Shown here piece after piece: positions 1-64,000 of a stretch of DNA of 64,000 nucleotides (position 1 is the first letter of the stretch; the number at the start of each line of letters is the position of its first letter). The notes under the pieces were generated by a model. It was not told the DNA's origin and searched no databases. It saw only the letters and a program-made list of their open reading frames with translations. The position numbers and the translations under genes were made by a program. Origin of the DNA: Beijerinckiaceae bacterium (GTDB lineage Bacteria > Pseudomonadota > Alphaproteobacteria > Rhizobiales > Beijerinckiaceae); assembly GCA_004564215.1 (NCBI GenBank), contig CP024846.1:1612001-1676000 (forward strand), read 5' to 3'.

Positions 1-1
1 A

Positions 2-466
2 TTGCAGCCCCTGGAAGCAGTGAGCTTTGCGACTGAATGGGTTCAAGCCGGACAAGCAGGAGAGGCACCGAGAGCTGAACCGCCCGCCGTTTTCGCTGAG
101 CCTCCGTCCACGCAAGTTCCGAAGATGCTTCCCATCGAACGCGAGGGAATCAAGCTTTCCATCAGCCCCGAGCATATTTTTGCGGTTCAAGCGGACGCGC
201 ACTACACCTCCGTGTTTGATGGCCTACAGAGTTTTTTCTGTCCGCTCGCCATCGGAGAAGTTGAAGAGCAATTGGCGGGCGGCCCTTTCCTGCGTGTCCA
301 TCGCAGTCATCTCATCAACCTGGATCGGGTCAAATGCGTTCGCCGGGCTGGGGACAACACCATCGCCGAATTAACTGGGCTTTTGCCTCGAACCGTTCCC
401 GTCAGCCGGGCAAAGTTCAACGAGCTTCGAACCGTTTTGCAGAATCGAACGATGACCGGCGATTGA
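2..466 (+). CDS. LytTR-domain regulator, C-terminal part (CoxC/CoxH-like), cut by window edge
   Basis: C-terminal 154 residues of a protein that continues upstream of the window; the first codon here is TTG and unlikely to be the true start. Residues ~45-145 look like a LytTR DNA-binding domain, including the segment FLRVHRSHLINLDRV typical of that fold. It lies just upstream of coxM on the same strand. In Oligotropha (Afipia) carboxidovorans the cox cluster encodes CoxC and CoxH, which join a membrane MHYT sensor to a LytTR domain, so this is probably the end of such a sensor-regulator. The MHYT part would lie outside the window and is not seen. Role in CO-responsive control of cox is inference. 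Confidence 0.75.
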   Translation: MQPLEAVSFATEWVQAGQAGEAPRAEPPAVFAEPPSTQVPKMLPIEREGIKLSISPEHIFAVQADAHYTSVFDGLQSFFCPLAIGEVEEQLAGGPFLRVHRSHLINLDRVKCVRRAGDNTIAELTGLLPRTVPVSRAKFNELRTVLQNRTMTGD

Positions 467-771
467 AAGCCTGCCGTGCTCGCGCCGGTTGTCGCTAGCT
501 GCGACAGAGACTCAGCTGACCGCACGCGCTCCTCTTGTTTTGAATGGCGGCAATCACCGCATTTCGTGCAAACACGAAATGCGGGAGGTCCTTCCGCGGC
601 CGAAGTGTGAAATCTTGAGAGAGTGACGCCTCTCGAAGGGAACTCCGTAACCCGGAATTCGTTAGAATTCTTTACGTTTCGTGCATCGCCAGTTGCCGCC
701 TTCCCATGAAACCATGATCCTTTAGCGAGCACGGCGAAACAGTCGTGAGGGGAAGGCAAAGGGAGGGGCGC
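467..771. other. Intergenic region upstream of coxM
   Basis: No gene is supported here. The region holds a perfect 12-bp stem-loop (557-584), a second copy of the nonamer TTTCGTGCA at 677-685 (first copy 562-570), a pair of GAATTC hexamers separated by GTTA around 655-670, and a purine-rich Shine-Dalgarno (761-768) for coxM. It probably carries the coxM promoter and its operator, given that a LytTR regulator gene ends on its left edge. No clear sigma-70 promoter was found by eye. Confidence 0.5.
557..584. promoter_or_regulatory. Perfect 12-bp inverted repeat with CAAA loop upstream of coxM
   Basis: The left arm CCGCATTTCGTG pairs exactly with CACGAAATGCGG across a 4-nt loop. There is no T-run after it, so it does not look like a standard terminator of the upstream regulator gene. 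Part of the left arm (TTTCGTGCA) recurs about 115 bp downstream. It could be an operator for a cox regulator or an mRNA hairpin; the sequence does not decide. Confidence 0.5.
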
Positions 772-1638
772 ATGATCCCCGCAAGTTTCGAATATTATAA
801 GCCGGCAACCCTGCAGGAAGCCGTCGCTCTTCTGGCCCAGCTGGGCGAGGAGGCACGTCCGCTCGCCGGCGGCCACAGCCTAATTCCCGTCATGAAAACC
901 CGCTTGTCGGCCCCGGAACATCTGATCGACCTTGCCGGCATCAGCGGTCTCAAAGGCATCAGGCAAGAGAATGACGTCATCGTAATCGGCGCCATGACAA
1001 CGCAGGCCGAAATGATCCGCTCGCAGCTTCTGGCGACAACGCTGCCGATCATCGGCGAAACGTCACTGCTGATCGCCGATCCGCAGATACGCTATTTTGG
1101 GACGCTGGGCGGCAATGTCGCCAATGGCGACCCAGGCAATGACATGCCCGCGCTCATGATGGGACTTGATGCCGAGTACCAGCTCGCAGGCCCGGACGGC
1201 ACGCGCCGCGTGCGAGCACGAGACTTCTACCTCGGCGCTTATGACACCGCACGCCGAGACGATGAGATTCTGACCGAGGTCCGCATCCCCATCCCGCCCA
1301 TGGGCCACGGCTATGCCTATGAGAAGCTGAAACGCAAGGTCGGAGATTATGCCGTCGCCGCGGCCGCCGTGATCCTCACCATGGCAAATGGCAAATGCGT
1401 GACGGCCTCCATTGGTTTGACCAATCTTGCCGACAGGCCCCTCCTGGCCGAGGCGGCGGCGCGGGCGCTGGTCGGGACCGGGCTCGACCGAGCCGCGATC
1501 GCAAATGCCGCGGCTGCGGCGGAAGCCATCACCAGTCCGGCCACGGACGGTCGAGGCCCGGCTGAATATCGCACGAAAATGGCCGGAGTGATGGTTCGCC
1601 GCGCAATCGAACGCGCGAAAGCACGCGCCCAAGGATGA
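772..1638 (+). CDS. coxM: CO dehydrogenase medium subunit, FAD-binding
   Basis: Flavoprotein subunit of aerobic CO dehydrogenase; it passes electrons from the 2Fe-2S subunit through FAD to the respiratory chain. 288 aa, usual for CoxM. FAD-contact motifs AGGHS (residues 32-36) and TLGGN (111-115) sit at the positions known from the O. carboxidovorans protein. The ATG at 772 is preceded by a strong GGGAGGGG (761-768); an in-frame GTG 27 nt upstream lacks a comparable site. The stop lies 26 nt before coxS, so the two are very likely co-transcribed. Other members of the xanthine dehydrogenase family share this subunit type; the CO assignment comes from the CoxL neighbour. Confidence 0.93.
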
Positions 1639-1664
1639 CAAACGTCAGTCGAGCGGAGCAACAC

Positions 1665-2165
1665 ATGTCGAAGGTCCAGGTCAAAATGACCATCAATGGG
1701 CGTGTCACGGAGGCTTTGGTCGAGCCTAGAACATTGCTCATTCATTTTCTGCGGGAACAAGTCGGCCTCACCGGCGCGCATATCGGCTGCGACACCGGTC
1801 ATTGCGGCGCCTGCACGGTCGACCTCAATGAGATGTCGGTCAAATCCTGCACCTTGTTCGCGGTCCAGGCGAATGGGGCCAACATCGTGACCATCGAAGG
1901 CATGGCGGCGCCGGATGGCACGCTGCACGCGCTGCAAGAAGGCTTTCGCCAGATGCACGGGCTGCAATGCGGCTATTGCACGCCGGGCATGATCATGCGC
2001 GCGCACCGCCTCCTGCAGGAAAACCCGCACCCGACCGAAGATCAGATCCGCTCGGGTATCTCCGGCAATTTATGCCGCTGTACCGGCTATCAGAACATTA
2101 TCAAGTCCATTCAATATGCCGCCGCAAAAATCAATGGCGTGCCTTACCAGGAGGCCGCGGAATGA
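1665..2165 (+). CDS. coxS: CO dehydrogenase small subunit, 2x[2Fe-2S]
   Basis: Iron-sulfur subunit that relays electrons from the Mo/Cu site to FAD. 166 aa with both expected clusters: plant-ferredoxin type cysteines at 42, 47, 50 and 62, and the molybdenum-proximal cluster cysteines at 102, 105, 137 and 139 (CGYCTPG ... CRCTGY). The start at 1665 has AGCGGAG just upstream; an in-frame ATG at 1635 overlaps coxM but would add ten residues not typical of the family. Its stop overlaps the coxL start (ATGA), which implies translational coupling of the structural subunits. Confidence 0.95.
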
Positions 2166-4582
2166 ACGACCTTACCCCCACCCAGGACCAGCGCGTCGAA
2201 AAGCTTCAGGGCATGGGCTGCAAGCGCAAGCGGGTCGAAGATATCCGCTTCACGCAGGGACGGGGCCAATATGTCGATGACGTCAAGCTTCCAGGCATGC
2301 TGTTTGGTGACTTCGTTCGGTCCTCCCACGCCCATGCGCGCATCAAGAGCATCGACACATCGAAAGCCTTGGCACTTCCCGGCGTGAAGGCGGTCTTGAC
2401 CGCAGCCGATCTCAAGCCGCTCAATCTCCATTATATGCCGACCCTTGCCGGCGATGTCGCGGCCGTTCTGGCGGATGAAAAAGTTCTTTTTCAAAATCAG
2501 GAAATCGCCTTCGTCGTGGCGGAAGACCGCTACATCGCGTCCGACGCAACCGAGCTCGTGGAAGTGGAATATGAGGCGCTTCCGGTCCTGGTCGATCCCT
2601 TTTTGGCGATGGAACCGAATGCTCCGCTGCTGCGCGAGGATATCAAGGACAAGCTCGACGGCGTCCACGGCAAGCGCAAACACTACAACCATATTTTCAA
2701 TTGGCAGATTGGCGATAAGCCCGCGACCGACGCGGTCTTCGAGACCGCCGAAGTCACGACCAAGGATCTATTCGTCTATCATCGCATCCATCCCTCGCCG
2801 CTCGAAACCTGTCAGTGCGTCGCCTCGATGGACAAGATCAAGGGCGAGTTGACGGTCTGGGGTACGTTCCAGGCCCCGCATGTGGTGCGCACGGTTGTAT
2901 CGATCCTGTCGGGAATCGCCGAGCATAAAATTCACGTTATCGCTCCGGACATCGGCGGCGGCTTCGGCAACAAGGTCGGCGTTTATCCAGGCTATGTCTG
3001 CGCCATCGTGGCTTCGATCGTACTCGGCGTGCCGATCAAATGGGTCGAAGATCGGATGGAGAATCTTTCGACCACCTCATTCGCCCGCGACTATCACATG
3101 ACCACCGAGCTCGCGGCGACAAAAGAAGGCAAGCTGCTGGCCATGCGCATTCATGTGTTGGCAGATCATGGCGCCTTCGACGCATGTGCGGATCCAACCA
3201 AATGGCCGGCCGGATTCATGAACATCTGCACCGGCTCCTATGACATTCCGGTGGCCCACCTCGACGTCGACGGCGTCTACACCAACAAGGCCTCCGGCGG
3301 TGTCGCCTACCGCTGCTCGTTCCGGGTGACGGAAGCCGTCTATGCCATTGAGCGGGCCATCGAAGTTCTGGCCCACAAACTCGGTATGGATTCCGCCACG
3401 TTGCGGATGAAGAATTTCATCATGCCCGAGCAATTCCCTTATCATTCCGCACTGGGTTGGGAGTATGACAGCGGCAACTATCCTGTGGCCATGCAAAAGG
3501 CGATGGATGCCGTGGGCTACCCTGCCCTGCGCGCAGAGCAGAAAGCCAAACGAGAGGCATTCCGCCGGGGCGAGACCCGCGAATTGATGGGAATCGGCGT
3601 TTCCTTCTTCACCGAAATCGTCGGTGCCGGTCCCTCCCGCAATTGCGACATTCTCGGCGTAGGAATGTTCGATTCGGCCGAAATACGCATTCATCCCACG
3701 GGTTCCATCGTCGCCCGCATGGGGACGAAGAGCCAGGGACAGGGCCATGAGACGACCTATGGTCAAATCATCGCCACCGAACTCGGCATCCCGGCCGAAG
3801 ACATCACAGTCGAGGAAGGAAACACCGACACCGCGCCTTACGGTCTTGGCACCTATGGATCGCGTTCGACTCCGGTCGCCGGGGCCGCAACGGCCATGGC
3901 CGCGCGCAAGATCAGGGCCAAAGCCCAGATGATCGCGGCGCACCTGCTCGAAGTCTCCGAGTATGATGTTGAATGGGACATTGACCGCTTCCGGGTGAAG
4001 GGTTTGCCGGAAAAGTTCAAAACCATGAAGGAGATTGCCTGGGCGGCTTATAACAACCTGCCCCCTGGCCTGGAACCGGGTCTGGAGGCGGTCGATTATT
4101 ACGATCCGCCGAACATGACCTATCCTTTCGGCGCCTATTTCTGCGTCATGGATATCGATGTGGATACCGGCGTCGCCAAAACGCGGCGCTTCTATGCGCT
4201 CGACGATTGCGGCACACGCATCAACCCGATGATCATAGAAGGGCAGGTTCATGGCGGCCTCACCGAAGCCTTCGCCGTCGCGATGGGCCAGGAGATCCGT
4301 TATGACGAACAGGGAAACGTCCTCGGTGCGTCCTTTATGGATTTCTTTCTCCCGACCGCGGTCGAAACCCCGAAGTGGGAAACAGATTTCACCGTAACGC
4401 CGTCACCGCACCATCCGATCGGCGCGAAAGGTGTCGGTGAAAGCCCGCATGTGGGCGGCGTTCCCTGTTTCTCCAATGCGGTCAACGACGCTTTCGCGTT
4501 CCTTGAAGCTGGACATATTCAAATGCCTCACGACGCATGGCGGCTCTGGACCGTGGCCGAACGGCTAGGGCTCCATGCATGA
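2162..4582 (+). CDS. coxL: Form I CO dehydrogenase large subunit, Mo-Cu catalytic
   Basis: Catalytic subunit oxidising CO to CO2 at a [CuSMoO2] site with molybdopterin cytosine dinucleotide. 806 aa. The active-site loop is AYRCSFR, diagnostic of form I (true CO dehydrogenase); form II proteins have AYRGAGR there. The copper-binding cysteine is Cys385 and the catalytic glutamate in GVGESP is Glu760, both three residues from their equivalents (388, 763) in O. carboxidovorans. The cofactor-contact motif GGGFGNK lies near residue 265. The ATG at 2162 overlaps the coxS stop; the frame is open further upstream but only as a shadow inside coxS. All catalytic residues checked are intact, so the enzyme is predicted active. 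Confidence 0.96.
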
Positions 4583-4656
4583 TGTCCGATCGGGGTTTCG
4601 GTCCGGAAGGCGCTGATGCCAAGCATGTTCGAACGGGATCGGAAATCCGTCGGTGA

Positions 4657-5544
4657 ATGGACATGACTGACGCCACACCCCGCGACTGGATCGCAAAGCG
4701 GCTTGCCGAGAGCGGCTACATCGCCGATCGCGATCTGACGACCGCGCTTTGGCTCATGGATATGCTGCATCGCCCGCTTTTATTGGAAGGGGAGGCAGGT
4801 GTCGGCAAGACCGAAGTTGCGCGGGCGCTGGCCAGCGTGCACGAGACCAGACTGATACGGCTTCAATGCTATGAGGGGCTCGATCAGAATGCCGCGCTTT
4901 TCGAATGGAACTACCAGCGTCAGCTGCTCGCCATCAAGGCACGCGAAGGAGACGATCCCGACCATATAGAAGAACACATTTTTTCCGAACGCTATTTGCT
5001 TGAACGCCCGCTCCTGGCGGCGATCCGGCAGCAGCGGCCTCCGGTGTTGCTGATCGATGAAATCGATCGTGCGGACGAAGAATTTGAAGCGTTTCTTTTT
5101 GAGCTTTTGTCGGACTTCCAGATTTCCATCCCTGAACTTGGAACGATGACCGCCGTTTCCATTCCACGTGTGGTGTTGACCTCGAACGGCACCCGGGAAT
5201 TGTCGGATGCTTTGCGTCGCCGCTGTCTCTATCATTACGTCGATTTTCCCGACGTGGAGAGGGAAGCGCGCATCCTTTTGGCCCGGCTCCCGAATATTGA
5301 CGCGGCGCTCGCGTTGCAGATCGCGACGATGGTCGAGTCGGTCCGCAAGGAAGATTTGCGTAAAACCCCCGGCGTCGCCGAAACGCTCGATTGGGCCGCT
5401 GCGCTCGTCGGCTTGGGCGTGCGCCGGCTGCAGGAGGACCCGGAAGCAATTTTCGAGACCCTCATGTGTTTGATCAAAACGGCCGAGGATAAAGCCCGGA
5501 TGACGCGCGAGGTCAGCGACCGGCTTTTAGGCAAGGTGGCTTAA
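4657..5544 (+). CDS. coxD: CoxD, MoxR-type AAA+ ATPase for CO dehydrogenase maturation
   Basis: 295 aa, the usual size. Walker A GEAGVGKTE (about residues 46-54) and Walker B LLIDEIDRADEE mark it as a MoxR-family AAA+ protein. In O. carboxidovorans CoxD is a membrane-associated chaperone-like ATPase needed to sulfurate the molybdenum centre of apo-CO dehydrogenase. It follows coxL by 74 nt and ends 3 nt before coxE, its expected partner: MoxR ATPases usually work with a von Willebrand A protein. An in-frame ATG at 4663 is an alternative start; neither has a strong ribosome site. Confidence 0.92.
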   Translation: MDMTDATPRDWIAKRLAESGYIADRDLTTALWLMDMLHRPLLLEGEAGVGKTEVARALASVHETRLIRLQCYEGLDQNAALFEWNYQRQLLAIKAREGDDPDHIEEHIFSERYLLERPLLAAIRQQRPPVLLIDEIDRADEEFEAFLFELLSDFQISIPELGTMTAVSIPRVVLTSNGTRELSDALRRRCLYHYVDFPDVEREARILLARLPNIDAALALQIATMVESVRKEDLRKTPGVAETLDWAAALVGLGVRRLQEDPEAIFETLMCLIKTAEDKARMTREVSDRLLGKVA

Positions 5545-5547
5545 GCC

Positions 5548-6747
5548 ATGGCTGCATTGGTGTCGCGGATGTCTGACGAAAGAGAGGCCGGCGAAGCCAT
5601 GCGCAGGCGGCTCGTCGCATTCGTCCAGGTTCTGCGCAACAATGGATTTGCAACCGGGTTCGCCGAGACACGGGACGCGCTTGCGCTGCTTGCCGATCCA
5701 ATCGCCCAGCGCAGCGGGCGGCTGCGCCCCGCATTCCGGGCGCTGTTCTGCAGTCGACGGTCCGACTGGGAAAAGTTCGACGAAATCTTTGCTGCCTTTT
5801 GGCTTGCCCGCGGTATCAAGTCGGCGTTGCGGACCAGTGGCGCATCGCCGCATCAACCGGCCGCGCGGAGCCAAACCCTCGCACCCGGCGATTCCCTTTC
5901 TGCCGGCGAGGCCGACCGCGTGGAGCGCGTGCGGAGCGGAGCAGCGGCCGACATTACCGAAGGGCAGAGCCGGCGCGAAGGCGCATCCAGCGCCGAGAGC
6001 CTTGCCAAGACCGACTTTCGTCACATGACCGATCCGGCCGAGGTCGAGGCGGCCTATGCCTTGGCGGGCCGGTTGGCGCGCTCGATGCGTGTCCGCTTGA
6101 CCCGGCGGCACCGCGCCCATCGCACCCATGGGCGCCTCGATTTTCGCCGCACCATCCACCACAGCATTCCGCATGGTGGGACCCCGATTGAACTCTACCG
6201 CCGTCGCCGGAAGCACAAGCCGCTAAGGCTTGTGATCTTGCTCGACGCCTCAGGCTCCATGAGCCTCTACGCGCCGGTATTTTTGCGCTTCATGCACGGG
6301 GTTCTGGATACGTTTTTGGAAGCCGAGGCCTTTGTTTTTCATACCCGGCTCACGCATATCTCGCCGGCGTTGCGCGAAAAAAACGCGGCGCGCGCGGTGG
6401 AGCGCCTCTCGCTCATCGCGACTGGCATGGGTGGCGGGACGCGAATCGGGGACAGTCTTGCCACATTCAATCGTTGGCACGCGCGCCGGATGATTCATTC
6501 GCGCACCGCAGTTCTTATCGTCTCCGATGGCTACGACACCGGCGAACCGGCGCGGCTCGGCGCAGAAATGCGTCTCCTGCGCCGCCGCTGCCGCCGCATC
6601 GCCTGGCTGAACCCCATGCTCGGCTGGCAAGATTATGCGCCGGAGGCGCGCGGCATGAAGGCGGCCTTGCCCTACATCGATCTGTTCGCGCCCGCGCATA
6701 ACCTCGAAAGTCTTGTCGCGCTCGAACCCTATCTTGCGAGGCTCTGA
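5548..6747 (+). CDS. coxE: CoxE, von Willebrand factor A protein for CO dehydrogenase maturation
   Basis: 399 aa. The N-terminal half is helical and ends in a charged, low-complexity linker (about residues 100-150). The C-terminal half holds a VWA domain with the metal-ion-dependent adhesion motif DASGSMS (residues 233-239). CoxE partners with the AAA+ ATPase CoxD in assembling the Cu-S-Mo site in the characterised system. It starts 3 nt after coxD and ends 2 nt before coxF, in keeping with an obligate operon. Identification relies on the MoxR/VWA pairing and position directly after coxL-coxD. Confidence 0.9.
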   Translation: MAALVSRMSDEREAGEAMRRRLVAFVQVLRNNGFATGFAETRDALALLADPIAQRSGRLRPAFRALFCSRRSDWEKFDEIFAAFWLARGIKSALRTSGASPHQPAARSQTLAPGDSLSAGEADRVERVRSGAAADITEGQSRREGASSAESLAKTDFRHMTDPAEVEAAYALAGRLARSMRVRLTRRHRAHRTHGRLDFRRTIHHSIPHGGTPIELYRRRRKHKPLRLVILLDASGSMSLYAPVFLRFMHGVLDTFLEAEAFVFHTRLTHISPALREKNAARAVERLSLIATGMGGGTRIGDSLATFNRWHARRMIHSRTAVLIVSDGYDTGEPARLGAEMRLLRRRCRRIAWLNPMLGWQDYAPEARGMKAALPYIDLFAPAHNLESLVALEPYLARL

Positions 6748-6749
6748 CC

Positions 6750-7589
6750 ATGGCGACGATGGACGTTCTGGAGCTTATCAAGGAAATGAAGGCGAAGGGC
6801 GAGCCTTTCGCGCTGGCCACCGTGGTGAGAACCATCTCCGTGACCGCGGCAAAAGCCGGCGCCAAGGCGATCATCCGTCCCGATGGCACGATCTCTGCCG
6901 GCTGGATTGGCGGGGGATGCGCAAGGGGCGCGGTCCTGCGCGCCGCCCACGACGCGATCGAGGATGGCGAGCCACGCCTCGTCAGCGTGCAGCCGAAGGA
7001 TCTGCTGGACCAGCTTGGGATCAAGGCGGGTGAGGCCCGCGAGGGAATAGAATTCGCCAAAAACATGTGTCCGAGCCGCGGCACAATGGATATTTTCATC
7101 GAGCCGGTTTTGCCGAGGCCGCAATTTGTCATCTGCGGCAGCTCGCCCGTCGGCGTCGCCCTGGCCGATCTCGCCCGGCAATTCGGCTTTTACGTGATCG
7201 TCTGCACGGCGGCGAGCGATCATTCCGCTTTTGGCGAGGTCGACCTTCTCGTCGAAGGGTTCGAGCCGCCGGACCGGTATGGCGGCAACGGATTCATTGT
7301 CGTGGCAACGCAGGGCAAAGGGGACAGCGCAGCGTTGAAGGCGGCGCTCGCGGTGCCTTCCGCCTACATAGCTTTCGTCGGCTCGCGCAAAAAGGCAGAG
7401 GCCTTGCGCAAGGACTTGGCGGACGAAGGCGTCGACCCAGCAACGCTCAGTCGGTTCAAGGCTCCCGCCGGACTCGATATCGGCGCCATCACGCCGGATG
7501 AGATTGCGCTTTCTATTTTAGCGGAAGTCATCGCGGCAAGGCGGCAAGGACATCGATCTGAACCGCGACAGATCGTCGTCCAGAAATAG
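6750..7589 (+). CDS. coxF: CoxF, XdhC-family maturation protein
   Basis: 279 aa protein of the XdhC/CoxI family. The N-terminal XdhC domain contains the glycine/cysteine motif GGGCARG (about residues 53-59). A Rossmann-like half starts with the segment FVICGSSPVG near residue 127 and includes the family segment AFVGSRKKAEALRKD. In O. carboxidovorans CoxF is needed for a functional Mo-Cu cluster and has been linked to copper insertion. The gene is tightly packed between coxE (2-nt gap) and coxG (10-nt gap). A second family member, coxI, lies downstream; position separates the two. Confidence 0.87.
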   Translation: MATMDVLELIKEMKAKGEPFALATVVRTISVTAAKAGAKAIIRPDGTISAGWIGGGCARGAVLRAAHDAIEDGEPRLVSVQPKDLLDQLGIKAGEAREGIEFAKNMCPSRGTMDIFIEPVLPRPQFVICGSSPVGVALADLARQFGFYVIVCTAASDHSAFGEVDLLVEGFEPPDRYGGNGFIVVATQGKGDSAALKAALAVPSAYIAFVGSRKKAEALRKDLADEGVDPATLSRFKAPAGLDIGAITPDEIALSILAEVIAARRQGHRSEPRQIVVQK

Positions 7590-7599
7590 GAGCAGCCTC

Positions 7600-8334
7600 A
7601 TGGATATGACAGGAACTCAGAAGATCGCCGCCTCGCGCGAAAAGGTCTATGCCGCGCTGAACGACATCGATGTGCTGAAGCAATGCATCCCGGGGTGCGA
7701 GACGATCGAAAAGCTTTCCGATACGCAGATGCGCGCGACGGTCACGTTGAAGATCGGACCGGTGAAGGCTTCCTTCAAAGGCATGATCACGCTTTCCGAC
7801 ATAGATGCGCCGAACGGCTACACAATTACCGGTGAAGGCTCCGGCGGCGGCGCCGGCTTCGCTAAGGGGGGCGCCCACGTCAGCCTCATTCCGGATGGCG
7901 ATGCTACGCTTTTGCAATACACGGCAAAGGCCGACGTCGGCGGCAAGCTCGCCCAGCTGGGCGGGCGCTTGATCGACGGCACCGCACATAAGCTCGCGGG
8001 AGATTTTTTCGTGAAATTCGGCTCGGTCGTGGACGAACCTCAGGCCATTACCGAGGCGCGTCCAACCGAAGGCGCGGCGACAACAGCGGGCGGCCTCAGC
8101 AAACTCCTTGCCTCCCTCAATGCACTCTTTAAGAGCTGGTTCGGCAAAATCTTCGGATCGAGCGTGGCATCCTTGCTCGCGATCTGCCTCTCTGGGCAAA
8201 TGAGCTGCCTCGGCGGTTTCCCGCACACGGCGAGCGCAATGGTGCGACCTTTTACGTGCGCGCAGTTCTTTTCGGCCGAGCACCCTATTTCCAACCGTGA
8301 GGCTTCATGCGAGAGCGTACTCATCCGCCTTTGA
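7600..8334 (+). CDS. coxG: CoxG, SRPBCC-fold membrane anchor of CO dehydrogenase
   Basis: 244 aa. Residues 1-~150 are a CoxG/SRPBCC domain (MDMTGTQKI start, GCETIE motif near residue 30, GSGGGAGFAKGGA loop). CoxG is thought to recruit CO dehydrogenase to the cytoplasmic membrane. The start has AGGAG at 7588-7592. After a linker there is an amphipathic stretch (SLNALFKSWFGKIF) and a short hydrophobic segment (SVASLLAICLSG), followed by ~60 residues with no family resemblance. The O. carboxidovorans protein is about 206 aa, so the tail is odd; I found no better membrane anchor in the other two forward frames of this stretch. Confidence 0.88.
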   Translation: MDMTGTQKIAASREKVYAALNDIDVLKQCIPGCETIEKLSDTQMRATVTLKIGPVKASFKGMITLSDIDAPNGYTITGEGSGGGAGFAKGGAHVSLIPDGDATLLQYTAKADVGGKLAQLGGRLIDGTAHKLAGDFFVKFGSVVDEPQAITEARPTEGAATTAGGLSKLLASLNALFKSWFGKIFGSSVASLLAICLSGQMSCLGGFPHTASAMVRPFTCAQFFSAEHPISNREASCESVLIRL

Positions 8335-8360
8335 TCGGATCCGGAATCGGAGGTCCCGCC

Positions 8361-9392
8361 ATGCTGGAAACCGAAGGCGATATTCTTCGCAAGGCGCAAG
8401 AATGGATGGAGGCCGGCCGAGCTGTCGCGCTGGCGACCGTGGTCGAAACCTGGGGGTCGGCGCCGCGCCCTGTCGGCAGCCATCTGGTCATCGACTCACA
8501 AGAGAATTTTCTTGGGTCGGTCTCCGGCGGCTGCGTCGAAGGCGATGTCATCACCGAGGCGCTGGACGTGATCGCGCGGGGCGGACTCCGCATGCTTGAA
8601 TTCGGTGTCGCGGATGAGACGGCCTGGCGGGTGGGGCTTTCCTGCGGGGGCCGGATCAAGGTCCTTGTTCAAAGCATTGAGGCGAACCGCGCCGATCTCC
8701 TTGCAGCTTTCAACGCCGAGCGGGCCCTGCGGCGCGCGTGCGTGCTCGCCACCGATATTGCTTCAGGCGACCAGCGCCTCATCCGCGGGGCGGATGCCGT
8801 CTCCGATCCCCTGGCCGCCATTCTGGAAGAACGGCTGCGGCGCGGCAAGAGCGGGATGGTGCAATGGGAGGGCAGAGAGCTGTTCGTGAGCGTCGAAGTG
8901 CCCCCGGTGCGATTGATCGTGATCGGAGCCGTCCATGTTTCGCAAATGCTTGCGCCGATCGCCTGCCTCGCCGGTTTCGACGTGATCATCGTCGATCCGC
9001 GCAATGCCTTTGCGACTCCGGAACGCTTCCCTTCGGTGCAGCTCATCGCCGAATGGCCTGACGTCGCGCTCCCGCCCTTGTATCTTGATCGCTATACCGC
9101 TGTCGTGCTGCTCACTCACGACCCGCGTATCGACGATCAGGGCTTGGCCGAAGCGTTGCGCGCGGATTGCTTCTATATCGGCGCGCTCGGGTCGCGTAAG
9201 ACACATGCCAAGCGGCTGGAGCGCATGCGCGGCAAAGGCTTCAGCGACGCGGCACTCGAGCGCATCCATGCTCCGATCGGACTCGACATCGGGGCGGTCA
9301 GCCCGGCCGAAATCGCCGTCTCCATCCTGGGTGAAATCATTGCCGAATTGCGCCGCAAGCACTTGCGCGCCGAGACGGAGAAGGCCGCGTGA
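8361..9392 (+). CDS. coxI: CoxI, XdhC-family molybdenum cofactor maturation protein
   Basis: 343 aa, XdhC/CoxI family: N-terminal motif GSAPRPVGSH, then SGGCVEGDV (cysteine-containing loop), and a C-terminal Rossmann-like domain with the segment FYIGALGSRKTHAKR. XdhC proteins bind the molybdenum cofactor, promote its sulfuration and protect it until insertion. The ATG at 8361 has GGAGG at 8349-8353; an in-frame ATG at 8307 would overlap coxG and lacks such a site. The TGA stop overlaps the GTG start of the next gene (GTGA), coupling it to the molybdopterin-binding protein. Confidence 0.88.
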   Translation: MLETEGDILRKAQEWMEAGRAVALATVVETWGSAPRPVGSHLVIDSQENFLGSVSGGCVEGDVITEALDVIARGGLRMLEFGVADETAWRVGLSCGGRIKVLVQSIEANRADLLAAFNAERALRRACVLATDIASGDQRLIRGADAVSDPLAAILEERLRRGKSGMVQWEGRELFVSVEVPPVRLIVIGAVHVSQMLAPIACLAGFDVIIVDPRNAFATPERFPSVQLIAEWPDVALPPLYLDRYTAVVLLTHDPRIDDQGLAEALRADCFYIGALGSRKTHAKRLERMRGKGFSDAALERIHAPIGLDIGAVSPAEIAVSILGEIIAELRRKHLRAETEKAA

Positions 9393-10405
9393 AATTTGGA
9401 TCGCTCCCGGTTGCCGAAAGCAATGGCGTTCTGCTCGCTCATGCCATCAGAAGGCCTGGCTTGACCTTAAAGAAGGGCGAATGGATTGGCGCGGGCCAGA
9501 TCGCGGCCCTCCAGGCGGCCGGCATTTCCGAAATCGTCGTCGCGCGCGCGGAGCTTGGCGAGGTGGGGGAGAACGAGGCCGCTGGTCGCCTCGCCGAAAG
9601 CCTTGCGGGCGCCCATGTGCATCGAGACAAGGCCTACACAGGCCGTTGCAACCTCATGGCCGGATGCAACGGCGTCCTCCTAGCCGATGCTCCCGTCATA
9701 GACCGTGTCAATCTGGTCGATGAATCCATCACGCTTGCGACTTTGTTGCCGTTTCGCCGCGTCGTCGAAGGCGAGATGATTGCCACAGCCAAAATTATTC
9801 CATTCGCAGTGGCTCGTGACACGCTCGACCGCGCCGTGGCGATCGCCAGCGAAGCTCCCTTGCGCATTGCGCCCTTTCGCCCCTTCCGCGTCGGGGTTGT
9901 CTCGACGCTTCTGCCAGGGTTGAAGCCATCGACCGTCACCAAGACGCTGCATGTGTTCGACGAGAGGCTCGCCCGTGCCGGAAGCCGGATTGCGGTCGAG
10001 GAGCGTGTGCCGCATGAGACCGCCCCGCTCGTTTCGGCGCTCCACCGAATCGAAAGCGAAAGCGACCTGATCGTCATTTTTGGCGCTTCTGCAATCACCG
10101 ACCGGCGCGATATAGTGCCGTCAGCCATCGAGAAGGCAGGCGGCAGGATCGAGCATTTTGGCATGCCGGTCGATCCCGGAAATCTTTTGCTGCTGGGCTC
10201 CCTCCCTGGTGACGCTGCCGAAAAACCTGTCATCGGCGCACCGGGCTGCGCCCGCTCTCCCAAGGAGAATGGCTTCGATTTCGTTTTAAACCGGATTTTG
10301 GCAGGCATCCCGGTCCGCAGCGCCGATATTCGCCGTATGGGCGTCGGCGGTCTCCTCTTGGAAATCGTCACGCGCCCGGAGCCGAGCGCGATGCCCGATG
10401 GCTGA
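9389..10405 (+). CDS. Molybdopterin-binding domain protein in the cox operon
   Basis: 338 aa. The C-terminal half (about residues 165-330) has the MoeA/MogA/CinA-type molybdopterin-binding fold, with IVIFGASAITDRRD and the MPVDPGN segment typical of such domains. The GTG start overlaps the coxI stop by 4 nt and its end overlaps mocA by 8 nt, so it is translated with them. In many bacteria this domain is fused or linked to a MobA-like cytidylyltransferase that makes the MCD cofactor of xanthine-dehydrogenase-family enzymes, which fits CO dehydrogenase. The exact step it performs is not known from the sequence. Confidence 0.8.
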   Translation: MKFGSLPVAESNGVLLAHAIRRPGLTLKKGEWIGAGQIAALQAAGISEIVVARAELGEVGENEAAGRLAESLAGAHVHRDKAYTGRCNLMAGCNGVLLADAPVIDRVNLVDESITLATLLPFRRVVEGEMIATAKIIPFAVARDTLDRAVAIASEAPLRIAPFRPFRVGVVSTLLPGLKPSTVTKTLHVFDERLARAGSRIAVEERVPHETAPLVSALHRIESESDLIVIFGASAITDRRDIVPSAIEKAGGRIEHFGMPVDPGNLLLLGSLPGDAAEKPVIGAPGCARSPKENGFDFVLNRILAGIPVRSADIRRMGVGGLLLEIVTRPEPSAMPDG

Positions 10406-11018
10406 GGTCGCGGCGATCATCCTGGCCGCCGGCCAGTCGTCGCGATTTGAGCCTGGCCGGGAAGAAACAAAGCTCATCGCGCTTTTGCATGGGAAGCCGT
10501 TGGTCCGACATGTGGCGGAGGCGGCGATGGCGTCCCGCGCGCGCCCCATCATCGTTGTCACCGGCCATGCCGCCGGGAAAGTTGAAGCGGCGCTGGCGCC
10601 GCTTGACCTCACCTTCGTCTTCAATCCGGCTTACGCGACCGGCCTTGCAAGCTCGTTGCAAGCAGGGATCGCCGCTTTGCCTGAAACGGCGGCCGGAGCG
10701 GTCATCCTGCTCGCCGATATGCCAAGCATTTCGGCGGGCCTCATCGATCGCTTGATCCAAGCTTTTGGGGAATCGGCGCAGCCGCCGTCCGCGGTTGTCC
10801 CCGTGCGCGGGAAGCTGCGGGGCAATCCGGCGCTGATCGGCAGAAAATTGTTCGACGCCCTAAAGCGCTTCGATGGCGATCGAGGCGCCCGGGCGGTGAT
10901 CGATGCCGCGGGCAAAGATGTGGTGGAATGCTTGGTGGATGATCCAGCGATCGAAATCGATATAGATACTCCGGAGGCGCTACGCCGGTTGAGCATGGTT
11001 CGGCAGCCTGGGCGATAG
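10398..11018 (+). CDS. mocA: Molybdenum cofactor cytidylyltransferase, MobA-like
   Basis: 206 aa nucleotidyltransferase with N-terminal signature ILAAGQSSRF and a downstream basic residue (EETKLI), plus LLADMPS as the metal-binding aspartate motif near residue 105. The family transfers CMP to Mo-molybdopterin to form molybdopterin cytosine dinucleotide, the cofactor CoxL requires. It overlaps the preceding molybdopterin-binding gene by 8 nt and is the last gene of the cox block. A GTP-using MobA paralogue is the alternative, but the cox context favours the CTP enzyme. Confidence 0.85.
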   Translation: MAEVAAIILAAGQSSRFEPGREETKLIALLHGKPLVRHVAEAAMASRARPIIVVTGHAAGKVEAALAPLDLTFVFNPAYATGLASSLQAGIAALPETAAGAVILLADMPSISAGLIDRLIQAFGESAQPPSAVVPVRGKLRGNPALIGRKLFDALKRFDGDRGARAVIDAAGKDVVECLVDDPAIEIDIDTPEALRRLSMVRQPGR

Positions 11019-11202
11019 GCTCCAGGAAATGCCCGCGGCGTGGATAGAATTCGGATTTGAATGCACCGCTCACGGTTAGTCTTAGCTTCGGGCTGGCCTC
11101 AGCGTCATTGCGCCATAGATGTTTCATATCTGCAAGCCATTGTGAATATGGCAATGCAATGAGTCGGATGCGCCGCGCGGCGACCAAAAGACGGAGACGA
11201 TT

Positions 11203-11544
11203 ATGACCGTTAGAAAGCTCGAAAAAGCAGAGTGGCATCCATTTCTCGATCGCCTTTCCAAAATGCTCGACGGCTGCCAGGCGGAAATCGAAGTGGCGTC
11301 GCTTCGTCTCGGTGACCAAATACAAGCCACATGGTTGCCCCTGATTGGCCTAGTGTATGACCCGAAGGACGATTTAGTCGAAGTCGCGCTCCAGGGACTC
11401 GACCATATGATTCCCAAGCCTCGCGAGATCTATGTCGAGGATGGAACCGGCCTCCTGGCCAGCGTCGAAATCGTCGATGCGGACGGGGTGCATCAGATTG
11501 TGCGACTCAAAGAACCTTTGATGTTAGCGCCCCCGCATGCGTGA
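11203..11544 (+). CDS. DUF5335 family protein
   Basis: 113 aa, resembling the DUF5335 family of unknown function. It opens with a KAEWHPFLDRLSK helix, followed by a segment with WLPLIGLVYDPKDD and an acidic C-terminal half. No signal peptide, membrane segment or metal-binding motif is visible. It stands alone, 184 nt after mocA, with the strand of the cox genes but probably its own promoter. Confidence 0.65.
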   Translation: MTVRKLEKAEWHPFLDRLSKMLDGCQAEIEVASLRLGDQIQATWLPLIGLVYDPKDDLVEVALQGLDHMIPKPREIYVEDGTGLLASVEIVDADGVHQIVRLKEPLMLAPPHA

Positions 11545-11639
11545 GTTCGCAGGCCAATCGCCTCCGCAGGAAAGCCCAACTGTTTTATCGGCTCCATGCC
11601 GGGCAGATTGGCTTGTCCCTTGCGGCCGCAATGAGGTAA

Positions 11640-12224
11640 ATGTCGATCTTCCGCGCGAAACCAGCGACCAGCGGGATACCGGCAATGACGATGAAATTTG
11701 AACTTTTGCTTGTCGAAGAGCAGGTGGAGCACATCTATCCGGAGACGGTGGCCCACCGCTACAGCGTGACCCCGGCTTCCGTGGCTGACGTGGAAAAAAA
11801 TGAAACGTTCCTGAAGGAAATCAAGAAAGAAGCGGAACTCAATAATTTATCAATCAAGAACAATGCCCAACGAGGCGAGTCCGAAACGTCCAAACAAGCC
11901 AATGAGGATTTTCGGAAAAGAATGCACAACCCCCGTGGTTATTCGGGTCCGCATTATTTCGGAGGCATGCCGGGACACGACTATATCAGCATGCAGACGA
12001 TAACTTACGCCGCAGGGTCAATTGCCGCGTTCGCCATTTTCGCGCGAAATGTCATCGGCACTGCCAAAGATTGGCGCGATCTCCGCGCGAAACGGAAAAT
12101 AAAAGTTCGCTTGGGCGATAAAGAAATCGAGGTTCAAGACGGAGACGACTTGCTGGCTTTGCTAAAGGAGCAAGCCACCGAAGCTGCTCTCCAGCCGCCT
12201 CAGCTACCGCGCGCGACGGAATGA
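11640..12224 (+). CDS. Uncharacterised single-pass membrane protein
   Basis: 194 aa from ATG 11640; ATGs at 11685 and 11691 are plausible alternatives and give a better hydrophobic start (MKFELLLVEEQV). Charged N-terminal region, a Gly/His-rich patch (GPHYFGGMPGH, about residues 102-112), one likely transmembrane helix (about 118-140), then a basic segment and a compact C-terminal tail with GDKEIEVQDGDDLLALL. That tail recalls small effector-associated modules of predicted conflict systems, but only loosely. Base composition appears lower in GC than neighbours. Function unknown. Confidence 0.55.
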   Translation: MSIFRAKPATSGIPAMTMKFELLLVEEQVEHIYPETVAHRYSVTPASVADVEKNETFLKEIKKEAELNNLSIKNNAQRGESETSKQANEDFRKRMHNPRGYSGPHYFGGMPGHDYISMQTITYAAGSIAAFAIFARNVIGTAKDWRDLRAKRKIKVRLGDKEIEVQDGDDLLALLKEQATEAALQPPQLPRATE

Positions 12225-12283
12225 GATCTGCTGAATCAGGATCACGCCGCCGAGGTGCGGCCAATGTTCCCGAATGTCCGGCC

Positions 12284-12315
12284 AAGGTCAACCTGACCTT
12301 CCGGCCTGTCGGAAG
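12284..12315. promoter_or_regulatory. Two overlapping inverted repeats upstream of the deaminase gene
   Basis: AAGGTCA-ACC-TGACCTT (12284-12300) is a perfect 7-bp palindrome. It shares its last bases with a second hairpin, CTTCCG-GCCTGT-CGGAAG (12298-12315). They lie about 115 nt before the start of the next gene and 60 nt after the previous stop. They could be a repressor operator, a terminator without a clear T-run, or mutually exclusive mRNA hairpins. Confidence 0.35.
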
Positions 12316-12430
12316 AGACGGTAAAGTGTGCCCCTCTTGACCAGCGCGGGTTGGCAGTCGCTGCCCGGCAGTTTACGGTATCGAACTAACCGGCGTTCGC
12401 CGCGCCTTTACAGCGACTTTCGGGACTCAC

Positions 12431-13846
12431 ATGGCGACTCTGCTCGCAAAGAACGCCGACGTGCTCGTGACGATGGATGGACAGCGGCGTGAACTGAGGG
12501 ATGCCGGGCTCTTTGCACGAGACGGGGTGATCGAGCAGGTTGGCTCGAGCGCCGAATTGCCGGAGACGGCCGATGTCGTTCTCGACCTTCGCGGCCATAT
12601 CCTGCTTCCCGGCCTGATCAACTGCCACCATCACCTCGACCAGATTCTCACGCGCAATCTGCCTACGGGGCAGAATACCAACCTCTTTCCCTGGCTCAAG
12701 GCGCATTACCGGATCTGGGGAAGCCGGACACCGGAAGATACGCGCACCGCGGTGCTGGTCGGCTGCGGAGAGCTAGCCCTCTCAGGCTGCACGACGGTGT
12801 TCGACCACGCCTATGTTTTTCAGAACGGCTGCAGGGTGGACGATCAGATCGCGGCGGCCGCTGAGCTTGGCATCCGGTTCGTCGTCTCGCGGGGAAGCAT
12901 GTCGCTCGGCCAATCGAAAGGCGGCTTGCCGCCGGACGATTGTGTGGAATCCGAAGACGCTATCCTCAAGGACTGCATCCGGGTTATCGAGCGCTATCAC
13001 GACCCTTCGCCCGGCTCGATGCTGCAGCTCGTGCTTGCGCCCTGCTCGCCCTTTTCCGTCACCGCCGAGCTGATGCGCGAGTCGGCCAAAATGGCGCGCC
13101 ACTATGGCGTGCATCTCCACACCCATCTCTGCGAGACTTTGGACGAGGAGCGCTATACCCTCGAGCATAAGGGACTGCGGCCGGTCGCCTATATGGAATC
13201 CCTCGATTGGGTAGGAAACGATGTCTGGTACGCACACGCGGTCCATGTCAACGATGACGAGATCCGCCTGTTTGCGGCCAAGGGCGCCGGGGTCTGTCAC
13301 TGCCCGTCGTCGAATATGCGGCTCGCTTCGGGCATTGCGCCGGTGAAGAAATATCGCGATGCAGGCGTCAAAACGGGGCTCGGGGTCGACGGCGCGGCAA
13401 GCAATGACGGCTCAAACCTCCTGATCGAGGTGCGCGAGACCATGCTGCTCGCGCGGCTAAAGATTGGCCTGCTGCCTCCCGAAGGACCGCAAACCGTGCT
13501 TTCCACCTCCGATCCACTGCGTGCCAACGAGTGGATGACGGCGCGCGATGCCCTCGAGATCGCCACGATCGGAGGAGCTTCCGTGCTCGGGCGAAACGAC
13601 ATCGGTTCGCTTGAGCCAGGAAAATACGCCGATTTCTTCACGCTCGACCTCAACGCAATCGCCTACGCCGGTGGTCTCAGCGATCCGGTCGCGGCCGTGG
13701 TCTTTTGCGCGCCGACCCGAGCCCGCCATACGGTGGTTGGCGGACGCTTGATCGTCGACAAGGGCGAGATCGTCACGCTCGACATGGATCCTGTCATCCG
13801 GGAGCACAATCGCAACGCCGCCCGCCTGGCCGCACTCCATGTTTAG
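12431..13846 (+). CDS. 8-oxoguanine deaminase / hydroxyatrazine-type amidohydrolase
   Basis: 471 aa amidohydrolase-superfamily enzyme. The zinc ligands are visible: NCHHHLD (residues 64-70), HLHTHLCET near 240, the YAHAVHV histidine, and the GVDGAASND aspartate near residue 325. The segment VCHCPSSNMRLASG matches the group that includes 8-oxoguanine deaminase and TrzN/AtzB-type enzymes. Most likely it deaminates an oxidised or substituted purine in the cytoplasm. Chlorohydrolase activity on triazines is a less likely alternative. It is a single-gene unit. Confidence 0.8.
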   Translation: MATLLAKNADVLVTMDGQRRELRDAGLFARDGVIEQVGSSAELPETADVVLDLRGHILLPGLINCHHHLDQILTRNLPTGQNTNLFPWLKAHYRIWGSRTPEDTRTAVLVGCGELALSGCTTVFDHAYVFQNGCRVDDQIAAAAELGIRFVVSRGSMSLGQSKGGLPPDDCVESEDAILKDCIRVIERYHDPSPGSMLQLVLAPCSPFSVTAELMRESAKMARHYGVHLHTHLCETLDEERYTLEHKGLRPVAYMESLDWVGNDVWYAHAVHVNDDEIRLFAAKGAGVCHCPSSNMRLASGIAPVKKYRDAGVKTGLGVDGAASNDGSNLLIEVRETMLLARLKIGLLPPEGPQTVLSTSDPLRANEWMTARDALEIATIGGASVLGRNDIGSLEPGKYADFFTLDLNAIAYAGGLSDPVAAVVFCAPTRARHTVVGGRLIVDKGEIVTLDMDPVIREHNRNAARLAALHV

Positions 13847-13958
13847 GCCTCGGCCGGCAGCCCTGCCGTTCAAACCACCTCTCAGCTTCGCCAAGCTTCC
13901 AGCCTAATATCCAAGAGCGGGCTGGCCAGCGGGCCACAAACACCGCAAAGAACCCCAA

Positions 13959-15632
13959 ATGTCCGATCGTCCCGAAAATCAAGACAACGGCCGAATGACC
14001 CAGCCAAACGTGCGATCGCCCGCGGCGCACGGCAAAGGTCACTCGCGACGGCGTTTTCTTATGACCTGTGCAGGCGGCGGGGCCGTTCTGGCGGCCCCCG
14101 GTTTCTTGAAAGACACCTTCGAGACCGCCCATGCCGGGGTGCCCGATGGTCGCATGGACATGAATATGTCCGAGCATGAGGCCGCAGATACGATCGGGGT
14201 GCGACCGGCACCGTTTACGGAGGGCTTGCCGCTGGTGGAGCCGGAACTACGCCGCTCGGTCGGCGGAGAACTTAAGACGACACTGCGTGTCAACTACGCC
14301 TACAAGGACTGCGGCGGCTACCGGCTCTATCTGAGGACCTATGAAGGCACCATCCCCGGGCCGACGCTACGCGTGCGCCGTGGAGATGTCCTGCGCATTC
14401 GGCTCATCAACGATCTTCCGCCGAACCGCGATCCGATGCCGGCGAATATCGACCAGCCGCATCATCTCAACACCACGAACTTTCATCTGCACGGCGCACA
14501 TGTCAGCCCGAGCGGCATCGCCGACAATGTGATGCGGTCCATGGAGCCCGGACAGAGCTACGAGATCGAGATCGCGCTGCCCGCCGATCACACGGCGGGC
14601 ACATATTGGTATCACCCACACCATCATGGCGGCGCCGATGTTCAAATGGCGAGCGGCATGGCCGGCGCCGTCATCGTCGAAGGGGACTTCGATGACGTTC
14701 CGGAAATCGCGGCCGCTCGGGAACGGCTTTTGGTCTTGGGCGAAGTCGTATTCGATGCGTTTGGGATGGTGGAGAATTTCGAGACGCTGTTTCCCGAGAC
14801 GGCGACCCGTTTCCTCACCGTCAACGGCCAGCGAGCGCCAACGATTGCCATGCAGCCGGGCGAGGTACAGCGCTGGCGCCTGCTGCACGCCGGTTATCAG
14901 GACGATCTTTTTCTGGCCCTTCAGGGCCATAGGCTGCACCCCATCGCGCGCGATGGAATACCGCTCGCCCGAATCGACCAACCCGAGATCCGCACCGCGG
15001 ACCATGCGAACGACGATCCAACGGCGATCCTGATTGCCCCCGGCCAACGGATCGATCTTTTGGTGAAGGCTGGCGTGCCAGGCACCTATGAGCTGCGGGC
15101 GCTGCCTTACGACCAGGGCTATCCGTCCCCCGCCGGGCTGATTGCGCGCGTCGTGATCGCCGGGGCGCCGCTTTCCATGAAGCTGCCAAGGAAGCTCCCA
15201 CCCTCGCCGCTCGCGACCATCCGCGACGAGGAGATTACCGGCCGTCGGCAGCTCACCTTCTCGTCGAAGGCGCCGGAGGTTGAGGCGACCGAGCACTGGC
15301 GGGAGTTCAAGTTCTGGATCGACGGGCGCAGCTTCGACATGAACCGCATCGATCAGCGGGTTCGACTCGGGGCCGTGGAGGAATGGAAGATCGTCAATCT
15401 GCATAAACACGATCACATCTTCCACATCCACACCAATCCGTTTCAACTCATCAAGGTAAACGACGAGCCGCTGGCAGAGCCGGTGTGGCTCGACACAGTG
15501 GTGCTCCCGCGAAACGGTAGCCTGACCTTCCGCTCCCGTTTTCTCGATTTTACCGGTCGTTTCATGCTCCATTGCCACATGATGAATCATGAGGAGCTGG
15601 GCATGATGCAGGTGGTGAAAGTGTACAGCTAA
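13959..15632 (+). CDS. Multicopper oxidase with Tat signal
   Basis: 557 aa, three-cupredoxin multicopper oxidase. The twin-arginine signal is SRRRFL at residues 29-34, followed by a hydrophobic run, so it is exported folded to the periplasm. Copper ligands are intact: HLHG (176-179), HPHHHG (from 219), HDHIFHIH before the C-terminal site, and HCHMMNHEELGM (538-549), whose Met549 would be the axial type-1 ligand. Likely substrates are cuprous ions, phenols, bilirubin-like compounds or Mn(II); the sequence does not decide. An ATG at 13995 is an alternative start that keeps the signal peptide. No other copper-resistance gene is adjacent. Confidence 0.88.
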   Translation: MSDRPENQDNGRMTQPNVRSPAAHGKGHSRRRFLMTCAGGGAVLAAPGFLKDTFETAHAGVPDGRMDMNMSEHEAADTIGVRPAPFTEGLPLVEPELRRSVGGELKTTLRVNYAYKDCGGYRLYLRTYEGTIPGPTLRVRRGDVLRIRLINDLPPNRDPMPANIDQPHHLNTTNFHLHGAHVSPSGIADNVMRSMEPGQSYEIEIALPADHTAGTYWYHPHHHGGADVQMASGMAGAVIVEGDFDDVPEIAAARERLLVLGEVVFDAFGMVENFETLFPETATRFLTVNGQRAPTIAMQPGEVQRWRLLHAGYQDDLFLALQGHRLHPIARDGIPLARIDQPEIRTADHANDDPTAILIAPGQRIDLLVKAGVPGTYELRALPYDQGYPSPAGLIARVVIAGAPLSMKLPRKLPPSPLATIRDEEITGRRQLTFSSKAPEVEATEHWREFKFWIDGRSFDMNRIDQRVRLGAVEEWKIVNLHKHDHIFHIHTNPFQLIKVNDEPLAEPVWLDTVVLPRNGSLTFRSRFLDFTGRFMLHCHMMNHEELGMMQVVKVYS

Positions 15633-15643
15633 TCCTGAGGAAC

Positions 15644-15658
15644 TTCGCCGAAGGCGAA
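15644..15658. terminator. Short hairpin between convergent genes
   Basis: TTCGCC-GAA-GGCGAA forms a compact stem in the 52-nt gap between the multicopper oxidase and the convergent DUF4159 gene. No T-run follows in either direction, so a role as a shared terminator is only suggested by position. Confidence 0.3.
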
Positions 15659-15684
15659 CACCTGCCGCAGCGCGGGATGAGGCG

Positions 15685-18492
15685 TTAATGCGCCAGGCGC
15701 TCCAACAGATCGCGCACATGGACCTGATCGGATTTATAATTGCCGGTGAGGGTATACATCACGAGATTGACCCCGCCCCGCAACGCCATTTCATGCTGTC
15801 TACGCCCCCCCGGCACAAGGGGAAAAAGGCTTTCGCCGTCCGGGTCGCTCGCCCAGCCGGCCGCGAGATCGTTCGATGTGATGATGATCGGCGAAACGCT
15901 GTCGCCCGCACGGGCCGGCCGCACGCCACCGTCGGCAGGGGCCGGAGGCAAGGCTTCGATCCATGTCGCTCCGGTCGAATAGCGGCCAACAAATCCATCG
16001 AGAAGATAAAATGTTTTCGTCACCACATGATCTGCAGGGATGGGCTCGAGTTCGGGCACATCGACCCCCTCAAGCAGTTGCCGCAGCCATTTGGCCTCCG
16101 GCGTGGGCGGGCCTCCCGGACGCGCCGTCAGCGCATCGCGGGTGTCGAAAATGATCGTGCCGCCTTGTTTCATATAGGCGGCAGCCTTGGCGATCGCCGA
16201 CCGCGGGGGCTGCGGGTTCGTGGCAACGATCGGCCAATAGAGCAACGGGTAGAAGCTTAATTCGTCACGCGCGGGATCAAGTCCCACCGGATCGCCGGGA
16301 GTCAGGGATGTGCGCCTTGCGAGTACATGCGAAAGGCTCACGAGCCCCTGTCGGCTCACATCATCGACCCTCGCGTCACCGCTTGCCACATAGGCGAGCC
16401 TTGTCGTGAGCGCGGCTCCAAGATCGCGCGGCGAAACAGCGGACGGCGCGGGCGGCGCCGGCTCGGCGGCGGCAGGCCGGACCGGGGCTGCCAGGGCGGC
16501 GAAGATAACGAGCGAAAGACCCGCAACGGCCCGGCGCGAAGGCCGACGCAGACGCCCCGAGAGCCACAAAGAGGCCAAACAATCCGCCACAAACAAAATG
16601 AGCGCGGCGGCGATCAGCCAGGGCTTGAGATCGACAGGCTGCGACTCGCGCAATGATTCTTGGGTATAAGCCAAGCCCGAAAAGTCCGCCGGCACGACGG
16701 TTTCCCGCGGACCCAATGTATTGACCGCGACCAGCGCGTCGGTTGGTCCATAGAAGCCGGGGGGATGCTCGGGCCCGGCAACGTCGTCGAACCCAGCGGG
16801 AATGGGGGTGGCGGAAGGTGGCGGGGCGCCGAGGACGCCGAAACCATCGAGGGTCCGATTCGGGGCGATGCTGGCGGTTTGTTGCGCTTTCGCCTCGGCG
16901 CCCAAAGCCGCATCGACGCCCTTTACGCCCTCCCCCGACAGGTCGACGATCTTGCGAAGCATATCGACGAACAAGCCCGAGAGCGGCAGATTCGACCAGG
17001 TCGTGTCGGCGGTCACATGGAACAAAATGCTCAGACCCTTGCCGCGTCGCGCCGCAGTCACGAGGGGCGTCCCGTCCGAAAGCATCGCCCAGGTTTTGGA
17101 GGAGAGACCAGGATCCGGTTCGGCCAGAACCTGCCGCGCAACGGTCACCTCATCTGGAACCGGCAAGCCGTAGAATGGGCTTTGCCTGTCGAAAGGCGCC
17201 AGTTTTTTCGGCGTATCCCAAGACATCGAGCCGCCGAGCACGCGGCCGCCCCGGCGCAGTCGGACAGGAACCAAATCATCGGAAGCGGCTGCAAGGCGGG
17301 TTCCCGCAAAACGAACCAATATGCCGCCGTCTTCGGTGAAGCGGGTGAGATCGTCATGCGCCTGGCCCGGTACCATGCCAACATCGGCGAGGATTAGGAT
17401 CGCTACCCGATCCTGCAGGACCGACCGAATGGGATCGAGCGTTCCCGGCTTTGCTTCACGCATGTCGGCAAAGGGACCAAGCGCCTTGACGAGATAATAA
17501 TTTGGCGCGAGCAAAGGTTGTGCGAGATCCGCGGTTTCACCGCTGACAAGGCCGACACGGCGGCGGCGCCAGCGTTCGTCGAGAAGCGAAACGGCGGCGG
17601 CCGAATGCTCCCCGAGGATTTCGAGCCGGGCGATCTCATTGCGCAATTCGACCGGCATCTCAAAACGCGCCAGCGTCTCGTTCGCGACGCCAAAATCGAA
17701 GGGCGCCTCGCCGACGGAAAGCCCCTTCAGATCCAGCGCGCGCACAATGCCTCGCCCGTCCCCGCCCGGCGCCCCTCGTAGCACGCGTACTTCGAGGCTA
17801 CCGGTCCTATTTTGCGGTCCGGCAAGTCCTCGCACGGTCTCGCGATCTGTCAAAATAGTAAGCTCGCCCAGATTTCCGGCAATTTTTTCGGCAAATTCCC
17901 GCGCATGGCCGCGTTCGACCGCGTCGGCAATCCAAACGATCGACGGCTTGCGATGTGTGCCTGCATATCTTTCAATTGCGGCAAGAACGGGCAGCCGGTC
18001 TGGAACAAACGGCACAGGCTTGAGTGCGCGCAGGCGATCAAGCGCTTGTCCGGCATCCAGGGGGGTGATTTCGCGACCGCCTTCCGAGGTCGCAACGATG
18101 ATTGCGAGTTGCGATTTTCGCGCCGCCGCTTCGATTCGCCGTGCCGCGGCGGCAATTCTGCGATCCCAGCTCGGAGCCGCCGGCCAGCCGTCATCGAGGA
18201 CGATCAGCAAAGGCCCGTCGCCAGCTTCGGCTCCCGGAAGCGGGTTCAAGACCGGGCCCGCCATCGCGAAAACGAGGCAAGCCGCAATCGCGAGGCGCAG
18301 CAGCAGGATCCACCAAGGCGTGCGAGCCGCCGTCTCGTCCTTGGGGCTGAGACCGAGAATGAGCCGCAGCGGTGGGAACGGGACAACCGCCGGGCGCGGC
18401 GGCGTAATGCGTAGCAAAAAATACAACAGCGGCAAGACCGCCAGCGCGCCCAGGACCAAAGGAAAGCTGAAAGCGAGCGGAAAGCCGAACAT
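15685..18492 (-). CDS. BatA-N / DUF4159 membrane protein
   Basis: 935 aa. The N-terminus has the two hydrophobic helices of the aerotolerance-regulator (BatA) family (FPLVLGALAVLPLLYFLL, then LLLRLAIAACLVFAMAG). A long periplasmic or cytosolic middle contains VWA-like sequence, another membrane helix lies near residue 630, and the C-terminal ~220 residues form a DUF4159 domain. Third gene of a MoxR - DUF58 - DUF4159 operon; its ATG touches the DUF58 stop. Such operons are widespread in alphaproteobacteria and are thought to support envelope protein assembly or stress tolerance, but the substrate is unknown. Confidence 0.85.
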   Translation of the reverse strand: MFGFPLAFSFPLVLGALAVLPLLYFLLRITPPRPAVVPFPPLRLILGLSPKDETAARTPWWILLLRLAIAACLVFAMAGPVLNPLPGAEAGDGPLLIVLDDGWPAAPSWDRRIAAAARRIEAAARKSQLAIIVATSEGGREITPLDAGQALDRLRALKPVPFVPDRLPVLAAIERYAGTHRKPSIVWIADAVERGHAREFAEKIAGNLGELTILTDRETVRGLAGPQNRTGSLEVRVLRGAPGGDGRGIVRALDLKGLSVGEAPFDFGVANETLARFEMPVELRNEIARLEILGEHSAAAVSLLDERWRRRRVGLVSGETADLAQPLLAPNYYLVKALGPFADMREAKPGTLDPIRSVLQDRVAILILADVGMVPGQAHDDLTRFTEDGGILVRFAGTRLAAASDDLVPVRLRRGGRVLGGSMSWDTPKKLAPFDRQSPFYGLPVPDEVTVARQVLAEPDPGLSSKTWAMLSDGTPLVTAARRGKGLSILFHVTADTTWSNLPLSGLFVDMLRKIVDLSGEGVKGVDAALGAEAKAQQTASIAPNRTLDGFGVLGAPPPSATPIPAGFDDVAGPEHPPGFYGPTDALVAVNTLGPRETVVPADFSGLAYTQESLRESQPVDLKPWLIAAALILFVADCLASLWLSGRLRRPSRRAVAGLSLVIFAALAAPVRPAAAEPAPPAPSAVSPRDLGAALTTRLAYVASGDARVDDVSRQGLVSLSHVLARRTSLTPGDPVGLDPARDELSFYPLLYWPIVATNPQPPRSAIAKAAAYMKQGGTIIFDTRDALTARPGGPPTPEAKWLRQLLEGVDVPELEPIPADHVVTKTFYLLDGFVGRYSTGATWIEALPPAPADGGVRPARAGDSVSPIIITSNDLAAGWASDPDGESLFPLVPGGRRQHEMALRGGVNLVMYTLTGNYKSDQVHVRDLLERLAH

Positions 18493-19436
18493 TACCGGGC
18501 GCTCCAGCGATCGAGGCCGCGATCAAGGTCAGCATCAAGCTCCATCCGCAAGGCGAGCAACGCCTCGGTCGCCGGACGGTCGGTCCGGTGAAGCAAAAAC
18601 GTCCAACCGCGCCCGCGCGCCGCAGTGCCAATTGCGTCCCGGTGGACGCCAAGCCGGCGGACATATTCGGCGCGAAAGCTTTCCGCTTGGCCAACCCGCA
18701 GTCTCGCCGGCGAATCGACATCGACAAATTCAGTGTGGCCGGAAAAGGGAAAGGCATCTTCGACGGGATCGGCGATCATGACGAGATGTCCCCTCGCACC
18801 CCGCGCGCTGATGGACTCGATCGCGGCCGAAATCGAAATGGGATCGGAAAGAAAATCGCCGATCAGTATGGCTTTCGCGCCGCGTGGCAAATTTATTTGC
18901 GGCGGCAATTCCTCCGGCTTGTAACCGGGCGTGAGTTCATGCGCGAGCAGGACCTCGGCGAAACGTTCGACGATATTCCGGACCGCCAAGGGAGGCGTCA
19001 GGTCTGCGAGCGCCACACGTTCACCGCCGCGCACCAGAAGATCGGCGACGGCGAGTCCGAGGACGAGCGCCCGATCGATTTTGGGCTGCAATGCAAGCTC
19101 GGAGGTAAACCACATCGACGCGGACCGATCGATCCAGACGAAAATCGTGTGCGCGGCTTCCCATTCGCGCTCGCGTACATAGAGGCGTTCATCCCTGGCC
19201 GAGCGGCGCCAATCGATCCGGCTGGACGCTTCGCCCGCGACAAACGGGCGGAATTGCCAAAAGGTCTCGCCGACGCCGGCGCGCCGCCGTCCATGCACGC
19301 CATGCATGACGGTGGCTGCGGACTCCCGCGCGGCGGCGCAAAGGCCTGGAAAACGCTGCGCCAATACGAGCGCATGGTTTTGGTGGCGCCCCTCAATTCG
19401 GCTCTCATTTCTATCGAGGAGTCGAACCTGAGGCAT
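18492..19436 (-). CDS. DUF58 domain protein
   Basis: 314 aa. The FVAGEASSRIDWRRSARDERLYVRE region is the characteristic DUF58 core, followed by a degenerate VWA MIDAS motif (DRSASM). DUF58 proteins pair with MoxR ATPases. The start lies 3 nt after the MoxR stop and the end overlaps the DUF4159 start by one base, indicating a single transcript. Confidence 0.87.
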   Translation of the reverse strand: MPQVRLLDRNESRIEGRHQNHALVLAQRFPGLCAAARESAATVMHGVHGRRRAGVGETFWQFRPFVAGEASSRIDWRRSARDERLYVREREWEAAHTIFVWIDRSASMWFTSELALQPKIDRALVLGLAVADLLVRGGERVALADLTPPLAVRNIVERFAEVLLAHELTPGYKPEELPPQINLPRGAKAILIGDFLSDPISISAAIESISARGARGHLVMIADPVEDAFPFSGHTEFVDVDSPARLRVGQAESFRAEYVRRLGVHRDAIGTAARGRGWTFLLHRTDRPATEALLALRMELDADLDRGLDRWSAR

Positions 19437-19439
19437 CGG

Positions 19440-20441
19440 TCAGCCAAGCCGTCCGACCAGGCGGGTAACCAGCTCGCTCACCACGAGGCCCTCGGCCCGC
19501 GCGGCAAAAGTGAGCGCCATGCGATGCTTCAAGACGGGAACGGCAAGCGCCACCACATCGTCGAGGGACGGCGATACCCGGCCGCCCAGCAGGGCGCGAG
19601 CCCGTGTTGCCAGCATCAAGGCTTGCGCGGCGCGAGGCCCCGGACCCCAGGCAATATGCTGCGTGATATCCGAGCTCCCCTCGCCGGGGCGGGCTTGGCG
19701 GACAACGTCGAGAATAGCTTCGATAACGCTTTCACCCACCGGCAGCCGGCGCACCAGCCGCTGGATGGCCATCAGATCCTCCGCGCTCATTGCGGATTTT
19801 GCTTCCGGGTTGGTATCGCCGGTCGTTTCGATGAGGATCCGCCGTTCGGCCGCACGATCGGGATACGCCACATCGATCTGCATCAGAAAGCGATCGAGCT
19901 GCGCCTCGGGAAGCGGATAGGTGCCTTCCTGTTCCAACGGATTCTGGGTCGCCAGGACGTGAAACGGACGCGGCAGATCGTGCCGTTCGCCGGCAACGGA
20001 GACATGATATTCCTGCATCGCCTGCAGCAGCGCCGATTGGGTTCGCGGACTGGCCCGGTTGATCTCATCGGCCATCAGCAACTGGGTAAAGATCGGACCT
20101 TGCACGAAGCGGAAGCTCCGGCGCCGATCCGCCGACTCCTCCAGAACTTCGGAGCCGAGAATGTCGGCCGGCATCAAATCGGGCGTGAACTGAACGCGCC
20201 GCGTATTCAGGCCCAGAACCACGCCCAGGGTTTCGACGAGTTTCGTCTTGGCGAGACCCGGTACGCCGACCAGAAGGCCGTGTCCCCCCGCGAGGATCGT
20301 GACCAGGGCCTGCTCGACAACGACAGTCTGCCCGAAGATAATGGTTTCGATCGCATTGCGTGCGGCGGCAATCCGCTCCAGCGCAGTCTCGGCGCTACGC
20401 GCAACGGCGGCTTCGAGTGAAGCCGTAATCACTTCCGGCAT
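19440..20441 (-). CDS. MoxR-family AAA+ ATPase
   Basis: 333 aa. Walker A GVPGLAKTK (about residues 58-66), Walker B in MADEINRASPRTQ, and the sensor region FHVLATQNPLEQEGTYPLPEAQLDRF typical of MoxR. First gene of the minus-strand operon with DUF58 and DUF4159. It is a paralogue of CoxD encoded 14 kb away but belongs to the general MoxR group, not the cox branch. Confidence 0.92.
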   Translation of the reverse strand: MPEVITASLEAAVARSAETALERIAAARNAIETIIFGQTVVVEQALVTILAGGHGLLVGVPGLAKTKLVETLGVVLGLNTRRVQFTPDLMPADILGSEVLEESADRRRSFRFVQGPIFTQLLMADEINRASPRTQSALLQAMQEYHVSVAGERHDLPRPFHVLATQNPLEQEGTYPLPEAQLDRFLMQIDVAYPDRAAERRILIETTGDTNPEAKSAMSAEDLMAIQRLVRRLPVGESVIEAILDVVRQARPGEGSSDITQHIAWGPGPRAAQALMLATRARALLGGRVSPSLDDVVALAVPVLKHRMALTFAARAEGLVVSELVTRLVGRLG

Positions 20442-20641
20442 GAATGATTTGCCTTTCAGCTTGCGGCATTCACGGTTAACGCTGCCATTCGCGCCGCTAT
20501 GGCTTCCAATTCAGATATTTCTAATTAGATCGTCGTTTATAACCGACTGCATGGACGATCAAAACCGCATTGTCGATGGAATAGTTGCTTTTATCGACCT
20601 GCACGGTTTTTTGATAGTCTCACGCCAATAGGGCGGAGAAT

Positions 20642-21322
20642 ATGGCCGACGATTCCTTCTCAAACACCGGCGCGAAGCCCAAGTCTCGGCCGACGCTCGA
20701 CACTTTGGTGTCCTTCGCCAGCGTCGCAAATCGCTCCGAAGTGGCGGGTCAAAAAGGCGCGGAGGCGGGCGAGACTACAGCTCTGCCGCCGGTCGAGCGG
20801 TGGAACCCGCCGTTTTGCGGCGAGATCGACATGCGGATCGCCCGCGATGGAACCTGGTTTTATGGCGGCACGCCCATTGGCCGCCCCGCTCTCGTCCGGC
20901 TGTTTTCGACGATTTTGCGCAAAGATCCCGAACGCTACGTTCTGGTGACGCCGGTCGAGCGCGTCGGAATCAGGGTTGAAGATGCGCCCTTTGTCGCGGT
21001 GGAGATGGCCGTTGCGCAGGAGGAGTCGGAACAGAGCCTATGTTTTCGTACAAATGTCGGGGATTGGGTCACAGTCGATTCCGGCCATCCGCTTCGATTC
21101 GAGAAGTCCGCGGCCGGCGGCCTGAAACCCTATGTTCGTATTCGCGGCGATCTATGGGCCCTTGTCACCCGTGCCTTGTTTCTGGATCTCGTCAAGCTTG
21201 GAGAAATCAGGGAACAGGAAGGCGAGCGGCTTTTCGGTATAGCTTCCGGGGGCACCTTCTTTGCGATCGCCGATGCCCGGGAGGTCGAAGTATTCGATGA
21301 AAAACAGGCCGATGCCACATAG
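20642..21322 (+). CDS. DUF1285 domain protein
   Basis: 226 aa, alphaproteobacterial DUF1285 family of unknown function. The conserved core begins at PPFCGEIDMRIARDGTWFYGG (residue ~58) and contains the family's RYVLVTPVERVGI segment. A poorly conserved polar N-terminus precedes it. A GGCGGAG site lies just upstream of the ATG. It overlaps the following Nudix gene by 26 nt, so the two are coupled; the 200-nt gap upstream is shared with the divergent MoxR operon. Confidence 0.8.
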   Translation: MADDSFSNTGAKPKSRPTLDTLVSFASVANRSEVAGQKGAEAGETTALPPVERWNPPFCGEIDMRIARDGTWFYGGTPIGRPALVRLFSTILRKDPERYVLVTPVERVGIRVEDAPFVAVEMAVAQEESEQSLCFRTNVGDWVTVDSGHPLRFEKSAAGGLKPYVRIRGDLWALVTRALFLDLVKLGEIREQEGERLFGIASGGTFFAIADAREVEVFDEKQADAT

Positions 21323-21962
21323 AAAGCCCAGCGACGACGCGGCCCTTTCAGATGCGCGCTTTGCGCCCGCCAAAGTTTTTGCCCATTTGCGCGCCCGGCT
21401 GACGCTGGCCGAGGATGGAGGCGGTTCACAAATCATCGTGGCGGGTTCAAATCCCAACGGTGCGGTCGCGGCGTGCCCGGCCGCAGTCCTCATTGGTCTC
21501 ACCGATTACCAAGATGAAGTCAGGGTTATTCTAACGCAACGGACCAAGTCCTTGCGCGTCCATTCGGGCCAGATCGCCTTTCCGGGCGGCAAGATAGATG
21601 CCCAGGATGAAAGCCCCGCCGCCGCCGCCTTGCGCGAAGCGCAGGAGGAAATCGGCCTCGAGGCTCGCCACGTCGAGCCGATCGGCTATCTCGATCCCTT
21701 TTCGACAGGCACCGGCTTTTGTATCATTCCTGTGGTCGCTAGGATTACCCCTCCCCTCCTTCTTAAGATCAATCCGGACGAAGTCGACGAAGCCTTCGAG
21801 GTGCCGTTCGCGTTTCTTATGGACGCAGCCAATCACACGGAACACCTCCGCGAATTCGAAGGCAAGCTGCGCCGTTTTCATGCAATGCCCTATGGCGCGC
21901 GCAACATTTGGGGCGCGACGGCAGGCATTTTGCGCAATCTTTACGAAAGGCTTTATTCCTGA
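21297..21962 (+). CDS. Nudix hydrolase, CoA-pyrophosphatase type
   Basis: 221 aa. The Nudix box is complete: GGKIDAQDESPAAAALREAQEEIGLE is represented by G-x5-E-x7-REAQEE-x-G around residues 95-118. The preceding LTQRTKSLRVHSGQIAFPGG is typical of the CoA diphosphatase (NudL/YeaB) subgroup. The chosen ATG has GGGAGG at 21279-21284; ATG 21312 is an alternative. DUF1285-Nudix-DUF6111-CCA transferase is a recurrent alphaproteobacterial gene order. Confidence 0.85.
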   Translation: MKNRPMPHRKPSDDAALSDARFAPAKVFAHLRARLTLAEDGGGSQIIVAGSNPNGAVAACPAAVLIGLTDYQDEVRVILTQRTKSLRVHSGQIAFPGGKIDAQDESPAAAALREAQEEIGLEARHVEPIGYLDPFSTGTGFCIIPVVARITPPLLLKINPDEVDEAFEVPFAFLMDAANHTEHLREFEGKLRRFHAMPYGARNIWGATAGILRNLYERLYS

Positions 21963-22222
21963 TGTGGCGCGCGCTCCTTGAACCTCTGCTCTTTTTCGGC
22001 TCGCCCTTCGCAGTCTATGTCATCTATCTGGTCATACGCCGAAATTACCCTTTTGCACTTGAACATTGGAACAGAAGCGCCGTCTCGACGCTGACCTTGG
22101 CAGGACTTGCGGTCGCCGTCGCCGGCATGCTCGTCTTCGGCTTTTTCGCGCCACGCCATGGCGGCGCTTATTTACCGGCCCATATCGAAGACGGAAAGCT
22201 CGTACCCGGACGGCTTCAATGA
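21962..22222 (+). CDS. DUF6111 small membrane protein
   Basis: 86 aa with two membrane helices (LLEPLLFFGSPFAVYVIYLVI and LTLAGLAVAVAGMLVFGFF) and a short polar tail. Start and stop are both shared with neighbours: TGATG with the Nudix gene and ATGA with cca. Function unknown; its place before cca is conserved in related bacteria as far as I recall. Confidence 0.75.
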   Translation: MWRALLEPLLFFGSPFAVYVIYLVIRRNYPFALEHWNRSAVSTLTLAGLAVAVAGMLVFGFFAPRHGGAYLPAHIEDGKLVPGRLQ

Positions 22223-23487
22223 AGGAGGCCGGCGCACAAAGCGAGGGCTCGAAGGCGCCGGACGCTCTTGCTGTGCTCTTCAATGATGAAAATCTGCTTC
22301 GCGTCCTTGCCGCGCTCCACCGCAAAGGCGAGGAGACCAGAATTGTCGGCGGCGCGCTGCGCAACGCACTCTTTGGCAGGCCAGTTCACGAAATCGATCT
22401 CGCAACCACCCTTGGTCCCGAAGCCATCATCGCGCAGACCAAAGCCGCCGGTCTGCGCGCTATTCCGACCGGTCTCGCGCATGGCACGGTGACGCTGCTC
22501 GCCGGGGACACAACATATGAGGTGACGAGTCTCCGCGAAGATATAGCGACCGATGGCCGCCACGCGACCGTCCGCTTTGGCCGCGATTTCAAGGCGGATG
22601 CGATGCGCCGCGATTTTACTGTGAATGCGCTTTCGATGACTCGTGACGGACGGCTGTTCGACTACACGCAGGGCCTCGCCGACATCGCGGCAAAGAAGAT
22701 CCGCTTTATTGGCGATCCGGCGCAACGGATTGCCGAGGACTATCTGCGCATCCTGCGCTTCTACCGCTTTTCGGCTGATTTCGGCGAAGGCTCCCTCGAC
22801 TTTGCGGGACGTCAGGCGGCGCTCCGTCTCAGGGAAGGCCTCGATCGCCTCTCCCGCGAAAGAGTACGCGCGGAGCTTTTAAAACTCTTCTGCGCCCAAC
22901 GGGCACCCGAAATCGTCACGGAAATGTGCGCTGATGGGCTGCTTGGTCCCTTGCTGGCTTCGGCGCCCAATCCCGCACGTTTTCACCGCGTCGTGGCGAT
23001 CGCCGCCGGTGCGCCACAAGACCCGCTCCTTCGAGTCGCCGCTCTTTGCCTGCATCTTTCGGAAGATGCCGAGCGCCTGCGCGAACGCCTGCGTCTTTCG
23101 AACGCCGAGCACGTGCGTCTCGAACGCGCCGCCACGGTCCTCATGGGATTGCACGGGATCGAGGCGCCGCCAGGGCCGGATAAATTACGGGTCTTGCTGT
23201 TCCTGCACGGCCGCCAAGCCGCGCTTGACGCGATCACGCTCAGCCAAGCCGATGCCGGTCCCGGCCATGAGGGCGAATGGCAGTCGGCGCGACAATTTCT
23301 GCAAACTACGCCGGTACCAGAGTTGCCGTTTTCGGGCGCCGACTTGCTCGCCCGGGGTGTCCCCGAGGGCCGCGCCATTGGCGAGGCCTTGAAAGATCTG
23401 CGAGCCCGCTGGATAGCGGAGGGCTTTCCGGAAGAACCGGCTCGTCTCGCCAAACTGCTGGACGAAACGCTGCGTGCAACGACATAA
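22219..23487 (+). CDS. cca: CCA tRNA nucleotidyltransferase
   Basis: 422 aa class II nucleotidyltransferase. Motif A is present as GGALRNAL followed by HEIDLATT (the metal-binding acidic pair is E-x-D rather than the commoner D-x-D). The RRDFTVNAL motif lies near residue 135 and the ERVRAELLKL segment near 215. It adds or repairs the 3' CCA end of tRNAs. Start chosen at ATG 22219, which overlaps the DUF6111 stop; the frame is open upstream only as a shadow. A poly(A) polymerase is the alternative within the family. Confidence 0.86.
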   Translation: MKEAGAQSEGSKAPDALAVLFNDENLLRVLAALHRKGEETRIVGGALRNALFGRPVHEIDLATTLGPEAIIAQTKAAGLRAIPTGLAHGTVTLLAGDTTYEVTSLREDIATDGRHATVRFGRDFKADAMRRDFTVNALSMTRDGRLFDYTQGLADIAAKKIRFIGDPAQRIAEDYLRILRFYRFSADFGEGSLDFAGRQAALRLREGLDRLSRERVRAELLKLFCAQRAPEIVTEMCADGLLGPLLASAPNPARFHRVVAIAAGAPQDPLLRVAALCLHLSEDAERLRERLRLSNAEHVRLERAATVLMGLHGIEAPPGPDKLRVLLFLHGRQAALDAITLSQADAGPGHEGEWQSARQFLQTTPVPELPFSGADLLARGVPEGRAIGEALKDLRARWIAEGFPEEPARLAKLLDETLRATT

Positions 23488-23609
23488 GCAAGGGACGGCG
23501 GGCGGACTTAGCCCTAGGCGTGCAACCAAAGTCGCGGGCCGCCTGCGGTCAAGATTTGGGACGTTCGATTATTCCCACTACGATAGGCGGGAGGCGCAGG
23601 AACCGGTCG

Positions 23610-23870
23610 ATGAGCGCGGAATACAAAAAACCATCCGACGTCGCGCGCCGGCTTGGAAAGCGGGTACGCGCCCGCGCGGATAATTCGGCCCAAAAGGGTA
23701 CGTGGCGGCGGGAGACCTATACCCTGCCCCGTACCGAGGCGCGCGATAAAGCGCGTGACTATTTTCTCAAGTTTCCGAAGGCCGCCTATATGACCGAAAT
23801 CGAGTCCTGGCGCGAGCTTTCCGGCGACCGCATCGAGTTCACCATCCGGCGTCTGCCCAGCGCGGATTAA
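23610..23870 (+). CDS. Small conserved hypothetical protein
   Basis: 86 aa, highly charged, no membrane segment or cysteine. The C-terminal half (RDYFLKFPKAAYMTEIESW) looks structured. ATG 23610 is preceded by GGGAGGCGCAGGAA (23589-23602). The open frame extends upstream into cca but that part is not protein-like. It stands alone 122 nt after cca; I do not recognise a function. Confidence 0.6.
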   Translation: MSAEYKKPSDVARRLGKRVRARADNSAQKGTWRRETYTLPRTEARDKARDYFLKFPKAAYMTEIESWRELSGDRIEFTIRRLPSAD

Positions 23871-23915
23871 CTGCCAGCGGTGCAATTCTCCTCCCTCGGA
23901 TCTCTTTGAGGCAAC

Positions 23916-24701
23916 ATGGACTACCTAATTATTTGCATCGTCGCCTTGCTGGTATCCGGCGTGACTCTGTTTTCTGGATTCGGCCTCGGCACGGTCTTGA
24001 TGCCAGCCTTTGCGCTTTTCTTTCCTTTGCCCGTCGCAATCGCGGCGACCGCGATTGTCCACCTCGCCAATAATCTGTTCAAAGTTGCGCTTGTTGGGCG
24101 GAAGGCCGACTGGGGTGTCGTGCTGCGTTTCAGCCTCCCAGCCGCAATCGCGGCACTCATAGGAGCGTCTCTGCTGAATGGTCTCGTTGGTCTGCCGGTG
24201 ATCGGGACCTATGATTTTGCCGGACGCACGCATGAAGTTTTGCCCATCAATGTGGTGATCGGGCTCCTCATTATCGCATTCGCCTTGCTCGAATTTAGTC
24301 CCCGATTTGCCGATCTGAAATTTCCGCCTCGCTATATTGTTTTTGGCGGTTTGCTCTCGGGGTTTTTTGGCGGCCTTTCCGGCAATCAGGGCGCGCTGCG
24401 CGCGGCATTCCTGATCAAGGCCGGATTGGATCGCGACGCCTTCATTGGGACCAGCGTGGTGTCGACCGTTATCGTCGACACCGTCCGCCTAGCCATCTAC
24501 GGTTTTTCCTTCTATCGCGACAAACTGGGAACTCTCCAGCCGGATGTCATTGGCGTCGTCACTGCTGCAACTGTTGCGGCTTTTCTTGGAGCCTATATAG
24601 GCGCGCGCCTCGTCACGAAAGTGACGTTGCGAAGCGTCCAGCGTATTGTCGCGATCAGCATGGTGATGGTTGGGTTTTTGCTGGCTACCGGCTTGGTTTG
24701 A
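23916..24701 (+). CDS. TSUP / TauE-SafE family membrane transporter
   Basis: 261 aa with about eight hydrophobic helices in two halves. The family pattern GFGLGTVLMPAF near the N-terminus and GGLLSGFFGGLSGNQGALR in the second half is clear. Members export sulfite or organosulfur anions; the substrate here is unknown. The stop is immediately followed by the convergent pyruvate carboxylase stop with no gap. Confidence 0.87.
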   Translation: MDYLIICIVALLVSGVTLFSGFGLGTVLMPAFALFFPLPVAIAATAIVHLANNLFKVALVGRKADWGVVLRFSLPAAIAALIGASLLNGLVGLPVIGTYDFAGRTHEVLPINVVIGLLIIAFALLEFSPRFADLKFPPRYIVFGGLLSGFFGGLSGNQGALRAAFLIKAGLDRDAFIGTSVVSTVIVDTVRLAIYGFSFYRDKLGTLQPDVIGVVTAATVAAFLGAYIGARLVTKVTLRSVQRIVAISMVMVGFLLATGLV

Positions 24702-27700
24702 TTACTCCAACCTCATCAACAAATCCCTCGCATCGATCTGCTGACCGGGTCCCACCAGAATTTCCACGATCTTGCCATCACGCTGCGCATGGAGCGCGGT
24801 TTCCATCTTCATCGCCTCCAAAGTCGCAACGATGTCGCCGGCCTTCACGTCCTGGCCGACGCGCACCGCGATGGTCGAAACCGAGCCCGGCATCGGCGCG
24901 GCGATATGGGACTCATTGCCGTCTTCGGCCTTACGGCGCGCGACGACTTTTACCGCCGCCGCGCGGTTCTGAACCTTGATGACCCGCGGCTGACCGTTGA
25001 GTTCGAAGAAAACCTTGACCTGTCCCTCGTCGTCCGTCTCGCTGACAGTCAACAGAAGCAAGACCAAGGTCTTGCCGGGCTCGATCTCGATCGCAATCTC
25101 ATCGCCGAGTTGCATGCCGTAAAAGAACACTGGCGTTGGCAGGGTGGAGACCGGCCCGTAGCGTCGTATCGTTGCTGCAAATTCGACGAAAACCTTCGGA
25201 TACATGAGATAAGAGGCAAGGTCGTCATCGCTGATTTGCCGGCCGCAGGCTTTTTCCGCCTCGGCGCGAGCGGCGCTCAGATCGGCTGTAGGAAGAAGCG
25301 AACCGGGTCGCACCGTTATCGGCTTTTCGCCATTGAGTGCCTTTGCCTGCAAGGCCGGAGGCCAACCGCCCGGTGGTTGACCGAGATCCCCCTTAAGCAT
25401 CTCGACGACCGAGGCCGGAAAGGCGATGTCACGCTGCGGATCGAGCACGTCCTCGGGAGTCAGATCCTGGCTCACCATCATCAAGGCCATATCACCGACG
25501 ACCTTGGAGGACGGCGTGACTTTGATGATATCGCCGAAAAGATCATTGGCGGCGCGATAGGCCTTGGCGACGTCATGCCAACGGCGATCGAGGCCGAGGG
25601 CGCGCGCCTGCTCCTTCAGATTGGTAAACTGGCCGCCCGGCATTTCATGAAGGTAAACCTCGCAGGTGCCGGATCTGAGATCGCTCTCGAAGGCCGTATA
25701 TTGGACCCGTACCGCCTCCCAGTAGAAACCGATCTGGCGGATCGCCGCGGGATCCAGTCCGGTTTCGCGGCTCGTGTGGCGCAGGGCTTCGGCAATTGAA
25801 CCGAGACAAGGTTGCGATGTCGTACCCGACATGGAATCGATCGCCGCGTCGATGGCATCGACACCGGCATCGACAGCCGCAAGCACGGTCGCCGCCGAGA
25901 TCCCCGAAGTATCGTGAGTGTGAAGATGCAGCGGCAGGCCGCAGGCCTCTCGCAACGCCTTCACAAGAACCCGCGCGCCGGCGGGCCTCAGCAATCCGGC
26001 CATATCCTTGATCGCGAGAATATGGCACCCTGCCCGTTCAAGCTCCTTCGCCACGCCAACATAATAGTTAAGCGAATATTTGGCCCGATCCGGGTCCAAA
26101 ATATCGCCGGTATAGCAGATCGCACCTTCGGCAAGCTTGCCGGTCCCGCAAACCGCATCGATCGCGAAACGCATGTTGTCGACCCAGTTCAGGCAATCGA
26201 AAATGCGAAAGAGATCGATGCCGGCGGCGGCACGCTGCACGAAGTATTTCACCACATTGTCCGGATAATTGGTGTAGCCGACCCCATTGGCACCGCGCAA
26301 AAGCATTTGGGTCAAAAGGTTTGGCGCGCGGTCGCGGACAAGAGCCAGACGCTCCCATGGATCTTCGGCCAGAAACCGCATGGAAACGTCGAAGGTGGCG
26401 CCGCCCCAACATTCAAGAGAGAGCAGCTGCGGCAGACCTTTCGCATAGGCCTCGGCCACCGCGGCGATGTCTTTGGTGCGCATGCGGGTGGCAAGCAAAG
26501 ACTGATGCGCGTCCCGCATTGTCGTGTCCGTCACCAGGACACGTTGTTCGCCGCGCATCCACTCGGCAAATTTTTTCGCGCCGAGCTTCTGAAACAATTG
26601 CCGCGTGCCGTCTTGATTCGTTCCGGCCGGGAAGTGAGGCACCACAGGCGGGCGCGCCGTGGCCGGAGGTTTTGCCCGGCCGCGGGTCTCCGGATGGCCG
26701 TTGACCGTAACGTCGCCGATCCAGGTCAAAAGCTTCGTCGCGCGATCCTTTCGCTTCTTGAAATCGAACAGCGAAGGGGTCTCGTCGATGAATCTTGTCG
26801 TATAATCATTGGCGAGAAACCGTGGATGGGTGATGATGTTGTGAAGGAAGGCGAGGTTGGTCGCGACCCCGCGAATACGATATTCGAGCAGAGCGCGATC
26901 CATCCTGCGGATCGCTTCCTCGGGCGTGGCCGCCCAGGCGGTAATTTTTTCAAGCAGCGGATCGTAGAAGCGGGTGACCACGGCGCCGGAATAGGCCGTG
27001 CCGCCGTCGATCCGGATGCCGAAACCCATCGCGCCGCGATAGGCGGTGATGCGGCCATAATCGGGAATGAAGTTGTTTTCAGGATTCTCGGTGGTAATGC
27101 GGCATTGCAAGGCATGCCCCAACAGCTTGATGTCTTTTTGCTGCGGTATGCCGGTTTCTTCGAACTTGCCGATGTGCTTGCCTTCGGCGATGCGGATTTG
27201 CGCCTTTACAATGTCGAGCCCGGTGACCACTTCGGTCACCGTATGCTCGACTTGAATGCGCGGATTGACCTCGATGAAATAGAATCCGCCGGTATCGGCA
27301 TCCATCAAAAACTCGACGGTACCGGCGCCGGTGTAATGGGTCGCTCGCCCAAGTTTTAGCGCCGCTTCGCAAAGTTCGCGGCGAGTCGCCTCGTCGAGAT
27401 AGGGGGCCGGCGCCCGCTCTACCACCTTTTGGTTGCGGCGCTGGATCGAGCAATCGCGCTCGAAGAGGTGCACGAGATTGCCGTGATTGTCGCCAAGGAT
27501 TTGTACTTCGACGTGGCGCGCGCTACGCACCAATTTTTCAAAGTAGACTTCGTCCTTGCCGAAGGCGTTCTTCGCTTCCCGCTTCGCACTCAACACGGCG
27601 TCAAGAAGCTTGTCCTCGCTCTCGATCGGCCGCATGCCGCGCCCGCCGCCGCCCCAGGAGGCTTTGAGCATGATGGGGTAGCCGATTTCGCGGGCCAGAC

Positions 27701-28145
27701 GCTTCACTTCGGCCGGATCGTCCGGCAGGGCCGGCGAAGCCGGCATCACCGGCACCCCGCACGAAACAGCGAGGGTGCGCGCCGCCACTTTGTTACCGAG
27801 CTCGCGCATCGTCTGCGGCCGCGGGCCGATAAAGATAATGCCTTCGGCGGCGCAAGCTTCCGCGAATTCCGGGCTTTCGGAAAGAAAGCCATAGCCCGGA
27901 TGGATGGCGTCGACTTTGGCCTCCCGGGCGACCCGGATCACGTCCTCGATCGACAGATAGGCTTCGAGAGGCCCTTTTCCGATGCCGACCTGATAGGCCT
28001 CGTCCGCCTTGAAACGATGCAGCGAAAGCTTATCCTCTTCGGCATAGATGGCAATCGTGCGAATGCCGAGTTCTGTAGCGGCGCGAAAGACCCGGATCGT
28101 AATTTCGGAGCGGTTGGCGACCAGTAGGCGACGAATTCGGGTCAT
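24702..28145 (-). CDS. pyc: Pyruvate carboxylase
   Basis: 1147 aa, full length for the single-chain enzyme. Domains in order: biotin carboxylase (about 1-455, glycine-rich ATP loop SWGGGGRGMR, ERDCSIQRRNQK), carboxyltransferase (about 535-800, starting DTTMRDAHQSLLATR), central allosteric/PYC-OADA region, and biotinyl domain with EAMKMET, biotin-accepting Lys1113. It makes oxaloacetate from pyruvate and bicarbonate to refill the TCA cycle. Single-gene unit, about 140 nt behind the divergent-looking but same-strand ChaC gene. Confidence 0.97.
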   Translation of the reverse strand: MTRIRRLLVANRSEITIRVFRAATELGIRTIAIYAEEDKLSLHRFKADEAYQVGIGKGPLEAYLSIEDVIRVAREAKVDAIHPGYGFLSESPEFAEACAAEGIIFIGPRPQTMRELGNKVAARTLAVSCGVPVMPASPALPDDPAEVKRLAREIGYPIMLKASWGGGGRGMRPIESEDKLLDAVLSAKREAKNAFGKDEVYFEKLVRSARHVEVQILGDNHGNLVHLFERDCSIQRRNQKVVERAPAPYLDEATRRELCEAALKLGRATHYTGAGTVEFLMDADTGGFYFIEVNPRIQVEHTVTEVVTGLDIVKAQIRIAEGKHIGKFEETGIPQQKDIKLLGHALQCRITTENPENNFIPDYGRITAYRGAMGFGIRIDGGTAYSGAVVTRFYDPLLEKITAWAATPEEAIRRMDRALLEYRIRGVATNLAFLHNIITHPRFLANDYTTRFIDETPSLFDFKKRKDRATKLLTWIGDVTVNGHPETRGRAKPPATARPPVVPHFPAGTNQDGTRQLFQKLGAKKFAEWMRGEQRVLVTDTTMRDAHQSLLATRMRTKDIAAVAEAYAKGLPQLLSLECWGGATFDVSMRFLAEDPWERLALVRDRAPNLLTQMLLRGANGVGYTNYPDNVVKYFVQRAAAGIDLFRIFDCLNWVDNMRFAIDAVCGTGKLAEGAICYTGDILDPDRAKYSLNYYVGVAKELERAGCHILAIKDMAGLLRPAGARVLVKALREACGLPLHLHTHDTSGISAATVLAAVDAGVDAIDAAIDSMSGTTSQPCLGSIAEALRHTSRETGLDPAAIRQIGFYWEAVRVQYTAFESDLRSGTCEVYLHEMPGGQFTNLKEQARALGLDRRWHDVAKAYRAANDLFGDIIKVTPSSKVVGDMALMMVSQDLTPEDVLDPQRDIAFPASVVEMLKGDLGQPPGGWPPALQAKALNGEKPITVRPGSLLPTADLSAARAEAEKACGRQISDDDLASYLMYPKVFVEFAATIRRYGPVSTLPTPVFFYGMQLGDEIAIEIEPGKTLVLLLLTVSETDDEGQVKVFFELNGQPRVIKVQNRAAAVKVVARRKAEDGNESHIAAPMPGSVSTIAVRVGQDVKAGDIVATLEAMKMETALHAQRDGKIVEILVGPGQQIDARDLLMRLE

Positions 28146-28285
28146 TTGGACTCGCTGGGGTCGAATGGACGCATATTGGACCCCTGCAAATCACGCACCA
28201 CCGGGGACCGTCAACCCTGATAGGGGCGGAGGGGCATGTCAACTTTTCGCATTTCGTTTGCCGACCGCGCTTAAGCGTCAAAAGA

Positions 28286-28810
28286 CTAGGCGAAGCGGGC
28301 CGCCAGCCACTCCAGTGTTTTGTCGCAGATTGCGAGCTCGGCGAGGTGCCGATACGTATTTTTCACATATTCGGGGTTGGTTCCCGAAATGCCGGTCCCC
28401 TGTGCCACGAGCCGGACGAGTTCGGCCTGGGCCAGCCTCCCCGCATATTGCGGGTGATTTCGGTCGACGACATAGCAAACGGCGGTCACCTTACGCCCGT
28501 CGGAAAGGCTGGCGCGCAGAAACACCTCGTGGTAGACGCTCGTCACCTGTTCGCGTGCGCGCAAATAGGCGAGCGTGGCAGCAGCGGCATCGGCCTCGAC
28601 ATGAAACGCAACGCCCTTGCAGGAGCCGCCCCGATCGAGGCCGAGCACCAGTCCCGGCCGCTCCTTGGTGCCGCGATGGACGTGGGAATAGACGCAAAGG
28701 GCGCGGTGATAGCCCCGCACATGAGCTTCATGACGCCCGGCGAAGTCGAAGCCCGGCCGCCACATCAAGGAACCGTAACCGAACACCCAAAGGTCCCGAG
28801 CCAAGGCCAT
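28286..28810 (-). CDS. ChaC-like gamma-glutamylcyclotransferase
   Basis: 174 aa, ChaC family: FGYGSLMW near the N-terminus is the substrate-binding motif, and the segment GYHRALCVYSHVHRGT follows as expected. The enzyme releases 5-oxoproline from glutathione. ATG 28810 has AAAGGAGC upstream at good spacing; an in-frame TTG 39 nt further upstream is less likely. Confidence 0.87.
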   Translation of the reverse strand: MALARDLWVFGYGSLMWRPGFDFAGRHEAHVRGYHRALCVYSHVHRGTKERPGLVLGLDRGGSCKGVAFHVEADAAAATLAYLRAREQVTSVYHEVFLRASLSDGRKVTAVCYVVDRNHPQYAGRLAQAELVRLVAQGTGISGTNPEYVKNTYRHLAELAICDKTLEWLAARFA

Positions 28811-28953
28811 CGAAGAATTTTGCTCCTTTTTCGGGCGCGGTATAAGCAAAGACGCGCCCTGCGAAAACTAAACACTCTCTCGGCCGCCGCCCGCCTTTGC
28901 TGGCTGGACCGAGTGGCATAAGAACATATCATACGCATTTTGGGAGGATACAT

Positions 28954-30009
28954 ATGCAGTCCAAAGGCCCCGTGGCGAAACCGCGTTTCGACTGGAAAAA
29001 TTCTTCGGTCTTTATGGTTAGCGCCATTGTCTTGGCAGTGGTGATTGGATGGTCGATTCTCTGGTTGATCATGTCAAGGCAGAGCGTTTCAATCCTGACC
29101 TCATGGATGGCAGATGAAACGCAACGCGGCCGCATGTGGACCTGTCCCAATCAAAAAACCGGGGGCTATCCATTCACCGTGACCGTTTCCTGCACCGACT
29201 TGTTGTTCCAGGGCGAGGTCTTGGGCAAAAAGGTCACCGGGACCGTACATGGATTTCGCGCTAGCGCGCCTCTCCTGCGCACCGATGGCCTGTTCGCGGA
29301 AATGGATCCGCCCTTCGCCGCCAAAAGCAGCGACGGTACAATGGATCTCACGGCGCAATGGACCTACCTCGCTCTCGATCTCGAAGGCCAGCCCGAGACA
29401 TTCGAGCGTATTGCTCTCATCGGCGATGGGATCGTGCTGCAAGGAAGGGTCGGCGGTACGGATGTGATCCAGGGAAAGGTCGCGGATTTTCACAGCTACG
29501 TGGTGTTGGCATCCAACCGGCATGATTACGCTTATGATTTCATGTTCGGATTCAACGACGGGTCTTTTCCCGCTCTGAACAGTTTTCTAGACACACAACT
29601 TCCGGTTTCTGCGTCAATCGGCGGCGTGATTTCGCAAGCCGATACAACCAACGTCCACACCGTCACCGAATTTTTGGAGAAATGGCGTGCCGCCAACGGC
29701 CGCGTCGACATTACGACCGCGCGGCTAAGAAGCGGCACGATCGCATTCGATGCCACCGGCCAACTCGATCTCGACACCGAGCATCGTGTCGAGGGCAAAC
29801 TCGAAACGGAATTCGGCGGTTTCGACAAGGCCTTGCATCATCTGAACGTGGACCCCGCATTGCTCACCGCCGGCCAGGTTCTGTCGGGAATTCTCGGCGG
29901 CAGCCAAGGTGCCACGGCCGGCCGGGTGAAGTTCCCGTTGACCATCTCCGACGGCCGGGTGTCCATCGGCCCCGTCCACACCTCCATAGAGATTCCGCCG
30001 CTCTATTGA
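28954..30009 (+). CDS. DUF2125 domain protein, membrane-anchored
   Basis: 351 aa. One N-terminal membrane helix (MVSAIVLAVVIGWSILWLI, residues ~20-38), then a long domain resembling DUF2125 proteins of alphaproteobacteria, presumably periplasmic. GGGAGGA at 28942-28948 supports the ATG at 28954. Function unknown. Followed by a palindromic repeat cluster. Confidence 0.8.
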   Translation: MQSKGPVAKPRFDWKNSSVFMVSAIVLAVVIGWSILWLIMSRQSVSILTSWMADETQRGRMWTCPNQKTGGYPFTVTVSCTDLLFQGEVLGKKVTGTVHGFRASAPLLRTDGLFAEMDPPFAAKSSDGTMDLTAQWTYLALDLEGQPETFERIALIGDGIVLQGRVGGTDVIQGKVADFHSYVVLASNRHDYAYDFMFGFNDGSFPALNSFLDTQLPVSASIGGVISQADTTNVHTVTEFLEKWRAANGRVDITTARLRSGTIAFDATGQLDLDTEHRVEGKLETEFGGFDKALHHLNVDPALLTAGQVLSGILGGSQGATAGRVKFPLTISDGRVSIGPVHTSIEIPPLY

Positions 30010-30033
30010 GCCGACGAAGAAGCCGAGGTTTGC

Positions 30034-30082
30034 GTCCGGGATAGAGACAGATCGCTAAAGCGATCGCGTTCATATCCCGGAC
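30034..30082. repeat. Nested inverted repeat after DUF2125 gene
   Basis: Outer arms GTCCGGGATA (30034-30043) and TATCCCGGAC (30073-30082) enclose an inner stem ATCGCT-AA-AGCGAT (30051-30064). It starts 25 nt after the DUF2125 stop and may end its transcript, although no T-run follows. It abuts the dispersed repeat that begins at 30084. Confidence 0.5.
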
Positions 30083-30083
30083 G

Positions 30084-30198
30084 TAGAGCGCTTCCCGATC
30101 AGATGGAATCATCTGATCGAAAAGGAATCGCTCAAGTTCAACGAGTTGGAGCATGTTCTGATCGAAAAAGTCGGTCAACTTTTTCGGAACAGGCTCTA
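30084..30198. repeat. Dispersed palindromic intergenic repeat bounded by TAGAGC/GCTCTA
   Basis: A 115-nt unit with matching ends TAGAGC and GCTCTA. It contains a 10-bp palindrome (CGATCAGATG ... CATCTGATCG, 30096-30119) and a second stem of AAAAAGT and ACTTTTT near 30164-30183. Units with this look are common between genes in Hyphomicrobiales; a shorter relative lies at 54017-54100 in this window. It sits between convergent genes and probably forms hairpins in both transcripts. Confidence 0.6.
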
Positions 30199-30228
30199 AG
30201 TTCGGTTTGAGACGCGCCCCAGCCGGGG

Positions 30229-31080
30229 CTAAAGCCGCCTAATTGAACTGATCGGCTGAGACGATTTCTCAAAAACTCTATCGCGCACCCCGCGCAAGGA
30301 TTCACTTGCGACCAGCATGTGATGCGCGTTGGCGTGAAGCAGCGTGTTTTCATCCCGCATGATCCCAACATGACCGCGCCAGAAAACGAGATCGCCACGC
30401 TGCAAGCCCGCAAGCTCCGCGTCAAAGGCGAGCGGCGAGCCAAGCGCCTTTTCCTGCAAATCCGTATCGCGGGGCGCTGCAATCCCCGCGGCGGCGAGCG
30501 AAACCTGTACCAGCCCGGAGCAATCGATCCCGAGGCTCGTCTTGCCGCCCCAAAGATAGGGCACATGCAAGAGCCGTTCGGCCACGGCGACGAAGTCCCG
30601 CTCTTTCTCGTCACCTGCGCAAAGATGATCCGCGAAGACGAAACCCGCCTCATCGATCTGCGCGAATCCTCCCTGAACCGACCGCACGCTGACAAATGCG
30701 CCAAGTGGCAAGGCCTCGCGCGCGGGGAGTTTCATGTTCGGGCCGGGATAGACAAAGCTGCGATTGACTTGCACCCGATGGGTGGGATTTGTAGCTGCCT
30801 CAGTTAGCGCATTCATGGCGATATAGCCGACGTAGCTGTCGCCTGCGAGCTGCACCCAGCCCCAGCCTTCGTGATCCTCATAGAGCGTCACCGCTTCGCC
30901 AAACAGCGCCTGGGTCACGAGCGGCGCGTCGGAAGCCGGCGCATGATGCAGATCGGCGATGCCCGCACCAACATGCATTACGCGTCCCTGCACATAGGCG
31001 GCGGCCTCGACCTGGCCACACAAATGCGCGGCCGCGAGATCGGGGCGGGCGGGTGTCAAGCGTCGGTCGAATGAATTCAT
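30229..31080 (-). CDS. NlpC/P60 family cell-wall endopeptidase
   Basis: 283 aa. N-terminal SH3-like region (about residues 25-155, with GDSYVGYIA) and a C-terminal NlpC/P60 cysteine-peptidase domain. Catalytic residues are visible as Cys187 (GIDCSGLV), His237 (RGHVGI) and His249 (LLHANAHH). The family cleaves gamma-D-Glu-meso-diaminopimelate bonds in peptidoglycan stem peptides. No signal peptide is seen, which is common in the alphaproteobacterial group and would suit recycling of imported peptides. Start taken at ATG 31080. Confidence 0.88.
   Translation of the reverse strand: MNSFDRRLTPARPDLAAAHLCGQVEAAAYVQGRVMHVGAGIADLHHAPASDAPLVTQALFGEAVTLYEDHEGWGWVQLAGDSYVGYIAMNALTEAATNPTHRVQVNRSFVYPGPNMKLPAREALPLGAFVSVRSVQGGFAQIDEAGFVFADHLCAGDEKERDFVAVAERLLHVPYLWGGKTSLGIDCSGLVQVSLAAAGIAAPRDTDLQEKALGSPLAFDAELAGLQRGDLVFWRGHVGIMRDENTLLHANAHHMLVASESLRGVRDRVFEKSSQPISSIRRL
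30859..30879. repeat. 21-nt exact direct repeat, copy 1 (inside NlpC/P60 gene)
   Basis: Encodes EDHEGWG in the NlpC/P60 protein on the minus strand. An identical 21-nt copy in the same orientation lies at 32181-32201, outside any gene. Confidence 0.75.
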
Positions 31081-31111
31081 GTAAGACAAAGATCCGGGTG
31101 GTGGTTCGATC

Positions 31112-31771
31112 TTACGCGCGTCCGGAGAAGATCGCCGCGCAGCCCCTGATTTCGACCGCGACCGATCCAAACCGCTGGCCAAGCGCGCGCTTCAAACCAT
31201 CTGCGTCATCCTGCACGTTCGAGAATATTCCCTTTCGGTTGTAGAAGTCCATCAGGCGCTTGGCAGGCCAGCTCCGCGCGACGCCGCCCTGGAGCAAGGT
31301 CGAACCGAACAAGACAGCACCCGGTTTCATCAAGCTCTTCAGGTGATCGAAGGCCACCGACTTCGAGTCGATTGAGCCGGGAATGCAATGCAGCAGATAG
31401 TTGATGCCGACCGAATCGAATTTCGGCGCATCCATCAAAATCGGTTCCAGAACATTTCGGACATAGGCTTCCGGCCTGTAACGGGCAATTCGCCGAGAAG
31501 CATAATCGAGCGCGTTCCGATTGAGGTCCATCAGAGCGACACGTGGCGTCGGCGACGGAAATCGGCAGCGGTCGAGAAAATACCCCGTCCCTACCCCGAC
31601 ATCCAAATGATTTGCCGAGACGCGCTCGTTGTAATGCTCCAGGAGGCGTTGGGTCGGGCACTTCCAAATCAGACTATTGGAGAGTCCGAGCACGAGAAAA
31701 TCATAGGCATTGAGCATGCGCTTTGTGTAGACAGCCTGCCCTGCTTCGACTTGTTCCGCGCTCACGCCCAT
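31112..31771 (-). CDS. Class I SAM-dependent methyltransferase
   Basis: 219 aa. SAM-binding motif I is HLDVGVGTGYFLD (about residues 55-67), followed by LMDLNRNAL (motif II) and INYLLHCIPG (motif IV region). Substrate unknown; the small-molecule methyltransferase group is most likely. It lies 31 nt upstream of the NlpC/P60 start on the same strand, so the two may share a transcript. Confidence 0.82.
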   Translation of the reverse strand: MGVSAEQVEAGQAVYTKRMLNAYDFLVLGLSNSLIWKCPTQRLLEHYNERVSANHLDVGVGTGYFLDRCRFPSPTPRVALMDLNRNALDYASRRIARYRPEAYVRNVLEPILMDAPKFDSVGINYLLHCIPGSIDSKSVAFDHLKSLMKPGAVLFGSTLLQGGVARSWPAKRLMDFYNRKGIFSNVQDDADGLKRALGQRFGSVAVEIRGCAAIFSGRA

Positions 31772-31917
31772 GGCTCTTACCTTTGCTGTGCCGACCGTGG
31801 ATCCGGTCTACCACAATTATTCTGCGGCTTCGATTTTGACCGCGTGGAGACGGATTGCAGCTAAGCGGGGGTGTTTCAAATGGAACCGGGGAGGGTCGCT
31901 CGCCGTTGCGACGCTGA

Positions 31918-32145
31918 CGCGATCTTTGCGAAGCCCCGTATCATGTGCCGGTGAACGCCGATGTGCATGACATAGACGTGATCTTCGTCGATGAGCCGGA
32001 CGATCTCATCAATCCGCTGGGCATCAAGGGCGTTGGCGAGATCGGCATCGTCGGCGTGGTGGCGGCGATCGCCAACGCGGTCTATCATGCGACCGGAAAG
32101 CGGGTGCGCGATTTGCCGATCACCCTCGATAAATTGCAGCGCTGA
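31918..32145 (+). pseudogene. C-terminal remnant of a xanthine dehydrogenase-family molybdopterin subunit (PaoC/YagR-like)
   Basis: The frame reads YHVPVNADVHDIDVIFVDE, then GIKGVGEIGIVG, then NAVYHATGKRVRDLPITLDK before a stop. This matches the extreme C-terminus of the aldehyde-oxidase PaoC type, including the catalytic-glutamate motif KGVGEIG. A TGA stop lies in frame just upstream (31915), and no further match was seen in the preceding 150 nt, so only about 75 of the usual ~730 residues remain. It is a decayed gene end, distinct from the intact coxL. Confidence 0.8.
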
Positions 32146-32180
32146 GACTTGCTTTTCGCGGGGCGCGCAAACCGCCCCCT

Positions 32181-32201
32181 GCCCCAGCCTTCGTGATCCT
32201 C
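32181..32201. repeat. 21-nt exact direct repeat, copy 2 (intergenic)
   Basis: Identical to 30859-30879 and in the same orientation. It lies 36 nt after the molybdopterin-subunit remnant. Length makes chance unlikely in 64 kb; it may mark a past rearrangement. Confidence 0.75.
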
Positions 32202-32314
32202 GCGCGTCCCCGACCTTGAACCGGACATGAACGCAAGCTTCATCCGGGCTTCAGTCGAAAAGGATTTTACTCCTCTTCGGCAGGCAGGGAAGCTTGCCAT
32301 GAGGAGAAACAATC

Positions 32315-32704
32315 ATGACCAAACGCATTGTCTCTTTCGGCGCGATCCTTGCCCTTCTCGCGCTGCCGCTCGCGGCGCAAGCGCAGCCAACAAGCGCCCC
32401 TGTTGGCGCGGGCGTGGCAACAAGCAAGGCAACGCGGGTCGCTGGAACGTCAGAGAGCACCGGCGGAAGCTTGCTTTCAACCGACCAGACCGCGAAGGTC
32501 CATGAATATGTCGCGAAAGAGAAAAGACCGTCCGTCAGCATAACGGAGAAATTGGCCGTCGGCACGGTCTTGCCCGGCAGCATCGAGCTCTATCCGCTTC
32601 CGGCAAGCCTGGGCATCAAGAGTGAGTACCGCTACAGCGTCGTGAACGAGCATACGGTCCTCGTCGAGGCAAACACGCACAAGGTTACCCAGATCCTCAA
32701 CTGA
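32315..32704 (+). CDS. DUF1236 secreted protein
   Basis: 129 aa with a clear Sec signal peptide (residues 1-~23, cleavage after AAQAQ). The mature part ends with the YRYSVVNEHTVLVE segment characteristic of the DUF1236 family of small periplasmic proteins from Hyphomicrobiales. Function unknown. An AGGAGA site lies upstream. A GC hairpin follows at 32722-32740. Confidence 0.82.
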   Translation: MTKRIVSFGAILALLALPLAAQAQPTSAPVGAGVATSKATRVAGTSESTGGSLLSTDQTAKVHEYVAKEKRPSVSITEKLAVGTVLPGSIELYPLPASLGIKSEYRYSVVNEHTVLVEANTHKVTQILN

Positions 32705-33040
32705 CGAGAGGGCGATGGAGGGCGGCCCTTTCGTGGCCGCTCTTCAGCCCGGCGTTGCATCATCTTCCAACTTCGCGCGCGCTCGGCAACCCTCTTAAAA
32801 GAGCCTTAACTCAAGGCATCGTTTTCGAAGCGCGGATGAGGTTCCGTTCGACTCGCGACCCTTCCTCGACCTTCAAGACGAGCAGAATTTGATAGGCATA
32901 AAATTGATCGCGAAAATTTCGGAATCGCGGCGAATAGGCTCTCGTCTCAGGATCGGGGCCCGTCCCGCGACATAGCTTGCGTGGCTTGGTACTCAAATTT
33001 GTCTAAACTGGGCGGATGAACAGGAGAGGCAACGAGCCAC
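32705..33040. other. Gene-free stretch between DUF1236 and HNH-like genes
   Basis: No gene is supported. At 32722-32740 GCGGCC-CTTTCGT-GGCCGC forms a hairpin that may terminate the DUF1236 transcript. The remainder drifts toward lower GC near 32880-33010 and probably carries the promoter of the following gene. A 61-codon minus-strand frame (32811-32996) has no recognisable match. Confidence 0.5.
32722..32740. terminator. Candidate terminator hairpin after DUF1236
   Basis: GCGGCC-CTTTCGT-GGCCGC, 18 nt after the DUF1236 stop, followed by TCTT only. A weak rho-independent terminator at best. Confidence 0.4.
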
Positions 33041-33949
33041 ATGCCAGATTTTACTATCTGCGCTCTATGTTTAAACAAGGCTCCCTTGAAGGAAAGCCAC
33101 ATAATTCCAGCGTTCGTGTTCCGATGGCTGCGGGATACTTCTGCAACGGGCCATATCAGATCTGCCGAGACCCCGAACAAGCGGGTTCAAGATGGACTGA
33201 AGGTTCCGTTACTCTGCGAAGAATGCGAGCAACGCTTAAATGTCTGGGAGAAGCCGTTCTCCGAGCGAGTGTTCCATCCTTGGTACGAGCAGTCGGGCCA
33301 GTCGATCAAATATGGCGACTGGCTTTTAAAGTTCTGCGTTTCGCTTTCCTGGCGTGTGCTTCGACACATAAGGGATTTCAACGGCCTCGCCCATTTGAGC
33401 GATCCGCAAAAGATGTTGAGCGAGACCGCGCTGAAACGTTGGACGGACTTCATGCTCGGCAGAGTGCCGCACCCAGGCCCCTTCGAGCAGCACTTGATCC
33501 CTCTGGGTGCGATAGACTCCCACACATTTGGGGAAATGCCGCAGAATATCAACCGCTATATGTTGCGCGCTGTTGAGCTCGACCTGGCGCACAGTAGCAG
33601 CGTCGTATTTACTTACTCAAAGATCGGTCCATTCGGCTTGTTCGGAATAATCCAACCTACGACAATGAAGTGGGAGGGGTCAAAGGTCCATGTAAAATAT
33701 GGGGTTCTTGGTCCCGGAAAATATCTGCTTCCTACAGAACTCTTCGAATACATTAAGGATCGAGCGCGAAATTATGGAAACATTCAGGCCGGCATGTCGG
33801 AACGGCAATTCGATAAAATCGACGCGACCTCTATGGGCGATATCGATCGATTCCGTGCGTCAGGCACGTTTGCGGCTATGCACCACGATGTGCGTCTGTT
33901 CGGTGATGCTTCGGTTCTCAGGCAATCGAAGCGGAAGCACACAGATTAA
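33041..33949 (+). CDS. Orphan zinc-finger / HNH-like protein
   Basis: 302 aa. The N-terminus has a CALC pair (residues 8-11), then KESHIIP (His-Ile-Ile-Pro), then CEEC (residues ~59-62), the layout of a treble-clef HNH-type zinc site with the histidine in the right place. The rest is a helical domain of unknown family with no membrane segment. Codon use and base composition look less GC-rich than neighbours, which suggests recent acquisition. A nuclease role, for example in phage defence, is possible but unproven. GGAGAGG upstream supports the ATG. Confidence 0.6.
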   Translation: MPDFTICALCLNKAPLKESHIIPAFVFRWLRDTSATGHIRSAETPNKRVQDGLKVPLLCEECEQRLNVWEKPFSERVFHPWYEQSGQSIKYGDWLLKFCVSLSWRVLRHIRDFNGLAHLSDPQKMLSETALKRWTDFMLGRVPHPGPFEQHLIPLGAIDSHTFGEMPQNINRYMLRAVELDLAHSSSVVFTYSKIGPFGLFGIIQPTTMKWEGSKVHVKYGVLGPGKYLLPTELFEYIKDRARNYGNIQAGMSERQFDKIDATSMGDIDRFRASGTFAAMHHDVRLFGDASVLRQSKRKHTD

Positions 33950-34045
33950 AACGTCTATATTCCGTACGGAGGGGCGAAAGCGAGGATACCGCGACCCCAG
34001 CTGGTGCAAACTTTTCTACACAGACACCTCTCAACCCGCCCCCCC

Positions 34046-35527
34046 CTACGGCGACTTATCCTCCAGCCCCGCCCCTTCGTCGTCGGCGAGATCGTCGCTG
34101 GTGATTTTGATATGGTGCGCAACTCGCGGACTTTTCTTTCCCCCGACCCCGGCGCCGTAGCGCGCCTCGATCAGATCATAGAGCAGCCGTGCCGTCTGCA
34201 CTTCGGCGCCCAGCGGCCGGCCAGGCTTTGCGGCCGGCGTCCAGGCATAGATATCGAAATGCGCCCAGGCGCTCGTGCGTTCGACGAAGCGGCGCAGGAA
34301 CAGCGCCGCGATGATCGAGCCCGCGAAGGGTCCGCCGGAAATATTGTTGAGATCGGCGATCTTGCCCTCAAGCAGCTTGTCGTAAGGATCCCATAGGGGG
34401 AGCCGCCAAACCGGATCTTGCGCGGCGGCGCCGCAGGCGGCGATCTCGGCGGCGAGCTCGTCGTCCATCGTATAGAAAGGCGGAAGCTCGGGGCCAAGGG
34501 CAACGCGGGCGGCGCCGGTGAGCGTCGCAAAATCGAGCAGAAGATTTGGCGCGCCCTCATCGGCCAGAGCCAGCGCATCGGCGAGAATGAGCCGGCCTTC
34601 GGCATCGGTGTTGCCGATCTCGACGGTCAAACCCTTGCGGCTCTTGTAGACGTCGCCCGGGTGAAACGCATTGCCGGAAATTGCATTCTCGACGATCGGC
34701 AGCAACACCCGCAAACGCACCGGAAGCCCCGCCTCCATGATCATCGAGGCCAGCGCAAGCGCCGTCGCCGCGCCGCCCATATCCTTCTTCATCAGCAGCA
34801 TCGCGGCATCGGGCTTGATATCGAGGCCGCCCGAATCGAAGCACACCCCCTTGCCGACCAAAGTGACCTTGGGATGGCTTGCCTTGCCCCAACTGAAATC
34901 GACAAGGCGCGGCGGTTTTTCGGCCGCCCTGCCGACCGCGTGAATGAGCTGAAGATTTTCCTGCAGCAACGCCGCGCCGCGGATCACCACGGCCTTCGCC
35001 CCGTATTGGGCCGCAAGGCTAAGGGCCGCGGCTTCGAGCGCATCGGGATCCATGTCGTTGGTCGGCGTGTTGATCAGATCGCGCCCCAAGGCGACGGCTT
35101 TTGCAATCCGCTCGACACGCGCGGCATCGACGCCCTCGGGACTGCAGAGCTGCGGCCCCTCTTTCTCATTGGCCTTGTAGCGGCGGAAGCGATAGGCCGA
35201 GGCAAGCCATGAGAAGGCCGCAAGCGTTGCATCATGCGGGGCGTTGGCAAAACGATAGAGCCCGGCCGGCAGCTGGGTCGCGAGCTGTCCCGGCAACAGC
35301 AGATCGCGGCTGCGCGCCTCCGCCGATTCGATCCCAAAGAGCACCGCCGCGATCTTGCCCTTGGCGTCCGGCAGGATCTGGCATTTGCCGGGCGTTGGCT
35401 CAAACGCGCAGGCGGCGGCAAAAGCCTGCGCTTGCGGCGGCAGGCTCGACCGCACCTCCGGCCACGTCTCCTTGGTGACAAACCAGATCGGTGTTGCTCC
35501 CCGTGTCGGTGCAACGCGAAGCAACAT
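34046..35527 (-). CDS. Leucyl aminopeptidase family protein (M17)
   Basis: 493 aa. The M17 signature NTDAEGRL lies near residue 312 and the metal/catalytic segment VGKGVCFDSGGLDIKP near 225-240. The family removes N-terminal residues from peptides in the cytosol using two metal ions. The N-terminal domain is short and divergent, as in the alphaproteobacterial second M17 paralogue rather than classical PepA. Ends about 96 nt from the convergent HNH-like gene. Confidence 0.9.
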   Translation of the reverse strand: MLLRVAPTRGATPIWFVTKETWPEVRSSLPPQAQAFAAACAFEPTPGKCQILPDAKGKIAAVLFGIESAEARSRDLLLPGQLATQLPAGLYRFANAPHDATLAAFSWLASAYRFRRYKANEKEGPQLCSPEGVDAARVERIAKAVALGRDLINTPTNDMDPDALEAAALSLAAQYGAKAVVIRGAALLQENLQLIHAVGRAAEKPPRLVDFSWGKASHPKVTLVGKGVCFDSGGLDIKPDAAMLLMKKDMGGAATALALASMIMEAGLPVRLRVLLPIVENAISGNAFHPGDVYKSRKGLTVEIGNTDAEGRLILADALALADEGAPNLLLDFATLTGAARVALGPELPPFYTMDDELAAEIAACGAAAQDPVWRLPLWDPYDKLLEGKIADLNNISGGPFAGSIIAALFLRRFVERTSAWAHFDIYAWTPAAKPGRPLGAEVQTARLLYDLIEARYGAGVGGKKSPRVAHHIKITSDDLADDEGAGLEDKSP

Positions 35528-35669
35528 AATACTCTCCTCAAAAATTGCTTTTTAGCGCCGGGGCCGGGATTTGATGGAAAATCGGCGCCCATTGCAACCG
35601 GGAAATGGCTCTTTGCGCGCGGGGACCCAGTGGCAATCTCAAGCGTGACCTTGATCCAGCCGAGCTTTC

Positions 35670-36356
35670 CTAGCCGATCTCGATCAGCAGCGGTTCCAAA
35701 CCGGCGATGGTCGCCTCGATCTTGTCGCCCTTGACGACCGGGCCGACCCCGGCGGGCGTGCCGGTGAAGATGAGGTCGCCCGGCAGGACTTCGACGAGTT
35801 GCGAGAGATAATGCACGATCTGGGGAACGCCCCAGATCATCTCGCCGAGATCGGCATCCTGACGCAGTTCGTCATTCACCTTGCACTGGATTTTGCCCTT
35901 GGCGACGACGCCCGTGTACATTTCCGGGGTGATCGAGGAGCAGGGCGCGGAACAGTCGAAGGCTTTGGCCATCTCCCAGGGCTGGCCTTTTTTCTTCGCC
36001 TCGTTCTGTACATCGCGCTTGGTCATATCGAGACCGACGGCATAGCCGAAGATCATGTCGTTGACCTTTTCGGGCGGGATGTTCTTGCCGCCCATGGCCA
36101 TCGCCACCACCAGTTCGACCTCATGATGCAGATTGCTGGTGCCCGGCGGATAGGGCATGGTTTCGCCGTTCTGCAAGATGGCGCCTGGGGGCTTCATGAA
36201 GAAGAACGGCGGATCGACGTCGGGATTTCCGCCCATTTCCTTGGCGTGGGCCTTGTAATTTTGGCCGACGCAATAGATGCGCCGCACCGGGAATGGCTTG
36301 GTCGACATCGACATGAGCGAGATGATCGGCGGCTCGGCGAAGGCATAATCGCCCAT
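35670..36356 (-). CDS. Fumarylacetoacetate hydrolase family protein
   Basis: 228 aa, FAH fold: YCVGQNYKAHAKEMG near the N-terminus, the metal ligands in HHEVELV and a later aspartate in LDMTKRD, and the FTGTPAGVGP segment near the C-terminus. This subgroup includes fumarylpyruvate and acylpyruvate hydrolases and oxaloacetate decarboxylases. Substrate cannot be fixed from the sequence. Confidence 0.87.
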   Translation of the reverse strand: MGDYAFAEPPIISLMSMSTKPFPVRRIYCVGQNYKAHAKEMGGNPDVDPPFFFMKPPGAILQNGETMPYPPGTSNLHHEVELVVAMAMGGKNIPPEKVNDMIFGYAVGLDMTKRDVQNEAKKKGQPWEMAKAFDCSAPCSSITPEMYTGVVAKGKIQCKVNDELRQDADLGEMIWGVPQIVHYLSQLVEVLPGDLIFTGTPAGVGPVVKGDKIEATIAGLEPLLIEIG

Positions 36357-36427
36357 GGGGTCAAACCTCGGTTGGATTTTGTTTCGATGGGGAGGCGATG
36401 CAATCGGCTTGCCGGACTGACGGAAGG

Positions 36428-36676
36428 TCAGTCCACGTCGAGCGGTTCGGTTCCGCTGGGGCGGCCATCGGCAGCCAATGTAATTTTCTCAATTCTCTGC
36501 TCGGCGCTTTTGAGCAGAGTGTTGCAATGGGTCTTCAGCGCTTCCCCCCGCGCGTAGATCAGGATCGATTGCTCCAGTCCGACACTGCCTTTTTCGAGCT
36601 GGTCGACGATCTGTTCGAGTTCGGCGAGCGCCGCCTCGAAAGACATGGCCGCGATATCTTCGTTTGTGGCAGGCAA
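36428..36676 (-). CDS. xseB: Exodeoxyribonuclease VII small subunit
   Basis: 82 aa. The helical core with [19 protein letters not shown] and [14 protein letters not shown] is diagnostic for XseB. It combines with XseA to degrade single-stranded DNA. The gene lies 15 nt after the phosphatase gene on the same strand; xseA is not in the window. Confidence 0.93.
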
Positions 36677-36691
36677 GGTCGCGTTATCCTA

Positions 36692-37240
36692 TTAGAGGTA
36701 AACCTGCGTTTTAGAGGGGGTTTGCGCGCGGAGCAATTCCAGAGTGAAGGGCGTGCCTTCAAAGCAATTAGACCCGCGCCCGATTTTTTCGACGGCCCCG
36801 ACCATTCGCCCGTTGCGTTCGAGCATGACGTCGGCAATCGCCACCAGCCGCGCATTGGGTGTCGCGGTCGGCGATTTGGCTCGGATCGTTTGTGCGATCT
36901 CGGCCTCGCTGCGATCCGGGTTCAGGGCACAGGCGGCAATGAAGGCCGCCGCCGTCGAGCGGCTCACCCCGGCCCAGCAATGGATCAACAGGGGGGACGA
37001 CTGGTCCCAGCCCCGCACAAAGGCAAGCAGCTTTTCGACATGGATTTCGCTGGGCAGAATATGGCGATCGAGGCTCACGACAATGTCGGAGATGACGACG
37101 ACAAGATGTTTTTCGGGAGAAATTTCACGCGGGCGGCGGACCGGAGTTCCCTTGTCGATCAAAGTGACCAAGCTTCGCGCCCCGGTTGCGCTGACCGTTT
37201 CGGGCACTTTCGAAAGCGGGCAAACGTGAATTCGCGGCAA
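36692..37240 (-). CDS. Tyrosine phosphatase-like protein
   Basis: 182 aa with the cysteine-phosphatase P-loop HCWAGVSRS, nucleophile Cys88 and phosphate-binding Arg94. The family in alphaproteobacteria is annotated as dual-specificity or protein-tyrosine phosphatase. Substrate unknown. Upstream of xseB in an apparent two-gene unit. Confidence 0.82.
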   Translation of the reverse strand: MPRIHVCPLSKVPETVSATGARSLVTLIDKGTPVRRPREISPEKHLVVVISDIVVSLDRHILPSEIHVEKLLAFVRGWDQSSPLLIHCWAGVSRSTAAAFIAACALNPDRSEAEIAQTIRAKSPTATPNARLVAIADVMLERNGRMVGAVEKIGRGSNCFEGTPFTLELLRAQTPSKTQVYL

Positions 37241-37411
37241 AGATGAGCTCTCCCTGCGAGGGGCCAGGCAGAGGCACCTCCCGGCAAGCGCCTTATAAGG
37301 GGTGCAACTCCCGAAAGGAACAGTTTGCAGACGGCTGCGCTGGTGAACCGCACCAAAATTACGGCAAGGAACTGTTAAGCTAAAGCCTAATCCCGCGTGC
37401 CGCCCCTGAAC

Positions 37412-38044
37412 TTAGCGAGCCCGGCGGCACAGGCGTTGGAGCTCCTCTAAAAAACGCCCGGCGGCAACCGACGGCGCCCAAGGCTCCCAGGCAACGCCGC
37501 CGTAAATTTCGACCAGCGGATCGGTCGCCAGCGCTTTGTAGGGAATCCGCAAAGTCGTGCGGACTTCCTCTTGCGTCCAACCGACCACATGGACGGCCTC
37601 CGAGGCGGCGGCGACGCGATCCTCCCTCTTATGGATCTTGCGCTCCGCCGCGGTCCATGGCGGCAGGCCGTAGCGGAGGGCGACGGCATTCTCCAATCGC
37701 GTGGTCAATGTGCGAAAGGCCTCGCCTAGAAAGGGCTTCACCACCGAAATACAATCGAACCCCAGCAGCCCTTCGTCGGCGTCGTGCAGCAATTCGCGAA
37801 GCTCCGCGCGCACGTTTTGAGCATCCTTGGAGCGACGCTTGTACAAGGCCAAAACAAACAGCGAATGCTGCGCCACGGAGAGCGGCAACGGCCAGGCGGA
37901 ATGGCCGCCCCAGCGGTAGGTCCGCGCAAGGCCCAAGGCCAGATCCTTGTCTTCCCAATCGAACGGCGTTGGGTTCAAAAGATCGAGGCGCTTGCCGGAC
38001 GGCAAGCGGACCCACGCCCTTGCATCAGCCATTGCGTGAAGCAT
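37412..38044 (-). CDS. HD-domain phosphohydrolase
   Basis: 210 aa. The HD metal site is seen as VAQHS (His near 58) and LLHDADEG (His-Asp near 86). It resembles the YfbR-type group acting on nucleotides. Its ATG overlaps the stop of tag (TGATG), so it is translated with the DNA-repair gene, which may hint at a nucleotide-pool role. Confidence 0.78.
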   Translation of the reverse strand: MLHAMADARAWVRLPSGKRLDLLNPTPFDWEDKDLALGLARTYRWGGHSAWPLPLSVAQHSLFVLALYKRRSKDAQNVRAELRELLHDADEGLLGFDCISVVKPFLGEAFRTLTTRLENAVALRYGLPPWTAAERKIHKREDRVAAASEAVHVVGWTQEEVRTTLRIPYKALATDPLVEIYGGVAWEPWAPSVAAGRFLEELQRLCRRAR

Positions 38045-38643
38045 CAGTGCGCATGGTCGGCGCAGGCGTCGTGCCGCCAGCAGGTGACCAGATGATCATT
38101 CACCATGCCCGTGGCCTGACAAAAGGCATAAACGACGGTCGGTCCGCAAAACTTGAATCCCCGGCTCTTCAAATCCTTGGCGATCTTCATCGAGAGCGGG
38201 GTTTGCGCGGGGATTTCGGTCGCGTCGCGATAGGCATTTTGGATGCTGCGGCCATCGAAGAAACCCCAAAGATAGTTTGAAAAGCCTTCGCCTTCCTGAA
38301 TCTCCAGCCAAGCACGGGCGGAGCTGATCGTACCTTCGATCTTCGCACGGTTGCGGACGATCCCGGCATTGTTCATCAAAGCGTTGATTTTCCGGCCATT
38401 GTAACGAGCGATCATCTGCGGGTCAAAATTATCGAAGGCGGTACGAAACGCCTCGCGTTTACGTAGAATCGTGATCCAGGATAAGCCGGCCTGAAAACCG
38501 TCGAGCATGAGTTTTTCATAGAGAGCCCGGTCGTCTCGTTCGGGCACGCCCCATTCCTCGTCATGATAAGCAAGATAGAGGGGATCGTTGCCGGGCCAAG
38601 AGCAACGCGGCCGCTCATCGGACTTAGCTTCGAGCAATGCCAT
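38044..38643 (-). CDS. tag: DNA-3-methyladenine glycosylase I
   Basis: 199 aa. RCSWPGNDPLYLAYHDEEWG at the N-terminus and the C-terminal GMVNDHLVTCWRH supply the conserved Cys/His residues of the Tag zinc snap; the LMLDGFQAGLSW core is also clear. It excises 3-methyladenine from alkylated DNA. ATG 38643 is preferred over a TTG 15 nt upstream. Confidence 0.94.
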   Translation of the reverse strand: MALLEAKSDERPRCSWPGNDPLYLAYHDEEWGVPERDDRALYEKLMLDGFQAGLSWITILRKREAFRTAFDNFDPQMIARYNGRKINALMNNAGIVRNRAKIEGTISSARAWLEIQEGEGFSNYLWGFFDGRSIQNAYRDATEIPAQTPLSMKIAKDLKSRGFKFCGPTVVYAFCQATGMVNDHLVTCWRHDACADHAH

Positions 38644-38685
38644 GACAACTTTGACCAAAGCAGAGACTAAGAACCGCTTTTCCTG

Positions 38686-39633
38686 TCACGCGGCTGCCTG
38701 CCTCGGCCGCAAGACAAAACACACGTCGTTGGAAAGAAGCTCGTACTCGTCATATTGAGGCAATTCGCGCCGCACGGCGTCTGTCAAATATTCCTTGCCC
38801 AAATCGGGCCAAAGGGGCCGATCCTGCAAGACCTCGAAATAGGTCGAAAACAGGGACGCATATTGGCGCCTCGTCAATTTGTTCAGATAGGTGTCGGGCT
38901 GAAACCGGTTGCGCCGAAGATGCTCCCAGGGCTCCGACCGTTTATCCTTTTCGGCCAAGCGATGCGCATACCATTCGGTTAAGTGGGCGCCGATCAGCCC
39001 TGTGTAAACCGTCACGATGATGTACAATAGCGCATCTGCTCGAATGCGTTGCCGCAAGAACTCCAGCAACCGCACAAGGGAGTCTGGATCAATGTGTTCA
39101 AACACGGAAAATGAATAAATGAGGTCTGGCTCGACGGTCATTCGTTTCCAAACGTCGGGCGCTCCGGCATCGCCAATGACTAATCTCTTTGAGTTAAACT
39201 CAAACCGAGGATCGATGCTCCGCCGGATCTGATCGAAGAACCTGCGGCGAGCATTGCGTTCGAAGAGCGTGAATCTGGCAAATGATTTGACTGCGCGGAG
39301 CGGCCCATTCCTACGTGCGATCTTGAGGAATTCTTGCGGGGAGCCCTCCAAGACCGGTTGGTCCATGTCAATCCCGAAGGCATCGACCCCACGCGCGTTG
39401 AAATACATAATTCGGTAGGGTTTAGCCCCAAATCCAATCTCGACCGCACGCAAATGGGCGAATCCCCGTCCGAGAGTAGACTTTGTTAAACTGTCAATTC
39501 GATCGAAGTCTGCGCGAAGACGCGCCATGTCGGCATCGGCGGCTCCCGCCATATACATTCGAAAGAGATCTCGGTAGTAGAGGAAGCGTTCGCTGAGCGG
39601 AATGCGGCTGGAAGAGTTGCTGTTGGATTGCAT
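38686..39633 (-). CDS. Methyltransferase-domain protein
   Basis: 315 aa. The segment AVEIGFGAKPY (about residues 63-73) followed by GIDMDQ and later FSVFEHIDPDSL reads as a class I SAM methyltransferase with a degenerate glycine loop. The substrate is not evident. It precedes tag by 42 nt on the same strand. Base composition is a little lower in GC than neighbours. Confidence 0.68.
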   Translation of the reverse strand: MQSNSNSSSRIPLSERFLYYRDLFRMYMAGAADADMARLRADFDRIDSLTKSTLGRGFAHLRAVEIGFGAKPYRIMYFNARGVDAFGIDMDQPVLEGSPQEFLKIARRNGPLRAVKSFARFTLFERNARRRFFDQIRRSIDPRFEFNSKRLVIGDAGAPDVWKRMTVEPDLIYSFSVFEHIDPDSLVRLLEFLRQRIRADALLYIIVTVYTGLIGAHLTEWYAHRLAEKDKRSEPWEHLRRNRFQPDTYLNKLTRRQYASLFSTYFEVLQDRPLWPDLGKEYLTDAVRRELPQYDEYELLSNDVCFVLRPRQAAA

Positions 39634-39779
39634 GCTTTTGAGCCCTCGACCCGCGAGACGTTTAGTTTAGCGCATCAATTTGGACCGCCCTGGAACTGGA
39701 TTTATCTTCAACGCAAATTATGACATGGCGTGGGCTAGACAGGGAACTACATCCAAAAAGTTTTGCGGGCCGCCGAAAC

Positions 39780-40631
39780 TCAGTTGGAAAGATAGGACGG
39801 CAGGACGATCTCCAAAGGAACGCCTTCGGCCATGGTTACCGCGCCGGCCGTTCGCGCGTCCTCCAGTCGGTCAAGCCGCACCATTGCGAGCCCCTCGTCC
39901 CCCGCCGTCGAGCCGACCTGGCCGATCGGCGTTTCGCCGGCCGTAATCGGCGTGCCCGTCGCCTGAGCCGCCCCATTGAAATGGATCTTCACGATCCGTT
40001 TGCGGGCCGACTTGCGGAAATGAACACGGGCCACAACCTCCTGCCCAACATAGCAGCCTTTCTTGAAATCGACACCGTTCAGCAAATCCAGATTGGCGTC
40101 ATGCACAAAGGTATCCCCATAGGCGAAGTCGACGCCGCCCTTGGGCACGCCTTGCGCGACGCGATGCGCCTCATAGCGCGTTGCATCGGCACCCATGAGT
40201 TTCAACAAGGTCTCGCGTGGCGCGATCATGCGCAGACCCATGCCCGGCGCGCGCATGTCCCGATAGACAATCCCACCAACGCCACCCGGTGCTTCGCCCT
40301 CAAAAATCGCCGCGACTCCCAGCGTCTCCGATTGATCTTCGATTTCGATCTTAGCCCGCATTTTGTGCAAATTGAGTCGTTTGACCAGATCGGCCGCGTA
40401 TTCGCGCGGGCAATCCAGCAAAAAACCCGCCTCCGGTCCTTCCGGCAGCGGAACGACAAAGAAATCGATGATCAACTTGCCCTGCGCCGTCAAAAGGCCG
40501 GAATAGCGGCTTTCGCCCTCGGGAATGCTCAAAACGCTGTTGGTAATGACCCGGTGCAGAAATTTGCTGGTCTCGCCGCCTGACATCCGAATGATGCCAC
40601 GGTCATTGAGAAGACACTGCCCCTCTTCCAT
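39780..40631 (-). CDS. ygfZ: Folate-binding protein YgfZ
   Basis: 283 aa, GcvT-like fold with the YgfZ motif KGCYVGQE (about residues 190-197), whose cysteine is functionally essential. YgfZ uses tetrahydrofolate to assist repair or maturation of certain Fe-S enzymes, including MiaB. Divergent from pyrC with a 75-nt shared upstream region. Confidence 0.9.
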   Translation of the reverse strand: MEEGQCLLNDRGIIRMSGGETSKFLHRVITNSVLSIPEGESRYSGLLTAQGKLIIDFFVVPLPEGPEAGFLLDCPREYAADLVKRLNLHKMRAKIEIEDQSETLGVAAIFEGEAPGGVGGIVYRDMRAPGMGLRMIAPRETLLKLMGADATRYEAHRVAQGVPKGGVDFAYGDTFVHDANLDLLNGVDFKKGCYVGQEVVARVHFRKSARKRIVKIHFNGAAQATGTPITAGETPIGQVGSTAGDEGLAMVRLDRLEDARTAGAVTMAEGVPLEIVLPSYLSN

Positions 40632-40706
40632 CCTAAGCCTCGACTTTCCCTGTGCACATTTGTAGATAATCCGCCACTGACAAGGCGCAAGCTGCTTTTC
40701 TTTGCA

Positions 40707-42044
40707 ATGGACAAGCCAATGCCGCAGGGCTTCGACGCGATTCTAAAGGGCGGCACCGTCGTCGATCATACCGGAGAGAGCCCCCGCGATATTGGCATTC
40801 GCGGCGGGAAAATCGCCGAAATCGGCAATCTTTCCGGCTCCGCCGCGGGTGAAACCATTAATGCCACGGGCCTGCATATTCTGCCCGGATTTATCGACAC
40901 GCAGGTGCATTTTCGCGAACCCGGCCTTACCCACAAGGAAGATTTGGAAACCGGCTCCCGCGCGGCGGTTCTTGGCGGGGTGACGTCGGTCTTCGAAATG
41001 CCGAACACCAACCCGGCAACCACAAGCGCGGCAGCACTGGCCGACAAGGTCGCGCGGGCAACGAACCGCATGCATTGCGATTTCGCGTTCTGGGTCGGCG
41101 GCACCCATGAGAATCCCCGCGACATTCCCGAGATCGAGCATTTGCCGGGCGCGGCCGGGATCAAGGTGTTTATGGGATCCTCCACGGGTTCGCTCCTTGT
41201 CGAGGAGGATGCCGGCGTGGCCGCCATCCTTGCGCAAACGCGCCGGCGCGCCGCTTTCCACAGCGAAGACGAGTTTCGCCTCAACGAACGCAAGGACTTA
41301 CGTGTAGCAGGCGATCCCTCCTCACATCCGATTTGGCGCGACGAGACCGTGGCGCTCCGTTCTACCGAGCGTCTGGTGCGGATAGCGCGGGAAAATCGCG
41401 CCTTGATCCACGTGCTCCACGTCTCCTGCGGCGAGGAAATAGAGTTCTTGGCGGCGCATAAGGACATCGCAAGCGTCGAAGTGACGCCGCATCATTTGAC
41501 CCTGAGCGCCGCGGATTATGCCCGGCTTGGCACAAAATTGCAGATGAATCCGCCGGTCCGCGATGCAAGCCATCGCGAACGCCTTTGGGCGGGTGTGGCG
41601 CAGGGCATCGCCGATATCCTCGGTTCCGATCATGCGCCCCACACCTTGGAAGAGAAGGCCAAGCCTTATCCGCAAAGCCCTTCCGGCATGACCGGGGTGC
41701 AGACCCTTGTCCCGATCATGCTCGATCATGTGAACAAAGGCAGGCTGGGGCTGCTCCGCTTGATCGACATGACGAGCGCCGGGCCGGCGCGGCTCTTCGG
41801 GATCGCCGGCAAGGGTCGGATCGCGGTCGGCTATGACGCCGATTTCACTGTCGTCGACATGAAACGTCGCGCAACGATCCAAGACCGCTGGATTGCATCC
41901 CGCTGCGGCTGGACACCCTATGATGGATTCGAGGTTACCGGCTGGCCCGTCGGCACGATTATCCGTGGCCATCGCGTCATGTGGGAAGGCGAGCTGAGCG
42001 AGCCTTCGCGGGGCCAAGCAGTCCGGTTCCAGCAGGCTTTGTAA
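40707..42044 (+). CDS. pyrC: Dihydroorotase
   Basis: 445 aa class I dihydroorotase. Metal site DTQVHFREPG (about residues 64-73), family segment EMPNTNPAT near 94, GIKVFMGSS lysine region, and GSDHAPHTLEEK near the C-terminus. It closes the pyrimidine ring of dihydroorotate in UMP synthesis. All metal ligands are present, so it is a catalytic enzyme and not the inactive PyrX type. Confidence 0.93.
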   Translation: MDKPMPQGFDAILKGGTVVDHTGESPRDIGIRGGKIAEIGNLSGSAAGETINATGLHILPGFIDTQVHFREPGLTHKEDLETGSRAAVLGGVTSVFEMPNTNPATTSAAALADKVARATNRMHCDFAFWVGGTHENPRDIPEIEHLPGAAGIKVFMGSSTGSLLVEEDAGVAAILAQTRRRAAFHSEDEFRLNERKDLRVAGDPSSHPIWRDETVALRSTERLVRIARENRALIHVLHVSCGEEIEFLAAHKDIASVEVTPHHLTLSAADYARLGTKLQMNPPVRDASHRERLWAGVAQGIADILGSDHAPHTLEEKAKPYPQSPSGMTGVQTLVPIMLDHVNKGRLGLLRLIDMTSAGPARLFGIAGKGRIAVGYDADFTVVDMKRRATIQDRWIASRCGWTPYDGFEVTGWPVGTIIRGHRVMWEGELSEPSRGQAVRFQQAL

Positions 42045-42068
42045 TGAACGCGGCGCTCTGCTGAGCGG

Positions 42069-42626
42069 CTAAAGCGTCTTCAAGAATCCCGCAAAACGCA
42101 TCAAACCCTCGGGCCAAGGGCCATGACCGCTCTCGCTATTGATGTGACCCGAGAGGCCCGCATCGACCAATTCCGCGCCGAGCGCGCGGGCCAGGGCCTC
42201 GCTCTCGGCAAAGGATGAAAAAGGATCGTCGCGGCTTGCGATCACAAGCGAAGGAAACCGAAGCGGTTCATCCGGAACAGCAAAGAAAGCCGGATCGACC
42301 GTATCAAGTTGCGTGAGGGCCGTACCGGACGGTGGGGCCACCAGAAAGGCACCCTTCACCTTGTCGGCGTTCGCGAGAGCCTGCGCGGCATGAACCGCGG
42401 CGAGCACGCCGAGACTATGCGCGACTAAAACGACCGGACGCTCGGCACGCTCGACCTCCTCGATCACCCGGCTGCGCCACGACTCGAAATCGGGCTTCTC
42501 CCAGTCCGCTTGAACGACACGCCGCGCCGTTGGAAGCTTGGCGTCCCAACGGCTCTGCCAGTGATCCGGCCCGGAACCGCCAAGGCCCGGTATGACAAGA
42601 ATGTCCGCCTCTGATGTCCGCATCAA
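42069..42626 (-). CDS. RBBP9/YdeN-type alpha/beta hydrolase
   Basis: 185 aa. GLGGSGPDHWQSRW near the N-terminus is the RBBP9/YdeN signature; the nucleophile elbow is AHSLG, with acid SRDDPF and catalytic His in SGHINSESGHG. Predicted serine hydrolase of unknown substrate. Confidence 0.87.
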   Translation of the reverse strand: MMRTSEADILVIPGLGGSGPDHWQSRWDAKLPTARRVVQADWEKPDFESWRSRVIEEVERAERPVVLVAHSLGVLAAVHAAQALANADKVKGAFLVAPPSGTALTQLDTVDPAFFAVPDEPLRFPSLVIASRDDPFSSFAESEALARALGAELVDAGLSGHINSESGHGPWPEGLMRFAGFLKTL

Positions 42627-42695
42627 AAACTCGCCGGCACGATCATGATTGGAATTGCGGCCTTACACAGATAGGAGGATTTCGTCGGGTTAGGC

Positions 42696-43340
42696 CTATT
42701 GGGCAAGCTTTGCCGCGTTCGATCCACCTTGTGCGAGTTCGCGGCTGAGAATGCCGATAAAGTTTTGGTAGAGTGTTTCTTCCACCGACTCGAATTGCTT
42801 TGAGCGAATCGAAAACTCAGGGTCGGCTGCCCGAAGCGAGGCCTCGACATCGGCAAGATGCTTTGTTTCTTCCGCCAGAAGTCCGCCGAGCTTCTTGGCG
42901 ATTTCGGACTCCCCCAGCGCATTTTTGTACATTCCGTAAACGCTCAGTGCGCGACGTTCGACCAGCCAGGTCACATAGCAATAGGCAAGCTTGACGCGCT
43001 CTTCATCGCCGCGATCCGCAAAGGCTTCATCGCAAAACCGGTCGAGATCCTGAAAATAGGTCTCGGCCTCTTCGCCGCAAAGCAGGACTTCGGGAGCATA
43101 GGAGTCAAAATTGGCGCCTCCCAGTTTCACCGCAAGCTTTTTGAGACCCAAGGCATGGCGGCCTTCCTCGCAAGCATGGCCAAGGACCTGGGCAGTCAAA
43201 GTCTCGGCCTTCTGGCTCTTCACGATCTTGCGAAAACCAACATATTCCAGATACGAGAAAGTGTTCAGCCAGCGCGCATGCAAGGCGGGATCCGCGACGA
43301 TCCTGTCAACGAGGGTTTCCAACCGGTCCTTTGCGTTCAT
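42696..43340 (-). CDS. Ferritin-like protein with two ExxH motifs
   Basis: 214 aa, all helical. Two ExxH motifs are visible, E59-G-R-H62 and E158-T-K-H161, plus acidic residues E32 and E128 at matching helix positions: the six-ligand pattern of a diiron carboxylate site. It does not match bacterioferritin, Dps or rubrerythrin by eye. It may be an iron or peroxide-handling protein or an oxygenase. ATG 43340 chosen; an upstream in-frame start would overlap purB. Lies 49 nt after purB on the same strand. Confidence 0.65.
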   Translation of the reverse strand: MNAKDRLETLVDRIVADPALHARWLNTFSYLEYVGFRKIVKSQKAETLTAQVLGHACEEGRHALGLKKLAVKLGGANFDSYAPEVLLCGEEAETYFQDLDRFCDEAFADRGDEERVKLAYCYVTWLVERRALSVYGMYKNALGESEIAKKLGGLLAEETKHLADVEASLRAADPEFSIRSKQFESVEETLYQNFIGILSRELAQGGSNAAKLAQ

Positions 43341-43389
43341 CTTCAATTCCGTCTCTTTTCCTTCGCGCTGTCTTCTGCTCGGCAGGTCT

Positions 43390-44697
43390 TCAGCTCTCGC
43401 CGAAGACGCGCTTGAAGACCACATCGACATTCTTCAAATGATAGCCGAGATCGAACAGCTCTTCGAGCTCGCCCTCGTTCAGCAGTTTGCGAACCTCTTT
43501 GTCGCTTTTTAGAAGCGTCAAAAACTCGCCCTCGCCACGCCAAACCGGCATGGCATTGCGCTGAACCAAAGCATAGGCATCCTCGCGGCTCGCGCCTTTC
43601 TGGGTTAGCGCGAGCAAAACCCGCTGGGAATGGACAAGCCCTCCCAGGCGGTCCAAATTCTTCTGCATATTGGCGGGGTAGACGATCAGCTTGTCAATCA
43701 CCTGCGTCAGTCGCGCCAGCGCGAAATCAAGCGTGATCGTTGCATCGGGAGCGATCATCCTCTCGACCGAAGAATGCGAGATGTCCCGCTCGTGCCAAAG
43801 CGCGACATTTTCCATGGCCGGCAGGGCCATGCCGCGGACCAGACGGGCGAGCCCCGTCACGTTCTCGGTCAGAACGGGATTGCGCTTATGGGGCATCGCG
43901 GATGACCCCTTCTGCCCTTCCGAAAAAAATTCCTCTACTTCCAAAACTTCCGTGCGTTGCAAATGGCGGATCTCAGTCGCCAGTCGCTCCATCGAAGATG
44001 CGATGACGCCGAGCGTTGCAAAGAACATCGCATGACGATCCCGCGGAATAATTTGGGTCGAGGCGGGCTCGACGGAAAGGCCAAGTTTCTCGGCCACATG
44101 GGCTTCGACGCGCGGATCGATATTCGCATAGGTGCCGACCGCACCCGAAATTGCGCAGGTCGCGATTTCTTTCCGCGCATGTTCGAGACGTTCGCGGGCG
44201 CGTAAAAATTCGGCATAGGCTTGGGCGAGTTTGAGTCCGAATGTGACCGGCTCGGCATGGATGCCGTGCGAGCGGCCGATGGTCGGCGTCAGCTTGTGCT
44301 CGAAGGCGCGGCGCTTCAACGCGGCAAGCAAAGCATCGATGTCGGCGAGCAGAATGTCGGAAGCACGCGCAAGCTGAACGGCCAAACACGTATCGAGCAC
44401 GTCGGAAGAAGTCATGCCCTGATGCACAAAGCGCGCCTCGGGGCCGATGAATTCGGCAAGATGAGTCAAAAAGGCGATGACGTCATGCTTGGTAATTTTT
44501 TCGATTTCGTCGATCCGCGCGACATCGAAGGTGACGTGACCGGCCTTGGCCCAGATCGCCTCCGCCGCCTGTTTCGGAATGACGCCGATTTCGGCCAAGG
44601 CATCGCAGGCATAGGCTTCGATCTCAAACCAGATGCGAAACCGTGTTTGAGCCTCCCATATGGCGGTCATTTCGGGACGGGCGTAGCGCGGGATCAT
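43390..44697 (-). CDS. purB: Adenylosuccinate lyase
   Basis: 435 aa. The fumarase/aspartase superfamily signature GSSAMPHKRNP is intact (about residue 264) and the MTSSDVLDT segment lies near residue 93. It acts twice in purine synthesis, cleaving SAICAR and adenylosuccinate to release fumarate. Length and motifs are typical of the bacterial enzyme. Confidence 0.96.
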   Translation of the reverse strand: MIPRYARPEMTAIWEAQTRFRIWFEIEAYACDALAEIGVIPKQAAEAIWAKAGHVTFDVARIDEIEKITKHDVIAFLTHLAEFIGPEARFVHQGMTSSDVLDTCLAVQLARASDILLADIDALLAALKRRAFEHKLTPTIGRSHGIHAEPVTFGLKLAQAYAEFLRARERLEHARKEIATCAISGAVGTYANIDPRVEAHVAEKLGLSVEPASTQIIPRDRHAMFFATLGVIASSMERLATEIRHLQRTEVLEVEEFFSEGQKGSSAMPHKRNPVLTENVTGLARLVRGMALPAMENVALWHERDISHSSVERMIAPDATITLDFALARLTQVIDKLIVYPANMQKNLDRLGGLVHSQRVLLALTQKGASREDAYALVQRNAMPVWRGEGEFLTLLKSDKEVRKLLNEGELEELFDLGYHLKNVDVVFKRVFGES

Positions 44698-44880
44698 AAG
44701 GGGGCTCGTGAGCTTGTGATGAGGCAGGCGGAAAGCGTAGCCCGCCCGCGGGACCCTGTGCGGGCAAAGGGAATCGCTCTAACCGAAGTTTCACGCGATT
44801 TGTCGGCAAGAAAATCAGCTGTCTTTTCTGCCGAGGATTTGCTCTAACACGCCACCGCGGCCGCCGCAAAACGCGCTATG

Positions 44881-45891
44881 TCATTGCCTCTTCCCGGGGG
44901 CCTTGTCCTTCAGACCCTTCAGACGTGCGATTTCTGCCCGGATCGGTCCATAGGGGCCGTATTTATGCTGCTCCTCGCTGAAGTTGTCGGCGTAAGGCCC
45001 GTAGGGGGCATCGATGGGCTTATCCAGCAAATCCTCGGCGAAGTCTTTGTCTAGCCCCGATTTATGCGGGCGCGCCTGCGATTCGACATAGGCCGCGACA
45101 TCCCAAGCCTCCGCAGGCGACAGCACAGGATTTAAATAATCGGCGCCATGCGGCATGTTGAAGTGGATGAAATTGGCGAGCGTTATGAGCCTTGCCATCC
45201 CCGCCCCATTGTTGAAGCTGTCTTCGCCCCAGACCGGCGGCATGGCATAGCCCAAAGCCAAATCCTCGGGAGAAAGCGCGATGCCGGTGCCGTTGCTATT
45301 GTGGCAGCCGAGGCAGGCGCGGACATAGACTTGATTGCCATGCTTTGGATCGGCGGCGCGATCGAGGTCCGGCATCTTGCCGGCCCCAAGCCCCGGGAGT
45401 TGCTCGCCGCGCGAGACGCCGGAAGACAGGAATTTGACATAGGAAACGAGGGCTTGCATTTCCGGCGCGTCATGGGGGAGCGGGCGACCGTTCATGCTGC
45501 GGGTCATGCAGGCATTGATCCGGTCTTCAATGGATATGTCTTTTCCCAATCGAGCGCTGTAATGCGGAAAATATTCGTAGAGCCCGAAGATCGCTAAGCC
45601 GAATTTCTTGGTGCCCGCACTGAGGTGACAATTGCCGCAGGCAAGATTGTTTCCGGCATAGCGTTTGGCGGGATCGGCCACATAAGGTCCGATATGCGCA
45701 TAGGTCGCGGTGATAAGTTCGCGCCCAAATCGCACTTGGCGGCCGTATTCATCGTCCGGCAGACTCGTCAAATCGGGGACGCTCCAGATCGGAGAGCTTT
45801 CTTTGGCCTCCTCGGCCGCAACCGGTACGAAAGCAAGGCCGCCATAAAGTATCATGGCAGCTAGGCATGTGCGGACCAGAGTCCTGACCAT
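44881..45891 (-). CDS. Dihaem c-type cytochrome, TsdA (thiosulfate dehydrogenase)-like
   Basis: 336 aa with an N-terminal Sec signal (residues 1-~26). Haem motifs are CGNCH (85-89) and CLGCH (193-197). Between them, NACMTRSMNGR places Cys128 where TsdA enzymes carry the cysteine that ligates the active-site haem. TsdA couples two thiosulfates to tetrathionate in the periplasm. The C-terminal ~50 residues are an unfamiliar Pro/Tyr/Gly-rich tail (PYGPYADN, KYGPYGP). ATG 45891 has GGGAG just upstream. Physiological direction and electron acceptor are unknown. Confidence 0.78.
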   Translation of the reverse strand: MVRTLVRTCLAAMILYGGLAFVPVAAEEAKESSPIWSVPDLTSLPDDEYGRQVRFGRELITATYAHIGPYVADPAKRYAGNNLACGNCHLSAGTKKFGLAIFGLYEYFPHYSARLGKDISIEDRINACMTRSMNGRPLPHDAPEMQALVSYVKFLSSGVSRGEQLPGLGAGKMPDLDRAADPKHGNQVYVRACLGCHNSNGTGIALSPEDLALGYAMPPVWGEDSFNNGAGMARLITLANFIHFNMPHGADYLNPVLSPAEAWDVAAYVESQARPHKSGLDKDFAEDLLDKPIDAPYGPYADNFSEEQHKYGPYGPIRAEIARLKGLKDKAPGKRQ

Positions 45892-46130
45892 CTCTATTCT
45901 CCCGGTCGTCCAGATCCAGCCCAAGAAACCCTGTTTCGGCGTTGATCGCAAGGACGTGTGACCGATCACCGGTCGCCTCGTCGACGCCCGCACGGGCCCA
46001 ATCAGCATGTGCGGACCCCTCCGTTCGGAGTGTCCGCACATTACACGATTGCGACAGATTCTCTTGGAGAAACGCGGGAATGCAATGACGCGGGTTCACA
46101 GCCCGGTCGGCGCAGCCGACCGCAAGCTGA

Positions 46131-47117
46131 TTACTTCCATTGCAGTGGGAATTTTAGATTGCCGCTACCATCATAAACACCCCAATGTGTCTCAAACGGC
46201 CCCGGCGCTGTACTTTTCAAATCCTCATCATACGCCTCGAATACAAAACACCGTATCCCTCTGGCTGGAAGTCGCGGTGTTCCCGCGCCGCTTTTGCAGT
46301 GAGTGATCAAATTTTGCAGGAACGTCTGGGCGTTTGCGTTGTTGGCGTCCACGTCGCCGGCCGTGGGCCAGCCGCACTCGCCAATGACGATTTCGAGGTC
46401 CCCATACCCGATCTTGTCGAGCGCCACATGCAGAGCATCGATCATCGCGTCGAAGATGTTCTTGTAGGTATAAGCTCCATCTTTAACCCAGTGGTCAGAC
46501 CCTGCCGTGAACAGGCAATAATCCAATGGTACGTCGTTGCGATTCTGCGCGCGAGTTATGAAGGGATAGATGTTGACCATGAAAGGGGCGCCGCTAGCCT
46601 GCATTATCGCGCACGTGCCCTTGATGATCTCCACCAGCTCCGGCTTGATGGCGCCTGCGGATGGCGGATAGGAAGCCCCCATGAATTCGAAATTTTGGGG
46701 AACAGTCACGCCGATCCCTAACAATCCTGCTTTATTCAATGCTGCATTGAGGTTCTTGACCGCGGGGGCCAAGACCTTATCGAATTGATGATTTTGCCAT
46801 GAACCCAGAGGCTCATTTCCAACACAGATCCAGGAGAGTTTCGCCGTAGCAAATTTCTGGATCTCGGTAATGAAGTCCTGGGTTTGGCCGTTTGCGAAGG
46901 ACACGAGGTCGTCATTCGACGTCCCGACTGCATATGTGAGCACCGGGTTCTTGCCCCCTGCGGCCGTGACGAAGTCCTTATCCGGGAGAGAAAATGTCTT
47001 CACCATGTTCACAAGCGGTGCAATCTGGTTCCCCGCCGCGCTGGGATCAATAGGTTTCGATTGAAAAGCGGTGCTAAAATTCATTCCCATGACAAAATTG
47101 GACGGGACGGGAGCCAT
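46131..47117 (-). CDS. GH17-type beta-1,3-glucanase-like protein
   Basis: 328 aa (beta/alpha)8 glycosidase of family 17. Acid/base Glu102 lies in VGNEP and nucleophile Glu247 in the GH17 signature IGECGWPTAG. Surrounding segments (IYPFI, IFDAMIDALHVALDKIGY) resemble plant beta-1,3-glucanases. No signal peptide is seen at the chosen ATG 47117, which has GAGGAAAA upstream. Base composition is less GC-rich than the surroundings. Substrate presumably a beta-1,3-glucan, maybe fungal or plant; this is inference from family. Confidence 0.8.
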   Translation of the reverse strand: MAPVPSNFVMGMNFSTAFQSKPIDPSAAGNQIAPLVNMVKTFSLPDKDFVTAAGGKNPVLTYAVGTSNDDLVSFANGQTQDFITEIQKFATAKLSWICVGNEPLGSWQNHQFDKVLAPAVKNLNAALNKAGLLGIGVTVPQNFEFMGASYPPSAGAIKPELVEIIKGTCAIMQASGAPFMVNIYPFITRAQNRNDVPLDYCLFTAGSDHWVKDGAYTYKNIFDAMIDALHVALDKIGYGDLEIVIGECGWPTAGDVDANNANAQTFLQNLITHCKSGAGTPRLPARGIRCFVFEAYDEDLKSTAPGPFETHWGVYDGSGNLKFPLQWK

Positions 47118-47274
47118 ATCGTTTTCCTCGTTTGTTGGCGTTCCTCCGTTAGGGCGGCTTACGAGAGACCTTCCGCAGACCCGGCAATGCCCCACGCTGC
47201 CTGCGCGGTTCCGGGATCATGAAACTAGGGTCTTGGTGCCCCCTAATCGGTGTACAGTTTTTCTATATTCACTT

Positions 47275-47302
47275 TTTATAAAAAAAATAAAACTATTGTC
47301 AG
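47275..47302 (-). promoter_or_regulatory. Sigma-70-like promoter for the GH17 gene
   Basis: On the minus strand, CTGACA (47297-47302) and TATAAA (47275-47280) are separated by 16 nt inside a markedly AT-rich patch unusual for this genome. It lies about 158 nt before the GH17 ATG. No start site is known; the fit is by eye. Confidence 0.45.
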
Positions 47303-47351
47303 TCATATAACCGAGACCGTGCCCGCATCGAGAAACCCCTTCGGGTCCGAC

Positions 47352-48389
47352 TCAAGAAATCCCGCTTTGGCGATAACGGCTCTTCCAACTCGGCAGGGCG
47401 CCTGGAAAAGGCAAGGGCTCTGCCTCGTAGATTGCGCGCGCAATTGCACGCGAAAGACAATCAGCGGCCAACATGCCGATCTCGGTCTGGTCGCGGAGCG
47501 TCGGCAGTTTCCGCGCTGCGCCTGTCGCGGCGGCAAAAATCGTATCGCCATCCATGGCCGCATGCGTGGGACGCAATGCCCGCGCCATGCCGTCATGCGC
47601 CATAATCGCAAGGCGTTTGGCTTCCGGTTTCGTCAGGGTCGTATCGGTGGCAACGATCGCGATCGTCGTATTTTCCGCAGCCTCGCCCTTGATGCGCAAA
47701 TTGAGCGCGCCGGATGGCCAGGGAGTTGGCCAGCCCAGCCCGCCGAACTCGCCATCTCGTTCATAGGGAGCGGCCCAGAAATGCGGGCCATCGCCAATCG
47801 TCGCTCGGCCGACGGCATTGACCGCAACGAGAGCGCCGACCCGAAAGCCGCCTGACGTCGTGTCGCTCGCCGAGCCGAGGCCGCCTTTCAGGTCAACCGT
47901 CGTCGCGCCATATCCCGCGCCGACGCTGCCTAGCAAAAAATCATCCGCCGCCGCAGCCGCGGCCCGATAGCCCAAATGCCAATAGATCGGCTCGCGCCCA
48001 AAATTTTTATCGCCGCCATTCAGAAGGTCGAAAAGAATCGCGCCCGGCGCGATCGGCACCTTGATGTCACGGACGGCAAAACCCCGGCCGCTCTCGCGGA
48101 GAAAAGCCAGAACCCCGCCCATTGAATCAAGGCCATAGACGGAGCCGCCCGAAAGGACCAGGGCGTCGATCCGGTCGACACTCATCTCGGGTTCGAGCAA
48201 GGCCGAATCGCGCAGCCCCGGCGCCCCGCCATGCACCGCAACCGAGGCGACGACGGGAGCGTCAAAAATCAGCGCGGTGACCCCCGAGCCGAGCTTTTGG
48301 TCGTGCGCATGCCCGACCCGAAGGCCGGAAAGATCGGTGATGAGATTTTTCAAACTTGCCGCAAGGCAACAGAGCGAAGGGAGTTTCAA
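47352..48389 (-). CDS. P1 family (DmpA-type) peptidase
   Basis: 345 aa. LSGLRVGHAHD at the N-terminus, the GGSVYGLDSMGGV segment and the cleavage-site region NTTIAIVATDTTLTK are typical of the self-processing DmpA/P1 family. Members are N-terminal nucleophile aminopeptidases acting on peptides or amides. Autocleavage would occur before the Thr of the NTT motif or a nearby residue; not confirmed. The first ~14 residues may be too long; no better start is clear. Confidence 0.85.
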   Translation of the reverse strand: MKLPSLCCLAASLKNLITDLSGLRVGHAHDQKLGSGVTALIFDAPVVASVAVHGGAPGLRDSALLEPEMSVDRIDALVLSGGSVYGLDSMGGVLAFLRESGRGFAVRDIKVPIAPGAILFDLLNGGDKNFGREPIYWHLGYRAAAAAADDFLLGSVGAGYGATTVDLKGGLGSASDTTSGGFRVGALVAVNAVGRATIGDGPHFWAAPYERDGEFGGLGWPTPWPSGALNLRIKGEAAENTTIAIVATDTTLTKPEAKRLAIMAHDGMARALRPTHAAMDGDTIFAAATGAARKLPTLRDQTEIGMLAADCLSRAIARAIYEAEPLPFPGALPSWKSRYRQSGIS

Positions 48390-48584
48390 CTATCTGGAAT
48401 TTGCCTCGCGCGGTCAACTCAGCCTTGAATCTTTGACGTGTTTGCCCGTGGCTTTCGCAAGGATTTATGTGTGCACCGCACAATCGTTCTCCAGATTTCA
48501 TCCCCCATTCAAACGCTTCAGAAAGCCGCGGGCCGGTGGCTTGACCGCGACTTTCGCGCATGACTATTCTCGCCGCGCTTTGAT

Positions 48585-48605
48585 CCCCGCTGAACAGCAG
48601 CGGGG
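48585..48605. promoter_or_regulatory. 8-bp GC hairpin in the leader of the 48646 gene
   Basis: CCCCGCTG-AACAG-CAGCGGGG, a perfect stem 41 nt before the ATG of the following small gene. The neighbour on the left is transcribed away from it, so it is not that gene's terminator. Confidence 0.4.
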
Positions 48606-48645
48606 CTCGATCGGCAAATCAACAACAGAAAGTTCGGCGGACCAA

Positions 48646-48945
48646 ATGGTACGAGAATTTCAATATCGCGGGGAAACGTTCAGAGTTAATGCGCATGGCA
48701 TCGCGGGCCATGAGGAAGTCTTCATCATCTATCTCGTCGATGGCGAAGAAGTCGAAGAAACCTCCATCGATCGGATGACCGAGGAGAACGACACAAGCGC
48801 CCCCCTTGAAGATATTTGCGTCATGCTGTGCGATCGCCTGATCGCCGAGCACAACATCGCGTGTGGGGCTCCCGATTCCGGTTTCACCTGGGTCGAAGGA
48901 AAAGTCCTCGCGCAAGTTCATGACGGCATTCAAGATCGTCATTGA
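48646..48945 (+). CDS. Small hypothetical protein
   Basis: 99 aa acidic protein (MVREFQYRGETF start; LEDICVMLCDRLIAEHNI middle). No signal peptide, membrane helix or recognisable family. The frame is open upstream but that part is unlike protein. The ribosome site is weak (GGCGG). It could be a conserved hypothetical of alphaproteobacteria; function unknown. Confidence 0.5.
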   Translation: MVREFQYRGETFRVNAHGIAGHEEVFIIYLVDGEEVEETSIDRMTEENDTSAPLEDICVMLCDRLIAEHNIACGAPDSGFTWVEGKVLAQVHDGIQDRH

Positions 48946-49081
48946 TTTGATTGCGGCAGCTCTTGCATCGCCCCAAGCGTGATCCGGGATGCCGACACGC
49001 TTGGGGAAGTCATGTGACAAGCGGACCTCAAGCAAACGTCAGGTCTGGAACGATCTTGTGCTTGTCACGCGCCAGCAATCC

Positions 49082-49678
49082 CTAAGTCGCGCCATACCGA
49101 TTGACCACATCATGCGCGAGCTTGCCTCCTTCCGCCAGGAAGCGGCTGATGATCGCCTGCGCGTTGGGGGTACAAAAATGGTAGATCCGTTCGTAATCAC
49201 GAAAACCGCGATTGTAGACGCCGGCTAGCCGTTCCTTGCGGGCACCGGTCTGCGCTTCAGCTTCGAGAAGCTCCCGCATTTTGGCGCGCCAATCGACCCC
49301 GGGAGCCGATCCGCACAGCTCGTTGAGATAGGTCAGCGCGCCGAGAATTTCCGCAAGCCGAAATAGATCCGGATCGTAGGGCGGCGGCGGCGTCTCGGAC
49401 TCGGGCGCCGGATTTACCGGACCATTTGGCGTTGGCTTGGCCGGCGTGCCCTTGGGGGAGGTGGGTTTTTTCGCCACTTTCGGCTTGGCCTTGGGATGCA
49501 CGGGCGCCGGTGGCCTGATCTGCGCCGGCGGCGGTCCCGCGGGCGGGCGGCCAAAGAAGAAATCGAATTGGGCGTAAGCCGGAACCGAGATCAAGACGCA
49601 CATTATCGCCACAACACTGGTCCGGCGCGTCATCTTCAGAATGTTTTTGACGCCAGCAATCACCAAAGCTCCTTTCAT
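49082..49678 (-). CDS. TIGR02301 family periplasmic protein
   Basis: 198 aa. Signal peptide to about residue 36 (cleavage after VPAYA), then a Pro/Lys-rich linker (residues ~45-90) and a C-terminal domain with LAEILGALTYLNELCG and FCTPNAQAIISRF, typical of TIGR02301. Two conserved cysteines could form a disulfide. Function unknown. The ATG overlaps the stop of the Nudix gene by 4 nt. Confidence 0.8.
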   Translation of the reverse strand: MKGALVIAGVKNILKMTRRTSVVAIMCVLISVPAYAQFDFFFGRPPAGPPPAQIRPPAPVHPKAKPKVAKKPTSPKGTPAKPTPNGPVNPAPESETPPPPYDPDLFRLAEILGALTYLNELCGSAPGVDWRAKMRELLEAEAQTGARKERLAGVYNRGFRDYERIYHFCTPNAQAIISRFLAEGGKLAHDVVNRYGAT

Positions 49679-50190
49679 GGGCAAGCTTTCGCGATGGCCC
49701 TGCCCTCGCTCCGCAGGGCAAGGAGAGATTGCGCGGCCTCGACCACCGCAACGACATGCGGCGTGCAGTCGAGATCGGCAAGACGCGCGGGTTCGGCCCA
49801 AACAATTTCGGCGGCTTCCGGTCCGGGCGTGCCCTCTCCCGCGATCCATTCCCCGACGAATGACGCGATGACATAATGGTGCCGGATCTTGTCGGCGCCG
49901 TCGCGCTCGATCGATTCCACGTGCCGATTGAACGCGATGATCCGCGCATCGACTTGCACCTCTTCCCACAGCTCGCGCAAGGCCGCCGCCTCCAAGGTCT
50001 CGCCCACCTCAACGAGTCCGCCCGGCAATGAGAAGGCGCCGGCAAACGGCGGATTGCCACGTTTGGCGAGAAGAACCCGCCCGAAGCGAAATACTGCGAG
50101 GCTGACCGCGAGACATGGACGATTCGGGTAGTCCCGCGCCGACCGTGCGGTCGTCTCTATGGACGCGTCGAGTAATTCACCCTGTCTCAT
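49675..50190 (-). CDS. Nudix hydrolase
   Basis: 171 aa with a full Nudix box, [22 protein letters not shown] (about residues 58-79). ADP-ribose or nucleotide diphosphatase subgroup is likely. ATG 50190 has AAGGAG upstream; it overlaps the pdxH stop by 4 nt, giving a three-gene coupled operon pdxH-nudix-TIGR02301. Confidence 0.85.
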
Positions 50191-50801
50191 GGGTAAAGGC
50201 GCTCCTTGCGCCAAGCCTCCTGCGGCGTTTCCCGACGGAAGGCGATACGGTCGTGAAGACGAAAGATGCCTTCAGACCAAAACTCCAAATAGAGCGGCGA
50301 AATCTTGTAGCCCTTCCAATACGGCGGCCGGGGGATTTCGCCAAAGCCAAATTTCGCTGCATATTTAGCCGCGGCCGCCTCGAGCGCCAGCCGGCTTTCG
50401 AGCGCGCGCGATTGCTGGCTTGCCCAAGCGCCGATCTTGCTTTGCAATGGACGGCTTGCGAAATAGATGTCAGCATCGGCATCGCTGACGAAACTTACCG
50501 GGCCCCGCAAACGGACCTGCCGCCGCAACGACTTCCAGTGCAACACCGCCGCTGCCTGCATATTGGCGCGGAGCTCTTGACCCTTCGCACTCTCGGAGTT
50601 TGTATAGAAGATGAACCCTGACGCATCCGCCGCCTTGAGCAGGACCATCCGCACGTTGGGGAGGCCATTGGCATCGACGGTTGCAAGCGCCATCGCATTC
50701 GGATCGTTCGGTTCGCTTTTTTGCGCCGCATCGAACCAAGACGAGAACAAAGCGGACGGCTCATTTGTCTCGGTGAAGTCACGACTCGTTAACTCGTTCA
50801 A
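50187..50801 (-). CDS. pdxH: Pyridoxamine 5'-phosphate oxidase
   Basis: 204 aa from a TTG start at 50801, which has AGGAG at 8 nt spacing and gives the usual PdxH length with the normal beginning LTSRDFTE. An in-frame ATG at 50927 would add 42 residues without family resemblance. Conserved segments include [32 protein letters not shown]-like [10 protein letters not shown], and the C-terminal [13 protein letters not shown] enzyme making pyridoxal phosphate. Confidence 0.92.
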
Positions 50802-50934
50802 CGCTAAATCTCCTGAAGACGCAAATCCAACCAGCGGCAACGTCGTGACAGGCAAGGTCTTCAGCCGCAATCGTCGATATGAACCAAACGCGACGCCTTG
50901 TAGCACGGCTGGCCAACCGCGAGCCATTTTTCGT

Positions 50935-51396
50935 TTGGCGCGGCTTGATTCTCATGGACAAAACACCCTCGCGCGGGCTTGCCTTGCCGGCATCCTCGGC
51001 AGCTTCGGCGCGCTGCTCGCCGGTTGCTCCATGTCGTTTCCGATCTCCCCCTTGATGTCGCCGCCTTCAAGCGAGGACACGACAGGCGCGATCCCAAAAT
51101 CGCCGCTCGCCACGCTCCTCGATGCCGAGGACTGGCGCCGCGCCAAGGCGGCGCTTTCCACCGCCCTCGATCCTCAGGGAAATGGCGCCCTCGTGACCTG
51201 GGAAAACCCGGATTCGGGGCACAAGGGCTCCTTTAGGCCGGTGGGCAAGGCCTACCCCTCGGAGTCCGGCATTTGCCGGGTTTTTCTCGCGGAGATTGAC
51301 CGGAAGAGCGATCCGAAGTCGATTCAAGGCACCGCCTGCGCGGATAAGCAGGGTCAGTGGACCATCGCCGAGTCGAAGCCCTGGAAAAAGATTTAG
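50935..51396 (+). CDS. RT0821/Lpp0805-family surface lipoprotein
   Basis: About 153 aa. A signal peptide with lipobox LLAGC ends near residue 31, so the mature protein is lipid-anchored. The mature domain has a conserved [10 protein letters not shown] segment and a Cys in [11 protein letters not shown], matching the 17-kDa-antigen-like RT0821/Lpp0805 group. The start is uncertain: TTG 50935 is the nearest in-frame codon before the signal sequence, without a good ribosome site. Divergent from pdxH. Confidence 0.68.
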
Positions 51397-51527
51397 ATTA
51401 TAGCTAAGTCTCGCTGCAATCAGAGGCTTGGCACCCGCCAGCCTTGCGTCCGGCGTGCTCAAGCACCAATTTTGCAGGAGAAGTGCGCTCGGGCCAAAGC
51501 TGAGCGAGCGCTGGAACGGGACGATCG

Positions 51528-52490
51528 ATGCGTGATCCTTATGTGGTTTTGGGCGTAGAAAAATCGGCGGATGCGGCAGAGATCAAGAAGGTCTTTCGCA
51601 AGCTGGCAAAAAAATTTCATCCAGACCAAAGCAAGGACCCCAAGGCGAAGGAAAAATTCTCCGAGGTCAGTCTGGCCTACGAGATTTTAGGCGACGAGAA
51701 GAAGCGGGCCGCGTTCGACCGCGGCGAAATCGACGCCGAGGGCAAGCCCCGTTTCCATGGTTTTGAAGGGTTTGGCGCCGGAGGGCCGGGTTTTGGCCAG
51801 AGAGCTGGTGCGGGCGGCCCGGGTTTCGAGCATTTCGAGTTTAATTTCGGCGGCCGGCCTGGGGCCCAAGGTTTTAACGCCAGCGACATGTTTGCCGATC
51901 TCTTCAACGCGGGCGTGGCCGGCGCCCGCAAAGGCCGTGGCGCGCATGCGCCGCCCCAGCGTGGCGAGGATCTAGCCGAAAGCGTGACAATCGGCCTCGC
52001 CGAGGCCGTGAAGGGCACGACGGCCCGGGTGACTTTGCAGACCGGCCGCACGCTGGAGGTCAAGGTTCCGCCGGGCATTGAAGACGGCAAGCAAATTCGC
52101 CTCAAGCGGCAAGGGCAACCCAGTCATTTCGGCGGCGAGCCCGGCGACGCGATCGTAACCGTGCGTATTTCCAAACATCCGTTTTTTCGGGTGGAAGGAC
52201 GCGACTTGCGGCTGGACCTGCCAATCACCCTTTACGAAGCGGTGCTGGGAGGAAAGGTCAATGCGCCAACCCTCGATGGCACGGTGGAACTTGCGGTGCC
52301 TCCCGGCTCGAACGGCGGCCGTACACTGCGGCTGCGCGGCAAGGGCCTTCCCACCTCGCAGGGATCCGCCGGCGACCTTTTGGTGACACTGAAAATCGTT
52401 CTGCCGGACGAGCCAGACCCGGATCTCACCAGTCTTCTGCGCAAATGGGAGGCCCAAAAGCCCTACAATCCGCGCCGTGAGATGAAGTAA
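51528..52490 (+). CDS. J-domain chaperone, DnaJ/CbpA-like
   Basis: 320 aa. J domain residues 1-~70 with the HPD triad at 31-33, a Gly/Phe-rich linker (residues ~80-130, GFGAGGPGFGQ), and the DnaJ C-terminal substrate-binding domains without the zinc-finger cysteines. This is the CbpA or type-II (DjlA-unlike) arrangement. It stimulates DnaK ATPase. Stands alone; a sigma/anti-sigma pair lies downstream on the other strand. Confidence 0.92.
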   Translation: MRDPYVVLGVEKSADAAEIKKVFRKLAKKFHPDQSKDPKAKEKFSEVSLAYEILGDEKKRAAFDRGEIDAEGKPRFHGFEGFGAGGPGFGQRAGAGGPGFEHFEFNFGGRPGAQGFNASDMFADLFNAGVAGARKGRGAHAPPQRGEDLAESVTIGLAEAVKGTTARVTLQTGRTLEVKVPPGIEDGKQIRLKRQGQPSHFGGEPGDAIVTVRISKHPFFRVEGRDLRLDLPITLYEAVLGGKVNAPTLDGTVELAVPPGSNGGRTLRLRGKGLPTSQGSAGDLLVTLKIVLPDEPDPDLTSLLRKWEAQKPYNPRREMK

Positions 52491-52527
52491 CCCGGCGGCG
52501 AGGCGTCCAGCCGCCATGACGCAACGT

Positions 52528-53391
52528 TTAGTTGAATGCTTCCACTTCGGCACGGATTTCCTCCGCGAGTTTTTGGAGTTCAGCCTCGGTCAGAGACCCG
52601 GCGAGCGCATAATCCGCCCCGTTTTGCCGCCAATAGACCGCAGCCGAGGGGAACTTGCCGGACTTGCGCGTGACCGTGTCGCTGGAATCATCGGAGCGTT
52701 CGACGCAAAGGGCGGCGTCGACGGCCTCCGACTTTGCGTAAAACATGCAGAGCATTTCGCCGAGTTCGCTCGGCATGACCCGTACACCCGCCAGCTTCAG
52801 CCCGCGCGATGATAGGTTTGGCAAAATCAACGCCGTCGCTTCCCCTCGCCGCGCGGCGGCGCCCTTTGGTGCCAGGCGAGCCACCGCGTCCTTTGCGTTA
52901 GGGGGCGGCGCGAAGGCCAGCAAGGCGGAGATCGTCCGGGTCACCAAAGCCTCGTCCGATCTGCCCGTCGCCCCGCTATCTGTGGCCGACGTCTCTTCCG
53001 ACCGGCTCAGCCGATCGAGGGCATATCTCCCGCCGGTCGCCAGGAGTGCCCCGGCCAAGAAAGCCAGCGCAATAAAGCTCGCCGCCCATCGGCGCCAGGA
53101 TTGAAGGGAAGCTACGGCCTGATCGAGTTTGCTGGCCTCGCTCCCCCCAGTTCCGCTCTCGGTCGGAGGAACAGCCGGCCAGGACAGATGGATCGGCTCG
53201 TTTTCAACCGAAGCGAAAGCGGCACGGATGGTTTCGTTCTGTCGCCGCCACGCTTGAACCCGGGCCGCGTCGGCCGGTGAATTGGCGAGAAAATTTCGGA
53301 CCGCCTCCCGGCGTCCGGGCTCCAGATCGCCATCGACGAAGCCATGCAACTCCGCTTCAGTCACCGGGGGCCGGGAGCCGCTGTCAGGCAT
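52528..53391 (-). CDS. Membrane anti-sigma factor
   Basis: 287 aa. N-terminal anti-sigma segment (HGFVDGDLEPGRREAV, residues 15-30), one membrane helix (about 105-125, WAASFIALAFLAGALLA), and a C-terminal periplasmic domain. It starts 6 nt after the sigma factor gene, the usual order for an ECF sigma / anti-sigma pair. No Cys/His zinc motif is seen at the N-terminus. Confidence 0.85.
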   Translation of the reverse strand: MPDSGSRPPVTEAELHGFVDGDLEPGRREAVRNFLANSPADAARVQAWRRQNETIRAAFASVENEPIHLSWPAVPPTESGTGGSEASKLDQAVASLQSWRRWAASFIALAFLAGALLATGGRYALDRLSRSEETSATDSGATGRSDEALVTRTISALLAFAPPPNAKDAVARLAPKGAAARRGEATALILPNLSSRGLKLAGVRVMPSELGEMLCMFYAKSEAVDAALCVERSDDSSDTVTRKSGKFPSAAVYWRQNGADYALAGSLTEAELQKLAEEIRAEVEAFN

Positions 53392-53397
53392 CAGTTT

Positions 53398-53931
53398 CTA
53401 TTTGACCACTCGCAGATAGGCAGGGCGAGGCTTCGGCGGGTGCACCAAAATTTCGGCCGGAGAATTCTGCCGCAGGGCCACTCGCGCCCGTGACACACGG
53501 GCAATCAGCACCGCGCGAGAGATTTTCAGAATCCGCGCGGCGTTCGCATAGCTGAAACCTTCGAGAACAACCAGCAGCAAGGCCTCGCGCTCCTCGAGCT
53601 TCAAGGCGGCAAGCGAACCTGCAAGCTTGTCCTGAGGCGAGGCAACAAGCGGAATTTTTTCAGCGGCATGCGGTCCGCCGCTCAATTGCTGAGTCTTGGC
53701 ACCCTGCCGACCGGCGGCAAGGGCCTCACGATGCCATTCCGTGAGAAGCGAATAAAGATGGAGGTAAAGCTCGATTTTTCGGAAGCTGGCCCCGGTTTCA
53801 TAGGTGCGCAGGACCACGGCATTCACCAAATCGTCGGCCATTTCGTTAGGCCCCGGTTGGCCGCTGACGAGCGCCCGCGCATAGCGGCGTAACCGCGGCG
53901 CACACCGATCCAGATGCTCTCGCAAGCTCAC
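53398..53931 (-). CDS. ECF-type RNA polymerase sigma factor
   Basis: 177 aa. Region 2 (RYARALVSGQPGPNEMADDLV, residues 15-35) and region 4 with the helix-turn-helix FSYANAARILKISRAVLIARVSRAR are visible. The region 2 core is somewhat degenerate. Paired with the anti-sigma factor downstream. Its stimulus is unknown. An EcfG-like promoter motif lies about 265 nt upstream (54197-54222). Confidence 0.88.
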   Translation of the reverse strand: MSLREHLDRCAPRLRRYARALVSGQPGPNEMADDLVNAVVLRTYETGASFRKIELYLHLYSLLTEWHREALAAGRQGAKTQQLSGGPHAAEKIPLVASPQDKLAGSLAALKLEEREALLLVVLEGFSYANAARILKISRAVLIARVSRARVALRQNSPAEILVHPPKPRPAYLRVVK

Positions 53932-54016
53932 CTTCGCGCTCCGTCGCCGGCGCCCACGCCGGCCTTGTGCGGCTTCGCCCTGATCACAAATATAAAGGCC
54001 TTCGCAGGCTCTTGCC

Positions 54017-54100
54017 TAGAGCGGTCGCCGAAAAAGGCGACCGGCTTCCCGAAAAAAGACCCGCCCCAACTTGTTGATTTTGAGCGCTTCCTCTTCGATC
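54017..54100. repeat. Second copy of TAGAGC-type intergenic repeat, shorter
   Basis: Begins TAGAGCGG and contains a 7-bp stem GGTCGCC-GAAAAA-GGCGACC (54023-54042); it ends with GAGCGCTTCC. The ends and the GAAAAA loop resemble the unit at 30084-30198, but the middle is different. Confidence 0.5.
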
Positions 54101-54196
54101 TTATGTGCAAATGGTCGAATTTCGCCAGCGCCGAAGTAAAACTGGCTGGGGTCTTTCCATTTCTACCTATCTTGCGCTAAACCCACGCAGCCCTTA

Positions 54197-54222
54197 AACG
54201 CGGCTGACACCGCGGCCGTTCC
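54197..54222 (-). promoter_or_regulatory. EcfG-like promoter motif, leftward
   Basis: On the minus strand GGAAC (54218-54222) and CGTT (54197-54200) are 17 nt apart, the consensus of the alphaproteobacterial general-stress sigma EcfG. It points at the ECF sigma / anti-sigma pair, about 265 nt away. The intervening DNA includes a dispersed repeat, so distance is a concern. Confidence 0.4.
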
Positions 54223-54261
54223 AATTGGCCGTTTCCTTAGTTTTTCTGATCCGGATCGAGA

Positions 54262-55110
54262 ATGACGCAACCGGGAATTTTTACGCCTGGACGACAAACT
54301 GCGGGAATCCTCGCGGGAAAACGGGGCTTGGTCCTCGGGCTCGCCAATAATCGGTCGATCGCTTGGGGAATCGCCAAGGCTGCCCATGAGGCGGGTGCCG
54401 AACTCGCCTTCACCTTCCAGGGCGAATCGCTCGAAAAAAGGGTCCGGCCCTTGGCCAAGGAACTCGGCGCCCATGTGGTGGGAGATTGCGATGTCACCGA
54501 CCCCGCGACCCTGGACGCCGCCTTCAAGCAAATTGAAAGTATTTGGGGGAATTTAGACTTCGTTGTGCACTGCGTGGCCTTTTCAGACAAGGATCAGTTG
54601 ACCGGCCGATATATCGACACGACAGCGGACAACTTCAGCAATTCTTTGCTGGTCTCCTGTTATTCTTTTACCGCCGTGGCGCAGCGCGCCGAAAAATTAA
54701 TGCCCAACGGCGGCGCGATGTTGACCCTCACGTATTATGGCGCGGAAAAATGGATGCCCCATTATAATGTGATGGGGCTTGCCAAGGCTGCGCTTGAATC
54801 GAGCGTCCGCTATTTGGCCGCGGATCTGGGCGAGCGCAACATTCGGGTCAACGCCATATCGGCCGGACCCATTAAGACTCTGGCGGCCTCCGGCATCGGC
54901 GACTTCCGCTATATTCTGAAATGGAACGAGTATAATGCTCCGCTTCGGCGTACGGTGACGATCGAAGAAGTCGGCGAGAGCGCCGCCTTTCTTTTGTCCT
55001 CAATGGCCCGCGGCATTACCGGCGAAATCCTTCATGTCGACGCGGGCTACCATGTCGTTGGCATGAAAAACCCCGCCGCCCCCGATATTTCCGTTCTTGG
55101 CAAGGATTGA
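54262..55110 (+). CDS. fabI: Enoyl-ACP reductase (NADH)
   Basis: 282 aa short-chain dehydrogenase-type FabI. Cofactor loop GLANNRSIAWGIA (residues ~26-38), catalytic Tyr and Lys in YNVMGLAK (Tyr-x6-Lys), and family segment GPIKTLAASGI. Final reduction step of fatty-acid elongation; the isoform is the triclosan-sensitive type by family. A short non-core N-terminal extension (about 15 residues) precedes the fold. Confidence 0.94.
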   Translation: MTQPGIFTPGRQTAGILAGKRGLVLGLANNRSIAWGIAKAAHEAGAELAFTFQGESLEKRVRPLAKELGAHVVGDCDVTDPATLDAAFKQIESIWGNLDFVVHCVAFSDKDQLTGRYIDTTADNFSNSLLVSCYSFTAVAQRAEKLMPNGGAMLTLTYYGAEKWMPHYNVMGLAKAALESSVRYLAADLGERNIRVNAISAGPIKTLAASGIGDFRYILKWNEYNAPLRRTVTIEEVGESAAFLLSSMARGITGEILHVDAGYHVVGMKNPAAPDISVLGKD

Positions 55111-55515
55111 GGCGTTCACTGGCCATTCAGTTGCGAACGCCCATTGTCTCGCGTTGGAACCTGGGATCGAGCTGAAGCACGGCAATTCGAGCACGACAAA
55201 GTTCGGGCACAAAAGAAATGTTTAGTGCAATTTCGGTATTCTAAATTCCAACATCGACATTCATCCAGATCATGATCGACGTGCGTCAGCGCACCGAGAC
55301 TTAATTAAATCGTCTTCAAGGGTCGATAGAGCACAGTCATGGAATTGTTTCCGATCGATGCTTCGGTCCTGCCAAGGGCGCGGGCGACGGTTCGGGGTCA
55401 TCCCGCAAAGCCTTAACATTCAGGGCGAATTTGCCAATCGGCAAATGCATTTCAGCATGATCGCACGTGCGGTCCAAGCTGGGGTGTTCGGGAGCAAAGG
55501 CAAACGGAAATAGCT
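55111..55515. other. Intergenic region before the NRPS gene
   Basis: 405 nt with no gene supported. Starts with the inverted pair GGCGTTC (55111-55117) / GAACGCC (55135-55141), possibly the fabI terminator. An AT-richer zone at about 55230-55315 is the likeliest promoter region for the NRPS gene. A GGAAA ribosome site lies just before the NRPS ATG. Confidence 0.5.
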
Positions 55516-58500
55516 ATGTTGCACACGCTGGCAATCGCCTCTGCTTCCTCCGAAATTGACGAGGGCAAGACCCTTCCCTTCAAAGCCGGCGCGATTTTGC
55601 ATGGTCCCCTCCGGCCGGATTTGATTCGCGACGAACTGCTTTGTGAAATTTTTGCGGCGACCGTTGCGAGAGACCCCTCCGCCACCGCGATGATCACGCA
55701 GGAGGGCAAGCTTTCCTATGCTGAAGTCGACGCACGCGCGGAGGCACTCGCAAAAGGGCTGTTGCGCAAGGGAATCCGGCCGGGCCGCATCGTCGGCCTC
55801 TGGATGCCGCGCGGCCATGAACTCCTGATCGCACAGATCGCGATCGCCAAGACCGGCGCCGCCTGGCTTCCCTTCGACGCCGACGCGCCGGTGGAGCGCA
55901 TTGCCGTCTGTCTGTCCGACGCCGAAGCCCGTGGCGTTCTGACCTCCGCGGACCTTGTTGCCGAAATTGCCGCCCTGGCAGCTTGCCCGGCCTGGACGTA
56001 TGCCGAAGTCCTGACCGATTCTTTGGACGTTGCGGACACCGAGCTCGACGCTCGCTCCCTTGGCGCACGTCCCGACGATCCCGCCTATCTCATCTACACC
56101 TCGGGGTCCACCGGGACCCCAAAAGGAATCGTCATCTCGGGCCGCAACATCTGCCATTATTTGCGTGCCGCCAACGAAACATACGGGGTCCGCGAGACCG
56201 ACGTCGTGTTTCAAGGTGCTTCGGTCGCCTTTGATCTTTCGATGGAGGAAATCTGGCTTCCCTATCTGGCTGGCGCGGCCCTTTTCGTGGCCAGCGCCGA
56301 GATGATGGGGGAAGCCGACAAGCTTCCCGGTCTTATGGAAGAAAATCGCGTCACGGTCCTCGATACCGTGCCAACTCTGCTTGGTCTCCTACCCCGCGAC
56401 GTCTCGACCTTGCGTTTGATCATCCTCGGCGGCGAAGCCTGCCCGCCGGCGATTGCCACGCGCTGGTGCGCGCCGGGGCGGACGATCTTCAATTCCTATG
56501 GGCCGACGGAGACGACGGTGGTCGCAACCGTCGCGGAAGTGCTGCCCGGCCGGCCTGTCACGATCGGCCGTCCCATCGCCAACTACACCTGCTATGTGGC
56601 GGATGATCGTCTCGATCTTCTCCCGCCCGGCGTTGAAGGCGAGCTCCTCATCGGCGGCCCCGGAGTGGCGAAAGGCTATTTGCGCCGCGACAGCCTGACA
56701 CGCGAGAAGTTCATCGCCAATCCTTATGCTTCCCTTGGCGCCGATCCGGTCCTGTACCGGTCGGGCGATGCGGTCGAGATCGATGGCAATGGCGAGATCG
56801 CGTTTCGCGGGCGGATCGACGATCAAGTGAAAGTCCGCGGTTTTCGCGTCGAACTCGGCGAGATCGAGGCCAAGCTCGCCGATCTTCCCGGTGTTGGGCA
56901 AGCCGCCGTTGTCCTTCGCAACGATTTCGAAATCGAGCTGCTGGTCGCATTTATCGTTCCCGCCTTGGATGTCGAAATCGACACGCGGCAGCTTCGCAGC
57001 GAACTGCGGGCGGTCCTGCCGGCCTATATGGTGCCGGCACGGTTCGAACTGCAAAACCTCCTGCCTCGGCTCTCGTCCGGCAAGATCGACCGCAAGAGCC
57101 TGAAGCAAATATCGCTCTCCGCCAGCGACGGGAATGAGGCGCAGGAAGACCCCCGCAATGAGACGGAGGCGATCCTCCTCGCCGCTGCCAAGCGCGTGCT
57201 GCCGCCGCAGACGATCCCGTTCGACGCCGACTTCTTCACGGACCTCGGCGGTCATTCGCTTCTCGCGGCGCGTTTCATCTCGGTTGTGCGTGAGACGCCG
57301 GCGCTGTCGCGCATTACTTTGCAGGACGTCTATACGGCTCGTTCTCTACGCGCGATCGGCGAACTTCTCGATCAGAAATGGGCGCGGACCGCCAAGCCCG
57401 AGGATCTCTCTTTCACCCCACCGCCGCTGCTGCGCCGATTCCTATGCGGCGCAGCCCAGGCGCTTGCGCTGCCGGTTATTCTCGCGCTGGTGACCGCCCA
57501 ATGGCTGGGCGTGTTTGTCAGCTACATGTTGCTGACCGGGGCCGACGCAAGTTTCTTTGAGGAAGTGATCTCGCTCATCGGCGTCTATATGTGCATCAAT
57601 ATCGCAACGGTTGCCATCGTCATCGCCGCGAAATGGTTGATCATCGGCAAGACCAAACCCGGCCGCTATCCGCTGTGGGGAGTCTATTTCTTCCGCTGGT
57701 GGCTGGTGAAACGTTTTCTCGGTCTCGTCCATCTCAAATGGTTCCAAGGTTCTCCCATCATGCGGCTGTATCTGGCCGCGCTGGGCGCGAAGATCGGCAA
57801 GGACGCGATCATCGGCGAAGTCGAACCGGGCGCCGTCGATCTCATCTCGATTGGCGCCGGCGCCAGTCTTGGCTCGATCACCAATTTCGCCAATGCGCGG
57901 GTCGAGGGAAATGAGCTGATCATCGGCACGGTCGAAATCGGCGCCGGCGCCTATATCGGCTCGTCCTGCGTCATCGAAGAAGATGTCGTGATCGCGGAAG
58001 GCGCCGAAATCGCAGATCTGACTGCGATCGGCGCGGGTGGGCGCATCGGAGCCTATGAGGTTTGGGACGGCTCGCCGGCTCGTAGGGTCGGCATGGTCGA
58101 TCGCGCCGCCCTCGACGCACCCTCGACGGCCTCGGGCGCACAGCGGCGTGCCATGGGCGTGATGTATCTCGTCCTGCTGCTCGCCATTCCTCCCCTCGGC
58201 CTGTTGCCGATCTTTCCGGCCTTTTGGGTCTTCGACCGGATCGACGATCTGATCGGGATCGCCGATTTCGATCGCACGCTTTACATGCTTTCGATCCCGA
58301 TCATGGCCTGGCCGACCGCCTTCGTGATGGTTCTCGTCACGGTCGGGTTCATCGCGGCCTGCCGTTGGATCATCCTGCCGCGCGTCCGCGAAGGGACCTA
58401 TTCGGTCCATTCCTGGTTCTATTTCCGAAAATGGGCGGTGGCGCTTGCAACCGAGGTCACGCTCGAGACTTTATCGTCCTTGTTCGCGACCGTTTACATG

Positions 58501-59592
58501 CGCGTCTGGTATCGCCTCATGGGCGCCAAGATCGGCAAGGACGCTGAGATTTCGACCAATCTGTCCGGCCGTTACGATCTTGTCGAGATTGGGGAGAAAT
58601 GTTTCATTGCCGATGAGGTTATCCTCGGCGACGAAGAAATCCGCAACGGTTGGATGTATTTGAAACGGGTCAAGACCGGCCCGCGCGTCTTTGTCGGCAA
58701 TAGCGCCGTCGTACCGGCCGGAACCGAAATTCCGGCCGATGCGCTGATCGGCATCAAGTCGAAGCCGCCCGCAAATCATTTGATGCACAAGGGCGATACC
58801 TGGTTCGGATCGCCACCGATCAAACTGCCGGTCCGCCAGACGTTCGATGCCGGTACCAATTGGACCTATGAAGCGCCGCGCTGGAAGAAATTCGCGCGCG
58901 CCTGCTTCGAGGCGGTCACGATTTCTCTTCCGACCATGCTGTTCATCACTTTCGGAACCTGGGCCGTTGAATGGTTCAGCGCCAGCGTGCTCGCTGGAGC
59001 CTATTTCCAAATGATGTGGCAGTTTACGGTCGCCTCGGTGGCCATTTGCTCGGCTCTGACGGCATCGGTGATCATCTTGAAATGGATCACGATGGGGCGC
59101 TACGAGCCGATGGTGAAACCGATGTGGTCCTGGTGGGCGATGCGGACCGAGGCGGTTGCGGTCATCTATTGGGGCATGGCCGGCAAGGTTCTGCTCGATC
59201 ATTTGCGGGGAACCCCTTTCCTCCCCTGGGTCATGCGCCTGTTCGGCACGAAATTCGGGCGTGGGGTCTATATGGATATGACCGACATCACCGAATTCGA
59301 CTGCGTGCATGTCGGCAATTACGCGGCGTTGAATGCGTTGAGCGCCTTGCAAACGCATCTTTACGAGGATCGCGTGATGAAGGTCGGCAAGGTTTTTGTC
59401 GGCAACAGCGTGACCGTCGGCGCCGGATCCACCGTGCTTTACGATACGCTGGTTTCCGACCATGCCCGCTTGGGACCGCTGACCCTGGTGATGAAGGGCG
59501 AGCAAATTCCCGCCAATTCCGAATGGGCGGGCGCGCCCGCGGAGCCCAGGGCGGTGCCGCACTCCACGATCATCCATAAGGCTGCCGCCTGA
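55516..59592 (+). CDS. Pls/PosA-type membrane-bound single-module NRPS
   Basis: 1358 aa. Adenylation domain (about 25-535) with A3 IYTSGSTGTPKG (193-204), A4 FDLSMEEIW (239-247), A5 NSYGPTETT (326-334), A8 GRIDDQVKVRG and A10 SGKIDRK (521-527). Carrier domain with GGHSLL, pantetheine site Ser581. Then six membrane helices in three pairs (about 645-710, 880-950, 1135-1190), each pair followed by a left-handed beta-helix hexapeptide-repeat region (e.g. GAKIGKDA). No condensation, epimerisation or thioesterase domain. This is the layout of epsilon-poly-lysine synthetase (Pls) and PosA. A polymer of one amino acid is the predicted product. No frameshift seen; it is a single-gene unit. Confidence 0.88.
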   Translation: MLHTLAIASASSEIDEGKTLPFKAGAILHGPLRPDLIRDELLCEIFAATVARDPSATAMITQEGKLSYAEVDARAEALAKGLLRKGIRPGRIVGLWMPRGHELLIAQIAIAKTGAAWLPFDADAPVERIAVCLSDAEARGVLTSADLVAEIAALAACPAWTYAEVLTDSLDVADTELDARSLGARPDDPAYLIYTSGSTGTPKGIVISGRNICHYLRAANETYGVRETDVVFQGASVAFDLSMEEIWLPYLAGAALFVASAEMMGEADKLPGLMEENRVTVLDTVPTLLGLLPRDVSTLRLIILGGEACPPAIATRWCAPGRTIFNSYGPTETTVVATVAEVLPGRPVTIGRPIANYTCYVADDRLDLLPPGVEGELLIGGPGVAKGYLRRDSLTREKFIANPYASLGADPVLYRSGDAVEIDGNGEIAFRGRIDDQVKVRGFRVELGEIEAKLADLPGVGQAAVVLRNDFEIELLVAFIVPALDVEIDTRQLRSELRAVLPAYMVPARFELQNLLPRLSSGKIDRKSLKQISLSASDGNEAQEDPRNETEAILLAAAKRVLPPQTIPFDADFFTDLGGHSLLAARFISVVRETPALSRITLQDVYTARSLRAIGELLDQKWARTAKPEDLSFTPPPLLRRFLCGAAQALALPVILALVTAQWLGVFVSYMLLTGADASFFEEVISLIGVYMCINIATVAIVIAAKWLIIGKTKPGRYPLWGVYFFRWWLVKRFLGLVHLKWFQGSPIMRLYLAALGAKIGKDAIIGEVEPGAVDLISIGAGASLGSITNFANARVEGNELIIGTVEIGAGAYIGSSCVIEEDVVIAEGAEIADLTAIGAGGRIGAYEVWDGSPARRVGMVDRAALDAPSTASGAQRRAMGVMYLVLLLAIPPLGLLPIFPAFWVFDRIDDLIGIADFDRTLYMLSIPIMAWPTAFVMVLVTVGFIAACRWIILPRVREGTYSVHSWFYFRKWAVALATEVTLETLSSLFATVYMRVWYRLMGAKIGKDAEISTNLSGRYDLVEIGEKCFIADEVILGDEEIRNGWMYLKRVKTGPRVFVGNSAVVPAGTEIPADALIGIKSKPPANHLMHKGDTWFGSPPIKLPVRQTFDAGTNWTYEAPRWKKFARACFEAVTISLPTMLFITFGTWAVEWFSASVLAGAYFQMMWQFTVASVAICSALTASVIILKWITMGRYEPMVKPMWSWWAMRTEAVAVIYWGMAGKVLLDHLRGTPFLPWVMRLFGTKFGRGVYMDMTDITEFDCVHVGNYAALNALSALQTHLYEDRVMKVGKVFVGNSVTVGAGSTVLYDTLVSDHARLGPLTLVMKGEQIPANSEWAGAPAEPRAVPHSTIIHKAAA

Positions 59593-59629
59593 GATTGAAG
59601 GTGGACTCGATTGGTCCTTTCTCAGGAAT

Positions 59630-60406
59630 TCAAAGAAGGGCGATCGCCGCCACCTGCCGTCCATAGTCCGGCTCATTGCGATGGATCGAGCGGCGATAGG
59701 AATAAAACCGCTCGGCATCCGCATAGGTATCCTGTCCGAGGTCTTCACAGGATCCGATGCCCGCGAGCCGCAATCGCTCCGCGATAAAGCCCGGCAGATC
59801 GAACATGAAATGCCCGGCGCGTTCCGAGGTCGAAAAGAAGCGCGCATGGTCTTGCGAGGCCGCAAGGAATCGGTCTAAAAATTCACCGCCGACTTCATAG
59901 GTATCGCGCGAGATCATCGGGCCCAGCACGGCGACCGTCGAAGAGCGGTTGGCGCCAATCGACTCCATCGTCGCGAGCGTCGCTTCAAGCACACCGGTGA
60001 GCGCGCCCTTCCAGCCGGCATGCGCGGCCCCGATCACGCACGCCTTCATGTCGGCGAACAGAATCATGCCGCAGTCGGCGCCCGTGACCCCGAGGCCGAC
60101 GCCTGGCGTCGAAGTGACCAAGGCATCGCATCGGGGGCGTTCGGTGAATGGCCGGGTCACCACCAATGCATCGGGCGAATGGGTTTGAAACGGCACCAGA
60201 AGATGCGCCGGCTCAATCCGAAGATAAGCCGCCATCCGGCGGCGGTTTTCGGCAACGGCTTGTGGATCGTCCCTTGAACCAACCCCGCCATTCAGCGTCG
60301 CATAAATTCCGGTCGAGACCCCGCCTTGCCGGGTGAAGAATCCATGGGTCAAGCCCGGCGCCTCGAGAACGGTTGCAGAGAGGGGATTTGCCATTTGTTG
60401 GGTCAT
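59630..60406 (-). CDS. pgeF: YfiH/LACC1 family (peptidoglycan editing factor-like)
   Basis: 258 aa. Cu/Zn-type active site residues in FQTHSPDAL, GADCGMI (Cys) and AAHAGWKG (His) are all present. The family has purine nucleoside phosphorylase / adenosine deaminase activity, and PgeF has been linked to peptidoglycan precursor quality control. ATG 60406 overlaps the methyltransferase stop by 4 nt. Confidence 0.88.
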   Translation of the reverse strand: MTQQMANPLSATVLEAPGLTHGFFTRQGGVSTGIYATLNGGVGSRDDPQAVAENRRRMAAYLRIEPAHLLVPFQTHSPDALVVTRPFTERPRCDALVTSTPGVGLGVTGADCGMILFADMKACVIGAAHAGWKGALTGVLEATLATMESIGANRSSTVAVLGPMISRDTYEVGGEFLDRFLAASQDHARFFSTSERAGHFMFDLPGFIAERLRLAGIGSCEDLGQDTYADAERFYSYRRSIHRNEPDYGRQVAAIALL

Positions 60407-61503
60407 GTCGCCGCCACCTCGAAACCAGGCGGGGTCCCAAGTCCCGGCGCGGTCACCGCCAGAGCCTTGAACAGCTTCGCCATATGAGTTTGACCCGCGC
60501 GCCCGGGCGCGCTGCCCGCGAGGCGGTCGAGCGCCGCATCGATCGCGGCTGCCTGCCGCGCATCGGCATGTGCCCGCAATTTCGCCGCGCGTTCGTAGAG
60601 GCCGAGGCGGGTCAAAAATTCGCCTTGCGGCACCGGCCCGTGAACTTCGGCGCCAGCGGCGCGCGCCGCCCGCCCAAGACCGCAAAAATCGACATGGGCC
60701 GTCAGATCGGCTTCTCCCGGATCGCTCAAGGGATCCGCGAACCGATGGCGCTTGAGGGCCTGCAAGGTATCGCCGCGCGCCGGCGTATCATAGCCGTAGT
60801 CGATGGCGAGCAGCGCCCCGCCTTCAGCCACCAGCCGCGCAGCGAGCCGCGCCATGACGCGCGCGGCCGCGTCGGACGCCTCGAATATTTGCCCTTCCTC
60901 GCCCGTCAGAGTGACACCGGGATCGGGATAGGGCGCAAGCCCAAAGCGCAAACGGCCTTGCTCGTCCAGGCCGACCAATCTTTCAAGCCAGCCATCGGCG
61001 CGGCGAACGAAGTGGCGCACCGGGAGGCAATCGAAAAACTCATTGGCGATGATAAGGGCCGGTCCGGCAGGCAAAGCCTCGACACGATCGTGCCATCGCG
61101 CAACACACCCGGACTCCTGCAGCACCGCCTGCTGACATTGCCGCAAAACTTCGCTTGTCTCGACAAAGTTCAGATCCAGGGCCGCAAGAAAATCGGGCGC
61201 GACGCGCGCCGCGCGTAAAGCGTCTGCCATCAAGGTGCCGCGGCCGGGCCCCAATTCGACGAGAAGAAATGGACTTGGCGCACCCATGCCGCGCCAAACC
61301 GCGACACACCAAAGTCCAATCAATTCACCGAACATCTGGCTGATTTCCGGCGCGGTGGTGAAATCGCCTTTCTCGCCGAGCGGCATTCTGGAGCGGTAAT
61401 AGCCATGCGCGGGATGCGACAGCGCCAGCGTCATATAAGTCTCAAGGCTGATCGGGCCGGCTTCGGCGATCATTTCACGGATGATGGTTTCAAGCGCAGT
61501 CAT
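60403..61503 (-). CDS. NDUFAF7/MidA-type SAM methyltransferase
   Basis: 366 aa. SAM motif LVELGPGRGTLMAD (about residues 84-97) and the N-terminal GYY-containing segment (HPAHGYYRSR) fit the family of NDUFAF7, which dimethylates an arginine of a complex I subunit in mitochondria. Bacterial role uncertain. ATG 61503 overlaps the lgt stop by 4 nt; an upstream in-frame start is not preferred. Confidence 0.88.
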   Translation of the reverse strand: MTALETIIREMIAEAGPISLETYMTLALSHPAHGYYRSRMPLGEKGDFTTAPEISQMFGELIGLWCVAVWRGMGAPSPFLLVELGPGRGTLMADALRAARVAPDFLAALDLNFVETSEVLRQCQQAVLQESGCVARWHDRVEALPAGPALIIANEFFDCLPVRHFVRRADGWLERLVGLDEQGRLRFGLAPYPDPGVTLTGEEGQIFEASDAAARVMARLAARLVAEGGALLAIDYGYDTPARGDTLQALKRHRFADPLSDPGEADLTAHVDFCGLGRAARAAGAEVHGPVPQGEFLTRLGLYERAAKLRAHADARQAAAIDAALDRLAGSAPGRAGQTHMAKLFKALAVTAPGLGTPPGFEVAAT

Positions 61504-62330
61504 GCGGGTCTGTTCAGACCGGGGCTCGGCTCCTGCCGCAAGGCCCAAAAGATGAACAACAGCCCCAGCGCAATCATGGGCAAAGACAACAGCATGCCCA
61601 TGGTTGCACCGCCAAACAGAAAACCGAGCTGCGGGTCTGGCTCCCGGAAAAATTCACAAGCAATCCGCGCTACTCCGTAACCCACGGCAAAAATCCCGGT
61701 GACGAGACCCGGCCGCCGCAGCGCACCCAACTGGACGGCAATATACAGGACCAGGAAGAGCACCAAGCCTTCGAGACCCGCCTCATAAAGCTGGCTCGGG
61801 TGGCGCGGCAGCGGCCCGGCGCCGGGAAATACCATGGCCCAAGCCACGTCGGTCGGCCTCCCCCATAATTCCGGCTTGATGAAATTGGCGATCCGGCCGA
61901 GAAAAATCCCAATCGGAACCGCGGCGGTACAAACATCGGCCAGACTCAAAACCGAAATCTTCTTGCGTTTGCCGAGAATATAAATCGCCAGGGCAGTGCC
62001 GACGACCCCGCCATGAAAAGACATGCCGCCTTTCCACACACTCAGAATTTCATCTGGGTGCGCCAGATAGAAATTCGCATTGTAAAAAAGCACATAGCCG
62101 AGCCGCCCCCCCACGATAACACCGAGCGCCGCATAGACGAGCAGATCGTCGATCTGGACCGGATCGATCGGCGACACCCCGCCCCACAGGCTTTTTTGCC
62201 TGACCAGGGTTCGGGCGTAGGCCCAGCCGAGCACCAGCCCCACGATATAAGCCAATGCGTACCAGCGGATAGGCAGCGGCCCGACAGTCAGCAGGACCGG
62301 ATCGATGCTCGGGTAGGCAAGGGAGATCAA
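61500..62330 (-). CDS. lgt: Prolipoprotein diacylglyceryl transferase
   Basis: 276 aa from a TTG start at 62330 with GGAG at 7 nt spacing; earlier in-frame codons add about 47 residues without family resemblance. Multi-pass inner-membrane enzyme; the Lgt signature region reads GRIANFIKPELWG, and the N-terminal IDPVLLTVGPLPIRWY is typical. It attaches diacylglycerol to lipobox cysteines, as needed for the lipoprotein at 50.9 kb. Confidence 0.94.
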   Translation of the reverse strand: MISLAYPSIDPVLLTVGPLPIRWYALAYIVGLVLGWAYARTLVRQKSLWGGVSPIDPVQIDDLLVYAALGVIVGGRLGYVLFYNANFYLAHPDEILSVWKGGMSFHGGVVGTALAIYILGKRKKISVLSLADVCTAAVPIGIFLGRIANFIKPELWGRPTDVAWAMVFPGAGPLPRHPSQLYEAGLEGLVLFLVLYIAVQLGALRRPGLVTGIFAVGYGVARIACEFFREPDPQLGFLFGGATMGMLLSLPMIALGLLFIFWALRQEPSPGLNRPA

Positions 62331-62570
62331 GATGGCGCTCCGCGGGTCATGGAAAGCAAGCAATGTCTTTGCCGGGGTGGCGTTCGCAGCGCCCGGATCA
62401 AGGCAAATTGCTTGGCCTTGAGTCAAGCTGGGATCCCGCCTCCCCGGGCTGAAACCGCAGTGGCGCAACAATCGGTTACAAAGTCATGTCGGCTTCATGA
62501 CCGGCCTCATAAATCAGTGGTCGCTCGCAACAATCCTGTGTTACAAGCGCCTACGCTATGGGAGTGATTC

Positions 62571-62837
62571 ATGTCACAGAATCGGGTTTTTGACGATTTC
62601 GCGCGTCTCGTGACCGATGCCGGCGAGATGGCGCAAGGCGTTCGCCGCGAAGCGGAAACCGCCGTGAAAAGTCAACTCGAACGATTGCTCGCGACAATGG
62701 ACGTCGTGACGCGCGAGGAATTTGAAGCCGTCAAGCAGATGGCCGCGATGGCGCGCGACGAGAACGAAAAATTGAGTCAAAGGATAGCTGCGCTCGAGGC
62801 CGAGATTCGCGCCACGAGTAAAAGCCCCGGCGCCTGA
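62571..62837 (+). CDS. ubiK: UbiK-type accessory factor (BMFP family)
   Basis: 88 aa. Two helices with coiled-coil C-terminus (REEFEAVKQMAAMARDENEK...). The family member UbiK in E. coli is needed for efficient aerobic ubiquinone synthesis. Divergent from lgt. GGGAG lies just upstream of the ATG. Confidence 0.88.
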   Translation: MSQNRVFDDFARLVTDAGEMAQGVRREAETAVKSQLERLLATMDVVTREEFEAVKQMAAMARDENEKLSQRIAALEAEIRATSKSPGA

Positions 62838-63038
62838 TGCAATTCGGCCAGCTTCAGGGTCGGCCGGACGGCAAGGTTGGAAACCACTTCGGGCAACGGT
62901 GCGTTCGAACTGGGATTGAGCGTTTCCATTTCTACTGAACCCGACGGAGCCCTCCGCTTCCTCCCTTAAGCCCAAGATTATTCACATCGATCGGGCGGCC
63001 TTCCAGAACAGGCCCGTCATTGCCTCGGAGCTTGCATC

Positions 63039-63617
63039 ATGTTCGATCATGAATCAGACGTGCCCGTATCGCATGTGTCACGCTTTAGCGTGGTCGGCTT
63101 CCTGCTTCGGGAATGGCCCTATGTCGCCATGCTCTCGCTCGCCCTGTTTGGAGTCGCCTACACCAGCATGTCTCGGCAGCAAATGACGACCTATTGGATC
63201 GCTCTTGCCCCGTTCTTTGGCCTGATCTGCGTCATTGCCCGATGGGGGGACATTCATGGCACCAAGGCGCATTGGCAACTCATCCAGTCCCAGGCTCTTC
63301 ACTGGTTTGCCGTGGTCCTGGCGATGTATCTGGTGTTTGTCTCCGATGTGAAGCAGATCATGAATTCGGACGCCAGCGCTTTGGTCGTGCTGACCATTCT
63401 GGCGCTGGGGACGTTCACGGCCGGAGTTCACGTCGCCGCTTGGCGGATCTGCCTGGTCGGAGTCGTGCTGGGGTGCGGAGTTCCCGCCATCGCATGGCTT
63501 GAGGAATCGACGCTGCTGCTGGTGCTGTTGGCGATGGTGTTCATTGCGATCGCGGTTCTGTTCTATTTGCATGATCCGCGGGGTTCCAAAAAGGACTCGG
63601 AAGCGGCTCCTTATTAG
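63039..63617 (+). CDS. Uncharacterised polytopic membrane protein
   Basis: 192 aa with about five hydrophobic helices (first near residue 28, last near 165-185), polar ends and no recognisable family motif. The last codons overlap the convergent AI-2E gene end by 4 nt. Confidence 0.7.
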   Translation: MFDHESDVPVSHVSRFSVVGFLLREWPYVAMLSLALFGVAYTSMSRQQMTTYWIALAPFFGLICVIARWGDIHGTKAHWQLIQSQALHWFAVVLAMYLVFVSDVKQIMNSDASALVVLTILALGTFTAGVHVAAWRICLVGVVLGCGVPAIAWLEESTLLLVLLAMVFIAIAVLFYLHDPRGSKKDSEAAPY

Positions 63618-64000
63618 GTGCCCTCGCCCCAGAACCGCCAGAAGCCGGACTTCTTCGGCAAAGGTTCCTGGGGAACGCTGGTCAGTGGAATCGAGGGGGC
63701 CGCCGGCTCAAGCTGCGTGGTGAGATATTCCCGGGTCGCAAAACGGACCAGAACGCCAATCGCGGCGGCGAGCGGCACCGCGATCAGCAGCCCGACGAAG
63801 CCGAATAAATAGCCGAACGCGGCAATCGCAAACATCACCCAGACAGGATTGAGGTTGATGCGCGAGGCGATGAGGTAAGGCGCAAGCGCGTAGTCGGCGA
63901 TGGACTGGCCGCCGACGAAAATGCCCAGCACGACCAGAAACATTGTCCAGTCCGGCCAGAACTGGAGCGCCGCGACACAAAGCGATAGCACCAGCCCGAT
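63614..64000 (-). CDS. AI-2E family transporter, C-terminal part, cut by window edge
   Basis: The last ~128 residues of a protein extending beyond the window. The membrane segments (LQFWPDWTMFLVVLGIFVGGQ; FAIAAFGYLFGFVGLLIAVPLAAAIG) and the PVWVMFAI segment are typical of the AI-2E/PerM family of putative exporters. Substrate unknown despite the family name. Confidence 0.85.
   Translation of the reverse strand: MGLVLSLCVAALQFWPDWTMFLVVLGIFVGGQSIADYALAPYLIASRINLNPVWVMFAIAAFGYLFGFVGLLIAVPLAAAIGVLVRFATREYLTTQLEPAAPSIPLTSVPQEPLPKKSGFWRFWGEGT

What the first reader, a model, noticed from the sequence alone, without database searches (positions are those of the whole stretch)
55516..59592. Pls/PosA-type NRPS predicted to make an amino-acid homopolymer
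A single adenylation and carrier module is joined to three membrane-plus-beta-helix repeats and no condensation or thioesterase domain. This is the architecture of epsilon-poly-lysine synthetase, known for making long isopeptide chains. It stands alone without biosynthetic or transport neighbours and in a proteobacterium, where its product is uncharacterised. Potentially a new polycationic polymer.
Basis: partly seen in the sequence, partly recalled or inferred. Interest (0 to 1): 0.7.

Follow-up and report, generated by a model that had tools for sequence, protein, structure and literature searches.

The report
Pls/PosA-type poly-amino-acid synthetase, alphaproteobacterial clade
This gene encodes a membrane enzyme of a known kind that probably strings one positively charged amino acid into a short polymer; it belongs to a branch common in its bacterial family whose building block has not been worked out.

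Summary
ORF 55516-59592 (+, 1358 aa) has one adenylation domain, one carrier and a C-terminal module of three membrane-plus-left-handed-beta-helix repeats, with no condensation or thioesterase domain. It scores 599 bits against NCBIfam TIGR02353 "Pls/PosA family NRPS" (cut-off 423). So it is a member of a named, annotated kind (antiSMASH "NAPAA"). "Uncharacterised in proteobacteria" is wrong for the kind (PosA of Acinetobacter makes delta-poly-L-ornithine) but right for this branch: pocket code DLEDIGSVVK matches no substrate-assigned code that I saw in print, and its code group was already noted in rhizobia, Methylobacterium and Bosea.

Added here: (1) DLED enzymes form one clade, sister to the PosA clade; (2) 139 of 199 genomes sampled from its family have a TIGR02353 match, and 42 of 45 family loci fetched have the DLE code; (3) many sit beside fabI, and some relatives without it have fabI next to aroC; (4) one near-invariant histidine, H1281, in the third repeat only, suggesting one condensation site in a pseudo-trimer.

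Best guess: an isopeptide-linked polycation of L-ornithine or a near homologue. Product and role untested.

The parts
55516..59592 (+). Pls/PosA-family poly-amino-acid synthetase gene, 1358 aa (A-T-[TM2-LbH]x3)
   Evidence: start codon not confirmed (the open frame is 1391 codons stop to stop)
55651..56682 (+). Adenylation domain core (residues 46-389), holding pocket residues D240 L241 E244 D283 I303 G305 S327 V335 V336; the tenth, K523, lies in the C-terminal subdomain
   Evidence: PF00501 270.8 bits; pocket by alignment
56860..57084 (+). Adenylation C-terminal subdomain (residues 449-523)
   Evidence: PF13193
57184..57369 (+). Carrier (thiolation) domain, residues 557-618; phosphopantetheine serine S581
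   Evidence: PF00550; serine in 79 of 79 aligned sequences
57433..58101 (+). Repeat C1 (residues 640-862): two membrane helices then left-handed beta-helix
58141..58851 (+). Repeat C2 (residues 876-1112)
58879..59553 (+). Repeat C3 (residues 1122-1346), proposed seat of the condensation active site
59350..59382 (+). Q1279-T-H1281-L-Y-E1284-D-R-V-M-K1289 motif; H1281 is the only histidine kept nearly throughout the C-terminal module (78 of 79, the other a gap)
54262..55110 (+). Enoyl-ACP reductase (fabI-type), frequent upstream neighbour; not part of the synthetase
   Evidence: PF13561; upstream within 5 kb in 65 of 126 DLE-code loci, 0 of 26 others

Best explanation
A stand-alone, membrane-anchored homopolymer synthetase of the Pls/PosA (cationic homo-poly-amino-acid, NAPAA) kind. 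Steps: (1) the A domain adenylates one diamino acid, most likely L-ornithine, then 2,4-diaminobutyrate or lysine; inferred. (2) The residue is loaded on the phosphopantetheine arm at S581; the serine is shown in the sequence, loading is inferred. (3) The C-terminal pseudo-trimer of left-handed beta-helices, which should lie on the same side of the membrane as the carrier because each repeat follows a pair of membrane helices, joins the thioester to the side-chain amine of another monomer or of the growing chain. I propose that H1281 of repeat 3 is the general base and that repeats 1 and 2 are structural or bind the chain; inferred. (4) Repetition without a thioesterase gives an isopeptide-linked polycation, released at or through the membrane; inferred from Pls and PosA. 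In this bacterial family the gene looks like an old chromosomal resident near fabI, under purifying selection; its role is unknown. Confidence: family membership about 0.97; cationic isopeptide homopolymer about 0.8; ornithine as monomer about 0.45.
For: TIGR02353 599 bits over a 423 cut-off and no C or TE domain. The highest-scoring solved structure that matches by one single stretch is the PosA A domain: 8g95, 404.8 bits, 577.6 bits with a profile; entries listed above it in those tables score over two stretches or none that pass alone. An Acinetobacter baumannii protein (L208) is 43.3% identical overall and 51.3% in the A domain, and its extracted code is the DMEHNGTVSK printed for PosA (code). 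On the tree the DLED sequences form one clade (SH-aLRT 100) whose sister is the clade with that protein (100), and other DMEH-code rows branch just outside. D240 and E244 match the two residues essential for the two amines in PosA; S327 keeps a hydroxyl where PosA has T304; Leu at position 2 is similar in size to PosA's Met, against Ala in Pls and Phe in the DAP/DAB enzymes. D283 stands at position 4, where bacitracin synthetase's ornithine domain carries its acid. Repeats and fold. Sole nearly invariant histidine. The repeat-3 profile matches galactoside O-acetyltransferase (3ftt, E 3.3e-9); the NeuO paper states that crystallised members of that fold family share a catalytic histidine on a loop protruding from the beta-helix (PMC3046976, passages). 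The genome has three PF01648 (phosphopantetheinyl transferase) matches over the cut-off.
Against: The pocket is not the PosA code: PosA's S313, whose removal costs 183-fold, is V336 here, and H260/N280 are D283/I303. No characterised Pls, PDAP or PDAB sequence is in my trees; only pocket codes stand in for them. H1281 as catalyst is inference: the two better hits of the repeat-3 profile are QdtC (in short pieces) and a gamma-carbonic-anhydrase-like protein, and further gamma-carbonic anhydrases follow, so the sequence match does not single out the acyltransferases; HMMER aligns the family histidine to a His a few residues after the first His of the loop in 3ftt. I had no model coordinates. Earlier mutational work on the three domains exists that I could not read (title only). 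A Rhodococcus homologue keeps Q1279 and H1281 but not E1284, K1289, Y1309, K1327 or E1329. Polymer, linkage and export are untested.
Confidence: 0.78

Rival explanations
1. It polymerises a substrate outside the known set (for example arginine or a modified diamino acid), so the product is a new polymer.
For: A code beginning DLED or DLES is shared by 126 of 152 near-full-length relatives examined (a set biased to close kin) and matches no assigned code printed in PMC10522769. One enzyme with a differing pocket (Bdellovibrionales) showed modest activity with arginine and not with the known diamino acids in that paper.
Against: Positions 1 and 3 are kept and position 2 is similar in size to Met; the sister clade holds the poly-ornithine enzyme's homologue.
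Confidence: 0.2
2. It loads one amino acid and transfers it once to an acceptor (lipid, glycan or small molecule), an aminoacyltransferase rather than a polymerase.
For: The beta-helix repeats resemble one-step acyltransferases. Wide retention in one family and location near fabI would fit a housekeeping envelope role.
Against: Full-length membership of a family whose tested members polymerise (PMC10522769); the fabI link is explained by inherited gene order, since some relatives without the gene have fabI beside aroC.
Confidence: 0.12
3. A decaying or non-functional NRPS remnant.
For: None found.
Against: Intact frame; carrier serine in 79 of 79; dN/dS 0.048-0.17 in 8 of 8 pairs.
Confidence: 0.01

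Closest known systems
PosA, delta-poly-L-ornithine synthetase of Acinetobacter baumannii (PMC10522769)
   Same: Same domain order, lone gene, sister clade; 43.3% identity over full length to an A. baumannii homologue with the published code
   Different: Pocket DLEDIGSVVK instead of DMEHNGTVSK; separate clade; substrate not tested
Epsilon-poly-L-lysine synthetase (Pls, Streptomyces albulus)
   Same: Same architecture as described in PMC10522769; its A-domain structure 7wew is matched
   Different: Ala at pocket position 2 per PMC10522769, Leu here; three uncharacterised Ala-code sequences lie outside the PosA+DLED group
NAPAA cluster of Bosea sp. NBC_00550 and seven other complete Bosea genomes, code DLEDLGTVVK (PMC10508160)
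   Same: Same code type; of four Bosea/Boseaceae loci looked at here, three (L163, L166, L179) give the printed code and one (L160) gives the window's own DLEDIGSVVK
   Different: I and S instead of L and T at positions 5 and 7; product not reported there either
Left-handed beta-helix acyltransferases (type B chloramphenicol acetyltransferase, galactoside O-acetyltransferase)
   Different: Three copies in one membrane chain instead of separate subunits; one conserved histidine, in one repeat; the donor would be a carrier-bound aminoacyl group

Membership tests
Pls/PosA cationic homo-poly-amino-acid synthetases (NCBIfam TIGR02353) | C-terminal NRPS_term_dom over its curated cut-off | tested here: met
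   599.1 bits v 423.1, residues 647-1342
Pls/PosA cationic homo-poly-amino-acid synthetases (NCBIfam TIGR02353) | Single A and T domain, no condensation or thioesterase domain | tested here: met
   Pfam scan lists only AMP-binding, AMP-binding_C, PP-binding and Hexapep
Pls/PosA cationic homo-poly-amino-acid synthetases (NCBIfam TIGR02353) | Three repeats of a membrane helix pair and a soluble domain | tested here: met
   hhalign between repeats and AlphaFold2 model
Pls/PosA cationic homo-poly-amino-acid synthetases (NCBIfam TIGR02353) | Asp and Glu at pocket positions 1 and 3 | tested here: met
   D240, E244; rule from PMC10522769
Pls/PosA cationic homo-poly-amino-acid synthetases (NCBIfam TIGR02353) | Isopeptide-linked homopolymer as product | not testable with these tools
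   Needs expression and mass spectrometry
PosA subgroup (delta-poly-ornithine) | Pocket code DMEHNGTVSK | tested here: not met
   DLEDIGSVVK
PosA subgroup (delta-poly-ornithine) | Position inside the clade of the A. baumannii protein | tested here: not met
   Sister to it; SH-aLRT 100 for each clade, quick tree without bootstrap
Pls subgroup (epsilon-poly-lysine) | Ala at pocket position 2 | tested here: not met
   Leu241; rule from PMC10522769
Left-handed beta-helix acyltransferases | Hexapeptide beta-helix fold | tested here: met
Left-handed beta-helix acyltransferases | Catalytic histidine on a loop out of the beta-helix | tested here: inconclusive
   One conserved His, in repeat 3 only; alignment register uncertain

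The most novel reading that the evidence does not exclude
The DLE(D/S) clade makes a polycation of a monomer not yet known from this enzyme family, kept as a common, old chromosomal trait near fabI across a family of methylotrophs, methanotrophs and plant or soil bacteria, where it serves the cell itself (envelope or surface) rather than acting as an occasional antibiotic.
Probability: 0.15. Interest if true: 0.6.

Novelty: new member of a known kind. Interest (0 to 1): 0.35.

Why it matters
Few of these polymers have a known monomer. A TIGR02353 gene is found in 139 of 199 genomes sampled from one alphaproteobacterial family, and 42 of 45 such loci fetched share one unassigned pocket type, so one adenylation assay plus one polymer assay would inform many genes. 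The single conserved histidine in repeat 3 gives a direct test of how the condensation step works; the PosA paper says that there was no structural information on that domain. Why a polycation synthetase is so widely kept in these bacteria is an open question.

Tried and rejected
Second Pls-type gene in the genome: none over the cut-off; two weak hits of 18-20 bits only. A conserved biosynthetic or export partner: I clustered neighbouring ORFs within 5 kb in 126 DLE-code and 26 other loci and looked at the 25 largest clusters by a 60-residue excerpt each; I recognised housekeeping genes (fabI-type, aroC-type, DnaJ-like, cysteine-desulfurase-like, and a sigma-factor-like gene) and no transporter or amino-acid gene, but some excerpts I could not name, some clusters look like antisense frames, and ORFs under 100 aa were not called. 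Functional link with fabI: not favoured. I took 14 fabI regions (of 15 family genomes without a TIGR02353 hit that I searched); one of them, L198, turned out to hold the start of the gene at a contig end. Of the other 13, six have aroC after fabI: within 100 bp in L195 and L201, 0.7-1.9 kb away in the other four; seven show no aroC in the stretch taken. Sigma-70 promoter-like sites over 55000-59800: 0 found, 1.5 expected, uninformative. Literature on this code's product: nothing beyond PMC10522769 and PMC10508160 in searches; PMC10353431 (passages) lists one polylysine-like NAPAA cluster in each of two Methylorubrum extorquens strains; PMC11237726 holds none of four terms looked for. The structure searches mostly align repeat 1 and Foldseek's query-normalised TM-scores are low (0.14 or less in the rows shown), as one domain of a long model is matched; repeats 2 and 3 were judged by sequence profile and by the model's strands. 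No model coordinates were available, so no distance from S581 to H1281 was measured. The second AlphaFold2 job was not used.
Full report
Observation. The ORF at 55516-59592 on the plus strand (1358 aa) is as reported. Pfam gives AMP-binding 46-389, AMP-binding_C 449-523, PP-binding 557-618 and a hexapeptide stretch, and no condensation or thioesterase family. NCBIfam TIGR02353, named Pls/PosA family non-ribosomal peptide synthetase, covers 647-1342 with 599.1 bits against a cut-off of 423.1. The genome (3,326,434 bases, one contig) has 15 AMP-binding matches but no second TIGR02353 gene over the cut-off.

A possible active site. Of the alignment columns that hold a window residue between 640 and 1346, one is histidine nearly throughout: H1281 in repeat 3, 78 of 79, the other a gap. 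The next highest are 1229 in repeat 3 (40 of 79), 739 in repeat 1 (38) and 965 in repeat 2 (37). The residues aligned to H1281 are A794 in repeat 1 and E1040 in repeat 2, and histidine is not among the five commonest letters there. Around it Q1279, E1284, K1289 and the run M1326-K-G-E1329 are 97% or more conserved in the 79 and invariant in a 29-sequence sub-alignment. An exception among later additions: the Rhodococcus protein (L211) keeps Q and H but not E1284, K1289, Y1309, K1327 or E1329. The repeat-3 profile finds QdtC (E 7.6e-11, in short pieces), a gamma-carbonic-anhydrase-like protein (8.6e-10) and galactoside O-acetyltransferase (3.3e-9), then more of both kinds. NeuO work states that crystallised members of that fold family share a catalytic histidine on a loop protruding from the beta-helix (PMC3046976, passages only). 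I therefore propose one condensation site, in repeat 3. The residue register at that loop is uncertain, and published mutational work on the three domains, known to me by title only, may already bear on this.

Pocket. By alignment the ten pocket residues are D240 L241 E244 D283 I303 G305 S327 V335 V336 K523. Of 152 near-full-length relatives, 126 have DLED or DLES; seven shorter or odd loci were left out, the set is biased because 80 of the loci were the closest matches of one scan, and some genomes occur twice. The PosA paper lists D-L-E-D-I-G-T-V-(T/V/I)-K in archaea, rhizobia, Methylobacterium and others as a unique signature. The paper's rule for position 2 (Ala in the Lys enzyme, Met for Orn, Phe for DAP/DAB) and the tree favour ornithine. 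Against it, PosA's S313 is V336 here.

Phylogeny. In trees built without the pocket columns, the DLED sequences form one clade (51 rows, SH-aLRT 100; 53 rows, 100, from which the long-branch rows L101 and L073 were left out). The sister group is the DMEH clade holding the A. baumannii protein (100). DMEH itself needs three changes on the tree, so the DLED pocket may have arisen inside an ornithine-type lineage; this is inference. Trees used the quick method, without bootstrap, and hold no characterised Pls, PDAP or PDAB sequence.

Distribution and place. TIGR02353 at E <= 1e-50 is found in 139 of 199 genomes of the family, its own included (136 over the cut-off; 34 of 43 genera), and at E <= 1e-80 in 42 of 249 of an order sample and 25 of 299 of a phylum sample; the last two include members of the family. 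The family figure is a lower bound: one 'negative', G056, has a 253-residue stretch 59% identical to the start of this protein at a contig end (L198). Of 45 family loci that I chose across genera, 42 carry the DLE code, two DFEA and one DMEH. Named relatives among the 80 closest include Methylocapsa, Methylocella, Beijerinckia, Methylosinus, Rhodoblastus, Azospirillum, Paramagnetospirillum, Methylobacterium and Bosea.

Neighbourhood. Within 5 kb, a fabI-type gene lies upstream on the same strand in 65 of 126 DLE-code loci (48 within 1.5 kb) and in 0 of 26 others; an aroC-type gene is found in 47 of 126, downstream in 46, and in 0 of 26 others. The fabI identification rests on PF13561, the aroC one on my recognition of the sequence. 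Of 13 fabI regions from family genomes without the gene, six have aroC after fabI, two of them within 100 bp. So the synthetase often sits at an old site and was gained or lost there; many DLE-code loci lack fabI nearby, so the place is not fixed. In the window the downstream neighbour is a laccase-domain gene instead. A Rhizobium plasmid relative has a phosphopantetheinyl transferase gene 8 bp downstream; the window's genome has three PF01648 matches in frames of 243, 166 and 291 codons. Eight of eight pairs show dN/dS of 0.048-0.17.

Verdict. A correct observation of a known kind of enzyme. It is a new member of the Pls/PosA family in an already noted but unassigned pocket group; the additions here are the clade's sister relation to PosA, its wide presence and recurrent site in one family, and the single conserved histidine. 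Product, linkage and biological role remain untested.

Noticed in passing
L067:6771-13004 (+), genome G095: The DFEA-code homologue sits in a 2078-codon open frame with about 720 extra codons before the A domain; a Pfam scan of the first 766 codons found nothing, and the frame is stop to stop, so it may be partly non-coding.
   Followed up: partly
L075 (G208): The A-T part (839 codons) and the C-terminal part (1118 codons) lie in separate open frames, a natural split or a sequencing break.
   Followed up: no
L071 and L072 (G148): One family genome carries two near-full-length DLED-clade copies that are far apart on the tree.
   Followed up: no
window 52528-53931: A sigma-factor-like gene and a hypothetical gene next to it, upstream of fabI, have relatives near the synthetase in 13 and 15 of 50 DLED loci.
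   Followed up: partly
G000:C1:1866664-1884733: The same genome holds large frames with AMP-binding domains (up to 3067 codons), probably an NRPS cluster, outside the window.
   Followed up: no
L209:8011-8628 (Rhizobium sp. CCGE531 plasmid): A phosphopantetheinyl transferase gene follows the homologue directly, a plausible dedicated activator.
   Followed up: no
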